64,000 bases of DNA from an uncultured Tateyamaria sp. (GTDB lineage: Bacteria; Pseudomonadota; Alphaproteobacteria; Rhodobacterales; Rhodobacteraceae). How positions within the stretch are numbered: the first letter of the stretch is position 1; the number at the start of each line of letters is the position of its first letter. The stretch spans positions 310,001-374,000 of the forward strand of contig NZ_CANMEU010000002.1 in the NCBI RefSeq assembly GCF_947497045.1. The letters run 5' to 3'. Made by a program: the position numbers and the translations under genes. A model generated the notes under the pieces. The model searched no databases. It was given only the letters and a program-made list of their open reading frames with translations, and was not told the origin of the DNA. Of the stretch, positions 1 through 64,000 are shown in pieces.

Positions 1-2
1 CC

Positions 3-1628
3 AATGACCCGCATCTGGGCTTTTCCGCCCCCGCGATCTGGTATCTGGCGCGGCTCGAGTTGCGCACAGGCGGTGTCATCGGGGGCAGCATTCCGGGCCT
101 GCCACTGATCCTGACGGGGCGCTCGGATCGCCTTGGGTGGGGGCTGACGACGGCTTACGTCGATGACCAAGACGTGATGATCGAAGAGCTGAACCCCGAC
201 AACCCCGAAGAATACCGCACACCGGACGGGTTCAAAGCATTCGACTCCCGCGCCTCGATCATCGAGATCAAGGGGGCCGATCCCATCACCCTCACCCTGC
301 GTTGGTCTGACAACGGCCCCGTCCTGCCCGGCAGTTTCCGCAACCTTGGCACCATCACCCCGCCCGGCCATGTGGCAGCACTCGCCTGGACGGTGCTCAG
401 CCCCAATGACACCTCCGTCAGCGGCGGTTTGGGGATCATGCAGGCCCAGACCGTGGCCGAGGCGATCACCGCCTCCGAGGCGCATATCGCGCCCGCCCAG
501 AACCTCACCCTCGTGGATCGGGGCAGCATCGCGATGAAGACAGTCGGTGCGATCCCGCGCCGGGATGCCAATCACCAAAGTCAGGGGCGCATGCCCGCCC
601 TTGGCTGGCGTCCCGAAAACCGCTGGCAGGGCCGGATGCCCTACACCTCGAATCCCGGCTTTGTGTCGCCCATTGGCGGGATCCTGGGCAACACCAACAA
701 CAAGACGGTCGACCGCCCCTTTCCCAACCACGTGAGCTTTCACTGGGGGGACACGCAGCGGGTGCAACGCTGGAAACGGCTGATGCAGGCGCGCGAGGTG
801 CACACCCGCGACAGTTTCATCGAGGCGCAGCTGGACACCGTCAGCTTCACCGCGCGCTCGCTGTTGCCGCTGATCGGGGCAGAGCTATGGTTCACGGGCG
901 AAGCCGCCCCCGATGGCACCGCCGAACGGCAACGCCAGCGTGCACTGGCCCTGCTGGCCGAATGGAACGGCGAGATGAACGAACACTGGCCCGAGCCGTT
1001 GATCTATGCCGCGTGGTTGCGCGCATTGCAGGACCGGATGGCGCGTGATGATCTGGGGCCGCTGGCCGATGCGCTGACCCATGTGGAGCCGCTGTTCATC
1101 GAACGTGCCTTTCGCGATGTGGACGGGGCGGCGGTGTGGTGCGACGTGCGCCAATCCGCCCCCGTCGAGACCTGCGCGGACATGGCGCGCCTGTCGCTGG
1201 ATGATGCGCTGGTCTGGATTGCGGAAAACTGGGGCACACAGCTGGAATCCCTGCGATGGGGGGACGCGCATCAGGCAACGCACGACCATGCGGTCTTGGG
1301 CGAAGTGCCGATCCTGCGCTATTTCGTCAACATCCGCCAATCGACCTCGGGCGGTGACAATACCCTGCAACGCGGGCTGACCCGTGGCACCGGTCCTGAC
1401 CCGTTTGAGAATGTGCACGGGGCGGGCTATCGCGGCGTCTATGATTTTGCCGATCCCAACTCTTCGGTCTTCGTGATTTCGACCGGACAGTCGGGCCACT
1501 TCCTGTCGCGCCACTATGACGATCTGGCGCAACTGTGGCGGCGGGGCGAATATATCCCGATGTCGCTGGATGAAGGGCTGGCACGGGCAGCGGCGGTCGG
1601 CATCACCCGGCTCGAACCGCTGCAATGA
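3..1628 (+). CDS. Penicillin acylase family protein (5' end missing)
   Basis: This is the C-terminal part of an Ntn-hydrolase of the penicillin/acyl-homoserine-lactone acylase family. The frame is open from base 3, so the gene begins before the window, and the TTG at 60 in the ORF track is not a real start. The first residues read [14 protein letters not shown], matching the NDPHL motif a few dozen residues after the catalytic N-terminal Ser of the beta chain. The alpha chain, spacer and nucleophile therefore lie upstream. Family members are exported to the periplasm and cleave amide bonds of beta-lactams, acyl-homoserine lactones or related substrates; the substrate cannot be told here. The stop overlaps the rluE start (ATGA), so the two are probably cotranscribed. 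Confidence 0.88.
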
Positions 1629-2170
1629 CCACGATCCTGTTCAACAAGCCCTTTGGAGTGTTGTCGCAATTCACCGACAAGGGTACGGAAGGATCGCCTC
1701 GCCCCACCCTGTCAGCGTTCATTGACGTGCCAGGTGTCTATCCGGCCGGGCGGCTCGATCGCGACAGCGAAGGGCTGATGATGCTGACCAGCGATGGCGC
1801 ATTGCAGGCCCGGATCGCACACCCCAAGTTCAAGGCCCCCAAGACCTATTGGGTGCAGGTCGAGGGCAAGGCTGACGACGATGCGCTGCGGGCGCTGGCC
1901 TCGGGTGTCACGCTGAAGGACGGGCCGACCAAGCCCGCGACGGCCATCCGCATGGATGCACCCCCGGACCTGTGGCCGCGCAACCCGCCAATCAGGGTGC
2001 GCAAATCGGTGCCCGACAGCTGGCTGTCATTGACCTTGCGCGAGGGGCGCAACCGGCAGGTGCGGCGGATGACGGCGCATGTGGGATTTCCCACCCTGCG
2101 GTTGATCCGGGCGCAAATTGGGGAGTGGTCTGTAGACGGGCTAGCCCCCGGCGAGTGGCGGGCGATCTGA
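1625..2170 (+). CDS. rluE: 23S rRNA pseudouridine synthase, RsuA/RluE type
   Basis: 181 aa. It isomerises a uridine in 23S rRNA to pseudouridine. The catalytic-Asp motif [17 protein letters not shown] is near residue 40, and the RsuA-family segment [24 protein letters not shown] is near the C-terminus. There is no N-terminal S4 domain, which fits the short RluE subtype (U2457 in E. coli numbering) rather than RluB or RsuA. The ATG overlaps the stop of the acylase gene by four bases, so translation is probably coupled. It converges on hflX. Confidence 0.85.
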
Positions 2171-2190
2171 CCACGCATCCTGTCAGGGCT

Positions 2191-2217
2191 GCCCTTTGGA
2201 ATAAGGTCGCAAAGGGC
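2191..2217. terminator. Possible bidirectional terminator between rluE and hflX
   Basis: A perfect 7-bp inverted repeat (GCCCTTT / AAAGGGC, 13-nt loop) fills the 48-bp gap between the two convergent genes. There is no long T-run on either side, so an intrinsic terminator is only suggested. Confidence 0.35.
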
Positions 2218-2218
2218 G

Positions 2219-3490
2219 TCAGAGCCCGTCAAAGCGCGCCTTTTGAATGGCACTCCAGCGGACGTCGAAGGCAAAGCCATTCTCGTCCTGCCGTTCGGCT
2301 TCAACCACGTCCTGTTCGAACAACCACGCGCGTTTGCGGCCCTCGGCATATGGCAGCACAACCGTTTCCGTGATGACGGTGCCTTGCAGGGTCTCGGCCA
2401 CATGGGTCAGGAGTGCGTCAATCCCCTCACCGGTGATCGCGGACATGGCAAACACCCCGTCTTCGCGCGCGGCGCGGGCGCGCACGGCGTCGGCTTCTTC
2501 GGCGGGCAACAGGTCGATCTTGTTCCAGACTTCGAATTGGGTGCGCTCATCGCCGACACCGAGATCACCAAGGATTGTCTGCACATCCTCGGCCTGCGCC
2601 TCGGTTTCGGGATGCGAGATGTCGCGCACATGCAGCACGATGTCAGCGGCCAGCACCTCTTCGAGGGTGGCGCGGAAGGACGCAACCAGTTCCGTGGGCA
2701 GATCCGAGATGAAACCCACCGTGTCGGACAGGATCACCTCGGGGCCATCCTCCAGTTCGACCCGGCGCATGGTCGGATCGAGCGTGGCAAAAAGCATGTC
2801 CTTGGCCATCACATCCGCCCCCGTCAGGCGGTTGAACAAAGTGGATTTACCCGCGTTGGTATATCCCACCAGAGCCACAATCGGATAAGGTACCTTGGCG
2901 CGCGCGGCACGGTGCAGGGTGCGGGTCTTGACCACCTTGTCGAGTTGACGGCGCAAGCGCACAAGTTGGGTGTCGATGGCGCGACGGTCCGCTTCGATCT
3001 GGGTCTCGCCCGGCCCGCCCACAAAGCCCAGCCCCCCCCGTTGTCGCTCAAGGTGGGTCCAGGCGCGCACCAGCCGCGTGCGCTGATAGCTGAGTGCAGC
3101 CATTTCGACCTGCAAAACACCCTCGCGGGTCGCGGCGCGGTCCGAGAAGATTTCGAGGATCAACCCGGTGCGGTCGAGCAGTTTGACCTTCCACGCCTTT
3201 TCAAGATTGCGCTGCTGCACAGGCGTCACGGGGCCGTCGATCAGGACCAGTTCGACCTCGGCGTCGTGGATCAGCTTGCCCAATTCCTCAATCTTGCCCG
3301 AGCCAAACAGCAAACCTGCCCGAACTTTAGGCAGTGGGACGATCGTTTCGCCCACAACCTGCAATTCAGGTAGCGCATGGGCCAGAGACACAGCTTCGGC
3401 CAGCGCGAACTTGGGCTCGCGCCGGTCCTTGTCGGCTTTGATATCGGGGTGGAGAACCCAGGCGCGGGTAAATTCCGGCTGCTCACCCAT
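2219..3490 (-). CDS. hflX: GTPase HflX
   Basis: 423 aa. HflX is a ribosome-associated GTPase that splits or rescues stalled 50S/70S ribosomes under stress. Visible are the HflX N-terminal domain with its glycine-rich linker (RQRGGLGFVGGPGETQIE), G1 GYTNAGKST near residue 210, G3 DTVGF and G4 NKID. The track's start at 3493 is TTG. The ATG at 3490 is better because it overlaps the hfq stop as TGATG, the classic hfq-hflX arrangement, so hflX is probably translated by coupling to hfq. Confidence 0.95.
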   Translation of the reverse strand: MGEQPEFTRAWVLHPDIKADKDRREPKFALAEAVSLAHALPELQVVGETIVPLPKVRAGLLFGSGKIEELGKLIHDAEVELVLIDGPVTPVQQRNLEKAWKVKLLDRTGLILEIFSDRAATREGVLQVEMAALSYQRTRLVRAWTHLERQRGGLGFVGGPGETQIEADRRAIDTQLVRLRRQLDKVVKTRTLHRAARAKVPYPIVALVGYTNAGKSTLFNRLTGADVMAKDMLFATLDPTMRRVELEDGPEVILSDTVGFISDLPTELVASFRATLEEVLAADIVLHVRDISHPETEAQAEDVQTILGDLGVGDERTQFEVWNKIDLLPAEEADAVRARAAREDGVFAMSAITGEGIDALLTHVAETLQGTVITETVVLPYAEGRKRAWLFEQDVVEAERQDENGFAFDVRWSAIQKARFDGL

Positions 3491-3729
3491 CAAGAAGCGT
3501 CTTCGCCCTCATAGAGGCTGATGGGCTGGCTTGGCATGATCGTCGAGATCGCGTGTTTGTAGACCAGCTGGCTTTGCCCATCCCGGCGCAAAAGCACACA
3601 AAAGTTGTCAAACCACGTGATAACACCCTGCAACTTCACGCCGTTGATCAGGAAAATTGTCACGGGCACCTTGGTTTTGCGTACGTGGTTTAGAAATGCA
3701 TCTTGTAAATTCTGTCTGTCCGAAGCCAT
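3490..3729 (-). CDS. hfq: RNA chaperone Hfq
   Basis: 79 aa, the usual alphaproteobacterial length. Hfq is a hexameric Sm-like protein that pairs small RNAs with mRNAs. The Sm1 motif ([29 protein letters not shown]) and the Sm2 motif ([10 protein letters not shown]) are complete, and the acidic C-terminal tail is very short. The track ORF is 31 residues longer, but the conserved protein starts at MASDRQNLQ, encoded from 3729. It leads into hflX on the minus strand. Confidence 0.97.
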
Positions 3730-3820
3730 GTCGGTAAACCCTTTTTTTCTTGCTTTGGCCTGCGGATCAGGCCCTCCCTCGGCGCAGAGTATGTCGCGGG
3801 GGTTGCGAAGATTCCACCCC

Positions 3821-3841
3821 AAAAAACAGTCCGTTACGGAC
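3821..3841 (-). terminator. Intrinsic terminator after trkH
   Basis: Read on the minus strand: GTCCG-TAA-CGGAC followed by TG and six T's, about 18 bases after the trkH stop. It separates trkA-trkH from hfq-hflX. Confidence 0.75.
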
Positions 3842-3858
3842 CTAGTGCGTACACCCGC

Positions 3859-5406
3859 CTAGCCGCGCCACAAATCCGGCGTGAAAAGAGCGATGATCGC
3901 CAGTGTCTCAAGGCGACCCAGCACCATGGCTGCGACAAAGATGCTTTTGGCCGCACCACTCATTTCGATCAGTTGAATGGGCATGTCAGCGGCCACATCC
4001 AGCAAGGGACCGGTGGTGGACAGGCCCGCAATCGCGATGATCAGGGCCGTGTCAAAATCGACCCCCGCCAGCGACAGCAGGATCGACACCAGCGCCAGCG
4101 TCAGCGCGAACAGCATGAAAAAGATCCACGCGATGAAAGCCCCGCCCTTTTGCAGGCGCCCGCTCATCGTGGCTGCCCCCCCAACAGAGGACGGATGCAC
4201 CAACCGCTCCATCTCGCGCAGGCCGTTCTTGTAAAGCGCATAGACCCGCAACAACTTCACCCCGCCCGCCGTGGTGGCGACCCCGCCCCCCACAAGAGCC
4301 AACCCCATCAGCAACAGCCCAGGCGTTTGCAGGCCGGACCACGCCTGCGCGTCCACCCAGTTGGCCGATGCAAAACCGGTGGTCGTCAGGAAAGAAAGCA
4401 CCGTGAACGCACTGCCCCACAGCGCGCGGCCCGCATCGCGCAACTCGTCTTCGGCGGCGACATCGAATGCCCCGATGAAATGGCGAAAGAACAGGACAAG
4501 CGGCACCACGATCATCAGCGCAATCCCGATCCGAAATTCAGGGTCCCGCCGCAGCCCACCAGCATCGGCGGTGACCGTATCGGTCGAAAAGGTCAGCCGC
4601 GACAGCGCAAACAGCATAAACAGCAACATGACCGCTTCGCCCGCGATCCCTGCCCCTGCGCCCGTCAGCCCACCCACCGGCGAGATGCCGGAGGTCGCCA
4701 TGATCGCCATCGCGTGACACACCGCCGTCAGGGCCGGATCACCGCCGATCGCCAGCAACACCCACAGCAGCAGCGTCAGCGCCAGATAGATCGGCACCAG
4801 CACCACCGCCACCTTGGCAATCCGCTTGCGCACCTCGGGGGCGGTCATCCCGAAATCACGCGAGGACTTGCGCCCCCGTTCAGCCCGTGCCGTAACTTCG
4901 AACCCCCCAAGGTTCAGAGGGGCCAGAATGGCCGAGGCCGCCACCCACATCATCAGCCCACCCATCCAGCCCACAATGGCACGCCACAGATGCAGCGGCC
5001 CATTCAGGCGACCGGGATCCTCAAACAGCGTGGCCCCCGTGGTGGTGATCGCACTGACCATTTCGACATAGGCGTTCAGAAAGGTGGTGGTGCGCAGCCC
5101 CTCATAGAACGGGACGGCCAGGATCGCCGGTAGAAACACAAACGCACATAGCAACGACAACAAGGGACCAAGCGTGCCATAGCGCGTCTCGCGGCCCGCA
5201 TGGGCCAGCCCGATCAGTGCAAAGGCCGCCAATCCCAGCAATCCGCTGTATAAAAACGCCCGTGCAGCGGCCAGTTCGCGCACGACGCCCCCATAAACGG
5301 CAGGCACCAGCATGGCTGCGGAAAAAAGCCCGACCAACAGCAGAAACAGCGGCAATTGCGCGATGCTGGCCCACAATCCGGGGCGCTGGTGGGCGCGATC
5401 CGACAT
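3859..5406 (-). CDS. trkH: Trk-type potassium uptake protein TrkH
   Basis: 515 aa polytopic inner-membrane protein, the K+-conducting subunit of the Trk system. There are about ten hydrophobic segments and the four pore-loop selectivity signatures, each with a central Ser/Thr-Gly: TTTGATLFE, ATSGISPVGG, TTTGFASANW and STTGPLLD. The ATG overlaps the trkA stop (TGATG), so gating subunit and channel are made together. An intrinsic terminator follows. Confidence 0.93.
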   Translation of the reverse strand: MSDRAHQRPGLWASIAQLPLFLLLVGLFSAAMLVPAVYGGVVRELAAARAFLYSGLLGLAAFALIGLAHAGRETRYGTLGPLLSLLCAFVFLPAILAVPFYEGLRTTTFLNAYVEMVSAITTTGATLFEDPGRLNGPLHLWRAIVGWMGGLMMWVAASAILAPLNLGGFEVTARAERGRKSSRDFGMTAPEVRKRIAKVAVVLVPIYLALTLLLWVLLAIGGDPALTAVCHAMAIMATSGISPVGGLTGAGAGIAGEAVMLLFMLFALSRLTFSTDTVTADAGGLRRDPEFRIGIALMIVVPLVLFFRHFIGAFDVAAEDELRDAGRALWGSAFTVLSFLTTTGFASANWVDAQAWSGLQTPGLLLMGLALVGGGVATTAGGVKLLRVYALYKNGLREMERLVHPSSVGGAATMSGRLQKGGAFIAWIFFMLFALTLALVSILLSLAGVDFDTALIIAIAGLSTTGPLLDVAADMPIQLIEMSGAAKSIFVAAMVLGRLETLAIIALFTPDLWRG

Positions 5407-6782
5407 CAGAAAAAGTCGATGGACACCTGCATCAGGCGCTCCACCTCGGGCACGTCTTTGGCCAGCGCAAAGATCGCGATCACATCGCCCTCATCAATGC
5501 GGGTGTGGCCGAAAGGTCGGATCACATCCACGCCCTTGCGCACGGCCCCGATCAGCACGCCCTCGGGAAAGTCGATCTCGTTGATCTTCTTGCCCGCCAG
5601 CGGCGAGGTCGACAGCACTTCGGCCTCAATCACCTCGGCATCCGCATCCCCGATGGAATAGACAGAACGCACGCGCCCGTGCCGAATATGGCGCAGGATC
5701 GAGGACACGGTGGTGGCGCGCGGGTTGATATAGGCGTCAATGCCAAGAGGGCCCATCATCGGCACAAGGGTCGGATCGTTGATCAGCGCAATGGCGTAAG
5801 GGCAGCCCTCGGACTTGGCGCGCACCGCGGCCAGCATGTTCGTCTTGTCATCATCCGTCACCGCCAGCATCGCATCCGCCCGCGAAATCCCCGCCTCGGC
5901 CAGCAGGGTCACGTCCAGCCCGTCGCCATTCAGCACGATGGTGCGTTCCAGCGCCTCAGCCGCCAGTTCGGCGCAGCGCCGTGCGCGTTCGATCACCTTG
6001 ACGCGCACCCGCTTGGCGCGTTTTTCCAGCGCGCGGGCAACCGTCAGGCCGACATTGCCCCCGCCCACAAGCACCACACGTTCCTGCTTGGCCATGGTCT
6101 TGCCAAACACTTCCATGGTGCGCGGCACATCGTCCACATGGGAAAAGACATAGGCCTCGTCCCCCTCGAACAACTGATCGCTGGCTTCGGGGGCAAACAG
6201 GGTGCCGTCGCGGCGCACGCCCACGACCACCACGCGCAAGGTGGAAAACAGGTCGGTCAACTGGCGCAGCGGCGTGTTGAGGACCGGGCAATCGGCATCC
6301 AGCGCAATGCCCAGAAGCTGGGCCTGCCCGTCAATGAACAGCTCTGTATCAAAGGCCGCAGGCGCGCTGAGGCGTTGCAGCGCCGCGGCCGCGACTTCGC
6401 GCTCGGGCGAGATCACCACGTCGATGGGCATGTGATCGCGCCGATACAGGTCGGAATAGATCGCGGTCAGATAGGATTGGCTGCGCAGCCGCGCGATCTT
6501 GCGGTTGATGCCAAAGACCGAGTGGGCCACCTGACAGGTCACCATGTTGACCTCGTCCGAATGGGTGGCCGCAATGATCATGTCCGCATCGCGCGCGCCC
6601 GCCCGGTCCAGAACGTCCGGGTAGCTCGCGAAACCCGCAACCCCTTGAACATCAAGCGTATCCGTCGCACGACGCACCAGTTCAGGGTCGTTGTCGACCA
6701 CGGTGACGTCGTTGCGTTCACCCGAAAGGTGGCGGGCAATCTGCCAGCCGACCTGACCTGCCCCACAGATGATGACTTTCAT
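5406..6782 (-). CDS. trkA: Trk system NAD-binding regulatory subunit TrkA
   Basis: 458 aa cytoplasmic gating protein of the Trk K+ transporter. It has two tandem RCK modules: an N-terminal Rossmann fold (MKVIICGAGQVGWQIA, ending in VVDND) and a second one near residue 230 (VVLVGGGNVGLTVARAL). Each is followed by a TrkA-C domain. It is the first gene of the trkA-trkH operon. The promoter should lie in the 170-bp gap shared with the divergent lipoprotein gene at 6953. Confidence 0.95.
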   Translation of the reverse strand: MKVIICGAGQVGWQIARHLSGERNDVTVVDNDPELVRRATDTLDVQGVAGFASYPDVLDRAGARDADMIIAATHSDEVNMVTCQVAHSVFGINRKIARLRSQSYLTAIYSDLYRRDHMPIDVVISPEREVAAAALQRLSAPAAFDTELFIDGQAQLLGIALDADCPVLNTPLRQLTDLFSTLRVVVVGVRRDGTLFAPEASDQLFEGDEAYVFSHVDDVPRTMEVFGKTMAKQERVVLVGGGNVGLTVARALEKRAKRVRVKVIERARRCAELAAEALERTIVLNGDGLDVTLLAEAGISRADAMLAVTDDDKTNMLAAVRAKSEGCPYAIALINDPTLVPMMGPLGIDAYINPRATTVSSILRHIRHGRVRSVYSIGDADAEVIEAEVLSTSPLAGKKINEIDFPEGVLIGAVRKGVDVIRPFGHTRIDEGDVIAIFALAKDVPEVERLMQVSIDFF

Positions 6783-6952
6783 CGTTGTTCCCGTGTTGGG
6801 GCGCGCGCATGCGCCGCCATTTCAGCCACATGGCATGACAGACCGGGCGGCCCCGGTCAACGCTTTGGCCCAATGGCGGGTTTCGTTCAAAGTGAACTCA
6901 ATGACGCAAATGGCAATTGTCAAAACGCGGGGCTTGGGTCACTCTTGGCTTT

Positions 6953-7417
6953 ATGCGGGTTGTTGTTTCACTTTTGGTGCTGATGGGGTTGGGCGGATGC
7001 GCGCCTGTGTCCACCTATTATGCGGAAGGCGTCAGTTTTGCGCAGCTTGAACGGGACAACACGCGCTGCGATGTGGCCGCCTTGCGCGATGCGCCGGTTG
7101 CGACCCAAACCCGGCAGTACCCCCCACGCTATATCTCGCGCCGGGTCTGCGATCACAAAGGGCACTGCTACAATCGGGGCGGATATTGGGTTCCGGGCGA
7201 GATTTACACGGTCGATGTGAACGCCGACCTGCGTGCCCGCGTCAAATCGCTGTGTATGGGGGATCGCGGCTATCGCCCTGTCGAGGTACCCGTCTGCCCG
7301 CGCGGTGTGGCCGAGGCCGCGCCGCTTGGCCCCTCGCCCGTGCTGCCCCGTCTCAACTCCGCCAGCTGTGCCATCCGCACCGAAGGTGGTGGATTTCGGA
7401 TCGTCACCCAAGGATAA
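6953..7417 (+). CDS. Small lipoprotein of unknown function
   Basis: 154 aa. I do not recognise a family. The ATG at 6953 gives a textbook lipoprotein signal peptide (MRVVVSLLVLMGLGGC) with a lipobox ending at Cys16; the track's upstream extension would bury it. The mature part has several Cys and Arg residues and a CDHKGHCYNRGGYW stretch, which may form disulfides in the periplasm. Its stop lies two bases before the next ATG, so it is probably cotranscribed with the SnoaL-like gene. Confidence 0.7.
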   Translation: MRVVVSLLVLMGLGGCAPVSTYYAEGVSFAQLERDNTRCDVAALRDAPVATQTRQYPPRYISRRVCDHKGHCYNRGGYWVPGEIYTVDVNADLRARVKSLCMGDRGYRPVEVPVCPRGVAEAAPLGPSPVLPRLNSASCAIRTEGGGFRIVTQG

Positions 7418-7419
7418 AC

Positions 7420-8430
7420 ATGACTGATCTACACCGTGCAAAGGCCTGCGTGCAGGCCCACCACGCCGCCCTTGCGCGCGCCGATACGGGCAATGTGGGG
7501 GCCGCGCTTGCCGAGCATCTGAGCACAGATGCGACGTGGCGCGGGATGCACCCGTTTCATGTCCAGACCGGCCCTGCGGCCATTGCCGAAGCGTTCTGGG
7601 CTCCTTTGTTGCAGGCCATGTCACGGATACAGCGGCGTCAGGATATCTTCTTTGCCGGGCAGAACCATCTGGATGAGGGTGGTGCCACATGGGTTGCCTC
7701 CATGGGGCATCTGATGGCGCTGTTTGATGCCCCGTTTCTGGGCATCCAGCCAACCCGCAAGATCGTGATGATCCGCTATGCCGAGTTCTCGCGGGTCGAG
7801 AACGACCGGATCGTGGAACAGGCACTGTTCGTGGACCTGCTGCACCTGATGGCGCAGGCGGGCCAGTACCCCCTGCCCGACATGACAGCCGCCCAACTGG
7901 TGCAACCGGGGCCGGCGACCCATGACGGGCTCTTGTTCGAAGATCAGGACCCCGCCGAAGGGCAAAAGACCCTCGACCGCATCCACGCGATGATGCACGC
8001 CATTGATCAGGCCAATGCAGGCGCGCCGCCCCTCACCCCGCAGCAAGAACTGGCGCGCGACTGGAATGACGACATGATCTGGTGGGGGCCGACCGGGATC
8101 GGGGCCACCTACACGATTGATCGCTATATCGAGCAGCATCAGCGCCCGTTCCGCACCCAACTGGGTGCGCGCATTTTCAACGGACACATCTGCCGCATGG
8201 CCGAAGGCCGCTATGGCGGGTTTTTCGGCTGGCCGAACCTGACGATGGACTGCACGGGGCCGTTTCTGGGCCTGCCTCCGTCCGGGCGAAAGGCAGATAT
8301 GCGCGTGGTCGACATCTATCGGCGCGACGGCGACAAGCTGGCCGAGAACTGGGTGTTCATCGACATCCTGCACTTTCTGAACATGCAGGGGCTGGACGTG
8401 CTGGCGCAGCTTGGGACGCGGGCGCGCTAG
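7420..8430 (+). CDS. SnoaL-like / NTF2-fold protein (two repeats)
   Basis: 336 aa. It appears to contain two SnoaL-type (NTF2-like) halves; both carry aromatic-rich segments (HPFHVQTGPAAIAEAFW and DDMIWWGPTGIGATYTIDRYI) and end in similar FVDLLHLM and FIDILHFL strands. Proteins of this kind are annotated as ester cyclase or nuclear transport factor 2 family; the substrate is unknown. The ATG at 7420 sits just after AAGGA, and the 78-residue track extension overlaps the lipoprotein gene and is not real. Its TAG stop shares the palindrome CTAG with the stop of ntrX. Confidence 0.75.
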   Translation: MTDLHRAKACVQAHHAALARADTGNVGAALAEHLSTDATWRGMHPFHVQTGPAAIAEAFWAPLLQAMSRIQRRQDIFFAGQNHLDEGGATWVASMGHLMALFDAPFLGIQPTRKIVMIRYAEFSRVENDRIVEQALFVDLLHLMAQAGQYPLPDMTAAQLVQPGPATHDGLLFEDQDPAEGQKTLDRIHAMMHAIDQANAGAPPLTPQQELARDWNDDMIWWGPTGIGATYTIDRYIEQHQRPFRTQLGARIFNGHICRMAEGRYGGFFGWPNLTMDCTGPFLGLPPSGRKADMRVVDIYRRDGDKLAENWVFIDILHFLNMQGLDVLAQLGTRAR

Positions 8431-9839
8431 CCCGCCTCGCTGTCAGCCTCGTCCAGATGCGCCACCCGCGCGCCCGCCTTGGACGAGGTCACGACGCCGA
8501 GCGATTTCAGCTTGCGGTGCAGGGCCGAGCGTTCCATGCCGACGAAATTCGCGGTGCGGCTGATGTTGCCGCCAAAACGGTTGATCTGGGTCAGCAGGTA
8601 TTCACGCTCGAACGCCTCGCGTGCCTCGCGCAGCGGCAAAGTCGCCAGCGCCCCCGACAGCACCACCCGTCCCTCTTCGCCCGTTGGCTCGTCGGAACCG
8701 GGCAATTCACGCGCCTCGATGGGTCCAGTGCCCTCGCCAAGGATCAGCACCCGTTCGACCATGTTCTTGAGTTGGCGCACGTTGCCGGGCCACACCATCG
8801 TTTGCAGCAGGGCCGAGGCATCTTCGCTTAAGTCACGCTTGGGCAGACCCTGGGCGGTGTTGAATTCCTCGATGAAATGGGCGGCCAGAACGGGAATATC
8901 CTCGCGCCGTTCCTCAAGGCTGGGCACCGGGATCGGCACCACATTCAGGCGGTGATACAGCTCCTGACGGAAGGTTTCAGCCGCAATCGCCTGTTCCAGA
9001 TCGCGGTTGGTCGAGGAAATCACACGCAGATCGACGCGCACCTTGTCGGTGCCGCCAACCCGTTGAAATTGTTGATCAACCAGCACCCGCAGGATCTTGG
9101 ATTGTGTGCCGATGGGCATATCGGCCACCTCATCGAAATAGATCACTCCGCCATGAGCCTGCTCCAGCAGCCCCTTTTCGATGCCGCGCTCGGGCGTTTC
9201 GCGACCAAACAGGACTTCTTCCATGTTTTCAGGCGCAACCCCCGCGCAATTGACGGTGACGAAGGGGGCATCCGCGCGGTTGGATTTGGCGTGAATATAG
9301 CGGGCGGCGACCTCTTTGCCCGACCCCGCAGGGCCGGTCAGCATCACGCGGCCATTGGATTTGGTGACCTTGTCAAGTTGCGAAATCAAGCCGCGGAAGC
9401 TGGCCGAGGATCCGACGATTGCAGATTGCGCGACCTCGGGGCGGCGCAGGCTTTGATTCTCGCGGCGCAGGCGCGAGGTTTCCATGGCGCGGCGGATGAC
9501 CACCAGCAACTGATCGATGTTGAAGGGCTTTTCGATGAAGTCATAGGCCCCCTGCTTGATCGCGGCGACCGCAATTTCGATATTGCCATGGCCCGAAATG
9601 ATGACCACCGGCACGTCCGGGTTATCGCGTTTGACCGTCTTGAGGATGTCGATCCCGTCCATCCGGCTGTCCTTGAGCCAGATGTCGAGGATCATCAGCG
9701 CGGGCGCGGCCGTGTTGATCGACGCCATTGCATCGTCCGAATTGCCCGCCAATCGCGTGGCATAGCCCTCGTCCTCAAGAATATCCGAGATCAGTTCCCG
9801 AATATCGCGCTCATCATCCACGATCAAAATGTCGCTCAT
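8427..9839 (-). CDS. ntrX: Nitrogen-regulation response regulator NtrX
   Basis: 470 aa cytoplasmic regulator paired with NtrY. It has a receiver domain (DDERD; phospho-acceptor in LMILDIWLKD), an AAA+ domain with Walker A GPAGSGKE and Walker B VIYFDEVAD, and a Fis-type HTH at the C-terminus (GGNISRTANFVGMERSALHRKLKSL). Where sigma-54 activators carry GAFTGA, this protein reads LFGRETPERGIEKG, so the sigma-54 contact loop is missing. Its ATG overlaps the ntrY stop. It is the last gene of the dus-ntrBC-ntrYX cluster. Confidence 0.93.
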   Translation of the reverse strand: MSDILIVDDERDIRELISDILEDEGYATRLAGNSDDAMASINTAAPALMILDIWLKDSRMDGIDILKTVKRDNPDVPVVIISGHGNIEIAVAAIKQGAYDFIEKPFNIDQLLVVIRRAMETSRLRRENQSLRRPEVAQSAIVGSSASFRGLISQLDKVTKSNGRVMLTGPAGSGKEVAARYIHAKSNRADAPFVTVNCAGVAPENMEEVLFGRETPERGIEKGLLEQAHGGVIYFDEVADMPIGTQSKILRVLVDQQFQRVGGTDKVRVDLRVISSTNRDLEQAIAAETFRQELYHRLNVVPIPVPSLEERREDIPVLAAHFIEEFNTAQGLPKRDLSEDASALLQTMVWPGNVRQLKNMVERVLILGEGTGPIEARELPGSDEPTGEEGRVVLSGALATLPLREAREAFEREYLLTQINRFGGNISRTANFVGMERSALHRKLKSLGVVTSSKAGARVAHLDEADSEAG

Positions 9840-12076
9840 ACCGCATGCTCCTGCTCAACTTGGACCGGGGTTGTGATGGGCAGCATGATGACCGCCATCG
9901 CCCCGGCATGTGTCTGGCCTTCAAAGGGGGCCGCATCTTCGAGGGTGAGTGTCCCCCCGTGTTCTTCGATGATCTTTTTCACAATGGGCAGGCCAAGGCC
10001 TGTGCCCTCATTTCGGGTGGTGACATAGGGTTCAAACAGGCGCGCGCGATCTTCGGGCAGACCGATCCCATTGTCGGAAATGATAATATGAGCGCCATGC
10101 GGGTCGGTCGTCATCGTGACCTCGACGCGGGGCACGTGCCCGTCTGGCGCAAGTCCCTTTTCCTGCAAGGTTACAATGGCTTCGCCCGCGTTCTTGATCA
10201 AGTTCGTCAGGGCCTGCGAGATCATGGTCGCATCCACATCGCCCATCACAGGCGCGCCCGGTAGATCGTCGGCAAAGGTAACATCCGGCTGCCCTGCACG
10301 TTGCAGCAGGATCGCATCGCGCACGATCAGTGCAATGTCATGGGATTGACGATCCGGCTCGGGCATCCGTGCGAACTTGGAAAACTCGTCCACGATGCGG
10401 CGCAAATCGCCAGTCTGGCGCACGATCACATCCGTCATCTGCTCAAGGCTGTCACTGTCCTCGCCCAGTTTGGGGGCAAACTTGCGTTTGATCCGCTCGG
10501 CACTCAGCTGGATGGGGGTCAGCGGGTTCTTGATCTCGTGCGCGATACGGCGGGCCACATCACCCCAGGCGGCCATGCGTTGCGCACTCACAAGGTCGGT
10601 CACGTCCTCAAACGCGATCACATACCCCTCAAGCCGCCCCTCATCACTGCGCCGGGTCGCCATGCGCACCAGCAGATTTTCGAGGCGACCCTCACGCGTC
10701 ACCTTGACCTCACCTTGGGTCGTCTCCTGTGGCCCGGCCTTGAGCAACGCAAACAGCGCCGCCAATTCGGGGATCGCAACCGCCAGGGGCACGGACTCGC
10801 GATCCTCGCCCCATTCCAGCAGACGCGCGGCGGATCGGTTCACAAAGGTCACCTTGCCCTCGGGATCGACCCCCACAACGCCGGAGGTGACGGAGGAGAG
10901 CACGGAGTCAAACAGGCGACGCCGCCGTTCAATCTGTTCGGTCGTGTCCAGCAGGCTTTGCCGTTGCCCTTTGAGCTGTTTCGTCATCTGGTTGAAATAG
11001 CGGCCCAGCATCGCAATTTCGTCGTCGCCCTCTTCTTCGCGGACCTGCACGTCCAGATCGCCCGCACCCACACGCTGTGCCGCGCCTGTCAGCCGCCCCA
11101 CAGGCCCGGACAGACGTTCGGCAAACCAGAACCCCAGCCAGATTGCCGCCAGAATCAGCACCACCGCAAAGCCCAGATACAGCACCCCAAAGTCAAACAG
11201 CACCCGGCCCCGGTCCGCCTCAAGCTGTTGATAAAGCCGGACGGTCTCTTGCGTTTCATCCAGCAGCGACAGGATTTCACCGTCCACCGCGCGGCTGATA
11301 TAAAGGAACCGGTCCACGTAGCTGGCCAGTGGGACAAGCGCGCGGAATTCGTTGTTGGGCCAGTCCTCGATCACCAGCCCGCCCGTTTCTATCGCTTGGG
11401 TGATGTGGTCCTGCGTCGGCATCTCGAAATCGAACAGGTAGGATCGGTCGCCGCGCGTGCGCAACGTGCCTGTCCCATCTATCAGGAACGCCTCGCGCAG
11501 TCCCCGCTGCACCTGTAGCTGACCATCCGCCAGCACTTCGCGGTCCGCCACGCTTTGGGCGGCCCGCACCTGATCGATATAGCGGGCCAAGGCGCGCGCG
11601 TCGGTGATCAGGTCCTCGCGCTGTTCGGTTTCATAGGCTTCGGCGGCGGCCAGCGAGTTGCCGACCACCTGGCTGACCCGATCCGAAAACCAACCCTCAA
11701 GCCCGATATTGACGGTCAGCCCCGCGAACACGGCCACAGTTACCGTCGGGATCAACGCCAACAGCGCGAAAGCGCCCGTCAGCCGCATGTGCAGCCGTGA
11801 CCCTGCGGATTTGGCCCGCCGCGCAGCAATCAGCCGTCCGATCTGGGACAGAACAAGGGCTGCAACGACCAGCACATAAACCAGATCGGCCAGCAGGATC
11901 AGCCGCAAGGACGGCGCGCTTGATCCCTGATCAAGAGGGCCAAGCACAAGGAAGGTGGTCATCGCCAGAACCGGGCCCAAAACCACCAGCCCAAGGGTCG
12001 CGGCGTTGCGCACACGCCTGCGTCGGCGCAAGCGTGCGAGCGTCATCCACCAAGTGGTGCGTGTCCCAGATGCCAC
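9836..12076 (-). CDS. ntrY: Nitrogen-regulation sensor histidine kinase NtrY
   Basis: 746 aa membrane kinase. There are three hydrophobic segments in the first 125 residues, a periplasmic region, a fourth TM near residue 310, then HAMP, PAS, HisKA (H-box RRIAHEIKNPLTP) and HATPase (NLIKNAGEA, DNGIGLPED, GTGLGLPI). I keep the GTG start at 12076 because GAGGA lies eight bases before it; ATG 12046 is the alternative. NtrYX responds to nitrogen and, in relatives, to redox signals. It is separated from ntrC by about 100 bp. Confidence 0.93.
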   Translation of the reverse strand: MASGTRTTWWMTLARLRRRRRVRNAATLGLVVLGPVLAMTTFLVLGPLDQGSSAPSLRLILLADLVYVLVVAALVLSQIGRLIAARRAKSAGSRLHMRLTGAFALLALIPTVTVAVFAGLTVNIGLEGWFSDRVSQVVGNSLAAAEAYETEQREDLITDARALARYIDQVRAAQSVADREVLADGQLQVQRGLREAFLIDGTGTLRTRGDRSYLFDFEMPTQDHITQAIETGGLVIEDWPNNEFRALVPLASYVDRFLYISRAVDGEILSLLDETQETVRLYQQLEADRGRVLFDFGVLYLGFAVVLILAAIWLGFWFAERLSGPVGRLTGAAQRVGAGDLDVQVREEEGDDEIAMLGRYFNQMTKQLKGQRQSLLDTTEQIERRRRLFDSVLSSVTSGVVGVDPEGKVTFVNRSAARLLEWGEDRESVPLAVAIPELAALFALLKAGPQETTQGEVKVTREGRLENLLVRMATRRSDEGRLEGYVIAFEDVTDLVSAQRMAAWGDVARRIAHEIKNPLTPIQLSAERIKRKFAPKLGEDSDSLEQMTDVIVRQTGDLRRIVDEFSKFARMPEPDRQSHDIALIVRDAILLQRAGQPDVTFADDLPGAPVMGDVDATMISQALTNLIKNAGEAIVTLQEKGLAPDGHVPRVEVTMTTDPHGAHIIISDNGIGLPEDRARLFEPYVTTRNEGTGLGLPIVKKIIEEHGGTLTLEDAAPFEGQTHAGAMAVIMLPITTPVQVEQEHAV

Positions 12077-12136
12077 GTGGCATGTCCTCGATGATGTGGC
12101 ACCTGCGCGCCATTACCGCCATATCCAGTGGTCAGA

Positions 12137-12151
12137 GGGGCGGTGCGCCCC
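12137..12151. repeat. Small perfect hairpin between ntrC and ntrY
   Basis: GGGGCG-GTG-CGCCCC: a 6-bp all-GC stem with a 3-nt loop in the 99-bp gap between ntrC and ntrY. There is no T-run. It could be an RNA processing or pausing site, or fortuitous. Confidence 0.35.
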
Positions 12152-12175
12152 AACAGCCACGGGTGTGTGGCAGTA

Positions 12176-13537
12176 TTACATCAACTTACGACGCCGTGTC
12201 ACCTCTATATCCAGGTCTGTGATCTTCTTCCGCAGGGTATTGCGGTTGATTCCCAGCAAATCCGCACATTTCGCCTGATTTCCGCCGGTTGCATCCAGCG
12301 CAATCTCGATCAGCGGGGCCTCGACCTCGCGCAGAATCCGTTGGTAGAGGCCGGGGGGGGGCAGCATATTGCCATGCAGATCAAAATACCGCTTGAGGTG
12401 GCGCGCCACCGACGCCCCCAGTTTTTCAGTATCACCCGCGCTGCGGATCGGGTCCAGTTCGGGCTGGCTGCCAAGGACCTGTTCGACCTCAGAGGCCGAA
12501 ATCTCGACCGCGCGACTGGTCAGCCCAAGGCGGCGCACGGCGTTTTCCAACTGGCGCACGTTACCGGGCCAACTGTAGGTGCGGAAAATCTCTGCGGCAT
12601 CTTCGGACAGCACGCGCCGGGCCTGCCCCACCTTTTCGACCCGGCCCAGAAAATGTTCGCCAAGCAGCGGAATATCATCGACCCGTTCGCGCAAGCTGGG
12701 CACCTTGAGCGTCGCCCCCGACAGGCGATAATAGAGATCCTTGCGCACCATCCCCGCCTCCATCGCAGCTGTCAGATCACTTTGCGAGGTGGCGAGAAAG
12801 CGCGGCACATATTCGCCGGGCGTGTCCATCATGCGCACGATCCGGGCCTGCAATTCTTCGGGGATGTCGCCAATCTCGTCGATCAACAGCGTACCGCCCT
12901 TGACGCGGGCCAGCACGCGGGCGGGGCCCTCAAGGTCCTGCAACTCGGCGGCGGTGATGGTCACGAACGGCAATGTGCGCCGATCTGAAAAGTCGTGGAT
13001 GGCCCGCGCGATCAGGGACTTGCCCGTTCCGCTTTCGCCCCAGATCAGCACAGGCAGATCCGTGTTCATCACCCGCGCCACCACCCGGTAAAGCGCCTGC
13101 ATGACGGCGGTGCGCCCCACAAGCGGCAACTCGTCCGGACGCTCGTCGCTGTCCGCACGTATCGGGCTGTGCGCCTTCATCTCAAGCGCCCTTGCGGTGC
13201 GTTTCATCAGATCCGGCAGATCAAAAGGTTTGGGCAGGTAATCATAGGCTTCGGCCTCGGCCGCCTGAATGGCCGTCATAATGGTGTTCTGCGCCGAGAT
13301 CACGATAACCGGCAGGCCGGGGCGGTCCTGATTGATCTTGGGCAACATCTCAAGCCCATTGCCATCCGGCATCATCACATCCGAAATGACCACATCGCCC
13401 TTGCCCTCACCCACCCATCGCATCAGCGTGGTCAGGCTGGATGTGGCGTGGACCTTGCAGCCCGCACGCGTCAGCGCCTGGGTCAAAACGGTTCGGATTG
13501 TGCGGTCGTCATCCGCGACCAGAACGGTGCCATCCAT
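12176..13537 (-). CDS. ntrC: Nitrogen regulatory protein NtrC (sigma-54-independent type)
   Basis: 453 aa response regulator of NtrB. It has a receiver domain ([12 protein letters not shown]; acceptor in [14 protein letters not shown]), AAA+ with Walker A GESGTGKS and Walker [10 protein letters not shown], and a Fis-type HTH at the C-terminus ([22 protein letters not shown]). The region that should hold GAFTGA (between TITAAEL and KGGTLL) is too short and lacks it. Known Rhodobacter NtrC proteins have the same loss and work with the housekeeping sigma factor. The gene starts three bases after ntrB. Confidence 0.95.
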
Positions 13538-13540
13538 CGG

Positions 13541-14638
13541 TTAATCCTCGTGTGGGTCAGATGCAGTATATGCGGTTTCAGGTTTGGGTGCCCGCGGCAG
13601 GGACAGGCGGAACACGGTGCGTCCGGGCACGGACGTGACCGAAATCCAGCCTGTGTGGTCCGATATGATCTTGCTGACGAGGGCGAGGCCCAGCCCCGTC
13701 CCGTTTTCCTTGCCCGACACGAAGGGATCGAAAATATCCGCCGCAATAGTGTCCGGCAGACCGGGGCCATCGTCGATAATCTCGATCTGCAACGGCAGCG
13801 AGGTGCCCGACCCATCCGCGCGGCGCAGCCGGAAGGAGTGTTCGAAATAGCTGTGCAGCCGGATCGTGCCGCCATTGTCTCCGGCGGCTTCGGATGCGTT
13901 CTTGAGCAGGTTCAGAACCACCTGCAACAGCTGATCCGGATCGCCGTAAGCCAGCGGCAACGAGGGGTCGTAATCCTCGATAATGGTCATCTGCGCCCCG
14001 AACCCAAGCAGCGCCGAGCGGCGGGCGCGGTCCAGCACATCGTGGATGTTGACCGGTTTCAGATCAGGAGGCGAGAGGTTGCCAAACTGTTCGACCTGCT
14101 CCAGCAGCTTCACGATCCGTCTGCTTTCCTCGACAATAAGGTCGGTGAGTTCAAGGTCTTGCGGCTCAAGGCTCATGCTGAGCAGTTGTGCGGCACCCGT
14201 AATGCCCGCCAGCGGGTTCTTGATCTCGTGGGCGAGCATTTCGGCCATGCCAATCGCGGACTTGGCCGCAGATTTGGCGGAATGGTTCTGCGTCATCCGC
14301 CCGGCCAGTTCGCGGGGCGAGATCATCATCACCATGTGTTCAGGCGCACCTACAAGCGGTGCGATCTGCAACGCGCATTGCAGCGGGGCGCGCTGACCGT
14401 TGCCCACATCCACATCATTCACGAACAGCGGTGTGCCGTTCTTGCGCGCGCGCGCCAGACTGTCCTCCAGTGGCGCATCCACAGCCAGTTGATCCCATAC
14501 CGGCAACCCCCGCATGGTCTTGACGGAGGAGTTGAAGAACCCTTCGGCGGCGGAATTGATGTCGACAATCTCATCCCCCGGCCCGATCACGATGGCAGGC
14601 ACGGGCAGCGACGCCCAGAGGTCCCCCACCAAGGTCAT
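13541..14638 (-). CDS. ntrB: Nitrogen regulation sensor kinase/phosphatase NtrB
   Basis: 365 aa soluble histidine kinase controlling NtrC. An N-terminal PAS-like region (residues 1-110) is followed by the H-box MLAHEIKNPLAGITGAAQLLS, N-box NLLKNASEA, G1 DDGPGLPD and G2 GTGLGLAL. No membrane segments are present, so it should sense nitrogen through PII as in other bacteria; no PII gene is in the window. The ATG overlaps the dus stop by four bases. Confidence 0.93.
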   Translation of the reverse strand: MTLVGDLWASLPVPAIVIGPGDEIVDINSAAEGFFNSSVKTMRGLPVWDQLAVDAPLEDSLARARKNGTPLFVNDVDVGNGQRAPLQCALQIAPLVGAPEHMVMMISPRELAGRMTQNHSAKSAAKSAIGMAEMLAHEIKNPLAGITGAAQLLSMSLEPQDLELTDLIVEESRRIVKLLEQVEQFGNLSPPDLKPVNIHDVLDRARRSALLGFGAQMTIIEDYDPSLPLAYGDPDQLLQVVLNLLKNASEAAGDNGGTIRLHSYFEHSFRLRRADGSGTSLPLQIEIIDDGPGLPDTIAADIFDPFVSGKENGTGLGLALVSKIISDHTGWISVTSVPGRTVFRLSLPRAPKPETAYTASDPHED

Positions 14639-15615
14639 GCCGCCACCACGTCAGTACCGGGCGCAAGGGCGCGAGGCAGGATGGTGAGCGTCTCGGCGGG
14701 GGTTCTGGCTGTCAGAACAGCGCGGCGCAGGTCAGCGGGCGTGTCTGCTGCGTCCATGAACCAGCCCAGATGTTTGCGCGCGACGCGCAAGCCCAGCACA
14801 TCACCGTAAAAGTGCAGCATTTCGGCATAATGCGCCAGCACCATCTCGACAAAATCCGCACCCTCGGGGACCTCCGGCGCGTCGGTGCCATAAAGCGCAT
14901 GGGAAATCTCGGCCAGAAGCCAGGGGCGCCCCTGCGCCCCGCGCCCGATCATCACGCCGTCCGCACCCGATTGCGCCAGCGCCGTGCGGGCCGAGGCCAC
15001 ATCCACAATGTCACCATTCGCAATCACCGGGATCGACACCGCATCCTTGACGCGGCGGATCGCGGCCCAATCCGCCTGCCCTTTGTAAAACTGGCAGCGT
15101 GTGCGCCCGTGGATCACGATCTGCTGGATGCCCGCCGCCTCGGCGCGCGCCGCAATCTCGGGTGCGTTCATCAGCGCATCATCCCACCCAAGCCGGGTTT
15201 TCAGCGTCACCGGAATGTCCACCGCGCGCACCACCGCCTCGATCAGCGTCAGCGCATGATCAGGGTCGCGCATCAGGGCCGACCCGGAATAGCCCTGCGT
15301 CACCTTCTTTGCCGGACAACCCATGTTGATATCGATGACCCGCGCGCCTTGCCCGGCCACCATCTTGGCGGCTTCGGCCATGGGTGCGGCCTCGCGGCCC
15401 GCAAGCTGCACGGCGGTGGCCGCTGCATCCAGCCCCAGTTCTGCCTTTTCACGGCTGCCGGGGCGTGCGTTCAGCATATCGTGGCTCGCCACCATTTCCG
15501 ACACGACCATGCCCGCCCCGAACCGTGCCACGAGGTTGCGGAACGGCAGATCCGTGATCCCGGCCATCGGGGCCAGCATCACGGGTGTGGTCATATTGAG
15601 TGGTCCGGTGGCCAT
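14635..15615 (-). CDS. dusB: tRNA-dihydrouridine synthase (DusB/NifR3)
   Basis: 326 aa FMN enzyme reducing uridines in the tRNA D-loop. It shows LAPMAGITDLPFRNL at the N-terminus, the catalytic-Cys segment NMGCPAKKV near residue 100, and FMN/phosphate-binding segments (GNGDIVD-like VIANGDI and GVMIGRGAQGRPW). It is the first gene of the ntr cluster, the same position as nifR3 in Rhodobacter capsulatus, so it probably shares the ntrBC promoter. Confidence 0.95.
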   Translation of the reverse strand: MATGPLNMTTPVMLAPMAGITDLPFRNLVARFGAGMVVSEMVASHDMLNARPGSREKAELGLDAAATAVQLAGREAAPMAEAAKMVAGQGARVIDINMGCPAKKVTQGYSGSALMRDPDHALTLIEAVVRAVDIPVTLKTRLGWDDALMNAPEIAARAEAAGIQQIVIHGRTRCQFYKGQADWAAIRRVKDAVSIPVIANGDIVDVASARTALAQSGADGVMIGRGAQGRPWLLAEISHALYGTDAPEVPEGADFVEMVLAHYAEMLHFYGDVLGLRVARKHLGWFMDAADTPADLRRAVLTARTPAETLTILPRALAPGTDVVAA

Positions 15616-15810
15616 GGAAATGTGCCTAATCCTTGTGCGGTCTCCCTCAGCTACCCCAGCCCCAAGGCGTACTCAATCAGGGCAAAGGGTTTCGTGGCAC
15701 TGGTTTAGCACGATTGCCTGTTTTTTGTGCATATTCCACGCGCAGGACAAGGCATGGACAGCCACAAACCAAGCGCATAAAGATTTGGCCATGTTGCAAA
15801 CGCCCGATAT

Positions 15811-16473
15811 ATGCCTGTAAACGCTGCCATCATCGTGGCCGCTGGCCGGGGCCTGCGCGCGGGCGGAGACCTGCCCAAACAATGGCAAATGCTGATGGGC
15901 GTGCCGATCTTGGCGCATACCTTGCAGGTGTTCGAGAGCCATCCACAAATTGACCGGATCGTGCTGGTCCTGCATCCCGATGATATTGATCGCGCGGCTC
16001 CCTACCTCAGCGACAAGGTGATCCACGTCCACGGCGGGGCCACGCGCGCAGCCTCCGTCCGGAATGGGCTTGCTGCCTGCGCTGCGGATCATGTGCTGAT
16101 CCACGATGTCGCCCGCCCGCTGGTCCTGCCCCAAACCGTCAGCGCGGTTCTGGTCGCACTCGCACATGCACCCGGTGCGGCCCCCGCCCTGCCCGTCACG
16201 GATGCGCTGTGGACCGCGCAGGACGGTCATGTGACCGGGACACAGGATCGCACCAGCCTCTACCGCGCCCAGACCCCCCAGGGGTTTCATGCCGACGCGA
16301 TCACCACCGCGCATGCGGCCCACCCTGGCGATGCGGCGGATGATGTGGAAGTGGCGCGCGCCTTTGGACTTGATGTCGCCATCGTGCCCGGCGACGAAGA
16401 CAACCTGAAAATCACCCACCCCGCGGACTTTGCGCGGGCCGAGCGGATCATGCGAGGACGCGATGGACATTAG
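15811..16473 (+). CDS. ispD: 2-C-methyl-D-erythritol 4-phosphate cytidylyltransferase
   Basis: 220 aa. It makes CDP-methylerythritol from MEP and CTP in the non-mevalonate isoprenoid pathway. The nucleotide-binding segment [21 protein letters not shown] opens the protein; HDVARPLV and [21 protein letters not shown] are further family signatures. It is a stand-alone enzyme here, not an IspDF fusion, but its last 11 bases overlap ispF in another frame. First gene of ispD-ispF-pgpA-pncC. Confidence 0.93.
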
Positions 16474-16942
16474 ACTAGGCAACGGGTTCGACGTGCACGC
16501 CTTTGGCCCCGGAACCCATGTGACCCTGTGCGGCGTGAACGTGCCCCATGACGCGGGGCTGGTGGGCCATTCGGACGCGGATGTGGGGATGCACACGGTG
16601 ACGGACGCCATCTATGGCGCGTTGGCGAAGGGCGATATCGGGCAACATTTTCCCCCCTCTGATCCGCAGTGGAAAGGAGCACAAAGCCATATTTTCCTGC
16701 GCCATGCCGTCAATCTGGCGACCGAGATGAGGTTTGCGATTTCCAATGTGGACTGCACCCTGATCTGTGAGTTTCCAAAAATCGGACCACATGCGGCGCG
16801 GATGCGCGAGGTCATGGCCGATGTCATGGGGCTGGATGTGGCGCGGGTGTCGGTCAAGGCGACAACCTCTGAACGGCTTGGATTTACAGGGCGTGGTGAG
16901 GGCATCGCCTGCATCGCCACCGCCGCTTTGGTGCGCCCGTGA
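16463..16942 (+). CDS. ispF: 2-C-methyl-D-erythritol 2,4-cyclodiphosphate synthase
   Basis: 159 aa trimeric metalloenzyme that cyclises CDP-ME 2-phosphate. The zinc ligands lie in the N-terminal GNGFDVHAF motif and in [20 protein letters not shown]; the C-terminal [19 protein letters not shown] is diagnostic. The ATG at 16463 ([12 protein letters not shown]) is the conserved start; the track's upstream extension lies inside ispD. It overlaps ispD by 11 bases, so translation should be coupled. Confidence 0.95.
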
Positions 16943-17433
16943 TCGCGCGCATGGTGGCGACGGTGGGTGGCGTCGGATATCTGCGCCCGGCCCCCGGCAC
17001 ATGGGGCTCGGCTGTGGCACTGCCTTTGGGTTGGGTGCTGCACCAGATCGGCGGCTTTCCCCTGCTGGTCGCCGCAACGGCCCTGTATTTTGCGGCCGGA
17101 TGGTGGGCGACGGCACAAATGACAGCCGGTGCGACAGATCACGACCCCTCGGAGATCGTCGCAGATGAGGTAGTCGGCCAGTGGATCGCGCTGGCCCCGT
17201 TATTCTATGCGGCATGGGATCGGGATCTTGATCTTCTTGTGATGTGGCCCGGTTGGATCGCTGCCTTTATCCTCTTTCGCCTGTTCGACATCTGGAAGCC
17301 CTGGCTGGTGGGCTGGGCGGATCGGCGTGGTGACGCGCTTGGCGTGATGCTGGATGATGTGATCGCAGGTGTCTTCGCAGCCATTGGCATGCTGGCTCTT
17401 GCGACCCTCGCCCATGGGGTGCCGACACCATGA
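16939..17433 (+). CDS. pgpA: Phosphatidylglycerophosphatase A
   Basis: 164 aa membrane phosphatase that dephosphorylates PGP to phosphatidylglycerol. The signatures [16 protein letters not shown] at the N-terminus, [16 protein letters not shown] and [10 protein letters not shown] with [11 protein letters not shown] are intact, as are three to four hydrophobic segments. The GTG at 16939 overlaps the ispF stop (GTGA); an ATG at 16951 would also keep all conserved residues. Confidence 0.92.
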
Positions 17434-17903
17434 ATCCTGCCGCCACCATCCTTGAGCGGGCCAAAGCCAGGGGCGTGATGATCGCCACCGCCGAAAGCTG
17501 CACTGGGGGCATGGTCGCAGCAGCCCTGACGGACATCCCGGGTTCATCCGCCGTGGTCGAGCGGGGCTTTGTCACCTACACGAACGCCGCCAAGACCGAA
17601 ATGCTGGGGGTGTCCACGGCCACGCTTGAGGCGCATGGGGCCGTCAGCGAAGAGGTTGCCGCCGAGATGGCAGCCGGGGCTCTGGCGCACGCCCCCGTGC
17701 AGCTAGCCGTCTCGATCACCGGGATTGCAGGTCCGGGCGGGTCCGAGTTCAAGCCCGAAGGGCGGGTCTGTTTCGCGGTCGCGGATGGATCGGGAACACG
17801 GAGCGAAACGATCGAGTTCGGAGCCATAGGGCGCGCGAAGGTGCGCGCGGCGGCCCGCGACCATGCCTTGGGGCTGCTCAAAGATCGCCTGGATGACTGC
17901 TAG
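17430..17903 (+). CDS. pncC: CinA C-terminal family nicotinamide-nucleotide amidohydrolase
   Basis: 157 aa, the stand-alone CinA C-terminal domain. It deamidates NMN to NaMN in the pyridine nucleotide cycle. The motifs ATAESCTGGMVAAALTDIPGSS and SITGIAGPGGS..KPEGRVCFAV are clear. The start ATG overlaps the pgpA stop (ATGA). It is the end of the ispD operon. Confidence 0.9.
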   Translation: MNPAATILERAKARGVMIATAESCTGGMVAAALTDIPGSSAVVERGFVTYTNAAKTEMLGVSTATLEAHGAVSEEVAAEMAAGALAHAPVQLAVSITGIAGPGGSEFKPEGRVCFAVADGSGTRSETIEFGAIGRAKVRAAARDHALGLLKDRLDDC

Positions 17904-18077
17904 CGCCACCGCTTCACCAAATGCCTGTATATTGATCATACTCGGGGGATTTCCGCCTCTTTTTTATGCAATTCGCGTTTTGCCCGTTCTCGCGCCACCT
18001 TTGTGGCCTGTCGCCTCTTTTTTCCGCACGCGCCCTCCGCCATGGCCGCTGAAAACACATCTGTCGGAGGGGACAAC

Positions 18078-19259
18078 ATGAACGGAGCTGACACCGCGTG
18101 GATCATCGTGGCCACGGCCTTGGTGCTGATGATGACATTGCCGGGCCTTGCACTTTTTTACGGCGGGCTGGTGCGGGCGCGCAATGTGCTGAGCGTTTTC
18201 ATGCACTGCTATGCCATTGCCTGTCTGATGAGCATCCTTTGGTTCGTTGCGGGCTATTCCATCGCCTTTGGTGGCGGGGACAGCGGGTATTGGGGCGGGC
18301 TGGACAAGCTGCTGCTGAGCGGTGTGACAGCGGAGTCGCTCAGCGGCACGTTGCCTGAGATCCTGTTCTTTGCCTTTCAGATGACCTTCGCGATCATCAC
18401 ACCGGCCCTGATTGTGGGCGCTTATGTCGAACGTATCGGCTTTGGTTTTGTGTTGCTGTTCTCGGGGCTGTGGATGCTCTTGTGCTACGCACCCGTGGTC
18501 CACTGGGTCTGGGGCGGCGGCATGCTGGCCGATGGCGGTATCTTTGGCGAAACAGGCGTGCGCGATTTCGCAGGCGGCATTGTGGTGCACGAAACCGCAG
18601 GCATCGCCGCCCTTGTGCTGGCCGTGTTCCTTGGGGCGCGCAAGAACGCCACCACCCCGCCGCACAATCCCGGTATGGTAATGATGGGCGCGGCGCTGCT
18701 TTGGGTCGGCTGGTTCGGTTTCAACGGTGGCTCGCAACTGGCCGCAGACGGCGGCGCGGCCATGGCGCTGACCGTCACCCATATCTCGGCGGCCACCGCA
18801 TCGCTTACGTGGGCGCTGTGGGAAAAGGTCAAGTTCGGCAAGGCCAGCCTCGTGGGCATGGTCACAGGTACGATTGCGGGCCTTGCCTCGATCACGCCCG
18901 CCTCCGGCTTTGTTGGCCCGGTTGAAGCGTTGATCATCGGTGCCATTGCAGGCGTCTTGTGCCAAGAGGCGGTGAACCTGATCCGCAACACCCTGAAGAT
19001 CGACGACACGCTTGATGTGTTTGCGGTGCACGGAGTCGGCGGCATCTTTGGCACCGTTATGATCGCGGTCTTTGGGGCGGGTGCCTGGGCAGCACAGCTT
19101 GGATCGCTGGTGATCGTGGGCGTTTACACGTTGGTCGTCACGGTCGTGTTGGTGTTCGTGGTGCGGATCATCACACCGCTGCGTGTGGATGAGGAAACCG
19201 AGGTCAACGGCCTCGACCTTATCGTACACGGCGAACGGGCCTACGACGTCAGCAGCTGA
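18078..19259 (+). CDS. amtB: Ammonium transporter, Amt family
   Basis: 393 aa, about 11 TM segments. It conducts ammonium/ammonia across the inner membrane. Family signatures are FYGGLVRARNVLS, HWVWGGGMLADGG, DFAGGIVVHETAGIAALVLAV and WFGFNGGSQLAADG, which include the pore histidine and phenylalanine surroundings. The ATG at 18078 follows a strong GGAGGGG; a longer form from ATG 18042 cannot be excluded. No glnK/glnB PII gene is adjacent, unlike the usual glnK-amtB pair. Its 3' end overlaps the convergent MmgE gene by 19 bp. NtrC control is likely but I see no convincing NtrC site upstream. Confidence 0.93.
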   Translation: MNGADTAWIIVATALVLMMTLPGLALFYGGLVRARNVLSVFMHCYAIACLMSILWFVAGYSIAFGGGDSGYWGGLDKLLLSGVTAESLSGTLPEILFFAFQMTFAIITPALIVGAYVERIGFGFVLLFSGLWMLLCYAPVVHWVWGGGMLADGGIFGETGVRDFAGGIVVHETAGIAALVLAVFLGARKNATTPPHNPGMVMMGAALLWVGWFGFNGGSQLAADGGAAMALTVTHISAATASLTWALWEKVKFGKASLVGMVTGTIAGLASITPASGFVGPVEALIIGAIAGVLCQEAVNLIRNTLKIDDTLDVFAVHGVGGIFGTVMIAVFGAGAWAAQLGSLVIVGVYTLVVTVVLVFVVRIITPLRVDEETEVNGLDLIVHGERAYDVSS

Positions 19260-20488
19260 GCGAAACGGGGCAGATCAGCTGCCCCGATGGCGTTCCACAA
19301 ATCATCCGCCCGTGCGCCCGCCAGCGCACGGGCTTTTTCCTGAATGCGGGCGCGGCGCGCCTCAAGCGGCAGGGGCGCGTCCAGATCGTGGGCGTAGGTC
19401 TGTCCGTCGATGTCGATCCGCGCCTGCATCTCTGACAGGCTTTCGTCGCCCACGACGCACACTTTCTGGCGAAAGGACACAAGATCGGGGGCCTGCGCGC
19501 AGGCATCGCTGAACAACCCAATATCGCCTGTATCCATCCTATGCGCCGCCATCGCCAGGACATGCGCGTATGAAAACTTGGCCCCCAACCCTGTCTCCGG
19601 GGCGGGGTGGTTGCAGACCGACAGCCAGCGGGGGTGGGTGTGGACTGTCACTGCCTTTGCGCCCTCCATATCGACACCGCGCACCGCCTCCAGCGCGGCA
19701 TGCAGCCCGTGGCAACAGGCATGAAACTTGTGGCTGACACTGCCCATGCGCCAGTCAAACGGAACCGGGGCATCGGTGCCGTGGTGCGTCTCTCCAAACC
19801 CGAGCGGGCCTGCCAGCCCGTCGGGCGCGGCAGTCATGCCCGTCTGCGCCCACTGCGCAGCCTCGACGCCTGCGCGCGCGGCCAACCCGGCGTTAAGCGG
19901 TTTGCCCATCGTGCCGAACTGCGCCTTGAGCCCCGAGGCCATGCTGGCGCACAGGCCCAAGGCGTGGCGCATCTGCGCGCCGGTCAGGCCCATCAGACGG
20001 CCCGCCGCCACCGTCGCGCCAAAGGCACCGGCCGTAGCGGTCTGGTGATACCCGACCTGATAGTGATCGCGGCCCATCCACAGGCCCACAGCCACCGATG
20101 CCTCGGCCCCCACAAGGGCTGCATCAAGCATCAGGGACAGGGGCGCGCCCTGCCCCTCGGCCACGGCCAGCGCCACCGAACACGTCACCACGGACGGGTG
20201 CCCGATATGGGCAAAGTGGGTGTCGTCGTAGTCGAGCGCATGAGACAAGGTGCCGTTCACAAGCGCCGCCTCAGCCGCACCGGAGTGGGCACCGTCAAAG
20301 CGCACGCACGGTCCGGGTGTCCTCAGCGTGGCACTCCACTGCGCAAACGCGCCTTCGGCATGGCCCGCAATCCCGCAAGCCGCCCAATCCAGCAGAGACA
20401 GCGCCATGACATCGCGCACCTCGGGTGGGGGCGTAGCCTGCGCATAGTCCAGCAGCACGTCGGTGATCTCACCACTACCCCGTCGCAA
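19241..20488 (-). CDS. MmgE/PrpD family protein
   Basis: 415 aa, related to 2-methylcitrate dehydratase and aconitate decarboxylases. The N-terminal DVMALSLLDWAACGIAGH, VNGTLSHALDYDDTH and HKFHACCHGLHAALEAVR segments are typical. The start is TTG at 20488, about six bases after GGAGG; an ATG at 20493 is out of frame, and a GTG ten codons in is another option. The substrate is unknown. Convergent with and overlapping amtB. Confidence 0.8.
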   Translation of the reverse strand: MRRGSGEITDVLLDYAQATPPPEVRDVMALSLLDWAACGIAGHAEGAFAQWSATLRTPGPCVRFDGAHSGAAEAALVNGTLSHALDYDDTHFAHIGHPSVVTCSVALAVAEGQGAPLSLMLDAALVGAEASVAVGLWMGRDHYQVGYHQTATAGAFGATVAAGRLMGLTGAQMRHALGLCASMASGLKAQFGTMGKPLNAGLAARAGVEAAQWAQTGMTAAPDGLAGPLGFGETHHGTDAPVPFDWRMGSVSHKFHACCHGLHAALEAVRGVDMEGAKAVTVHTHPRWLSVCNHPAPETGLGAKFSYAHVLAMAAHRMDTGDIGLFSDACAQAPDLVSFRQKVCVVGDESLSEMQARIDIDGQTYAHDLDAPLPLEARRARIQEKARALAGARADDLWNAIGAADLPRFAQLLTS

Positions 20489-20512
20489 AACATCCTCCCG
20501 GCCGGGTCGTGC

Positions 20513-20956
20513 TCAGCTGTAAAGTGCTGCGGCGCGCCGCTCGAACGCGCGCACGATGCGCTGCATCGCCTCGTTGAAGACCACCCCGATGATGCCTTGC
20601 AGGATCGCATTCCTGAACTCGAAGTCCACAAAAAACGACACTTCACAGCCGCCCTCAGCCTCTGAAAAGGCCCAGTTCGACTTCATATAGCGAAACGGGC
20701 CATCCAGATATTCGGTGTCGATCTTGTGGGCCTCGGGGTACAAAACCACCCGGCTGGTAAAGCGTTCGCGAAACACTTTGAAGCTGATCACCAGATCCGC
20801 CTCCATCACCTCGTGATCGCCCTTTGGGATCACTTTGCGCACCCGCGCCGCCGCACACCAGGGCAGGAATTGAGGGTACGAGGCGACATCCGCGACCAGA
20901 TCATACATCTGTTGAGCACTGTAAGGCAGGAAGCGGGTTTCGGAATGGGTGGGCAT
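20513..20956 (-). CDS. RatA/COQ10 family (START-fold) protein
   Basis: 147 aa polyketide-cyclase/START-fold protein. The signatures [26 protein letters not shown] and [19 protein letters not shown] are those of the COQ10/RatA family; mitochondrial COQ10 binds ubiquinone and E. coli RatA associates with 50S subunits. The conserved start is ATG 20956, not the track's 21184, whose extra 76 residues are antisense to hpt. Divergent from hpt with about 75 bp between starts. Confidence 0.88.
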
Positions 20957-21032
20957 TGGGTTAGACAAGGCCTTGCAGGAACGGTTGCGCATGGATGTGT
21001 CGCGAAAGATCCACGAAATCAAGGGGACGACC

Positions 21033-21578
21033 ATGCCACAGCGGCCATATGTCATAGACCAGATGATCTCGGCCAAGGCCATCGCGGCCCGGATCGAGGC
21101 CTTGTGCCGCGAAATCCAGTCCGAGTTCGAAGGCACCGACAAGCTGATCGTGGTGGGCCTGTTGCGCGGCAGTTTCGTGTTCATCGCGGATCTTGTGCGC
21201 GAGTTGGACCTGCCGATCGAGGTCGATTTCCTTGAGGCCTCATCCTATGGTGATGGCATGGAAAGCAGCCGGGAAGTCCGTATTCTCAAAGACTTGCGTG
21301 GCGCAATTGAAGGGCGTGACGTGCTGGTCGTCGAAGATATCGTGGACACCGGATATACGATGCACCACGTGATCCGGCTGCTGAAAGGGCGCAAGCCTGC
21401 CAAGCTGCGCACCATTGCGCTGCTCGACAAGCCAAGCCGCCGCGAGGTCGACGTCAAAGCCAACTGGACAGGCTTTGAAATACCGGATGAATTTGTCGTG
21501 GGCTACGGGATCGACTTTGCCCAACGCAACCGGAACCTGCCCTATATCGGCAAGGTGCGGTTCACCGAAACGGGGTAA
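21033..21578 (+). CDS. hpt: Hypoxanthine phosphoribosyltransferase
   Basis: 181 aa purine salvage enzyme that converts hypoxanthine/guanine plus PRPP to IMP/GMP. The PRPP loop [14 protein letters not shown] near residue 95 is textbook, as are [16 protein letters not shown] and [20 protein letters not shown]. The ATG at 21033 follows AAGGGGA; the track's GTG upstream overlaps the divergent RatA gene. Confidence 0.93.
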
Positions 21579-21762
21579 CCCGCCCCACGACACCGTTGCG
21601 AATGGTGTCATCGCGTGCATATTCCGTCGCACGCCCCGCACTCACCGCTTCAATTGCGGCAATCGCGTCGCGCAAATGGCAAATCGCCACGTCGGATTGC
21701 TTGGGATCCAAGCGGCTGATGATCCCCTTCAGCGTTCTGACAATCAATGATTTGTCGCTCAT
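21562..21762 (-). CDS. Small hypothetical protein
   Basis: 66 aa from the ATG at 21762 ([19 protein letters not shown]). It is largely helical, with no TM segment or known motif. It overlaps the last 17 bases of hpt convergently. The reading frame has plausible composition and a natural start, but I do not recognise the family, and it could be spurious. Confidence 0.5.
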
Positions 21763-22053
21763 ATGGCCCCCCATTGTGCCCAGCTCCCCTAAATTCTATC
21801 GTCGGTTGAACATGCGGATCTGTCAAGCAAAACCACCACACGCAAAGGTTGTTAACCCTTCGATTTCTTCCCGCTTAATCCGTGACTTACGCGAACGTCA
21901 CCATGTCACATGACGGGCCAAATGGGGCCGGGTGCAGATGGGCCATCGCCCTGCTCTCCCGCTATTTTTGCGTCGCCGGGCAGTTGTGATTATGGCGCGC
22001 GCGCTTTTTGCGCTAACACTGTGGCATAGCAACGAAAAACGGAGTTTCAAACG

Positions 22054-22530
22054 ATGCGCCTTTCCAGTCTCGCCCTGGCCACCTTCGGGATCACAGCCAT
22101 GACCGTCGCGGCCTTCGCCGCCAGTCACGCCAACCCCGCTCTTGAGGGGCCCGTCAAAGCGCGCAACGCGCAGATGGGCATGATTTCCTATCACACCGGC
22201 CTGCTTGGCAGCATGGCAAAGGGTGAAACGCCATATGATACCGCAACGGCCACCGCCGCCGCCGAAAATCTGGCTGCCGCAGCTGAAATGAACCGTGCGG
22301 TCTTGTGGGTCGAGGGCACCGAACAGGGTGCTGTCGCAGGATCGCGCGCCAAGGCTGAAATCTGGAGTGACGCTGCCGGGTTCGAGGAAAAGGCTGTCGG
22401 TCTGGAAACGGCAGCAGCGGCGATGGTCACGGCCGCCGGTACGGACCTTGAGGCCCTGCGCGGCGCGATGAAAGGTGTGGGTGATGCCTGCGGGGCCTGT
22501 CACAAACCCTATCGCGGGCCAAAGAACTAA
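22054..22530 (+). CDS. Cytochrome c' (class II c-type cytochrome)
   Basis: 158 aa periplasmic haem protein. The first 22 or so residues are a signal peptide (MRLSSLALATFGITAMTVAAFA). The body is Ala-rich and helical, and the single haem motif CGACH is at residues 146-150, next to the C-terminus, as expected for the four-helix cytochrome c' fold. Family members bind NO or transfer electrons. It is followed nine bases later by a dihaem cytochrome gene, so both probably form one operon. Confidence 0.88.
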   Translation: MRLSSLALATFGITAMTVAAFAASHANPALEGPVKARNAQMGMISYHTGLLGSMAKGETPYDTATATAAAENLAAAAEMNRAVLWVEGTEQGAVAGSRAKAEIWSDAAGFEEKAVGLETAAAAMVTAAGTDLEALRGAMKGVGDACGACHKPYRGPKN

Positions 22531-22539
22531 GCGCGCGCC

Positions 22540-23433
22540 ATGGGATGGGCGTTGCGGGCTGGCGTCGTGCTGGTGGCTTTGGCAATCGGCTTGGGCTGGG
22601 TCCTGACCCGGCCCGCATCCCTGCCCGACAATTTCGCGGCGGATCACATTCCTGACCCTGAAAACGGTGCGCTGGTGTTTCATGCAGGAGGATGCGCGTC
22701 CTGTCACACCGCCCCAGAGGCCGAGACCGACGGCGCAGCCCCGCCTGTTCTGGCGGGCGGTCTGCCCTTTGTGACCGAGTTTGGCACCTTCTATGCCCCC
22801 AACATCTCACCCCATCCCGACCATGGCATCGGCGCGTGGTCTGCACAGGGATTCGCGCGGGCGGTCACGTTGGGCGTCTCACCCCAAGGGCAACATTACT
22901 ACCCGGCCTTCCCCTATGCCGCCTACCAACACGCCACCCCCGGCGATGTGGCCGACCTGTTTGCCTATATTCAGACGCTACCGCCCAGTGATGCGGTGAA
23001 CCGACCCCATGATGTCGGCTTTCCCTTCAACATCCGGCGCGGCCTGGGCCTGTGGAAGCGGTTGTTTGTGGCCAAGGATTTTGTAGTGGCAACGGACGAT
23101 CCCATCCTGCAACGCGGCCGCTATCTGGCCGAAGGGCTGAGCCATTGCACCGAGTGCCATACAAGCCGGAACGCCCTTGGCGGGCTTGATCGCGCGCGCT
23201 GGATGGCCGGTGCGCCGAACCCTTCGGGCAAGGGCACAATCCCCAATATCACACCTGCTGTCCTTGACTGGAGCGAGAACGATCTGATCGCCTACTTCAC
23301 ATCCGGCTTCACGCCCGACTATGACAGCGCAGGTGGCAAAATGGCAGAGGTGGTTGAAAACCTGTCACAACTGCCCGAGGCGGACCGTGCCGCCATCGCC
23401 GCCTATATCAAGGCCCTGCCCGCCATTCCCTGA
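22540..23433 (+). CDS. Membrane-anchored dihaem cytochrome c
   Basis: 297 aa. An uncleaved-looking N-terminal hydrophobic helix (residues 5-23) is followed by two c-type domains with haem motifs CASCH (residues 52-56) and CTECH (203-207). It resembles the cytochrome subunits of membrane dehydrogenases (alcohol or sugar dehydrogenase type). No dehydrogenase gene is adjacent; its partner is instead the cytochrome c' gene just upstream. It ends five bases before the convergent lipA. Confidence 0.85.
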   Translation: MGWALRAGVVLVALAIGLGWVLTRPASLPDNFAADHIPDPENGALVFHAGGCASCHTAPEAETDGAAPPVLAGGLPFVTEFGTFYAPNISPHPDHGIGAWSAQGFARAVTLGVSPQGQHYYPAFPYAAYQHATPGDVADLFAYIQTLPPSDAVNRPHDVGFPFNIRRGLGLWKRLFVAKDFVVATDDPILQRGRYLAEGLSHCTECHTSRNALGGLDRARWMAGAPNPSGKGTIPNITPAVLDWSENDLIAYFTSGFTPDYDSAGGKMAEVVENLSQLPEADRAAIAAYIKALPAIP

Positions 23434-23438
23434 CCTGT

Positions 23439-24392
23439 TCAGGCGAGGTTCAGCTTTTTCTGCCGGGCGGCCCGCAACCGCGCAAAATCGTCACCCGCAT
23501 GATAGGACGAACGGGTCAGCGGCGTGGCCGAAACCATCAAGAACCCCTTGCCATAGGCCGCCTTTTCATAGGCTGCAAATTCGTCCGGATGCACAAAGCG
23601 ATCCACCCGGTGGTGTTTGGGGGTTGGCTGCAAATACTGACCGATAGTCAGGAAATCGATGTCGGCGGCGCGCATGTCCTCCATGACCTGCATGACCGAT
23701 TGGCGATCCTCACCAAGGCCGACCATGATGCCCGATTTGGTGAACATGGACGGGTCCAGTTCCTTGACCCGTTGCAGCAGGCGCAGGGAATGGAAGTAGC
23801 GCGCGCCCGGTCGCACCTCGGGATAAAGGCCCGGTACGGTTTCGAGGTTGTGGTTGAACACATCGGGGCGCGCATCAACAACGACCTCCAGCACACTGGG
23901 ATCACAGCGAATAAAATCTGGTGTCAGGATTTCGATGGTCGTATCGGGGCTGCGATGGCGAATGGCGCGAATGGTCTGTGCAAAGTGATCCGCCCCACCA
24001 TCCTTGATGTCATCGCGGTCCACGGACGTGATGACCACATGGTTCAAGCCCAGCTTCTCAACCGCATGGGCCACACGGCCCGGCTCGAACGCATCCAGAT
24101 CTTCGGGCGGTTTTCCGGTGGCGATGTTGCAGAACGTGCAGGCACGGGTACAGACCTCACCCATGATCATCATCGTCGCGTGGCCTTGGGACCAGCATTC
24201 GCCCACATTGGGACACCCCGCCTCTTCGCAGACCGTCACAAGGTTGTTGTCGCGCATGATCTTGGCAGTGTCGGTATAGCCTTGGCCACCGGGGGCCTTG
24301 ACCCTGATCCAGTCGGGCTTCTTGGGCTGCGGATTGTCAGGACGGCGCGCCTTTTCAGGATGGCGCTGTTCGGGAATTTTCAAATCGCGCAT
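23439..24392 (-). CDS. lipA: Lipoyl synthase
   Basis: 317 aa radical-SAM enzyme that inserts two sulfurs into octanoyl groups on lipoyl domains. The auxiliary cluster motif [12 protein letters not shown], the radical-SAM motif CTRACTFC and the C-terminal RSSYHAG serine motif are all intact. The conserved start is MRDLKIPEQ at 24392. The track's earlier GTG would overlap the neighbouring membrane protein gene. Confidence 0.96.
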
Positions 24393-24474
24393 GGGCAGAG
24401 CCTCGGAATAGTTCAGCGTTAAACTGCTTCTAACACAAGGCGGGGGCAAAAGAATACCACGCGGCGCATGGCCG

Positions 24475-24912
24475 CTATGCACCGCGCCTTTTCCACCATG
24501 CACCCACGCTCCAACGATCGCGATGGATCAACAGGATCAAAGCGATCATCGCCCCCAGCACGGCCAGATCGATGACCTGATTGCGATGAATGGGAAAGCC
24601 GCGATCATTGAGGGTAAAGGGATCGAAAAACCCCTCCCACCGGCGCAAAACCGTGAACAGATGCATCAGCGCAAGGGCCGGATAGCTGATCCAGCGCACC
24701 GCACCAACCGCAACCAACACACAGATCAGGACTTGCACGCCCGCCACCGCATAGATGGTGGTAAATTCCAGATCGATACCGTCAAAATGCCGGGCAAGCC
24801 CCTGATATTGCTTGGGCGTGATGACCTTGTGCGCCGCCCACAAAAAAATGAACCACGCCAGACCAAGGCGCAGAACCAACAGCGCCAGCCCCTCTCTATT
24901 TTGTTCCGACAT
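24475..24912 (-). CDS. DoxX-like integral membrane protein
   Basis: 145 aa with four predicted TM helices (around residues 8-28, 48-68, 70-90 and 115-132). I see no catalytic motif. The general layout resembles the DoxX/DoxD superfamily; the function is unknown. I use the ATG at 24912 because the track start is the preceding GTG codon. It precedes lipA on the same strand with an 82-bp gap. Confidence 0.65.
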
Positions 24913-24981
24913 CACACCCCCCGCGACAAAACCTACATCCGTCCCCTAATGCCGATCCAACTTCATCTTGCCAAGTAAACT

Positions 24982-25017
24982 CCGGGGGAGGCCGCAAGGC
25001 CGGGGGCAGAGCCCCCT
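24982..25017. repeat. Variant of the dispersed GC-rich intergenic repeat
   Basis: CCGGGGGAGGCCGCAAGGCCGGGGGCAGAGCCCCC forms two small hairpins (GGCC-gcaa-GGCC and GGGGGC-aga-GCCCCC). The composition and position resemble the elements at 46161 and 60495 but without the 27-bp shared head. Such elements are common between genes of Roseobacter-group genomes. Confidence 0.55.
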
Positions 25018-25058
25018 GAAATATCGCGTCGCGCAGCGCCAATCAGATTGCGTCAGAC

Positions 25059-25098
25059 AAAAAAATGGCGCTGCAAGGGAGGGATCGCAGCGCCATTT
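25059..25098 (-). terminator. Intrinsic terminator after the DUF6456 gene
   Basis: On the minus strand a perfect 12-bp stem (AAATGGCGCTGC / GCAGCGCCATTT) is followed by a run of T's, 20 bases after the stop at 25118. This is one of the strongest intrinsic terminators in the window. Confidence 0.9.
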
Positions 25099-25117
25099 CA
25101 ATCAGGATCAGATCAGG

Positions 25118-26254
25118 TCAGCCAATCATGCCGCCCCCCGGTCCCGTCGTCTCGTCATAATGCTGTTTCAGGCGCATCAGTGCGATGCGCAGCACGATCT
25201 TGCCGGACCGGGCTGACCAACCCAGCCGCTTTTCCGCCGACTCAAGCCCTTCAAGGTAACAACAACAGCGCAACACCACATCCGACAGACCCGGCCCAAG
25301 ATCCTTGAGCGCATGGCCCACACGACGCCGCGCGCCTTCGGGCCCATTGCCCACCCCACTGTCCTGAGCAAAACCGCCACGTCCGCCCCCTGTCAAAAAC
25401 CGATCCCAGTTTTGAGCCACGCGCGGCCCCATCTGCGCCAGTTCAAAATCTTCGCGCAGACGCTCGCCGGCGCTCACAAGATCATCCGTCAGAAAGGGTG
25501 CGCCCCCCTTGTCGCGTCGCCGCGCAAGGGCGGTCAGCGGCGACTCGGCCAGATTGTAGCGGACCTTGCGCGGCTGACCCGTCTCGTTGTCGCGCACCGT
25601 GCGTTCGCCCCACACGCGGTGCTGATCGGCAAATTCGGCTGGCGCTTCGGCCATACCGTGCAGGTCCTGCCCGGCCTCGCCCATCATGTCGGCCAAAGCG
25701 GTGCGTCCCGCTGGCGTGATCTTGTAGCGGGTGATGCGCCCGGCGGTATCTGCGACAATCCAGTCCTGCAGGGCCATGGCCTCGGCCACCTTGCGATCGA
25801 CCACCGCGGTGCGGGTGCTGGCCCCCGTTGCGCCATCACGCACAACAACGGCCTTTTCCATATCGACCGCGACAGCCAGCACCGCGCCGGTCTCGCACAG
25901 GCGGCGCAGGATACGTTGGGCATCGCGGGTCAGGGTCGGTGTATCGGGGCTTTGATCAAGTGCGACAGCATGCATATCAGAGCATTCCTTTTGTTGCGCA
26001 GGTGCAGTCGACGAACCTTTGCGGGTAACCCGTGATCCCAGCTTGCGCAGCACCGCATCAATCAGCGGATCATCGCGCCGGGTCTCGAACCGGCGAATCT
26101 GGCGCAAAACGGTAGAGGCATGGCAGCCGGACTTGCGCGCCAATTCACGGATCGGCAAACCGGCCTCGGTATGCGCAAGGTAGTGCAAGGCGGCGTCGGG
26201 CACCCATGGGGGCATCCCCGACAGCACAGGATGTGGCCTGTCAGTCTGGTACAT
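25118..26254 (-). CDS. DUF6456 / helix-turn-helix protein
   Basis: 378 aa. An N-terminal HTH (LPIRELARKSGCHASTVLRQIRRFE, residues 33-57) is followed by a linker, a second winged-helix-like part (residues 100-190) and a C-terminal block with MGPRVAQNWDRFLTGG and a helical tail. This matches the alphaproteobacterial DUF6456 family; no function is established that I know of. It is divergent from DUF6477, and the shared promoter region carries two DnaA boxes and a CtrA-like site, hinting at cell-cycle-linked expression. A strong terminator follows it. Confidence 0.75.
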   Translation of the reverse strand: MYQTDRPHPVLSGMPPWVPDAALHYLAHTEAGLPIRELARKSGCHASTVLRQIRRFETRRDDPLIDAVLRKLGSRVTRKGSSTAPAQQKECSDMHAVALDQSPDTPTLTRDAQRILRRLCETGAVLAVAVDMEKAVVVRDGATGASTRTAVVDRKVAEAMALQDWIVADTAGRITRYKITPAGRTALADMMGEAGQDLHGMAEAPAEFADQHRVWGERTVRDNETGQPRKVRYNLAESPLTALARRRDKGGAPFLTDDLVSAGERLREDFELAQMGPRVAQNWDRFLTGGGRGGFAQDSGVGNGPEGARRRVGHALKDLGPGLSDVVLRCCCYLEGLESAEKRLGWSARSGKIVLRIALMRLKQHYDETTGPGGGMIG

Positions 26255-26309
26255 GATGTCGTGTCCGTCCTCTTCCTACCGGGCCCAAAGTCATTGCGAG
26301 ACGCTTCGG

Positions 26310-26329
26310 TTTTCCACAGCTTATCCACA
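26310..26329 (+). promoter_or_regulatory. Two adjacent DnaA-box-like sites
   Basis: TTTTCCACA (26310-26318) and the perfect consensus TTATCCACA (26321-26329) occur in the same orientation, 11 bp apart, which is one helical turn. They lie 56-75 bp upstream of the DUF6456 start. Confidence 0.6.
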
Positions 26330-26348
26330 CAACCTAAGGGTGCATTGG

Positions 26349-26364
26349 TTACTTGTTCGTTAAC
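26349..26364 (+). promoter_or_regulatory. CtrA-like site TTAC-N7-TTAAC
   Basis: TTAC-TTGTTCG-TTAAC differs from the CtrA consensus TTAA-N7-TTAAC at one base. It lies 20 bp from the DnaA boxes, in the DUF6456/DUF6477 divergent promoter region. Two GATAAAC repeats follow at about 26397-26414. Confidence 0.5.
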
Positions 26365-26524
26365 ATTCGTCGAGATGCCCAGCATTGTTTCTAAAAGATA
26401 AACAGTTGATAAACGAACGAACGGGTGCACCGCGCTGCACGCAACACCCGTTCAGGTTGTGCCAAGGTGAGGAAGTCACGGCCGGTGGGGATCGGTGTGA
26501 CACACACCAGAAGGAGCACCGGAA

Positions 26525-26827
26525 ATGCAAGATATCCTATCCATGTTGAACGCCCTGCACCGTCCACGCCTGTTGATGCGCGCTGCGCGTATCGGGGCCG
26601 AAGATTACCGCCGCACGGCCCATCTGCCCCGCCTGTTGGGATATGGCAGCCTGCCGCGCCACGGGGCAGCCCTAATGCGCCTGATGGAGATCGAAGGTGA
26701 TCTCAACACGATGCGCATCGGTGATGATTCGTCCTACAGCCTGTTGCGTCACATCGACATTCTGATCGCCATTGTGGGCGAGGCCCGCATTCTGCGCGCC
26801 GCTCAGGCCGATCCGGTGGCGTCCTGA
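26525..26827 (+). CDS. DUF6477 family protein
   Basis: 100 aa, helical and soluble, from ATG 26525 with AGGAG upstream. The N-terminus (MLNALHRPRLLMRAARIGAEDYRR) matches the small Rhodobacterales DUF6477 family of unknown function. It is divergent from DUF6456 and convergent with the MttB-family gene; a 19-bp tandem duplication lies just after its stop. Confidence 0.75.
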   Translation: MQDILSMLNALHRPRLLMRAARIGAEDYRRTAHLPRLLGYGSLPRHGAALMRLMEIEGDLNTMRIGDDSSYSLLRHIDILIAIVGEARILRAAQADPVAS

Positions 26828-26832
26828 TCGAC

Positions 26833-26870
26833 CCGGCAGGCCCGACTACATCCGGCAGGCCCGACTACAT
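26833..26870. repeat. 19-bp perfect tandem duplication at the mttB-like stop
   Basis: CCGGCAGGCCCGACTACAT occurs twice back to back (26833-26851, 26852-26870). The second copy contains the last coding bases and TAG stop of the MttB-family gene, so the first copy is a duplicated 3' end, stop included. Confidence 0.9.
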
Positions 26871-28409
26871 AAAGCTGTCGGGCTCTGCGGCCTTTTTCTC
26901 GGCGACATAGGTATCCAGGGCCTCGCGGATCGCTGGATCAAGCGCGGGTTGCTGGTAGTCGCCCAGCATCTTCTGAACCCGCAGGGAGGCCAGTTGCGCG
27001 GTATCGCGCGCACCTTCGTCTTCCCATGTCTCAAACGGTTTGTAGTCCAGCAGATCGGACTTCCAGAACGCCGATTTGAAGTTTTCCTGCGTGTGCGCGC
27101 AGCCAAGATAATGCCCGCCGGGGCCAACTTCTCGAATCGCATCCATCGCCTGGGCATTGGCATCCATCGACACCCCCGCCGCCAGATGATGCAACGCACC
27201 AAGCTGATCCGCATCCATCACGAATTTCTCGTAGGAACTGACCAGCCCGCCCTCAAGCCATCCGCAGGAGTGCAGCATGAAGTTCACACCCGCGAGCAGC
27301 CCCATGTTGAGCGAATTGGACGTCTCGTAAGCCGCCTGCGCGTCCGGCAGTTTCGAGCCGCAAAATGACCCGGCCGACCGATATGGCAGGCCCATGCGTC
27401 GCGCCAACTGCCCTGCCCCATATGTGATGTGCGCCGCCTCTGGCGTGCCGAAGGTGGGCGCACCCGAGTTCATGTCGATCGAGGTCACAAAGGCCCCCAT
27501 CACAACCGGTGCCCCGGCGCGGCACAGTTGGGAATAGGCAATGCCTGCCAGCACTTCGGCAAAGACCTGAGTCAACGTGCCCGCAACAGACACAGGGGCC
27601 ATGGCCCCGCCCACAATGAAGGGCGAGATGATGCAGGCTTGGTTGGCCTGGGCATAGACCTCAAGCGCGCCCATCATCACATCATCAAAGGTCATGGGTG
27701 AGTTGATGTTGATCAGGGACGTCATCACCGTGTTGTCGGCGACAAAGTCCTTACCAAACAGAATCTCAGCCATCTCGACCGAATCGCGCGCCCGGCTTGG
27801 CTCGGTCACCGATCCCATGAACGGCTTGTCCGACAGTGTCATATGGGCGTGCAGCATATCGAGGTGGCGCTTGTTCACCGCCACATCCGTCGGCTCACAG
27901 ACGGTCCCGCCCGAATGGTGCAGCCACTTGGACATGTAGCCCAGCTTCACGAAGTTGCGGAAATCCTCCATCGTGGCATAGCGGCGCCCTCCGGTGGCAT
28001 CACGCACGAACGGCGGCCCATAAACAGGGGCCAGCACAAGGTTGTTGCCCCCCACCACGACCGAACGCTCGGGGTTGCGGGCATGTTGGGTATAGGACGC
28101 AGGGGCCGTCGCACAGAGTTTGCGCGCCAGCCCCTTGGGAATACGCACCCGCTCGCCATCGATATCGGCCCCCGCATCCGCCCAGCGCTTCAAGGCCGCC
28201 GGATTGTCGGGAAAGTTCACGCCAACCTCTTGGAGGATCGTCTCGGCGTTGGTTTCGATGATGTCGAGCGCCTCTTCGGTCAGCACTTCGAAATTGGGGA
28301 TGTTCCGCTCGATGTATTTGGCCGTCTCAAAGGACACCGCCGTGCGCTCTGCCCGGCGGGCCGCACCTCCGCCCCCGCGCCCTCGTCTGCGTGTTGCCGC
28401 CTCGGTCAT
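26865..28409 (-). CDS. MttB-superfamily (trimethylamine methyltransferase-like) protein
   Basis: 514 aa. It has the full length of MttB-type TIM-barrel methyltransferases, which move methyl groups from methylamines or betaines to a corrinoid protein. N-terminal segments (NIPNFEVLTEEALDIIETNAETILQEVGV) and GGHYLGCAHTQENFKSAFW near the C-terminus are typical. There is no in-frame TAG, so it is a non-pyrrolysine member and should not use trimethylamine itself. The Arg/Gly-rich N-terminus (residues 5-22) is unusual. No corrinoid protein gene is nearby. Confidence 0.85.
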   Translation of the reverse strand: MTEAATRRRGRGGGGAARRAERTAVSFETAKYIERNIPNFEVLTEEALDIIETNAETILQEVGVNFPDNPAALKRWADAGADIDGERVRIPKGLARKLCATAPASYTQHARNPERSVVVGGNNLVLAPVYGPPFVRDATGGRRYATMEDFRNFVKLGYMSKWLHHSGGTVCEPTDVAVNKRHLDMLHAHMTLSDKPFMGSVTEPSRARDSVEMAEILFGKDFVADNTVMTSLININSPMTFDDVMMGALEVYAQANQACIISPFIVGGAMAPVSVAGTLTQVFAEVLAGIAYSQLCRAGAPVVMGAFVTSIDMNSGAPTFGTPEAAHITYGAGQLARRMGLPYRSAGSFCGSKLPDAQAAYETSNSLNMGLLAGVNFMLHSCGWLEGGLVSSYEKFVMDADQLGALHHLAAGVSMDANAQAMDAIREVGPGGHYLGCAHTQENFKSAFWKSDLLDYKPFETWEDEGARDTAQLASLRVQKMLGDYQQPALDPAIREALDTYVAEKKAAEPDSFM

Positions 28410-28599
28410 CGCTGATCCCCTTCAACCCAACTGGTGGAGTGCTGATTACCCTATCGGGATGCGCGCCGCGCGCAGATAGCGCCGCAACCGGGAAAAAAGC
28501 GACACTTCCCATCCCTGTTCCCAAAAAAATCACGGCAGGCAAGGCCGCTGGCCCGCAGCTGACCTTGCCACCAGCAGGGTGCCCGCCTATTGCACACAC

Positions 28600-30174
28600 A
28601 TGACAGATCAGACCCATGACCGCCTCCTCATCATCGACTTCGGCAGCCAGGTGACGCAGTTGATCGCGCGCCGCCTGCGCGAGTTGAATGTCTATTGCGA
28701 AATTCATCCCTATCAGAACGTCACAGATGCGTTCCTGCACGATATGGCACCGCGTGCGGTGATCCTGTCGGGAGGCCCCGACAGCGTCACCCGCGATGGC
28801 AGCCCCCGTGCGCCCGAAGCCCTTTTCACCATGGGCGTGCCCGTCCTTGGCATCTGTTATGGGCAACAGGTGATGATGCAGCAGCTTGGCGGCACTGTGA
28901 CGGGCGGCAAAATCTCGGGCGGTGGCGGCACAGCCGAATTCGGGCGCGCCTTTGTCACACCTGCAAGCCCGCTTGATCTGGTCGAGGGCTGGTTTGCCGA
29001 CGGTCGCGAGCAGGTCTGGATGAGCCACGGGGATCACGTCAGCAAACTTGCGCCGGGTTTTGAAGTCTTTGGCACCTCACCCAACGCGCCCTATGCGATC
29101 ACTGCCGACACCAGCCGCCACTTCTATGCGGTGCAGTTCCATCCCGAAGTGCACCACACCCCAATGGGCGCGAAACTCTATGAGAACTTCGTGAAGCTGG
29201 CGGGGTTTACCGGCGACTGGACGATGGGCGCATACCGCGAACAGGCGATCCAGGCGATCCGCGATCAGGTGGGCGACAAACGGGTGATCTGTGGCCTCTC
29301 GGGTGGGGTCGATTCGTCTGTGGCCGCCGTGCTGATCCACGAGGCCATCGGCGATCAACTGACCTGCGTCTTTGTCGATCACGGTCTGCTGCGCAAGAAC
29401 GAGGCGGACGAGGTCGTGGCCATGTTCCGCGACAATTACAACATCCCGCTGATCCATGCGGACGAGGCGGACCTGTTTCTGGGCGAACTCGACGGCCAGT
29501 CCGATCCTGAAACCAAGCGCAAGATTATCGGGCGGCTGTTCATCGACGTGTTCCAGAAATACGCGGATCAGGTCGAGGGGGCAGAGTTCCTCGCACAGGG
29601 CACGCTTTATCCGGACGTGATCGAATCGGTCTCGTTCAGCGGCGGTCCCTCGGTCACGATCAAATCCCACCACAATGTGGGTGGCTTGCCAGAAAAGATG
29701 GGTCTCAAACTGGTCGAACCGCTGCGCGAATTGTTCAAGGACGAGGTGCGGGCTCTGGGCCGTGAGCTCGGCCTGCCCGCCAGCTTTATCGGGCGTCACC
29801 CCTTCCCCGGCCCCGGCCTTGCGATCCGGTGTCCTGGTGAGATCACGCGGCCCAAGCTGGAAATCCTGCGCGAAGCCGACGCCGTCTATATCGACCAGAT
29901 TCGCAAGCACGGGCTTTATGACGAGATCTGGCAGGCCTTTGTTGCGATCCTGCCTGTGCGCACCGTGGGCGTGATGGGCGACGGGCGGACCTATGATTAT
30001 GCCTGCGCCTTGCGCGCGGTCACATCCGTCGATGGGATGACGGCAGACTATTACCCTTTCACGCACGAGTTTCTTGGCGAAACGGCCACACGGATCATCA
30101 ACGAGGTGCCGGGGATCAACCGGGTCACCTATGACATCACCTCGAAACCTCCGGGCACCATTGAATGGGAGTGA
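28600..30174 (+). CDS. guaA: GMP synthase (glutamine-hydrolysing)
   Basis: 524 aa. It aminates XMP to GMP. The class I glutamine amidotransferase half ([16 protein letters not shown], nucleophile in VLGICYGQQ, catalytic His in AVQFHPEV) is followed by the PP-loop ATPase half ([17 protein letters not shown]) and the dimerisation domain ([28 protein letters not shown]). The true start is ATG 28600; the track adds seven residues from a GTG. It leads an operon with the ABM protein and DMT transporter. Confidence 0.97.
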
Positions 30175-30443
30175 TCCTGACCGGCACGTTGCGCTGTGCA
30201 GACGCGGACGAGGCCGCCCACGTGCGCGCAGCACTGCCCGAACATATCCGCCTGACACGGGCCGAGGCGGGCTGCGTGTCCTTTGATGTCACCCCAACCG
30301 GGGACCCGCTGATCTGGGATGTGGCCGAAGAGTTCACGACGCCCGAAGCCTTCAACGCCCATGCCACCCGCGCCGCGGCCTCGGATTGGGCGATCCAGAC
30401 CAAGGGCATCACGCGCGACTACAAGATCACGGGCCTGCCATGA
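30165..30443 (+). CDS. Antibiotic biosynthesis monooxygenase (ABM) domain protein
   Basis: 92 aa dimeric ferredoxin-fold protein of the ABM/quinol monooxygenase-like family; the phrase [15 protein letters not shown] followed by [12 protein letters not shown] is typical. The substrate is unknown. The ATG at 30165 overlaps the guaA end by ten bases, and its own stop overlaps the next ATG, so it is translationally coupled to both neighbours. Confidence 0.8.
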
Positions 30444-31309
30444 ACCCGGTGCTGAAGGCCGCCCTGTGGATGTCGGGATCAATTGCATCCTTTTCGGTCA
30501 TGGCGGTGGCGGGGCGCGAAGTGTCCCACCACCTCGATACGTTCGAGATTCTGATGTACCGCAGTGTGGTCGGGGTTGTGATCGTGTGTGTGCTGCTGAG
30601 CGCCAGAAGCAACTGGCCCACGGTTCAGACACAGCGGATCGGCACGCACCTGCTGCGCAATCTGGCGCATTTCACGGGCCAGAACCTGTGGTTCTATGCG
30701 GTGACCGTCATACCGCTGGCCCAGGTGTTCGCTCTTGAGTTTACCTCCCCGATCTGGGTGATCGTTCTAAGCCCGCTGATCCTGGGTGAGAGACTTACCC
30801 CGGTGCGCGCCCTTGCCGCCGCGCTTGGGTTCATCGGCATTCTGATCGTGGCGCGCCCCGACATGGCAGGACTCAATGCGGGCGTGATCACCGCTGCCTC
30901 CTCTGCGATCTTCTTTGCGCTCACGATCATGCTCACCAAAAAACTGACGCGTCACGAGGGGATCGGGTCAATCCTGTTCTGGCTGACCGCGATGCAGTTG
31001 GTGATGGGGGTCCTGATGGCGGGCTATGATGGGGATATTGCGCTGCCGGACGGTCAAACCGGGCCTTGGGTCGTACTGATCGGGTGCGCAGGACTGCTGG
31101 CGCATTACTGCCTGACAAATGCGCTGTCGATCGCGCCCGCAACGGTCGTGGTGCCCATTGATTTCATCCGGTTGCCGACCATCGCGGTGATCGGAATGCT
31201 GGTCTACGGCGAAGTGGTTGATATCTGGGTCTTTGTCGGCGCGTTGATCATTTTCGGGGGCAATTACCTTAATATCTGGGTCGAAACGCGCCCAAAAAAC
31301 AGGCTGTGA
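30440..31309 (+). CDS. DMT-superfamily (EamA) transporter
   Basis: 289 aa with ten predicted TM helices in two EamA repeats (residues 10-140 and 155-285). Substrates of this family range from metabolites to amino acids and cannot be told here. ATG 30440 overlaps the ABM stop (ATGA). It is the last gene of the guaA operon. Confidence 0.85.
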   Translation: MNPVLKAALWMSGSIASFSVMAVAGREVSHHLDTFEILMYRSVVGVVIVCVLLSARSNWPTVQTQRIGTHLLRNLAHFTGQNLWFYAVTVIPLAQVFALEFTSPIWVIVLSPLILGERLTPVRALAAALGFIGILIVARPDMAGLNAGVITAASSAIFFALTIMLTKKLTRHEGIGSILFWLTAMQLVMGVLMAGYDGDIALPDGQTGPWVVLIGCAGLLAHYCLTNALSIAPATVVVPIDFIRLPTIAVIGMLVYGEVVDIWVFVGALIIFGGNYLNIWVETRPKNRL

Positions 31310-31403
31310 CCCGAAAGTCACAAATAAATGACGCTTCGTCACGACGCTCCGTTGTGCCCTAGGGTCATTATTGACCGACAGGGGTTGAAAAATGCTAGTT
31401 CCA

Positions 31404-31443
31404 CCCCAACGCGCATTGTGGGGGAACACGAATGCGCATTTTT
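31404..31443 (+). promoter_or_regulatory. Attenuator-like leader of the OMPP1/FadL gene
   Basis: Two interleaved inverted repeats lie just before the gene. Repeat A is CCCCA/TGGGG (31404-31408 with 31419-31423). Repeat B is GCGCATT/AATGCGC (31411-31417 with 31431-31437), followed by ATTTTT. B looks like an intrinsic terminator directly ahead of the Shine-Dalgarno GGGAGGA; A and B cannot form as simple hairpins at the same time. Confidence 0.45.
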
Positions 31444-31456
31444 GGGAGGACTAAAA

Positions 31457-32635
31457 ATGAAAACTCGCGTACTCGCAGCCGCCGCACTCACGGCCTCTGC
31501 GTTCACGGCACAGGCTGGCGGCATCGACCGCTCATCCCAGTTTCTGGGGCCCCTGTTTGAAAAGGGGGGGGAGACCGGCTCATATGTTCAATTCAGCTTT
31601 GGCCGCATCGAACCGAACGCACGAGCTGACGGCATTTCCGACCCGCTGACAGGGTACAACACACCCGGGCTTGCGTTCAAAACCGACCTGACAGACAAGA
31701 TCAGCGTCGCCCTGATCCTTGAAGAACCTTATGGCGCGGACATCCGCTATGAGGAGAGTTCGCCGTTTCTGGGTGGTGGTGCGGGCGTCAATTCGGACCA
31801 GATCTCGCTGATCGGGCGCTACAAGTTCAACGACAACTGGTCGGGTATCCTGGGCGCACGCGCCCTCAAGCTTGACGGGTTCATCGACACGTTTGCAGCC
31901 AACCCGTTCAACGGCAATGCGTTCCTCGGCCCGCTTGGTGCGGCAACATCGCTGCCAATCTCGCTTGAAGCGGACAGCGACTACGACTTTGGTGCCGTGG
32001 TCGGTGTCGCCTACGAAATTCCCGAGATCGCATTGCGGATCGCGTTGTCCTATAATGAAGCCATCGAGGCCGAGTTCGACGGCACGCAAACCTTCTTTAC
32101 CGATGTCGCCCGCACCGCGATCCTGGATCAGAAAGAGGTTCAATTCGGGGTCTCCTTCCCCGAAAGCATCAACCTCGAATTCCAGACAGGGATCGCCGAA
32201 GGCACCCTGCTGTTCGGGTCAATCCGGCACGCCAGATATGACGGGTTCAACCTGACAACACCTGCGACGACCGCAGCCGTGGCCGGCACCCCGTTTACCG
32301 CAGACGTGGACGGTATCAACTTCGTCAACTTCGCCGACAACACCACAACATACAACATCGGTGTCGGGCGCCAGTTCTCGGAGCGTTGGTCGGCCTCGGT
32401 CTCCATCAGCTATGAAAGCGACGGCGTGACACCTTCGACAACCGCACTGGCCCCCACAACGGGGTCGCGCGGCATCGCAATCGGCGCACGCTATGTAGGT
32501 GACCTTGCCACAATCTCCGGCGGCATCAGCTATATCGAACCCGGTGATCAGTTGGTGAACTCGGCCAGCGGCATTGCAGACTTTGACGACAACGACGCCA
32601 TCGCTATTGGTTTCCGCGTCGGCTTTAACTTCTGA
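31457..32635 (+). CDS. OMPP1/FadL-type outer membrane transport protein
   Basis: 392 aa. A Sec signal peptide (MKTRVLAAAALTASAFTAQA) is cleaved before the short GGIDRSSQ N-terminal hatch region. The remainder is beta-strand rich and ends in an aromatic residue (GFRVGFNF), as outer-membrane barrels do. FadL proteins import long-chain fatty acids and other hydrophobic compounds. The start follows GGGAGGA. The gene is single, flanked by an attenuator-like leader and an intrinsic terminator. Confidence 0.87.
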   Translation: MKTRVLAAAALTASAFTAQAGGIDRSSQFLGPLFEKGGETGSYVQFSFGRIEPNARADGISDPLTGYNTPGLAFKTDLTDKISVALILEEPYGADIRYEESSPFLGGGAGVNSDQISLIGRYKFNDNWSGILGARALKLDGFIDTFAANPFNGNAFLGPLGAATSLPISLEADSDYDFGAVVGVAYEIPEIALRIALSYNEAIEAEFDGTQTFFTDVARTAILDQKEVQFGVSFPESINLEFQTGIAEGTLLFGSIRHARYDGFNLTTPATTAAVAGTPFTADVDGINFVNFADNTTTYNIGVGRQFSERWSASVSISYESDGVTPSTTALAPTTGSRGIAIGARYVGDLATISGGISYIEPGDQLVNSASGIADFDDNDAIAIGFRVGFNF

Positions 32636-32667
32636 TCTGCGCCCACTCGCAGATTGCACAGCATCGA

Positions 32668-32694
32668 CCCCGTCCAGATCTGGGCGGGGTTTTT
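32668..32694 (+). terminator. Intrinsic terminator after the FadL-type gene
   Basis: CCCCGTCCAG-AT-CTGGGCGGGG, an 8-10 bp stem with one G-T pair, is followed by TTTTT, about 30 bases after the stop. Confidence 0.9.
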
Positions 32695-32740
32695 CTTTGC
32701 GCAGGATTCGGGTGGTGACCTGCCTGCCGCTCTGCCATTG

Positions 32741-33685
32741 ATGGCCCCCATGACACTCCAGAAAACCATGACGGGCCGGGCGTGGGCCGAGATGCTGCTG
32801 CTGGCCCTGATCTGGGGTGGTTCATTCCTGTCGATCCGCATTGCGCTGGACGAAGTGGCCCCGCTCACCTCCGTGGCGCACCGCACCGGGTGGGCGATGC
32901 TGGTGCTGTGGGCCGTGGTGATTGCGATGCGGCTACCAATCCCGCGCAATCCGCAGATCTGGGTCGGGTTTCTGGGCATGGGGCTGCTCAACAACGTCAT
33001 TCCCTTCGGGTTGATGGCATGGGGGCAATTGCACATCGAAACCGGGCTGACCTCGATCCTGAACGCTGCGACAGCGATCTTCGGAGTGATCGCGGCGGCC
33101 CTCTTCTTTGCGGATGAGCGGATCACCCCGCGCAAGGGGATCGGCGTCGCTTTGGGCTTTTTCGGGGTCGCCACCGCCATCGGGTTGGAAAACTTCCGCA
33201 GTTTCGATCTGCGCAGTCTGGCGCAACTGGCGATCATCGCAGGTACGATCAGTTACGCGCTGGCCGGGGTCTGGGCGCGCAGGATGCTGGGCGGGCTTGC
33301 GCCACAGGTTGCGGCGGCGGGCATGCTGAGCGGGTCGACCCTGATCACCCTGCCGATGGCGTGGATCATTGACGGACCGATCACCCTCGCGCTGCAAACC
33401 GACACGATGCTGGCCATTGGATACTATGCCCTGATCGCAACGGCAGGTGCATATCTGCTGTATTATCGCGTGCTGGCCATGGCCGGATCAGGCAACCTGA
33501 TGCTGGTCACATTGCTGATCGCACCCGTCGCCATCACGCTCGGCGCGGTGGTGCGGGGCGAGACGCTCAGCGCCAACGCCTTTGCAGGCTTTGCCCTGCT
33601 GGCGCTCGGGCTGATGATCCTTGATGGGCGCATCTGGACCCTGATCCGGGGCAGAGCCGTTGACCGCCCCCGTCCCCCCGGCTAG
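32741..33685 (+). CDS. DMT-superfamily (EamA) transporter
   Basis: 314 aa with ten TM helices in two EamA repeats; WGGSFLSIRIAL opens the first repeat. The track start at 32654 cannot be right because the preceding gene's terminator lies inside the extension. ATG 32741 or 32750 is the likely start. The substrate is unknown. It is only distantly similar to the EamA protein at 30440. Confidence 0.82.
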   Translation: MAPMTLQKTMTGRAWAEMLLLALIWGGSFLSIRIALDEVAPLTSVAHRTGWAMLVLWAVVIAMRLPIPRNPQIWVGFLGMGLLNNVIPFGLMAWGQLHIETGLTSILNAATAIFGVIAAALFFADERITPRKGIGVALGFFGVATAIGLENFRSFDLRSLAQLAIIAGTISYALAGVWARRMLGGLAPQVAAAGMLSGSTLITLPMAWIIDGPITLALQTDTMLAIGYYALIATAGAYLLYYRVLAMAGSGNLMLVTLLIAPVAITLGAVVRGETLSANAFAGFALLALGLMILDGRIWTLIRGRAVDRPRPPG

Positions 33686-33722
33686 GACAGCGCGCACGAC
33701 CACGGGGACAGGAACCACGCAC

Positions 33723-34586
33723 ATGCTTTACCGCGATGCCGACCATTGGCGCGCCGCTGCGCAAAAACGGGTGCTGGTCTATGGGATGTCCGGGCTTGGC
33801 AAGACGCATATGTCGACAACCGTGCGCGCATCGGGCAACTGGTTTCACTATTCGATCGATTACCGGATCGGCACGCGCTACATGGGCGAGCTGATCGCCG
33901 ACAACGCCAAGGCCGAAGCGATGAAGGTGCCGTTCCTGCGCGCGCTTCTGCTCAGCGACAGCATCTATATCGGGTCCAACATCACCTTTGACAATCTCAG
34001 CCCAGTGTCCACCTATCTGGGCAAACCTGGGGATGCGGACAAAGGCGGGCTGCCCATCGATGAATACCAGCGGCGGCAAGAGCAATTCCGCACCTCCGAA
34101 ATCGCAGCACTGAACGACACCGCCTATTTCGCGGACCGGGCACATGACCTTTATGGTTATCCGCACTTTATCTGCGACACGGGCGGGTCGATCTGCGAAT
34201 GGATAGACCCGGACGATGACACTGACCCTCTTATGCAAGCCCTCAGCACGGCCTGCCTCCCGATCTGGATCAAAGGGGACACGGCACACACCGCCGCCCT
34301 GATCGCGCGCTTTGACAAGGCTCCCAAACCCATGGCCTATCAGCCCGCCTTTCTGCTCCAGTGCTGGGACAGCTATCTGGCTGAAACGGGCCTCGGCGAG
34401 GACAGGGTGGACCCGGACGCCTTTGTACGCTGGACCTACGCACGCGCACTTGCCCACCGCCAGCCCCGCTATGAGGCGATGTCGCGGTGGGGCGTGACCG
34501 TGACCGCGGACGAGGTCGCCTCGCTCAAAGGTGAAGCGGATTTTGTCGATCTGGTCGCGGATGCCCTTGAGCGGCGTGCGCCCTAG
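33723..34586 (+). CDS. Conserved P-loop ATPase-like protein of unknown function
   Basis: 287 aa. A Walker A (YGMSGLGKTHMS, residues 20-31) opens the protein, but I see no clear Walker B or known fold beyond it. Tyr/Trp-rich segments (WFHYSIDYRIGTRYMGELI, CDTGGSICEWIDPDDDTD) look like conserved functional patches. It stands alone between an EamA transporter and metA. It may be a nucleoside/metabolite kinase-like or AAA-type NTPase; I cannot choose. Confidence 0.6.
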   Translation: MLYRDADHWRAAAQKRVLVYGMSGLGKTHMSTTVRASGNWFHYSIDYRIGTRYMGELIADNAKAEAMKVPFLRALLLSDSIYIGSNITFDNLSPVSTYLGKPGDADKGGLPIDEYQRRQEQFRTSEIAALNDTAYFADRAHDLYGYPHFICDTGGSICEWIDPDDDTDPLMQALSTACLPIWIKGDTAHTAALIARFDKAPKPMAYQPAFLLQCWDSYLAETGLGEDRVDPDAFVRWTYARALAHRQPRYEAMSRWGVTVTADEVASLKGEADFVDLVADALERRAP

Positions 34587-34658
34587 GGCTATCTGCACCT
34601 TTCGCTTCATTGTTCCATAAATATGCACCTCTCCCCGTGCGCCATCAGGACCACACTC

Positions 34659-35606
34659 ATGCCCATAAAGCTCCCCTCCACCCTGCCCGCCTATGACGTT
34701 CTGACGAACGAGGGCGTGATGGTGATGGACGAAGAGCTGGCGGCCCATCAGGACATCCGACCCCTCAAGATCGGGCTGCTCAACCTGATGCCCAAGAAGA
34801 TCCAGACCGAAACCCAGTTTGCGCGCCTGATCGGGGCAACCCCGCTGCAAATCGAGTTGACGCTGATCCGCATGTCCGACCGCGAAAGCAAACATACCGC
34901 CGCCGAACATATGGAGAGTTTCTACAAACCCTTCTCGGACATCCGCGACCAGAAATTTGACGGGCTGATCATCACCGGCGCACCCATCGAACATCTCGAC
35001 TTTGAGGATGTGGATTACTGGGGCGAGTTGGAACAGATCATGGACTGGACCCAGACCAACGTGCACTCGACCTTTGGGGTGTGCTGGGGTGGGATGGCGA
35101 TGCTGCACCACTTCCACAAGGTGCCCAAACACCTGCTTGGCTCAAAGCTGTTCGGGACCTATCGGCATGCCAACCTGGCACCCGCCTCACCCTATTTGCG
35201 CGGATTCTCGGATGATTGCGTGATCCCCGTCAGCCGTTGGACCGAAGTGCGCCGCCCCGAGGTCGAAGCCGCAGGCCTGCCGATCCTGTTGGGTTCCGAC
35301 GTAACCGGGCCCTGCCTGATCGAAGATCCGGCGCACCGCGCGCTCTATATCCTGAACCACTTTGAATATGACAGCGACACGCTGAAACAGGAATATGACC
35401 GCGATCTGGACTCGGTACAGGTCGAAGGCGCGGATATCGCGCTGCCGGTGGGCTATTTCCCCGAAAACGACCCCGCGCAGGCCCCCGCGAACCGCTGGCG
35501 CAGCCATGCGCATCTACTTTATGGCAACTGGCTGTCCGAGATCTATCTAACCACTCCATACGAGATGGAACGGATCGGACAGGATCGCACGGATTTGCGA
35601 GGATAA
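34659..35606 (+). CDS. metAA: Homoserine O-acetyltransferase, MetA type
   Basis: 315 aa. It acylates homoserine in methionine synthesis. The catalytic Cys is in [15 protein letters not shown], and the [23 protein letters not shown] segment is diagnostic for MetA. The position that separates acetyl- from succinyl-CoA users carries Glu here ([18 protein letters not shown]. coli has Gly), which indicates acetyl-CoA. The conserved start is ATG 34659. The 72-bp gap before it shows no recognisable SAM riboswitch. Confidence 0.92.
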
Positions 35607-35610
35607 GCAC

Positions 35611-36582
35611 ATGAAAACAGCGTTCTGGCTGCTTTTGGCGGTTGTCGTCCTGTGCGTCGGTCTGGTGCAGTTCTTCGCGTTCAAGCGCGACCGCGACGCG
35701 GCTGCCGCCTATCCCCCCGCAGGCCAGCTTCTGGATGTAAACGGGGTCACCGTACATGCCGAACAGATGGGAACGGGCCCGGATCTGGTGCTGATCCATG
35801 GGGCGTCGGGCAACACACGCGACTTCACGCTTGGCTTTGCCCAAGGGTTGCAGGACCGCTATCGCATCACCATCCTGGATCGTCCCGGTCTGGGCTGGAC
35901 TGACCAGATCGAACCCGAACACAAGCGCGCATGGTCCACCGCTCATGCCAACCCGCGCGATCAGGCGCGACTGCTCAAGGCGGCAACCGACCAGCTTGGA
36001 GTCGAAAACCCGATCGTGCTTGGCCACTCGTTTGGCGGGATCGTGGCGCTGGCATGGGCGCTCGAATTTGATGATCTGGCGGGGGTCGTATCCGTGGCCG
36101 GGGTCGCAAACCCATGGCCCGGCGATCTGGGGTGGACATATACGGTCAACGGTTCGGCATGGGGCAGCGCCCTGGTGGTGCCGGTCCTGTCAGCCTTTGT
36201 CCCACAGGCTTACGTGGATGCCACCGTGGCCAATATCTTTACGCCGCACAGCGCGCCCGAGGGCTATGTGGACCATGTCGGCCCCACCCTGATCCTGCGG
36301 CGCCATTCGATGCGGGCCAATGCGCGGCAGGTGAATTGGCTGCGCCCTTATGTGGTTGAGATGTCATCAGAATATGGTGGGATCGACATCCCTGTCGAGG
36401 TGGTGCACGGCGACGCGGACACCATCGTGCCGCTTGAGGTACACTCCGCCAAGCTGCCCGCCCAGATTAAGGGTGCCAATGTTACCGTCCTTGAAGGGGC
36501 TGGCCACATGCCCCAGCACACCCACCCCGAGGCCGTGATCGAGGCCATCGACCGGGTCGCTGCGCGTGCGGGTTTGCGTTAA
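35611..36582 (+). CDS. Alpha/beta hydrolase
   Basis: 323 aa. An N-terminal TM or signal anchor (residues 4-24) suggests periplasmic display. The fold shows the oxyanion HGASGNTRDF, nucleophile elbow GHSFGG near residue 137, an acid region VVHGDADTIVPL and the catalytic His in GAGHMPQHTHPEA. The substrate is unknown; haloperoxidase- or esterase-like enzymes are possible. It starts four bases after metAA and is probably cotranscribed. Confidence 0.82.
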   Translation: MKTAFWLLLAVVVLCVGLVQFFAFKRDRDAAAAYPPAGQLLDVNGVTVHAEQMGTGPDLVLIHGASGNTRDFTLGFAQGLQDRYRITILDRPGLGWTDQIEPEHKRAWSTAHANPRDQARLLKAATDQLGVENPIVLGHSFGGIVALAWALEFDDLAGVVSVAGVANPWPGDLGWTYTVNGSAWGSALVVPVLSAFVPQAYVDATVANIFTPHSAPEGYVDHVGPTLILRRHSMRANARQVNWLRPYVVEMSSEYGGIDIPVEVVHGDADTIVPLEVHSAKLPAQIKGANVTVLEGAGHMPQHTHPEAVIEAIDRVAARAGLR

Positions 36583-36633
36583 CCGCCGCCCTCCCCCATA
36601 TTGCATGTTAAGAGCAGTAACTTGGACCATGCC

Positions 36634-37503
36634 ATGACCCTTCCCTTTGACGGGGCGATCTCCGATTTTTACGAAAATGGCGCGCCGGACGACATTCGCG
36701 CGGCGATCAAGGACGCGGACGAGGATGATATCCTCGCCCCCTCCTACCCCCATCCTCGGCGCATGAAGCGCAAGGCCTATGAGGCCGAAATGGAGACATT
36801 GCAGATCGAGCTGGTCAAGATGCAGGCGTGGGCCTCGGCCAGCGGTGCGCGGGTAGCCTGCGTGTTTGAGGGGCGCGATGCGGCGGGCAAAGGCGGCACG
36901 ATCAAGCGGTTCCGCGAGAACCTCAACCCGCGTGGTGCGCGTGTCGTTGCCTTGTCCAAACCGACCGAAACCGAAGCGAGCCAGTGGTATTTCCAACGCT
37001 ATATCAAACAGTTACCCGCAGGTGGGCAGATCAGCTTTTTTGATCGCAGCTGGTACAATCGGGGCGTGGTCGAACGGGTCTTTGGCTTTTGCACGTCCGA
37101 ACAGCGCGCGCAGTTCTTCAAGCAGGTAAACCCGGTTGAGCAGATGATGGTCGAGGACGGCATCCACCTGTTCAAGTTCTGGCTGAACGTGGGCCGCGCC
37201 GAGCAGCTGCGCCGCATCCGCGCGCGCGAACGGGATCGGCTCAAGCAGTGGAAGCTCAGCTGGATCGATGTCGAGGGTCTCAAGAAATGGGATGCCTATT
37301 CGGCAGCCATCCGCGAAACGCTGGATTTGACCCACACCGAAACCGCGCCCTGGACCATCGTGCGTTCAGACGACAAGAAACGGGCCCGCCTCGCAGCGAT
37401 CCGCACCGTTCTGCATGGGCTTGATTACACGAATAAAGACTCCCAAGCCATTGGAAAGGTTGACAAAGGCATTTGCGGTGCCCCGGACATTTGGGATGCC
37501 TAA
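36634..37503 (+). CDS. ppk2: Polyphosphate kinase 2 (PPK2 family)
   Basis: 289 aa. PPK2 enzymes transfer phosphate between polyphosphate and nucleotides. Visible are Walker A ([15 protein letters not shown]), the lid/Walker B region ([18 protein letters not shown]) and the C-terminal [15 protein letters not shown] single PPK2 domain of this length fits class I, which phosphorylates nucleoside diphosphates. The start is MTLPFDG at 36634; the track's TTG lies earlier. It overlaps the TetR gene by eight bases. Confidence 0.93.
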
Positions 37504-38113
37504 ACGCGGCTACCACCACGGCAATCTGCGGCAAGCCCTGATTGATGCCGCCCTCGTTCTGATCGAGGAGAAAGGACCAACCGGGTTTACCCTGTCCGAG
37601 GCCGCCAAGAAGGCCGGCGTGACCCCGGCAGCCGTCTATCGCCACTACGAAGGACGCGCGGATCTGATCGCCGAGTGCGCGCGGCAGGGTTATGGTATCT
37701 TTGCCGACCTCATGGAGCATGCCTATCAATCCGGTCAGCCCTCGGCGCTGGCTGCGTTCGAGGCAACGGGGCGCGCCTATCTCGCCTTCGCCCGTCGCTT
37801 TCCCGGCCACTATATCGCGATGTTCGAGGCGGGCATTTCGGTCAACCGCACCCCCGAACTGGCGGATGTGGCCGCGCGGGCCAATGGGGTGCTGGAAAAG
37901 GCCGCCGGTGATCTGAGCCAGCACATCCCCGCAGACAAACGCCCCCCGGCCTCCATGTTTTCGGCCCATATCTGGGCGATGAGCCACGGTGTGGTCGAGC
38001 TGTTTGCGCGCAATTCACCGGGCCGCGCCTCGCCCTTTCCGCCCGAAGACCTGCTGGAGTCGGGCATCGGGATTTATTTGCGGGGCTTGGGGCTGATCCG
38101 GCCCGACGACTGA
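37496..38113 (+). CDS. TetR/AcrR family transcriptional regulator
   Basis: 205 aa. An N-terminal TetR HTH ([46 protein letters not shown]) is followed by a ligand-binding helical domain with the WHG-type C-terminal layout ([13 protein letters not shown]). The ATG at 37496 overlaps the ppk2 stop, suggesting joint expression. The target and ligand are unknown; ppk2 is the obvious candidate target. Confidence 0.88.
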
Positions 38114-38121
38114 CCCCCGAC

Positions 38122-38748
38122 CTAGGGGAGACGTTTGCGGACCTGCACCAGCATCGCCTGTTTCTGCTTTTCCAGATTGCGGCGGCGCAGCCGCTCTGAC
38201 AGCCACTGGGTCTTGATCAACACGATCTCGCCCAGTCCATCGACCAGATAAAACCGCGCGCCGCCATCAATGACGACAATGTTGCCCCAGTGGATCCCAC
38301 TGGCGATGCAGCCCTGATCGGCCATGTCATCGAAAAATGCCGCCAGTTTGTCGGCAAAGGCCGTCGTGGCGTGACCACCCTGGCAAAACGCCTTGACCGT
38401 GGGGGCCAGCGCACCGTCCACATCCACGATCTTTTCAACCAACGCACCAGGTCCTCGGCTGGTTTCGCAATACCCCATCAGACGCGGCAGGAACGAGGGC
38501 AACGCACCGTTGCGCCACAACAGCGCGACATATTCGTCCTGTTCGCGTTGCATGGTGCGCAGACTGCCAAAGCGGATCAAAGCGGGTCGGTTGATCCAGC
38601 GGGTTTTCAGCTTGCGCAAGTCCTTGCTGGTTGATTTTGGCAGTTTGATCAGCACGTTATCTTGACCGGGATGCTGATACACCAACCTGTTCTCGCCTTG
38701 GGCGATCAGCTCTGCCTGATCCAGATCAATGATATCGGTCGCGTCCAT
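38122..38748 (-). CDS. YrbL-like (protein kinase-fold) protein
   Basis: 208 aa, similar to the PhoP-regulated YrbL family, whose fold is related to small-molecule/protein kinases. GENRLVYQHPGQDNVLIKL resembles the glycine-loop and Lys region; GIHWGNIVVIDGG resembles the catalytic loop, with FYLVDGLGEI after it. The conserved start is ATG 38748; the track's N-terminal extension crosses the rpsI terminator. Function unknown. Confidence 0.75.
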   Translation of the reverse strand: MDATDIIDLDQAELIAQGENRLVYQHPGQDNVLIKLPKSTSKDLRKLKTRWINRPALIRFGSLRTMQREQDEYVALLWRNGALPSFLPRLMGYCETSRGPGALVEKIVDVDGALAPTVKAFCQGGHATTAFADKLAAFFDDMADQGCIASGIHWGNIVVIDGGARFYLVDGLGEIVLIKTQWLSERLRRRNLEKQKQAMLVQVRKRLP

Positions 38749-38821
38749 GGCCCCATCCCGGTGTTCTTGCCCGCCCTGCCCCTCAAGGGCAAAATTAAGG
38801 GCCGCAACAGGCAACGGCCAG

Positions 38822-38850
38822 AAAAAAAGCCCACTGAAAAGCGGGCTTTT
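38822..38850 (-). terminator. Intrinsic terminator of the rplM-rpsI operon
   Basis: On the minus strand GCCCGCT-TTTC-AGTGGGC (7 bp, one G-T pair) is followed by seven T's, about 20 bases after the rpsI stop. Confidence 0.92.
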
Positions 38851-38869
38851 GATCGTGATATCGAAGGGT

Positions 38870-39364
38870 TTAGCGCTTGGAGAACTGGAAGCTCTTACGC
38901 GCTTTGGCCTTACCGTATTTCTTACGTTCCACAACGCGGCTGTCGCGGGTCAGGAAGCCTGCGGCTTTCAGTGCGCCACGCAATGAGGGGTCATAAAGCT
39001 GCAACGCTTTGGACACGCCGTGCTTGACCGCACCGGCCTGACCAGAGAGCCCGCCACCTTTGACCGTGGCAACCACGTCGAACTGACCTTCCACGCCTGC
39101 AACCGTGAAGGGCTGGGCGAGGATCATTTGCAGCACGGGGCGTGCAAAATAGGTGTTCATTTCCTTGCCATTGACGGTGACCTTGCCCGAACCGGGCTTG
39201 ATCCAGACACGGGCGACCGCGTCCTTGCGCTTGCCTGTGGCATAAGAGCGACCCAGCTCGTCGCGAACGGGCTCACGGTGGATGACCTCAACCGCTTCGG
39301 GGGCGGCGTCGCCTGCGACGGCTTGCAGGTCTTCGAGTGTGTTGATTTCGTCAGCCATGCTCAT
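38870..39364 (-). CDS. rpsI: 30S ribosomal protein S9
   Basis: 164 aa. The conserved S9 core ([27 protein letters not shown] to [17 protein letters not shown]) occupies residues 41-164, and the C-terminal Lys/Arg tail reaches the P site. It carries the roughly 35-residue acidic N-terminal extension common in alphaproteobacteria. I take ATG 39364, which overlaps the rplM stop (ATGA); ATG 39358 is equally possible. Confidence 0.97.
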
Positions 39365-39822
39365 GCGCTCCGCGTGTTTTTGGCGTTCATGGATGCAACA
39401 TCCAGAACTTCGGGGCTTTGCGCCTCGTGGGGGTGATCCGCCCCGGCATAGACGCGCAGGTTGGTCATGATCTGACGGCTCAGGCGGTTGCCGGGCAGCA
39501 TCCGCTTGACGGCCAGGGTCACGACGCGCTCGGGGTACTTGCCCTCAAGCATCTGCTCTTTGGTGCGCGATTTGATCCCGCCGGGATGGCCGGTGTGCCA
39601 GTAGTGGCTTTCCTGACGCTTGTTGCCGGTCAGCTGGATTTTCTCGGCATTGATGATGATGACATTGTCACCACAATCCATGTGAGGCGTGAAGGACGGT
39701 TTGTGCTTGCCACGCAGGCGCATGGCGACGATCGAGGCAAGGCGGCCCAGCACGATACCTTCGGCATCAATGATGATCCACTTTTTGTCGATGTCCGCAG
39801 GTGTTGCGGTAAAGGTTTTCAT
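39361..39822 (-). CDS. rplM: 50S ribosomal protein L13
   Basis: 153 aa. Diagnostic segments are [40 protein letters not shown] and [12 protein letters not shown]. The start is [12 protein letters not shown] at 39822; the track adds three residues. First gene of the rplM-rpsI operon, behind a near-consensus sigma-70 promoter at 39861-39889. Confidence 0.97.
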
Positions 39823-39860
39823 GTGTCGCATCCCTAAAGGGTCGAATTTCAGATTGGGGC

Positions 39861-39889
39861 GTTATATGGGGGGTGACAAGGCGCGTCAA
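39861..39889 (-). promoter_or_regulatory. Sigma-70 promoter of rplM-rpsI
   Basis: Read on the minus strand: TTGACG, a 17-base spacer, TATAAC. The -10 box ends 39 bases before the rplM ATG, giving a leader of about 30 nt. Confidence 0.75.
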
Positions 39890-39937
39890 TGACGTGAAGT
39901 CAGTTAAAATTACGTATAATCAATGCCTTACAAATAC

Positions 39938-39951
39938 GGTACTATAGTACC
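39938..39951. promoter_or_regulatory. 14-bp perfect palindrome (operator-like)
   Basis: GGTACTATAGTACC lies in the AT-rich divergent region between rplM and the membrane-protein gene at 40045. It sits about 50 bp upstream of the rplM -35 box, so it could bind a dimeric regulator of either side. Confidence 0.4.
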
Positions 39952-40044
39952 CCATATATTTGACGATTTTCAACCCTTGCAACACACCCCACATCTGCAA
40001 CAAGGGACCATGACGGTTTTGACAACCCAAAGGCCCCTTTCGAC

Positions 40045-40368
40045 GTGATATCCGACCTCGTGATTGTTCCGGCGCTGGCCGCTCTGGCCTTGATCGCCGT
40101 GGCCACCCTCGTGGGCATTCCAACGGTCCGCAAGCTGATCACCGTTTACGAGGCCAAGCATGAGTTGCGCCAAGGCTCTGCCGGGTGGTTCCGCAGCATC
40201 GGGGGCTGGTCCATCATCGCCTTTTGGCTGATGAGCACCTGGTTCATCGCCACCATCATTGGTGATTGGGGCGTCAGCGGAGACCTTGAAGGTGCCATTG
40301 ATCGCTCGTGGTTGCGCCTGCGCATCTTGCTGGAGATTGCCGTCGCGCTGATGGAGTCTGACGGATGA
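40045..40368 (+). CDS. Small membrane protein of unknown function
   Basis: 107 aa with two hydrophobic segments (residues 4-24 and 52-73) and a Lys/Arg-containing loop between them. The start appears to be GTG 40045 with a weak Shine-Dalgarno. No family recognised. The stop overlaps the ATG of the zinc-ribbon gene, so the two are translated as a pair. Confidence 0.6.
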   Translation: MISDLVIVPALAALALIAVATLVGIPTVRKLITVYEAKHELRQGSAGWFRSIGGWSIIAFWLMSTWFIATIIGDWGVSGDLEGAIDRSWLRLRILLEIAVALMESDG

Positions 40369-41411
40369 GCGATACAGTTGCCATTCAGTCAGAACTGCAA
40401 TGCCCGTCCTGCGCCGGGCAGTGCCTTTACGATCCGGCACAGCAGGCGCTCGTCTGTTCCAGTTGCGGTAACGTGCAAAGGTTTGATGCGGGCGAAGACG
40501 CGAATGCGGCTATGGAGTTCCCGTTTGATCCCGACACTGCGCCGCCCGAGACCCCGATCACATTCAACGGCTACGTGGAATCCTGCCAGACCTGCGGCGG
40601 CACTGTCACCTTTGTTGCCCGTGGGCTCAGCGCCGCCTGTTCCTATTGCGACGGGCCTGTCGTACTCAAGCATGCGGACCTTGGCTATGCCCCGATGGCG
40701 CTGATCCCATTTCGGGTGCCCGAACACGATGCACAGGTTTTCGCGCAAGACTGGGTCAAGAAGCGGCTTGCCGCCCCCAATGATCTTAAGGACATCGTCG
40801 CGCAGGGTCGCGTGGCAGGCATCTATGTTCCGTTCTGGACCTTCGACAGCGAAGAAGCGGTGCTTTATTGGGCGATGTACACCACGCGCCACAACAAGAA
40901 GACACGCACCCACAAGATCAAAGGCGGCATGAACATCCGCTTTGACGATCTGCTCGTGCCTGCCTCGCCCCATGTGACGCCGCTGATCCGCGACGGGATA
41001 TTGCATGACTTTTACCCGTCGCGGCTGCGCCCTTACCGTGCGGGCTATTTGGCCGGATTCGCCGCCGAACAGCACCACCAGACCGTCCATGAAGGACTGG
41101 CTGCGAACGCGCGCGACAAGGCCCTGCTGATCCGCAATCACATCAAGGACGATATCAACAAATCCGGCGTCCATAATATCGGCTATCAAACGGCCACAAC
41201 CGGCATCCACTATCGGCGTATCCTGCTGCCGGTCTGGATCCTGCACTATACCTACAAAGGGCACGCCAAGAAGGTGGTCGTGTGCGGAATGCAAGGGCGC
41301 ACCTTTGGCGAGCGCCCCTTTTCAACGTGGAAACTGGCGGGGTATGCGGCGGCGCTGTCGGCGCTCACCGTCGGCTTCGGGTTGTTCTGGGGGGCGGCGG
41401 GGCTGCTTTAG
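40365..41411 (+). CDS. Zinc-ribbon protein with C-terminal membrane anchor
   Basis: 348 aa. Two zinc ribbons at the N-terminus (CPSC..CSSC, residues 13-36; CQTC..CSYC, residues 71-90) precede a conserved soluble domain with VPFWTFDSEEAVLYWAMYTT, and one TM helix is at the extreme C-terminus (residues 325-346). The layout recalls proteins loosely annotated as helicase/primosomal-like zinc-ribbon proteins, but no helicase motifs are present. It probably acts with the small membrane protein encoded just before it. Its stop overlaps the stop of the convergent MocR gene. Confidence 0.65.
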   Translation: MSDTVAIQSELQCPSCAGQCLYDPAQQALVCSSCGNVQRFDAGEDANAAMEFPFDPDTAPPETPITFNGYVESCQTCGGTVTFVARGLSAACSYCDGPVVLKHADLGYAPMALIPFRVPEHDAQVFAQDWVKKRLAAPNDLKDIVAQGRVAGIYVPFWTFDSEEAVLYWAMYTTRHNKKTRTHKIKGGMNIRFDDLLVPASPHVTPLIRDGILHDFYPSRLRPYRAGYLAGFAAEQHHQTVHEGLAANARDKALLIRNHIKDDINKSGVHNIGYQTATTGIHYRRILLPVWILHYTYKGHAKKVVVCGMQGRTFGERPFSTWKLAGYAAALSALTVGFGLFWGAAGLL

Positions 41412-42823
41412 ACCCCGATGGATTCGGGCGGATTGTCGAGCAGGTCGCGCATGCGCACCAAGGCACGCTCGTAGCTTTCGATGCCCACGCCTGCGTTGAC
41501 CGCAAAACGCACCGCATGGGGCGCGCGCGCATCGCGGCAGGCATATTCCTCGGCCGCGCGGATGCGCACGCCCTGCGCCTCGGCCGCCTGCACAAAGGCC
41601 CCCGCGCGCCACCCTTCGGGCAGGCGCAGCCACAAAAATGGCACGTCGCTGCGCCATTCCAGATCGTAACTGCCCAACACATTGACCGCGCAGTGAACAT
41701 AAGCCCCGATTTCATCGCGCGCGCGCTGCATCATCGGCGCAAGCTCGGGATGCACCAGCAATTTTGCCGCCAGATCCGTCATCGGCGTGGCCAACCCGAA
41801 AAAGGAATACTCCGCCGTGCGCCGCAACACCGCCGCCTGCCCTTTGGGCGCAACCGCAATGCCAAGGCGCAAGGCCGGGGTCACCGATTTCGAGATCGAC
41901 GAAATGTACCAACTGCGCTCGGGGGCAAGCATCCGGTAACTCGGGGCCTGCGCGGCCCCAAGGCGATAACAGTCGTCCTCGAGAATGCTCAGGTCATGGC
42001 GGCGGATCACCTCGACCAACTCGGCACGCCGCACCTCCGGGGTAAAGCCGCAGGTCGGGTTATGCACCTCGGGCGATGTACAAAAAACCTGCGCGTCATG
42101 GGCCTTGATCGCCGCCTCAAGCGCGTCGGGCAGCACCCCGTGTTCGTCCATGGCCACCGGGATCACATCCGCGCGCAGCAACTCTGCGGCCCGTCGAAAG
42201 CCGGGATAGGCCAGATCCTCGACCAGCACCGCAGGGCGGCGACCCCGCAAAAGCGCCTGAAAGATCAACATGATGGCGTTTTGCCCCCCATGGGCCAACA
42301 CGATGTCATCCGTGCTGAAAGATCCCAGAGGGGCGGAGGACAACCACGCCTTTGCGGCCTCGCGCGCAGGCGCGGCCCCGCTGCGGGTCGGGTAGTGCAT
42401 CATCCCCGATGGCGGATCGGCGGCAACCTCGCCCAACAGGGCGCGGATGAGCGTCGCCTGCCCCACACTCGGTAAATGCGGTGAGAACAGATTGACCTGA
42501 TAGGGCTGGTATTCCGAATTGTGCGTGGCCGAATCCACCTCAAGCGGAATGTCCGTCCACAGCGGCGTTTTGGGATCAGGCGTGGCCACAAACGTGCCCC
42601 GCCCCACCTCGGCGCGCAGCGTGCCATCATCGGTGAGCAGCGTGTAGGCGCGCGCCACCGTGCCCGGTGTTATGCCCAATTTCCACGCCAGATCACGCAC
42701 CGGAGGCAGCTTTTCACCGTTTTTCAAGTGATTTGAGGCGATCCGGGCGCGAATGGCCTCCATCACCGCCTTGTATTTCGGCCCCGATGTCTCAAGCAGG
42801 TCAGGTCGCCAAATTGTATCCAT
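41408..42823 (-). CDS. MocR-type regulator (GntR HTH fused to aminotransferase)
   Basis: 471 aa. An N-terminal winged helix (LPPVRDLAWKLGITPGTVARAYTLLTDDGTL, residues 39-69) is fused to a fold-type I aminotransferase domain. The PLP-binding Lys is in SISKSVTPALRLG (about K312). MocR proteins use PLP as ligand/cofactor and control adjacent genes. Palindromic ATTGTA-type sites cover its own start and the gap to the divergent DUF1127 gene, which suggests autoregulation. Confidence 0.9.
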   Translation of the reverse strand: MDTIWRPDLLETSGPKYKAVMEAIRARIASNHLKNGEKLPPVRDLAWKLGITPGTVARAYTLLTDDGTLRAEVGRGTFVATPDPKTPLWTDIPLEVDSATHNSEYQPYQVNLFSPHLPSVGQATLIRALLGEVAADPPSGMMHYPTRSGAAPAREAAKAWLSSAPLGSFSTDDIVLAHGGQNAIMLIFQALLRGRRPAVLVEDLAYPGFRRAAELLRADVIPVAMDEHGVLPDALEAAIKAHDAQVFCTSPEVHNPTCGFTPEVRRAELVEVIRRHDLSILEDDCYRLGAAQAPSYRMLAPERSWYISSISKSVTPALRLGIAVAPKGQAAVLRRTAEYSFFGLATPMTDLAAKLLVHPELAPMMQRARDEIGAYVHCAVNVLGSYDLEWRSDVPFLWLRLPEGWRAGAFVQAAEAQGVRIRAAEEYACRDARAPHAVRFAVNAGVGIESYERALVRMRDLLDNPPESIGV

Positions 42824-42829
42824 TACAAT
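42813..42829. promoter_or_regulatory. MocR operator candidate 1
   Basis: ATTGTA-N5-TACAAT, a perfect inverted repeat overlapping the start codon of the MocR gene; binding would block its own expression. A single half-site ATTGTA also occurs at 42857-42862. Confidence 0.6.
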
Positions 42830-42887
42830 ATTTCCGTGGATTCAGTACGCGCCGTTATTGTACCTTTATTTATGGCAGCCTTGCCAT

Positions 42888-42903
42888 ATTGTGTCAATAC
42901 AAT
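42888..42903. promoter_or_regulatory. MocR operator candidate 2
   Basis: ATTGTG-N4-TACAAT, an inverted repeat of the same half-site, 16 bp before the DUF1127 start codon. Together with the site at 42813 it frames the divergent promoter region. Confidence 0.55.
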
Positions 42904-42918
42904 TACAGGAGATTTCCC

Positions 42919-43152
42919 ATGACACACCACATGATGAACGCCGATCCGAGCCTCACCTATCTGACGGCGCAAACCCGCATTCCTGCGGCTTCGGTTGTCG
43001 CGCTCAAATGTGCGGTGGTGCTGTCGAAATGGGCCACACGCCGCCGGTCACGACTGGCCTTGGCGCAGCTGACGCCAGCGCAGTTGCGCGATGTGGGACT
43101 GACACCCGCTGCCGCCTCAATCGAAGCACAGCGTGTGTTCTGGCGGGCGTGA
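42919..43152 (+). CDS. DUF1127 family small protein
   Basis: 77 aa. The C-terminal half has the short DUF1127 motif (LAQLTPAQLRDVGLTPAAASIEAQRVFWR) preceded by an Arg-rich stretch. Relatives in other alphaproteobacteria influence RNA turnover and phosphate/stress responses. The ATG follows AGGAG. It is divergent from MocR and probably controlled by it; an intrinsic terminator closes it as a single-gene unit. Confidence 0.85.
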   Translation: MTHHMMNADPSLTYLTAQTRIPAASVVALKCAVVLSKWATRRRSRLALAQLTPAQLRDVGLTPAAASIEAQRVFWRA

Positions 43153-43185
43153 CATCCCCGTGGCACCCGCCAGACCTCTTCCTTG

Positions 43186-43213
43186 CGGCCGGGTTTCTCC
43201 CGGCCGTCTTTTC
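43186..43213 (+). terminator. Intrinsic terminator after the DUF1127 gene
   Basis: CGGCCGGG-TTTCT-CCCGGCCG (8-bp perfect stem) followed by TCTTTT, about 35 bases after the stop. Confidence 0.9.
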
Positions 43214-43239
43214 ATTATTTAACAGATGCCAAGAGCACT

Positions 43240-43677
43240 TTATTGAGGCAGGTCGACACCTTGCGGCGGGATCGCATAGGTCAGACTGGCACGCGCGACG
43301 GGCTGGACCATGCCTTGAGAAAAGATAAGCACATCCGACACCGATAATTGCCTGCCAAGTTTCAGCAGACGACCTTGCGCGATCAGATCCACGCCCGCAG
43401 CGGGCTTGCGCATGAAATCAATCGAACAGTTCGTGGTGACCGCCAGCGCGCGCGGCCCGATCTGGGCCAGCGTCACCATATAGGCGGTCACATCCGCCAG
43501 CCCGAACATCGCAGGCCCCGAGACTGTCCCTCCGGGGCGCAAATGGTGATCTTGTACCAACAATCGCAAGGTCACGCCCGTCTCCGTCACCTCTTCGACA
43601 TTGAACTCGCCCGCCACTTCCAGAAACACCTTTTGCAGAAACGCGTTCATCTCGGTTGCGGTCATCACGGGTTGCAT
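43240..43677 (-). CDS. PaaI-type hotdog-fold thioesterase
   Basis: 145 aa acyl-CoA thioesterase-like protein. HHLRPGGTVSGPAMFGLADVTAYMVTLAQIG is the hotdog helix with the catalytic-type Asp; DFMRKPAAGVDLIAQGRLLKLGRQLSVSDV follows. The conserved start is ATG 43677 (or 43665). The track's 293-residue ORF runs antisense into the enoyl-CoA hydratase gene, from which it is divergent with 57 bp between starts; the two may serve the same acyl-CoA pathway. Confidence 0.85.
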   Translation of the reverse strand: MQPVMTATEMNAFLQKVFLEVAGEFNVEEVTETGVTLRLLVQDHHLRPGGTVSGPAMFGLADVTAYMVTLAQIGPRALAVTTNCSIDFMRKPAAGVDLIAQGRLLKLGRQLSVSDVLIFSQGMVQPVARASLTYAIPPQGVDLPQ

Positions 43678-43734
43678 ACTTTTCCTCACTGCTGGCGTGA
43701 CGTAGGGTTTGCCCGAAACCGGGAGGAGGGCAAG

Positions 43735-44520
43735 ATGGCAATTCTGGAACGTGAGGTCACCGGTGCGGTGGCGCATCTGCGCATGAACGCGCCCGAGCGG
43801 TTGAACGCACTCTCGGATGAGATGATAGCGGCGGTGCACACCACGCTGGACGATATCGCCGAAGATCGCAGCATTCGCGCGGTGGTTCTGTCGGGGGCGG
43901 GCAAGGCGTTTTGCGCGGGCCACGACCTGAAACAGATGACAGCCGGGCGGCAGGCCGAGGATGGGGGCACAGCCTATTTCGCGGACCTGTTTGATCGATG
44001 TGCGGCGATGATGGCCCGTATCCAGTCCCTGCCCCAACCCGTGATCGCCCAGGTCCACGGCATCGCCACTGCTGCCGGATGCCAGTTGGTTGCAACCTGC
44101 GACCTGGCCGTCGCCGCCCATGGGACCCGGTTTGGGGTCAACGGGGTCAATATCGGCCTGTTCTGCTCAACCCCGATGGTCGCACTGTCACGCAACATCC
44201 CGCGCAAGCATGCGTTTGAAATGCTTACGACCGGCGACTTTGTCGAGGCCGCGCGCGCAGCTGAGCTGGGCCTGATCAACCACGCTGTTGCGCCCGACGA
44301 TCTGGAAACCGCCACAACCACCCTCGCCCGGAAAATCGCCGACAAATTGGGCAGCGCCGTCAAGATCGGCAAAGAGGCATTCTATGCTCAGGCCCAGATG
44401 AGCACGGCAGATGCCTATGCCTACACGGGCGATGTCATGGTCAAAAACCTTGCTGATGGCGACACGCAGGAAGGGATCGCCGCCTTCATCGCCAAGCGCA
44501 CGCCAGAATGGAACCAATAA
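43735..44520 (+). CDS. Enoyl-CoA hydratase/isomerase family protein
   Basis: 261 aa crotonase-fold enzyme. The oxyanion-hole segment FCAGHDLKQM and the IATAAGCQLVATCDLAVAA region are present. At the second catalytic position the sequence is VNIGLFCSTPMVALSR, so the usual Glu of the hydratase pair is not evident, and the reaction may differ from simple hydration. The ATG at 43735 follows GGGAGGAGGG. Confidence 0.87.
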   Translation: MAILEREVTGAVAHLRMNAPERLNALSDEMIAAVHTTLDDIAEDRSIRAVVLSGAGKAFCAGHDLKQMTAGRQAEDGGTAYFADLFDRCAAMMARIQSLPQPVIAQVHGIATAAGCQLVATCDLAVAAHGTRFGVNGVNIGLFCSTPMVALSRNIPRKHAFEMLTTGDFVEAARAAELGLINHAVAPDDLETATTTLARKIADKLGSAVKIGKEAFYAQAQMSTADAYAYTGDVMVKNLADGDTQEGIAAFIAKRTPEWNQ

Positions 44521-44560
44521 CCCATTGAATTTGAATGAAATTACGCACGCTTTAGGGTTG

Positions 44561-44627
44561 TTTCCAAATCAAGCCCGGATTATTTCCAAATCAAGCGTAG
44601 TAATTTGGGCACAAATGCGGCACAAAT
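44561..44627. repeat. Short direct repeats in the trmFO upstream region
   Basis: TTTCCAAATCAAGC occurs at 44561-44574 and 44583-44596, and GGCACAAAT at 44608-44616 and 44619-44627. They lie in a gene-free 287-bp gap, ahead of the long hairpin, in AT-richer DNA than the surroundings. Confidence 0.7.
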
Positions 44628-44655
44628 AGGACACAGTTCATCGGAACTGACATAC

Positions 44656-44734
44656 TTTTGGGTCGCCGTCGGCGGAAGGTCCCTCCAGATCAGCCTCTCA
44701 CTGATCGACCATTCCCGCAGCGGCGACCCCAAAA
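44656..44734. repeat. 79-nt near-continuous hairpin (possible structured RNA or miniature element)
   Basis: The outer arms TTTTGGGTCGCCG and CGGCGACCCCAAAA pair over 13 bp with one bulged C. Inside, GCGG-AA pairs with TT-CCGC-type bases, GGTC with GACC, and the tip is GATCAG-CCTCTCA-CTGATC. Almost the whole 79 nt folds as one imperfect stem. No T-run follows on either strand, so it is not a plain terminator. It lies 74 bp before trmFO. Confidence 0.7.
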
Positions 44735-44807
44735 CCACCCCACATAAGCATGCACCTGAACCCACCCCGCGGTTGCGCGTGTGCGATCCATGCCCTACAT
44801 CCCCGCC

Positions 44808-46160
44808 ATGACAGACACATTGCATATCGTTGGCGGCGGCATGGCCGGGTCCGAAGCCGCCTGGCAGGCCGCGCATATGGGAATTTCCGTGGTGATCCAC
44901 GAAATGCGCCCCACCGTCGGCACCTTTGCGCACCAGACCGGATTGCTTGGAGAAATGGTGTGTTCAAATTCGTTCCGCTCCGATGACAGTGAGCAAAATG
45001 CCGTCGGCCTGCTGCACTGGGAAATGCGGGCGGCCAACGGGTTGATCATGCAAACAGCTGACAAACATCGTCTGCCTGCGGGTGGTGCATTGGCGGTGGA
45101 CCGCGAGCCCTTTGCCCAATCCGTAACAGACGCGTTGATGGTGCATCCCAATATCCGCGTTGAATATGAAGAAATCACCACCCTGCCCGAAGACGGCCAC
45201 TGGATCATCGCGACCGGGCCTCTGACGTCCTCTGCCCTGGGTCAGGCCATCGCTGCCGAGACGGGCACCGAAGCACTCGCGTTTTTCGACGCCATTGCCC
45301 CGATCATCTACCATGACAGCATCGACATGAGCAAAGCGTGGATGCAGTCGCGCTATGACAAGGGCGAAACCGAGGAAGAGCGCACCGCTTACCTCAACTG
45401 CCCAATGGATCGTGACCAATACGAAGCCTTCATCGACGCGCTGCTGGCCGCCGACAAGACCGAGTTTCACGAGGGCGAAACGGCCGGGTATTTTGACGGC
45501 TGCCTGCCCATCGAAGTGATGGCCGAACGGGGCCGCGAGACCTTGCGCTTTGGCCCGATGAAGCCTGTTGGTCTTACCAATCCGCACGCGCCCGACATCA
45601 AACCCTATGCCGTTGTCCAATTGCGCCGCGACAACAAACTGGGCACGCTCTACAATATTGTCGGGTTCCAGACCAAAATGAAGTACGGCGCGCAAACTGA
45701 TGTTCTTACACAAATTCCGGGCCTCGAAAGTGCGCGCTTTGCCCGCCTTGGCGGGATCCATCGCAACACCTTCCTGAACGCCCCCACGCTGCTGAGCGCG
45801 GACATGTGCCTCAAGTCCCGCCCCAATATCCGCTTTGCCGGCCAGATCACCGGCGTAGAGGGTTATGTGGAATCCGCCGCAATGGGTCTGCTGGCGGGGC
45901 GCATGGCCGCGACCGAAATCCTGGGCGGCACACTTGCCACCCCACCCAACACAACCGCCATGGGCGCATTGATCACCCACATCACCGGCGGCGCGGATGC
46001 AAAGACGTTTCAGCCAATGAACGTCAATTTCGGACTGTTCCCGCCAGCCGAAGGCCTGAAAGGCGGGCGCAGAGGACGCAAGGACCGCTACAAAGCCTAT
46101 ACAGATCGCGCCAAAATCGACTGGCAAGACTGGCTCGCCCCCCAAGCCAAGGCGGCCTGA
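44808..46160 (+). CDS. trmFO: Folate/FAD-dependent tRNA (uracil-54-C5)-methyltransferase
   Basis: 450 aa flavoenzyme that makes m5U54 in tRNA using methylenetetrahydrofolate. The FAD-binding N-terminus [30 protein letters not shown] and the C-terminal NVNFGLFPP signature are diagnostic. The conserved start is ATG 44808; ATG 44790 is the alternative. A dispersed repeat follows the stop directly. Confidence 0.95.
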
Positions 46161-46217
46161 CTTCTTTTGACCAAAAATACCGCGGGGGTCTGGGGGCTGG
46201 CCCCCAGGTCCCGGTTT
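46161..46217. repeat. Dispersed intergenic repeat, copy A
   Basis: CTTCTTTTGACCAAAAATACCGCGGGG (27 bases identical to the copy at 60495) is followed by a hairpin TGGGGG-CTGG-CCCCCA. It starts at the base after the trmFO stop codon. Confidence 0.85.
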
Positions 46218-46264
46218 TGAGGCTGACCCTAGCCACCGGACGCCTCACCGCCTAAACTGTCGCC

Positions 46265-46870
46265 ATGACAAAATTTCTGAACAAAGCGTACAAGGCCCGC
46301 GATGCCGCCTCCACCCGCACGCTCTATGATGACTGGGCCGCAAGCTATGAGGCGGAAGTCTGTGAAAACGGCTATGCGACACCGGGGCGCTGTGCGGATG
46401 CGCTGGCGCGGCGGGTCGATGATCTGGCCGCCCCTGTCCTCGATTTCGGATGTGGCACCGGGCTCTCCGGCCTTGCCCTCAAACATGCCGGGTTCAGCAC
46501 CATTGACGGCGTGGATCTGTCCGAGGAAATGCTGAACGGTGCACGCGACAAAGGTGTTTACCGTCATCTGGACCAGATCGAAGCCGGGCAAGACCTGCCA
46601 CGCACGGACTACACAGCCATGGCCGCCATCGGCGTCATCGGCGCAGGCGCAGCCCCGATCAGCGTGCTGCACCAATTGATGCGCGCCCTGCCACACGATG
46701 GCAAACTGGTCTTTTCCTTCAACGATCACGCTCTGGAAGACCCGGCAAACATGGCCGGCGTGTCGGAATGGACCGACTGCGGTGCCGCCCGTTTGCTGTT
46801 CAAGGAGGCCGGCGCACATCTGCCCGGAATCGACCTCAACTCCACCGTCTATATCCTTGAGAAAGCGTGA
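46265..46870 (+). CDS. Class I SAM-dependent methyltransferase
   Basis: 201 aa. Motif I is VLDFGCGTGLSGLAL (residues 58-72), and the DGVDLSEEMLNGA segment contains the acidic ribose-binding residue. The protein starts YDDWAASYEAEV, like many small-molecule methyltransferases. The substrate is unknown. Its stop overlaps the gluQ GTG start (GTGA). Confidence 0.85.
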   Translation: MTKFLNKAYKARDAASTRTLYDDWAASYEAEVCENGYATPGRCADALARRVDDLAAPVLDFGCGTGLSGLALKHAGFSTIDGVDLSEEMLNGARDKGVYRHLDQIEAGQDLPRTDYTAMAAIGVIGAGAAPISVLHQLMRALPHDGKLVFSFNDHALEDPANMAGVSEWTDCGAARLLFKEAGAHLPGIDLNSTVYILEKA

Positions 46871-47730
46871 CATTTCGAACCCGTTTTGCACCGTCTCCGA
46901 CCGGGCCACTGCATTTGGGGCACGCCTATTCCGCTTTGCTCGCGCAGCAGATGGCGGCACGGCACGGTGGTGAATTCCTGCTGCGGGTTGAGGACATTGA
47001 TCAAAGCCGCGCCCGCCGCGCCTGGGAGGCGCAGATTTACGACGATCTGAGGTGGCTGGGGCTGACCTGGCCAATGCCAGTGATGCGCCAATCAGACCGA
47101 CTCGCGACATACCACGACGCGCTGGATCACCTGTGGGCGGCGGGGTTGCTCTATCGCTGTGACTGCAATCGACGCGATATTGCCGAAACGCTCAGCGCGC
47201 CGCAGGAGGGGGCACCGTTGCACGGCCCCGATGGGCTGATCTATCCTGGGACCTGCCGTACCAAACATCCCCGCACCGGGCCCCGTCCACAGGACCACGC
47301 GCTGCGGCTCGATATGGGCGAGGCTACGTCTGCCATGACACTCAGACCCTATGTCGAAACCGGGCTGAAACCGGGCGAGATAGCCCCGGACGACCCCGTG
47401 CGCACCATCGGGGATATCGTTTTGGCGCGCCGGGACATGGGCACGTCCTATCACCTTTCGGTGGTTGTGGATGATGCAGCCCAACAGATCACGGATGTGG
47501 TGCGCGGCGTCGATCTTGCCGCGGCCACAGCGATCCACGTCATCTTGCAACAGCTGTTGGAGTTGCCCACGCCGCGCTATCACCACCACGCATTGATCCG
47601 GGATGAGGCGGGCAAACGACTGGCCAAGCGCGATGATGCGCGCAGCCTTGCGACCTACCGCGCCGAGGGCAGAACACCCGACGGTATCCGCGCCATGATC
47701 GGGTTGTCTCCTTCAGACCTGACAGGGTGA
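46867..47730 (+). CDS. gluQ: Glutamyl-Q tRNA(Asp) synthetase
   Basis: 287 aa. This truncated GluRS paralogue attaches glutamate to queuosine in tRNA(Asp). The class I HIGH motif is HLGH in FAPSPTGPLHLGHAYSAL, and the KMSKS equivalent is KRLAKRDDARS. The anticodon-binding domain is absent, separating it from true GltX. A Cys-rich zinc-type segment (YRCDCNRRD..CRTKH) is present. GTG start overlapping the methyltransferase stop. Confidence 0.92.
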   Translation: MTFRTRFAPSPTGPLHLGHAYSALLAQQMAARHGGEFLLRVEDIDQSRARRAWEAQIYDDLRWLGLTWPMPVMRQSDRLATYHDALDHLWAAGLLYRCDCNRRDIAETLSAPQEGAPLHGPDGLIYPGTCRTKHPRTGPRPQDHALRLDMGEATSAMTLRPYVETGLKPGEIAPDDPVRTIGDIVLARRDMGTSYHLSVVVDDAAQQITDVVRGVDLAAATAIHVILQQLLELPTPRYHHHALIRDEAGKRLAKRDDARSLATYRAEGRTPDGIRAMIGLSPSDLTG

Positions 47731-47755
47731 AGGCCAATCAGGCGCGCAGCCCCAG

Positions 47756-48121
47756 TCACACCATCGGCGACATCAGCTCCACCTCGGAACCTTTTGTCAC
47801 ATCTGTATAAAAACAAGTGCGCCGCCCGGTGTGGCAGGCCGGTCCGACCTGCCTCACCTGCATCAGGATACAGTCCCGGTCACAATCAATACGCAGTGAC
47901 ACAAGCTCCTGCACATGGCCCGATGTTTCGCCCTTGATCCAGAATGCCTGACGCGAGCGCGACCAATAGGTCACCCGCCGGGTCTCAAGCGTGCGGCGCA
48001 GTGCTTCGACATTCATCCACGCCATCATCAGCACCTCGCCACTGCCCACATCCTGCGCAATCGCAGGCACCAACCCTTGTGCATCGAACTGCACCGTGGC
48101 GGGGTCAAAAACATCACTCAT
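47756..48121 (-). CDS. hisI: Phosphoribosyl-AMP cyclohydrolase
   Basis: 121 aa monofunctional enzyme of histidine synthesis. [17 protein letters not shown] and the zinc/Mg-binding [23 protein letters not shown] motifs are intact. There is no fused HisE domain. The conserved start is ATG 48121. It is divergent from the IscU-like gene with 77 bp between. Confidence 0.95.
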
Positions 48122-48198
48122 GGCAAAACCTTTTTGCATCTGGATCAGACCCGCTTATGTAGGGACAAAGCACAACCGACACCAGAGACGCCACGCAT

Positions 48199-48651
48199 AT
48201 GCCCGCCGATACCGACCTGATCAAACTCTACTCGAACCGGATCCTCGCGCTGGCGGCCGACATTCCGCATCACACCCGCCTGCCCGACCCGGATGCCAGC
48301 GTCAAGAAACGCTCGCCCCTGTGCGGATCGACCGTGACGGTGGATGTGAATGTGGCGGACAACAAGATCGTGGACTTTGGTCAGGACGTCAAAGCCTGCG
48401 CGTTGGGTCAGGCGGCCGCGGCCGTGGCCGGCGACGCCATCATCGGGCGGACCCTGGACGAGTTGATCGTGGCGCGCGACAGTCTGCGTGCGATGCTGAA
48501 GTCGGGCGGCCCGGCCCCATCCGCGCCGTTTGAAGGGTTTGAGGTGCTGGAACCGGCCCGCGAGTACAAGAATCGCCACGCCTCCATCCTCCTCAGCATC
48601 GAGGCCACCGTCGAAGCCATGGAACAGGCGTTGCAATCGGACTGCGCCTGA
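48199..48651 (+). CDS. IscU/NifU-like iron-sulfur cluster scaffold
   Basis: 150 aa. A U-type scaffold for Fe-S cluster assembly: Cys in SPLCGSTV and KACALGQAAAAV occupy the first two ligand positions. The third canonical position is not obvious; the only other Cys is next to the C-terminus (SDCA). It stands outside any suf operon. Conserved hisI-scaffold neighbourhood is common in Rhodobacterales. Confidence 0.85.
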   Translation: MPADTDLIKLYSNRILALAADIPHHTRLPDPDASVKKRSPLCGSTVTVDVNVADNKIVDFGQDVKACALGQAAAAVAGDAIIGRTLDELIVARDSLRAMLKSGGPAPSAPFEGFEVLEPAREYKNRHASILLSIEATVEAMEQALQSDCA

Positions 48652-48723
48652 ACACCCATCTTAGTCAAATCTGAACGATTAGCGCCTAGGGGTGGTCAAC
48701 CTTTATACTGCGAAAGACCTTGG

Positions 48724-50118
48724 ATGACGGCCCACCCTGAGTTTCCCGATATGCCGCAATTGAATGCACTTGCACAGGCGGCTTCTGCACTCGGGTATGA
48801 AATTGTTGATATCGCGGGCTTTCTCGACATGGTCGAGGCGCAGGCCCGCGATCAGCGCGCCGCCCTTTCCGCGCTTGAGCGGGAAAGCGGCGCGATCGAA
48901 ACCGCCAATGATGCCGCGCAAGAGGCGGCAAGCGATCTTGGGCACAGCGTGGCGCGCACATCCGAAGATGTCAGCCACTCCGCCGCTTTAGTCCGCGCGT
49001 TTGGCACCCAATCGCGCGAAGTCGCGACATGGGTCCAGGGGCTGTCCGACCGCAGCGGTGAAGTGGCTGAGACATTAAAGGCCGTGAAATCCAACAACTC
49101 GCAAATTGCAGCGATCTCGATGCAGGTGAACACCCTCGCTATCAACGCCAAGATCGAAGCGGCCCGCGCGGGCAAAAGCGGGCGCGGCTTTGCCGTGGTC
49201 GCCGAGGCCATCAATGAGCTGTCGCAAAAGACCAAAGCGGCCGCCGCACAAATTTCCACCAATATCGAAACACTGACCGGGTGGATTTCGGCCCTTGGGA
49301 TCGAAGCGCGGGATGTGGCCGAAAGTGCTTCAAAACTGATGGAACACAGCACCCAGACCGACCAGGCGCTCAGCCGGATGGAGCAATCCGTTGGCGACAC
49401 AAAATCTCAAGCCGACCGCATCGATATTGAGACAAGGAAAGTGCGCGCCGCCGTCGAATTATTCGCACCCGACATGAAAGAGATCGGCAGCAGTATCGTG
49501 GCCACCACCGATGGGATCAAACAGGCCCATGCCCGGATTGAACGGCTGATCGACACGTCCGAAGAAATTGTGCAATCCACCGCTGACCTTGGTGGGCTGA
49601 CGGATGATGCGCCCTTTGTTGAGCATGTGCGCGCGCAGGCCGCAGCTATCACAAAGGTGTTTGAAGGTGCCATCGATCAGGGCAAAATCAGCGTTCAGGC
49701 CCTGTTTGACCGCACCTATGTGCCCATTCCGGGCACGGCCCCCGAACAGGTGCGTACTGCCTATGTCGACCTGCTCGATACTGTGTTGCCCGCAATTCAG
49801 GAACCGGCACTCACCTTCGATCCAAGGGTGGTGTTTTGTGCGGCGGTCGATGTGAATGGATATCTGCCGACGCACAATCGCAAATTCTCACAACCTCCGC
49901 GCGACGATATCATCTGGAATACCGCCCATTGCCGCAATCGGCGCATTTTCAATGATCGGGTGGGCCTGAAGGCCGGGCGCAGCACCGCACCGTTCCTGTT
50001 GCAAGTGTATCGGCGCGATATGGGCGGCGGCCAATATATGATGATGAAGGACCTATCGGCCCCGATCACCGTACGGGGACAGCATTGGGGGGGCTTGCGA
50101 CTAGCCTATATGTTTTAA
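48724..50118 (+). CDS. Soluble methyl-accepting chemotaxis protein with C-terminal sensor domain
   Basis: 464 aa without TM segments or signal peptide. The N-terminal 290 residues are coiled coil with the receptor hairpin tip (QVNTLAINAKIEAARAGKSGRGFAVVAEAINELS), and residues 300-464 form a Cache/PAS-like domain (FNDRVGLKAGRSTAPFLLQVYRRDMGGG). The order, signalling domain first and sensor last, is the reverse of classic receptors. It probably senses a cytoplasmic cue and feeds CheA. The start may instead be ATG 48751, since TATACT at 48704 would leave a very short leader. Confidence 0.85.
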   Translation: MTAHPEFPDMPQLNALAQAASALGYEIVDIAGFLDMVEAQARDQRAALSALERESGAIETANDAAQEAASDLGHSVARTSEDVSHSAALVRAFGTQSREVATWVQGLSDRSGEVAETLKAVKSNNSQIAAISMQVNTLAINAKIEAARAGKSGRGFAVVAEAINELSQKTKAAAAQISTNIETLTGWISALGIEARDVAESASKLMEHSTQTDQALSRMEQSVGDTKSQADRIDIETRKVRAAVELFAPDMKEIGSSIVATTDGIKQAHARIERLIDTSEEIVQSTADLGGLTDDAPFVEHVRAQAAAITKVFEGAIDQGKISVQALFDRTYVPIPGTAPEQVRTAYVDLLDTVLPAIQEPALTFDPRVVFCAAVDVNGYLPTHNRKFSQPPRDDIIWNTAHCRNRRIFNDRVGLKAGRSTAPFLLQVYRRDMGGGQYMMMKDLSAPITVRGQHWGGLRLAYMF

Positions 50119-50137
50119 CCTGTTGCCCTCTTTACCC

Positions 50138-50174
50138 AAAAAAAAACGCCGCACATCCTGTAAGGATGGCGGCG
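50138..50174 (-). terminator. Intrinsic terminator downstream of the small membrane ORF
   Basis: On the minus strand CGCCGC plus CATCC-loop-GGATG plus GCGGCG (11 bp with one bulge) is followed by nine T's. The only minus-strand gene it can serve is the 42-aa ORF ending at 50322; about 150 nt of 3' UTR lie between and hold a further CCCCCC/GGGGGG hairpin. Confidence 0.88.
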
Positions 50175-50321
50175 CAAGGAAAGCGTGTCTTGCGGGGGGC
50201 AGATCCGTCACCCCCCGAGGCAATTGGGGGGATCCGTAAACGACAGGCAGAGCCGGTTACGAAGGAGAGCGCCAATTTGGGACGGGCGCAAAGAGGATCA
50301 AGGCAAGTACGCAGGCAGTAA

Positions 50322-50450
50322 TCAGATCAAAGAAGGCAGATGCAGACCCACCACCAGCATCACCATCAATGCCGCCGCCCCAAGCGCATCCTGAAGCAAT
50401 GTCGCTTCGGCCCGGGTGGCAATCTGTTTGATGTGGTGCAGCGTGGTCAT
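50322..50450 (-). CDS. 42-aa single-TM protein behind an SOS box (candidate SOS-induced small membrane protein)
   Basis: This ORF is below the 60-aa track cut-off. It starts at ATG 50450 with GGAG eight bases upstream and ends with TGA at 50322. The product begins MTTLHHIKQIATRAEATLL (amphipathic, basic) and continues QDALGAAALMVMLVVGLHLP, a clear membrane helix, ending SLI. A GAAC-N7-GAAC box lies 60 bp upstream and an intrinsic terminator downstream, so it looks like an independent transcription unit between recG and the chemoreceptor gene. By arrangement it resembles Caulobacter SidA, a tiny LexA-controlled inner-membrane division inhibitor, or a TisB-type toxin. I do not claim sequence homology to either. 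Confidence 0.72.
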   Translation of the reverse strand: MTTLHHIKQIATRAEATLLQDALGAAALMVMLVVGLHLPSLI

Positions 50451-50509
50451 ATCAGCGTCTCCGTTCCTGAAGTTGCCTCTTTGTTCTCATATTCTTAACA
50501 ATCCGTAAA

Positions 50510-50524
50510 GAACTTTTTAAGAAC
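50510..50524 (-). promoter_or_regulatory. LexA (SOS) box GAAC-N7-GAAC
   Basis: GAAC-TTTTTAA-GAAC exactly matches the alphaproteobacterial LexA consensus (GTTC-N7-GTTC on the minus strand). A second pair with a 6-base spacer, GAAC-TTTTTA-GAAC, lies at 50531-50544. Both are in the promoter region of the 42-aa ORF. Confidence 0.65.
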
Positions 50525-50551
50525 ATTTGTGAACTTTTTAGAACAAACGCG

Positions 50552-55622
<5,071 letters not shown>

Positions 55623-55655
55623 TCTAGGCTCTCCAAACTTGGGGTGTCTTGGGTT

Positions 55656-55670
55656 GAACTAAACGTGAAC
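55656..55670. promoter_or_regulatory. LexA-type box GAAC-N7-GAAC upstream of ctrA
   Basis: GAAC-TAAACGT-GAAC, 34 bp before the ctrA start codon. It is an exact match to the alphaproteobacterial SOS box. Single matches arise by chance at about one per window, so it rests on its position. Confidence 0.5.
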
Positions 55671-55678
55671 TGAAAAGG

Positions 55679-55693
55679 TTAACCACACGTTAC
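55679..55693. promoter_or_regulatory. CtrA box (TTAA-N7-TTAC) upstream of ctrA
   Basis: TTAA-CCACACG-TTAC lies 9 bp from the LexA-type box, between sciP and ctrA, one mismatch from the consensus. It suggests autoregulation. Confidence 0.55.
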
Positions 55694-55719
55694 CCTTGAG
55701 GCAGAGATAGCACAACAAC

Positions 55720-55998
55720 CTAAGGTTGTCTATACTTTTGAAGGGCAGTCGCCTTCAACGCCTCCTCGCCATGTTCGGAGACTGCGCGCACCCACTCCAC
55801 AAACTCCTCTTCGGAGATGCCATAGCGTTCAAGCGCGACCTCTTGGCTGATCAGTCCAAAGGCCACACCGCGCACCACAGCCGCCTTGCGCGAGGCGACC
55901 CATCGCCGCGTCGTTTTGGGCGGCAAATCCGCCTGTGTTAACACCGTGCCATCCGGCAGAGAGACCGCCCGTGGGCCATCGACTTTTTTCAAATACAT
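55720..55998 (-). CDS. sciP: CtrA inhibitor SciP (DUF1153)
   Basis: 92 aa. In Caulobacter SciP blocks CtrA-dependent recruitment of RNA polymerase. The family core is clear: VDGPRAVSLPDGTVLTQADLPPKTTRRWVASRKAAVVRGVAFGLISQEVA.. and ERYGISEEEFVEWVRAV (HTH). The real start is ATG 55998; the track's 384-aa ORF is mostly antisense to mnmA. It lies 97 bp upstream of ctrA on the same strand, with CtrA boxes on both sides. Confidence 0.93.
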   Translation of the reverse strand: MYLKKVDGPRAVSLPDGTVLTQADLPPKTTRRWVASRKAAVVRGVAFGLISQEVALERYGISEEEFVEWVRAVSEHGEEALKATALQKYRQP

Positions 55999-56042
55999 TG
56001 CACCGCTCTTGTCTTGGTTTTGCCCACAATCGGCGCTGGCAT

Positions 56043-56057
56043 TTAATGCAGCGTTAA
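56043..56057. promoter_or_regulatory. Perfect CtrA box between sciP and mnmA
   Basis: TTAA-TGCAGCG-TTAA exactly matches the CtrA consensus, 45 bp upstream of the sciP start and 65 bp upstream of mnmA. CtrA probably activates its own inhibitor here. Confidence 0.7.
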
Positions 56058-56121
56058 ACGGCCCCTTGAGACTATTTCGCATTTTCATATATATGCGCCG
56101 AACCCCTCCCGGAGATGCCCC

Positions 56122-57261
56122 ATGCTTGACCAATCCGGTCCGCTCAACTCGCTTGGTTTTGCCAAGTCCCCTGCCGACACCCGCGTGGTTGTCGCGATGT
56201 CGGGCGGCGTGGACAGTTCGGTCGTGGCGGCCGAACTCAAGACGCAGGGCTATGACGTCGTGGGCGTCACTTTGCAGCTTTATGATCACGGGGCGGCGTT
56301 GGCCAAAAAGGGGGCCTGCTGTGCGGGCCGTGACATCCATGATGCGCGCCGCGTGGCCGAGGAAATGGGCTTTCCCCACTATGTGCTCGACTACGAAAAC
56401 GTCTTCAAGGACGCGGTGATAGACGAGTTTGCCGACAGTTATCTGGGCGGGGCCACTCCGGTGCCCTGCATCCGCTGCAACGAGCGGGTGAAATTCAAGG
56501 ACCTGCTGGAAACGGCCAAGGATCTTGAGGCCGATTGCATGGCCACAGGTCACTATATACAGCGCAAAATGGGCGATTTCGGTGCCGAATTGCACAGTGC
56601 CGCAGATGCCGCACGCGACCAAAGCTACTTCCTGTTTTCGACCACGCCCGAGCAGCTTGACTACTTGCGCTTCCCGCTCGGGCACCTGCCGTCCAAGGAT
56701 GACACCCGCGCATTGGCGGCCAAATACGGGCTGAGCGTGGCCGACAAACCCGACAGTCAGGACATCTGTTTCGTGCCCAATGGCGACTATGCGTCCGTCA
56801 TCCGCAAACTGCGCCCCGAGGCGGCGGCACCGGGCGATATCGTGGACACCGATGGGCGCGTTCTGGCGGCCCATGACGGGGTGATCAACTATACGATCGG
56901 GCAGCGGCGCGGCCTTGGGATCGGGGGCCTTTCGGACCCGCTTTATGTGGTGAAGCTAGATGCGGATGCGCGTCAGGTCATCGTCGGCCCCAAGGAGATG
57001 CTCGCGACCCGCACCGTGCCTGTGCGCGAGATCAACTGGCTCGGCGATGTTCCGCTCGACAGTCAATCGGAATGGCATGTGGCGGTCAAAGTCCGCTCGA
57101 CCCGCCCCCCGACAGACGCCGTGATTCGCCCCATCAGCACGACCGAAGCCACCGTCGAACTGGTCGCCGCCGAAGCAGGCGTGTCCCCCGGGCAAGCCTG
57201 CGTGTTTTACGACCGCGACAGCAGTCGGATCTTTGGCGGCGGGTGGATCCACAAAGGCTAG
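56122..57261 (+). CDS. mnmA: tRNA-specific 2-thiouridylase MnmA
   Basis: 379 aa. It thiolates U34 of tRNA-Lys/Glu/Gln. The PP-loop [12 protein letters not shown] (residues 26-37), the first catalytic Cys in [15 protein letters not shown] and the second in [13 protein letters not shown] are present, as is the C-terminal beta-barrel (GGGWIHKG). The ATG follows CCCGGAG. Divergent from sciP. Confidence 0.96.
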
Positions 57262-57334
57262 GCGGCGCGGTTGCGTCGCCCGTCTCTATGCGGCTAACTG
57301 AACGTGTGTTCAAATCTGTCCGGAGGTCCTGTCG

Positions 57335-58090
57335 ATGCAACTCAACACAACTCAAGCGGTAGTAACGGGCGGCGCGTCAGGGCTTGGCGAAGCAACAGCG
57401 CGCCATTTTGCGTCTTTGGGTGCGCGAGTCACCCTGCTGGATCGCGATTCGAATCGGGGCCCGGTGGTCGCAGCCGAGATTGGCGGGCACTTTGCACAGA
57501 CCGATGTCACGGATGAGGCGTCGGTTCAGGCGGCCATCGATCTGGCGCGCGACAAGATGGGCGGGATTACAGCGGCGGTAAATTGTGCCGGCATCGCGCT
57601 TGGGATCAAGACGGTGGGTCGTGACGGTCCGCACCCCCTGCCCGCCTTTCAAAAGACCATCGACATCAATCTGGTGGGCAGCTTCAATGTGGCCCGCCTG
57701 GCGGCGGCGGCGATGGCAGACAACACACCCGAACCCGACGGCGCGCGGGGTGTGATCATCAACACGGCCTCTATCGCGGCCTTTGACGGGCAAAAGGGGC
57801 AAGCGGCCTATGCGGCCTCCAAAGGGGGGATTGTCGGGCTGACCCTGCCCATGGCGCGGGATCTGGCAAGCAGCGGCGTGCGGGTGATGGCCATCGCGCC
57901 GGGTATCTTCAAGACCCCCATGCTGGCCGGACTGCCTGAGGACGTGCAGGCGGGACTGGCCGCAGATGTGCCCAACCCGCCCCGTTTGGGTGATCCGAGC
58001 GAATACGCGCGGCTCGCCGCCTTTATCGTCGAAATGGGCTATCTCAACGGCGAGGTGATCCGGCTCGACGGGGCATTGCGGATGCGGTGA
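57335..58090 (+). CDS. SDR-family 3-hydroxyacyl-CoA dehydrogenase-like protein
   Basis: 251 aa short-chain dehydrogenase. Cofactor loop [21 protein letters not shown]-type acidic residue in LLDRD, NCAGI, catalytic Ser in [11 protein letters not shown] and YAASK. The pattern [24 protein letters not shown] resembles type II 3-hydroxyacyl-CoA dehydrogenases (HSD17B10-like). GGAGG precedes the ATG. It overlaps the next gene. Confidence 0.87.
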
Positions 58091-58635
58091 TGCAATCCGA
58101 GCGGAACAAGATGGAGGCGGGGGCCTGGTACAGCTGCCTTGATGACGAACTCGAAGAACTGCGGCGGGTTGCGCTTGACGCGGTGCATGCACATAACATG
58201 CTGCCCCCCTCGCAGCGGCGTACGCTCAGCGCGCCCCTGTCCAAGCTGTTCGGAGCCCACGGACCAAACTGCCTGATCGAGGCGCAGTTTCACTGTTCCT
58301 ACGGGCGCAACATCCATCTGGGGGCCGACGTGTTTATCAATGTGGGCTGCGTCATCCTCGACAGCGCCCCCGTGCATATCGGGGATGGAACGATGATCGG
58401 GCCGGGTGCGCATATCCTGTGTGCAGATCATCACCGCGATCCGGTGAAGCGGCGGGCAGGTATCGAAATCGCACGCCCTGTGCGGATCGGGGCGGACGTC
58501 TGGATCGGCGCAGGCGCACTTGTCCTGCCGGGTATCACGGTCGGGCCGCGTGCAATCATCGGCGCAGGCAGCGTGGTGACAAAGGATGTCGGCGCAGACG
58601 AAACCGTGATCGGGGTCGCGGCCCGCACCCGCTAG
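58090..58635 (+). CDS. Sugar/maltose O-acetyltransferase (left-handed beta-helix)
   Basis: 181 aa hexapeptide-repeat acetyltransferase. An N-terminal Maa domain (EAGAWYSCLDDELEELR) precedes the hexapeptide helix; the catalytic-His segment is ILCADHHRDPVKRRAG, and VRIGADVWIGAGALVLPGITVG closes the helix. The acceptor is unknown. The ATG at 58090 overlaps the SDR stop, and its TAG shares a CTAG with the stop of the convergent ABC-F gene. Confidence 0.88.
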   Translation: MQSERNKMEAGAWYSCLDDELEELRRVALDAVHAHNMLPPSQRRTLSAPLSKLFGAHGPNCLIEAQFHCSYGRNIHLGADVFINVGCVILDSAPVHIGDGTMIGPGAHILCADHHRDPVKRRAGIEIARPVRIGADVWIGAGALVLPGITVGPRAIIGAGSVVTKDVGADETVIGVAARTR

Positions 58636-60440
58636 GCTTGCGCCTTCTCCTCAAGCGCCAGCCATTCCTCCTCTGCCGCATCAAGTTTGGACTGACGTTC
58701 GATCAGCGCATCTGTGGCCTTCTGGAACTTCACCGGGTTTTCAGTGAACAGGTTGGGATCGCTCATCAATTCCTGAATTTTATTGATCTCCGCCTCAAGG
58801 CGCTCCAACTCGGCAGGCAGGCTCTCAAGGCGGTGCTTTTCGGTAAAGGTCAGACCGGATGCGGGTGCGTTTTCCGGCTTTGACCTCGCCCCGGACGTCT
58901 TTGATTTCGCATGGTTTTCAACCTGCTCATCTGCGCCGCGCTGGCTGCGATAATCCGACCAGCCGCCCGCATAGACAACCGCCTTGCCGTCCCCCTCCAT
59001 CGCGATGGTTGTGACAGCCACCCGATCCAGAAAATCGCGGTCGTGGCTGACCAGCATCACGGTGCCATCATACTGATCAATCAAGTCCTGCAACAGGTCG
59101 AGCGTTTCCACATCCAGATCATTGGTCGGCTCGTCGAGCACCAGCAGGTTCGACGGTTTCGCCATGATCTTGGCCAGCAGCAACCGAGCCTTTTCGCCCC
59201 CCGACAGCGAGCGGACAGGTGCGCGGGCCTGCGCATCGTCAAACAAAAACTCCTTGAGATAGCCCACCACATGCTTGGGCGTGCCGCGCACCATGACCTG
59301 ATCGGCCTTGCCGCTGACGCGCATGTCCGGATCGCCCGTCAGGCTGTCCCACAGGGTCATGTCGCCATCAAGTTTTGCACGCGCCTGATCAAACAGCGCG
59401 ATATCAAGGTTCGTGCCAAGGGTCACAGTGCCCGTATCCGGCTCCATCTGACCCGTCAGAATGTTCAGAATGGTGGTTTTGCCCACGCCGTTGGGGCCAA
59501 CAAAGGCAATCCGGTCGCCGCGCTGCACGGTCAGGGAAAACGGCGCAGCGATCACCTTTTCACCAAAGGCTTTCGATATATCCTTGGCCTCGATCACCTT
59601 GCGCCCCGACTTTTGGCCCGCGCCAAAGGCCATCGCAGCCGTGCCCTGCCGCTTGATCTGGCTGGCGCGTTCGGCGCGCAATTCCTGCAAGGCGCGCACC
59701 CGGCCCTGATTGCGTTTGCGCCGCGCGCTGATGCCCTCGACCGCCCACCGGGCCTCGGCCTTGATCTTGCGGTTGAGCTTGTGACGTTGGGTGTCTTCCT
59801 CTTCCCACGTGGTGTCGCGCCACGCCTCAAACGCATCAAAACCCTTCTCTTGACGACGCACCATTCCTCTGTCGATCCAAAGGGTTGCGCGGGTCAGTGC
59901 ACGCAGAAAGGCGCGGTCGTGGCTGATCAGCACGAAACCGGCGCGGGTGGTTTTCAGCTCACCTTCAAGCCAGGCAATCGCCTCGATATCCAGATGGTTG
60001 GTCGGCTCATCCAGCAGCATCAAGCCCGGCTCTTCGGCCATCAGCCGGGCCAGGGCCGCGCGGCGACGCTCCCCCCCGGAGGCGGTGGACACAGGGCGGG
60101 CGGGGTCAAATTTCAAACCCGCCCCGGCCCGTTCCACCTTGTATAGATCCGACGCATGCAGCCCGTGCATCGCAAAATCACCAAGAGTGGTAAAGCCGGA
60201 CATATCCGGGTCCTGCTCCATATAGCCAACGGTGATGCCGGGACCGGCGACAATCTCGCCCTTGTCGGGCTCGACCAGACCGCCCATCACCTTCATCAGC
60301 GTCGACTTGCCCGACCCATTACGGCCCACAAGGGCCACACGATCGCCGGGCTGAACGACCAGAGACAGGTCGTCAAACACCGGGTCACCTCCAAATGTGA
60401 GGGAGATATCGGAAAGCTGAAGAAGGGGTACACGTGCCAT
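58632..60440 (-). CDS. uup: ABC-F ATPase, Uup type
   Basis: 602 aa soluble protein with two ABC domains: Walker A GRNGSGKSTL and GPNGVGKTTIL, signatures SGGERRR and LSGGEKARLLLA. The linker and a C-terminal coiled coil (residues 535-600, LESLPAELERLEAEINKIQELM) fit the Uup branch, which acts on the translating ribosome and suppresses transposon precise excision in E. coli. No membrane domain is present. Confidence 0.9.
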   Translation of the reverse strand: MARVPLLQLSDISLTFGGDPVFDDLSLVVQPGDRVALVGRNGSGKSTLMKVMGGLVEPDKGEIVAGPGITVGYMEQDPDMSGFTTLGDFAMHGLHASDLYKVERAGAGLKFDPARPVSTASGGERRRAALARLMAEEPGLMLLDEPTNHLDIEAIAWLEGELKTTRAGFVLISHDRAFLRALTRATLWIDRGMVRRQEKGFDAFEAWRDTTWEEEDTQRHKLNRKIKAEARWAVEGISARRKRNQGRVRALQELRAERASQIKRQGTAAMAFGAGQKSGRKVIEAKDISKAFGEKVIAAPFSLTVQRGDRIAFVGPNGVGKTTILNILTGQMEPDTGTVTLGTNLDIALFDQARAKLDGDMTLWDSLTGDPDMRVSGKADQVMVRGTPKHVVGYLKEFLFDDAQARAPVRSLSGGEKARLLLAKIMAKPSNLLVLDEPTNDLDVETLDLLQDLIDQYDGTVMLVSHDRDFLDRVAVTTIAMEGDGKAVVYAGGWSDYRSQRGADEQVENHAKSKTSGARSKPENAPASGLTFTEKHRLESLPAELERLEAEINKIQELMSDPNLFTENPVKFQKATDALIERQSKLDAAEEEWLALEEKAQA

Positions 60441-60494
60441 GACGCGCAGCTAGTGGGTCAAGACCTCAGGGTCAACCACAGCCCGCCCTTGCCT

Positions 60495-60548
60495 CTTCTT
60501 TTGACCAAAAATACCGCGGGGAGCCCGAGGGGCTGGCCCCTCGGTCCC
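60495..60548. repeat. Dispersed intergenic repeat, copy B
   Basis: CTTCTTTTGACCAAAAATACCGCGGGG identical to copy A at 46161, followed by the hairpin CGAGGGG-CTGG-CCCCTCG. Compared with copy A the stem bases differ on both sides but still pair. It lies between the OlsB-like and ABC-F genes. Confidence 0.85.
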
Positions 60549-60551
60549 GCC

Positions 60552-61274
60552 CTATCCAAGCACAGCCCGCAAAAGCCGTTTGCGCGCGGGTGGGATCGCG
60601 CCAATTTCAACGCCCGTAAACACATGCAAGGTGTTGAGTTGATCATCCACAACCGCGTGATCGCTAACCCACCCGCCCATCATCAAATATGTGCGCAACA
60701 GGGGTGGCATGCGCAGCATCGCCTTTTTTTCATCCGGCTTGCGGCGCAGGTGGGCCGCGTATCTGAAAACATGGGGAGCCTTGACGCGGGGCAGCCAGTG
60801 CTTGGGGGCCAGATGGCGCGCCTTGAGCATCGCAAATGCGTCCAGATAGTCCGCCGTCTCGGTACCTGCAAAGGACGAACAGCCAAACAGTAACGTCACA
60901 TCATTGGCATCGACATAGGCTGCCATCGCCCCCCACGCGACGCGCAGGATGTCAGGATCGCTCACCTCGGGGGCCACGCAAAAGCGGCCCATTTCAACCA
61001 GATTGCCCGCATACCCTTCCAAGGCTGTCAGTTCGTAATACTGCGCGGAATAGCTTTGAGAGATGTCACCGGCCGTCAATGGCATCATCCGAAAACAGCA
61101 CACAACCGCACCGTCCATCACCCGTCGGATCAGAATATGGACGCAGCGGGCATCAAAGACGTCTCCATCCAGATCGACCCCAAAGCAACGGGCGCGCAGG
61201 GCCCGGGCGGCAGCCATGTCATGCGCAGAACAGGCCCGCTCTGCCAGATAACGGCCCTTGGACAGCCCGATCAT
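60552..61274 (-). CDS. GNAT-type N-acyltransferase, OlsB-like
   Basis: 240 aa. It resembles the ornithine N-acyltransferase OlsB and related autoinducer-synthase-like GNAT proteins: CFGVDLDGDVFDARCVHILI near the N-terminus, then LVEMGRFCVAPEVSDPDILRVAWGAM (core strand and pantetheine loop). OlsB makes lyso-ornithine lipid, but the partner OlsA acyltransferase is not adjacent, so the assignment is tentative. Confidence 0.75.
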   Translation of the reverse strand: MIGLSKGRYLAERACSAHDMAAARALRARCFGVDLDGDVFDARCVHILIRRVMDGAVVCCFRMMPLTAGDISQSYSAQYYELTALEGYAGNLVEMGRFCVAPEVSDPDILRVAWGAMAAYVDANDVTLLFGCSSFAGTETADYLDAFAMLKARHLAPKHWLPRVKAPHVFRYAAHLRRKPDEKKAMLRMPPLLRTYLMMGGWVSDHAVVDDQLNTLHVFTGVEIGAIPPARKRLLRAVLG

Positions 61275-61350
61275 GTCTCACATCTCCTGCCATGGGCGGT
61301 GACACATGACGTATGCCACACCGCGCGTGACACCAAGGTGACAGGCCAGA

Positions 61351-61800
61351 TCAGTTGTCGCCAAAGACGCCGCCTGCCCCGATGCGCCCGATATTGCCAA
61401 AGAGCTGGCGAACGATGTTGGTATCGGTCACGCCACTTTCGGTCACACGGCGCGACAGGGATACGACGCGCCCGTCTTCAAGCCCGAACCGTTCGATGTT
61501 GGACAACACGCCCTCGTTGTCAAAGCTGACGGCCAGCACCTGACGTTCAACAATCTGGGGGCGGGTGAAGGCAAAAGTCCTGACCCGGCTGCGCACATAG
61601 AAATAGTTGCCACCCTCGAGCACGCCGCCCGCAGTCGGGGGTCCGACCAGGTCCTCGACCGAGGCGCGGGTATCGATCCCGACCACCAGTTCCTGAAGCT
61701 CCTCTTCGTTGGGAACATAGCCATGGTTGCGAAAGGTGGAGGAACAGCCCGCCAGCGAAAGGGCCAGAACTGCGGCCAGAAGTGGTGTAAAGGTCCGCAT
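61351..61800 (-). CDS. bamE: Outer membrane assembly lipoprotein BamE
   Basis: 149 aa. A lipoprotein signal peptide with lipobox LSLAGC (Cys at residue 19) precedes the SmpA/OmlA domain (ELVVGIDTRASVEDLVGPPTAGGVLEGGNYFYV). It is part of the BAM complex that folds outer-membrane barrels. Divergent from yceD, an arrangement usual in Rhodobacterales. Confidence 0.92.
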   Translation of the reverse strand: MRTFTPLLAAVLALSLAGCSSTFRNHGYVPNEEELQELVVGIDTRASVEDLVGPPTAGGVLEGGNYFYVRSRVRTFAFTRPQIVERQVLAVSFDNEGVLSNIERFGLEDGRVVSLSRRVTESGVTDTNIVRQLFGNIGRIGAGGVFGDN

Positions 61801-61903
61801 CGTGACCCCCCTTTGTTGCGCCGCCCCTTGCTCAGGAGGCGGAGTGCTTTTATCCCGACTTACTAAAAGGTTTCCCCCGGTTCAAGAAACGAAAGCGTCC
61901 AGC

Positions 61904-62470
61904 ATGTCAAAGACCCCTCCGTCACGGGCGGCCCTGCGTGTGGCCGACCTGTCCCAGAACAGCGATACCACCTTCGAAGTGACCCCTGACGCCGCCGCGA
62001 TGGCCGCCATCGCTGACGCGCTCGGGCTCAGCGGGCTGCGCAAGGTGCGCTTTGGCGGGGCGATCTCGGGGCACGGCGCGCGCGACTGGCAACTTGACGG
62101 CACATTGGGGGCCACCGTGACCCAACCCTGCGGCGTGACACTGGTGCCTGTCACCACCCGGCTCGATGTGCCCGTGCGCCGCCTGTTCGTGCATGACTTT
62201 CGCCCGGATGAGGATGTGGCCGAGGGCGACGAGGTCGAAATACCCGAGGATGACACCATCGAACCCCTTGGCCAGTGGATTGACCCCGAGGCGATCCTGA
62301 TCGAAGCGCTCAGCCTTTCGGTGCCTGAATATCCGCGCGCGCCGGATGCTGCATTGGGCGAAACGATTCTGAGCGAGCCGGGTGTGGCCCCCCTCACGGA
62401 CGAGGCCATTCGCCCCTTTGCGGGGCTTGCGGGCCTCAAGGCGCAGATGGAGGACGACGCAGAGGACTGA
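61904..62470 (+). CDS. yceD: YceD/DUF177 family protein
   Basis: 188 aa. Acidic protein encoded upstream of rpmF in most bacteria and linked to 23S rRNA handling. QPCGVTLVPVTTRLDVPVRRLFV contains the family Cys, and IDPEAILIEALSLSVPEYPRAP is typical. The conserved start is ATG 61904; the track's extension lies in the bamE divergent region. Confidence 0.87.
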   Translation: MSKTPPSRAALRVADLSQNSDTTFEVTPDAAAMAAIADALGLSGLRKVRFGGAISGHGARDWQLDGTLGATVTQPCGVTLVPVTTRLDVPVRRLFVHDFRPDEDVAEGDEVEIPEDDTIEPLGQWIDPEAILIEALSLSVPEYPRAPDAALGETILSEPGVAPLTDEAIRPFAGLAGLKAQMEDDAED

Positions 62471-62583
62471 TTTGCCCTTGCACGTAAGGACGGATCGGGT
62501 ATTTTGCGCCCTTCACGCAATTTTCGGTTGGACATAAGCTAGGCACTTGCCTAAACGCACGTCACACCTGATCAGGATGATCG

Positions 62584-62664
62584 AAACCGCGCCCCTTTGC
62601 CGGGCAACCCAAACCGCGCCCCTTTGCCGGGCAATTTAAACCGCGCCCCTTTGCCGGGCGACCT
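62584..62664. repeat. Three 27-bp tandem repeats upstream of rpmF
   Basis: AAACCGCGCCCCTTTGCCGG heads each unit at 62584, 62611 and 62638; units are 27 bp with differences only in the last few bases. Each unit contains GCCC-N7-GGGC, which could fold. The block ends 62 bp before rpmF. Confidence 0.92.
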
Positions 62665-62726
62665 GACAATCTCGCATCCCCATCGCTTTGCGATGCGGCT
62701 CTGCCCAAATCCAAAGGCCCATTCCA

Positions 62727-62933
62727 ATGGCTGTGCAACAGAATAAAGTGTCGAAATCGCGCCGCAACAACCGCCGCGCCCACGACAGCTTGACCGCCGC
62801 AAACCCCAACGAATGCACCAATTGTGGCGAGCTGAAACGCCCCCACCACATCTGTGCTGCCTGCGGTCACTATGACGATAACGAAGTCGTCGCCCTGACC
62901 GAAGAGATCGATCTGGAAGACGACGCGGCCTGA
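62727..62933 (+). CDS. rpmF: 50S ribosomal protein L32
   Basis: 68 aa. [22 protein letters not shown] is the conserved L32 start, and the zinc ribbon CTNC..CAAC is intact, so this is the zinc-binding form. The start is ATG 62727; the track adds 13 residues. It sits between yceD and plsX in the usual order. Confidence 0.97.
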
Positions 62934-62967
62934 GTGGATTGAAAGCGACACAGCAAAACACAGCTCA

Positions 62968-64000
62968 ATGACGGCCCCCCCATCCGATACGGCCGACACG
63001 AGGTCAGCGCTCGCTTTTCCGATCATACTTTCTGTTGACGCAATGGGCGGGGACGCGGGCCCCGCCGTTGTTGTGTCTGGCTGTGCGACATCTGCACAGA
63101 TCAACCCTAAACTCGGCTTTATCCTGCACGGCCCCAAAGTCGAGCTTGAACGGCTGGTGGCGCGCCGCAAGGGTCTGGCCGATCGTTGCGAGATTCGCGA
63201 CACCACAGACGTCGTCACCATGGAAGACAAGCCCAGCCACGTTGTGCGCAATGGCAAGGACACCTCCATGTGGTCGGCCATCGAATCGGTGCGCGCAGGC
63301 GAGGCCACCGTGGCCGTCAGTTGCGGCAACACCGGGGCCCTGATGGCCTTGTCGATGATCCGCCTGCGTAAACTGCCCGGCGTGAACCGCCCTGCCATCG
63401 CGGTTTTGTACCCCAGCTCGAACCCTCAAGGCTTCAACGTGATGCTGGATGTGGGTGCGGACGTGCGCGCCGATGCCGATGATCTGCTGCGGTTCGCGCT
63501 CATGGGCGCGTCCTATGCCCGCAACGGCCTTGACCTGCCGCGCCCCCGCATCGGGCTGCTGAATGTGGGCACCGAAGAACACAAGGGCCGCGCCGAGCTG
63601 AAAGAGGCATACGAGCTGATCAAGGATCACGCGGACGCAGCCGATTTCGAGTTTGTCGGCTTTGTCGAGGGCGGCGATATATCGGGTGATATGGCGGATG
63701 TTGTCATCACCGACGGATTTACCGGCAATGTGGCCATCAAGACCGGCGAAGGCACCGCGACCCTGATTGGCGAACGGTTGCGCGAAGCCTTCAAATTCTC
63801 GCCCCTGTCGCGCCTCGCCTCACTGCTGGCCTTTACCTCGCTGCGCCGCCTCAAAAAGCGGATCGATCCGCGCCGGGTCAATGGGGGCGTGTTCCTTGGC
63901 CTCAATGGCACGGTTGTCAAATCGCACGGGGGCGCAGATGCTACGGGTGTGTCGGCCGCCATCAAGCTTGCGGCCCAATTGGCCGAACTCGGCTTTAACG
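62968..64000 (+). CDS. plsX: Phosphate acyltransferase PlsX (3' end beyond window)
   Basis: At least 344 aa; open to the end of the window, so missing from the ORF track. It converts acyl-ACP to acyl-phosphate for phospholipid synthesis. ILSVDAMGGDAGP opens the domain; CGNTGALMALSM, LLNVGTEEHKGRAELKEAYELI and DGFTGNVAIKTGEG are diagnostic. The ATG at 62968 gives a 20-residue N-terminal extension before the conserved region. fabH would be expected next. Confidence 0.96.
   Translation, partial: MTAPPSDTADTRSALAFPIILSVDAMGGDAGPAVVVSGCATSAQINPKLGFILHGPKVELERLVARRKGLADRCEIRDTTDVVTMEDKPSHVVRNGKDTSMWSAIESVRAGEATVAVSCGNTGALMALSMIRLRKLPGVNRPAIAVLYPSSNPQGFNVMLDVGADVRADADDLLRFALMGASYARNGLDLPRPRIGLLNVGTEEHKGRAELKEAYELIKDHADAADFEFVGFVEGGDISGDMADVVITDGFTGNVAIKTGEGTATLIGERLREAFKFSPLSRLASLLAFTSLRRLKKRIDPRRVNGGVFLGLNGTVVKSHGGADATGVSAAIKLAAQLAELGFN

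Follow-up and report, generated by a model that had tools for sequence, protein, structure and literature searches.

A small membrane-protein gene with LexA-type operators and a structured RNA domain follows recG across a mostly marine alphaproteobacterial family

Directly after recG in a Tateyamaria genome, within the 64,000-nt stretch of DNA analysed here (the window), lies a small transcription unit whose gene, judged by its distribution among sequenced genomes, belongs to the core genome of one large, mostly marine alphaproteobacterial family, the Roseobacter group and its relatives. The gene, its conservation, the selection on its coding sequence, its operators and the structure of the attached RNA can each be read from sequence comparison. 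The best overall explanation, which we hold with slightly better than even confidence, is a LexA-repressed unit that would produce a small inner-membrane protein acting on a specific partner, with the late divisome favoured, together with an RNA domain. By analogy with known inhibitors, the gene is a strong candidate for the family's DNA-damage brake on cell division. It is also an immediate one, as a single-copy gene of more than 100 genera that stands behind conserved LexA operators and in no family library checked; the RNA domain attached to it is conserved too and corresponds to no Rfam family. The features of the unit are collected in Table 1.

Table 1. Features of the unit and its neighbour in the window
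Feature	Position	Strand	Remarks
Structured 3' RNA domain	50138-50321	minus	Closing stem; arms bearing GUCCC and CUGCCU loops; terminator at the end; covariation
Intrinsic terminator	50138-50174	minus	3' end of the RNA domain
Small ORF MTTLHHIKQIATRAEATLLQDALGAAALMVMLVVGLHLPSLI	50322-50450	minus	42 codons plus stop, ATG at 50450; predicted single-helix, N-in membrane protein
Shine-Dalgarno GGAG	50459-50462	minus	8 nt 5' of the ATG; read directly from the sequence
Operator O2 GAACAAAGAGGCAAC	50472-50486	minus	GAAC-N7-CAAC, inverted relative to O1; conserved in the family
Probable -35 element TTTACG	50504-50509	minus	Adjoins the inner half-site of O1; from the alignment, putative function
Operator O1 GAACTTTTTAAGAACA	50510-50525	plus	GAAC-N7-GAACA; GTTC-N7-GTTC in the direction of the gene
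Two more GAAC half-sites	50531-50544	plus	10-bp spacing (GAAC-N6-GAAC); from the locus alignment
recG	50552-52663	minus	Pfam RecG domains; synteny; conserved upstream same-strand neighbour, outside the unit

A small gene conserved throughout one family

A preliminary description of the window had proposed a 42-codon minus-strand ORF with its ATG and GGAG, a strong intrinsic terminator, a GAAC-N7-GAAC box (50510-50524) and a further GAAC pair with a 6-base spacer, and each of these elements lies where it was placed. Its account of the extent of the unit holds for the parts that it listed, but it lacked both the second, inverted operator and the RNA domain.

When 196 relatives were searched in six frames, most genomes of the family proved to encode the protein, and in 101 of the 106 related loci fetched the ORF stands directly 3' of recG on the same strand. 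A profile search detected the protein in 279 of 296 genomes of the order (112 of 113 genera); about 237 genomes of other families yielded no match. Matches to RecG in named genomes put the window in Tateyamaria or next to it, and the unit is also seen in Ruegeria, Sulfitobacter, Leisingera, Roseovarius, Shimia, Marivita, Salipiger and others; the gene occurs in single copy and in conserved position almost throughout its family. Five of the genomes without a match proved on checking to hold diverged copies behind the same promoter (G020, G066, G077, G266 and G376), one of them from g24, the genus that accounts for most of the misses. The one true loss of the ORF among the no-match genomes checked is in G443. 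At this locus (L208, C2:410329-410348), the promoter after recG and a terminator are kept, but the ORF has been lost, as has most of the RNA domain.

Loci within the genus indicate purifying selection on the ORF (pN/pS 0.19; median dN/dS about 0.12), with 72, 35 and 204 substitutions at codon positions 1, 2 and 3, respectively; the other two reading frames gave ratios above 1 in the same comparison. These loci are closely related, and comparison across the whole family carries more weight; the counts given here are uncorrected for relatedness. Synonymous and non-synonymous sites thus diverge unequally and the ORF is retained in relatives, two of the points on which the preliminary description had staked its proposal. 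A chance ORF beside a chance box in an intergenic gap could appeal to the box pattern, which by itself shows no excess in the window or the genome (counts below), but this reading is already refuted by conservation, given the low dN/dS, the invariant residues and synteny over more than 100 genera. These comparisons confirm that the small gene is real and far more widely conserved than could be seen from the window.

The family members are 40-42 aa long. Across 101 aligned ORF sequences, Asp21 is invariant (101/101), Gly24 is present in all but one (100/101), and Leu28, Leu36 and Pro39 are near-invariant. Hydropathy and charge predict one hydrophobic stretch with positive charge on its N side in every one of the 101 sequences, and AlphaFold2 models the 42-aa protein as a single helix over residues 3-41 (pLDDT 92), in agreement with the clear transmembrane (TM) helix noticed earlier. 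The product is thus a predicted small single-TM protein, almost certainly located in the inner membrane. Searches of Pfam, NCBIfam, PHROGs, PADLOC and PDB returned no family match, only isolated weak matches from single members. A second, partial protein match in the genome itself (E = 0.003) was taken as chance.

Conserved operators resemble those of lexA, recA and imuA

The O1 box occurs at a nearly fixed place in 98 of the 101 loci and in 74 of 80 further loci, so that GTTC-N7-GTTC is conserved together with the ORF; the preliminary description had suggested looking for exactly this, alongside the search for homologues in relatives. It is followed by a conserved TTTAC, replaced by TTGAC in some genera. 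The second half of O2 is CAAC rather than GAAC in most genera. The inner of the two extra half-sites (50531) is conserved, and the outer one is kept mostly within the genus.

Counted alone, the pattern is unremarkable: the 64-kb window has three copies of GAAC-N7-GAAC where 1.64 would be expected, and the genome has 98, compared with 154 of a reversed control pattern. Because it is enriched in neither, a single box is no evidence by itself; the box rises above chance because it is conserved with the gene. The third match in the window (23437-23451) has a GC-rich spacer and is probably a chance occurrence. A genome search found no other site closely resembling the O1 promoter.

As yardsticks, we took the lexA (GAACGTCCGTAGAACA) and recA (GAACACAATGGGAACA) operators of the same genome, both of which are conserved across the genus, and set beside them that of imuA (GAACAAAAGAGGAACA), which lies 22 nt 5' of the ATG of imuA, the first gene of an imuA-imuB-dnaE2 operon. 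GAAC-N7-GAACA is common to O1 and all three, and O2 resembles the imuA and recA operators. In addition, the recA promoters (L174-L197) carry a conserved GTTC-N7-GATC upstream of their GAAC-N7-GAAC operator, inverted in the same manner as O1 and O2; the inverted arrangement therefore has a parallel. Since O1 and O2 are conserved and like the lexA, recA and imuA operators, the LexA-type control proposed in the preliminary description is well supported by comparative sequence, and the unit is very probably bound by LexA and induced by DNA damage.

The same gene and RNA might instead answer to another regulator, such as an OmpR-family response regulator acting on the GTTC repeats, and serve in envelope stress or the cell cycle rather than in the SOS response. 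Three to four GTTC motifs spaced 10/10/11 bp apart have the periodicity of OmpR-family sites, and because of this spacing an OmpR-type regulator stays a minor rival. The O1 spacer is also very strict, more conserved than LexA alone should need, and the O1 promoter is unique in the genome; this uniqueness, however, argues against the motif of a global regulator. Set against the GAAC-N7-GAACA that O1 shares with the genome's own lexA, recA and imuA operators and the likeness of O2 to the imuA and recA operators, control by another regulator seems quite unlikely.

Elsewhere in the window, a GTTC-N7-GTTC pair (55656-55670) stands 34-48 nt upstream of a gene for a ctrA-like response regulator (54903-55622, minus strand). 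Of 12 members of the genus, 10 keep the pair and two have GTTC-N7-TTTC instead; beside it lies a conserved TTAACCTTTTC. The pair may represent a link of LexA to the cell-cycle regulator CtrA.

A study of Dinoroseobacter shibae predicted LexA sites at lexA, recA, dprA and others, and recG is absent from its main text; we found no description of the present locus in the literature, and the supplementary lists of that study may hold an unnamed site here.

A structured RNA domain at the 3' end

The region from the stop codon of the ORF to the terminator tail is predicted to fold into a conserved multi-hairpin domain with repeated CUGCCU and CUGUCC motifs. Its closing stem is CUUGC/GCAAG here and CUCAUG/CAUGAG or CUCGUG/CACGAG elsewhere. 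The consensus fold of 26 diverse sequences exceeds those of column-shuffled alignments in stability (z = -11.2), and compensatory double changes occur at 20 of 32 pairs. A coarser alignment (A2) gave double changes at 11 of 12 pairs; a covariance model (R1) built from a wide alignment retained only 12 pairs.

Apart from the terminator, conservation is highest in unpaired motifs. CTGCCT was counted 172 times where 12 were expected, and TGTCCC 120 times where 14 were, the shuffles here keeping base composition only and not dinucleotides. A generic anti-Shine-Dalgarno reading of the loops is disfavoured, as CCTCCT was counted 5 times, where composition-only shuffles predict 16.6. Rfam contains no family for the RNA domain of the window or of the relatives' loci. 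The sX13 and Atu_C7 families scored far below cut-off on the window, and matches to Ysr141 in relatives lay elsewhere in the loci and were also far below cut-off.

The shared promoter and terminator suggest that ORF and RNA are carried on one transcript. Because four loci (L016, L070, L118 and L124) apparently have the ORF without the RNA domain, the protein seems to be the more durable part. We give the domain about an even chance of having a regulatory role.

The transcript could even act chiefly as a regulatory RNA and yield the small protein as a second product, as in SgrS/SgrT, its CUGCCU/CUGUCC loops pairing with mRNAs or binding a protein in the SOS response. Strong covariation and the concentration of conserved letters in the unpaired motifs counted above would suit such an RNA, but the ORF is under strong selection and apparently stands without the RNA in the four loci just named, and the RNA may be merely a protective 3' untranslated region; we regard a primary role for the RNA as doubtful. 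Similarly speculative is a family-wide, LexA-controlled dual-function transcript, in which a membrane-acting division regulator would be joined to a multi-arm CUGCCU/CUGUCC RNA that tunes other genes post-transcriptionally during the SOS response. Covariation does point to a conserved structure on a coding transcript, one mark of a dual-function RNA. The present unit resembles SgrS/SgrT and Pos19, a dual-function RNA of Rhodobacter sphaeroides (PMC5036791), in that a single transcript has a small ORF and may also function as RNA; it differs from them in its LexA-type promoter, in the position of the RNA domain 3' of the ORF and in a multi-arm CUGCCU/CUGUCC structure that Rfam does not include.

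A candidate brake on cell division

In the mechanism that we favour, the unit would be transcribed on its own after recG under two inverted LexA operators, one over the -35 region and one over the start region. DNA damage would activate RecA, leading to cleavage of LexA and to a transcript of about 350 nt, which would encode the 40-42-aa inner-membrane protein (N-in, with a very short periplasmic tail) and end in the structured RNA. The protein would most likely act via a specific membrane partner, the late divisome being favoured after the example of Caulobacter SidA, and division would be held back until repair is done. Inhibition of division by the small protein, as a late-divisome inhibitor, is a tentative assignment by analogy, to which we give somewhat less than an even chance.

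Caulobacter crescentus provides two precedents: SidA (29 aa), which is induced in the SOS response, binds FtsW and inhibits division, and DidA, a 71-aa single-TM protein that is SOS-independent, acts via FtsN and is activated by DriD rather than LexA (PMC4211646). In Bacillus, the SOS single-TM protein YneA is described as acting with FtsW (PMC13396833). On these examples, SOS division inhibitors repeatedly take the form of small single-TM proteins acting on the late divisome. Compared by features rather than by sequence, the present unit shares with SidA its LexA-type operators, a tiny single-helix inner-membrane protein and an alphaproteobacterial host, the small single-TM form being predicted here by hydropathy and charge over 101 sequences and by AlphaFold2. 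It differs from SidA in the length of its product, its recG neighbourhood, its structured RNA domain and its confinement to another family. DidA is likewise a small single-TM protein linked to DNA damage, but it is longer and is activated by DriD, whereas the operators here are of LexA type.

Escherichia coli TisB/IstR-1 offers a different model, again with a small hydrophobic protein behind a LexA operator and a structured transcript. On this model, the product would be a type I toxin, an SOS-induced membrane-depolarising peptide slowing cells and promoting persistence; the LexA-type operators, the small hydrophobic peptide and the structured mRNA are all consistent with it. Type I toxins are, however, usually patchy in distribution and often multi-copy, whereas this gene is single-copy, syntenic and nearly universal in its family. 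There is also an invariant polar residue at the start of the helix, the Asp that precedes the near-invariant Gly, and no antisense partner was found, a simple sigma-70 consensus scan, itself weak, having detected no promoter-like site in 50050-50700. We consider a TisB-like toxin very unlikely. Because the gene is present family-wide in single copy and has invariant residues at the start of the helix, action on a specific partner is favoured over a pore toxin, and for the same reasons division inhibition is favoured over a TisB-like role for the small protein.
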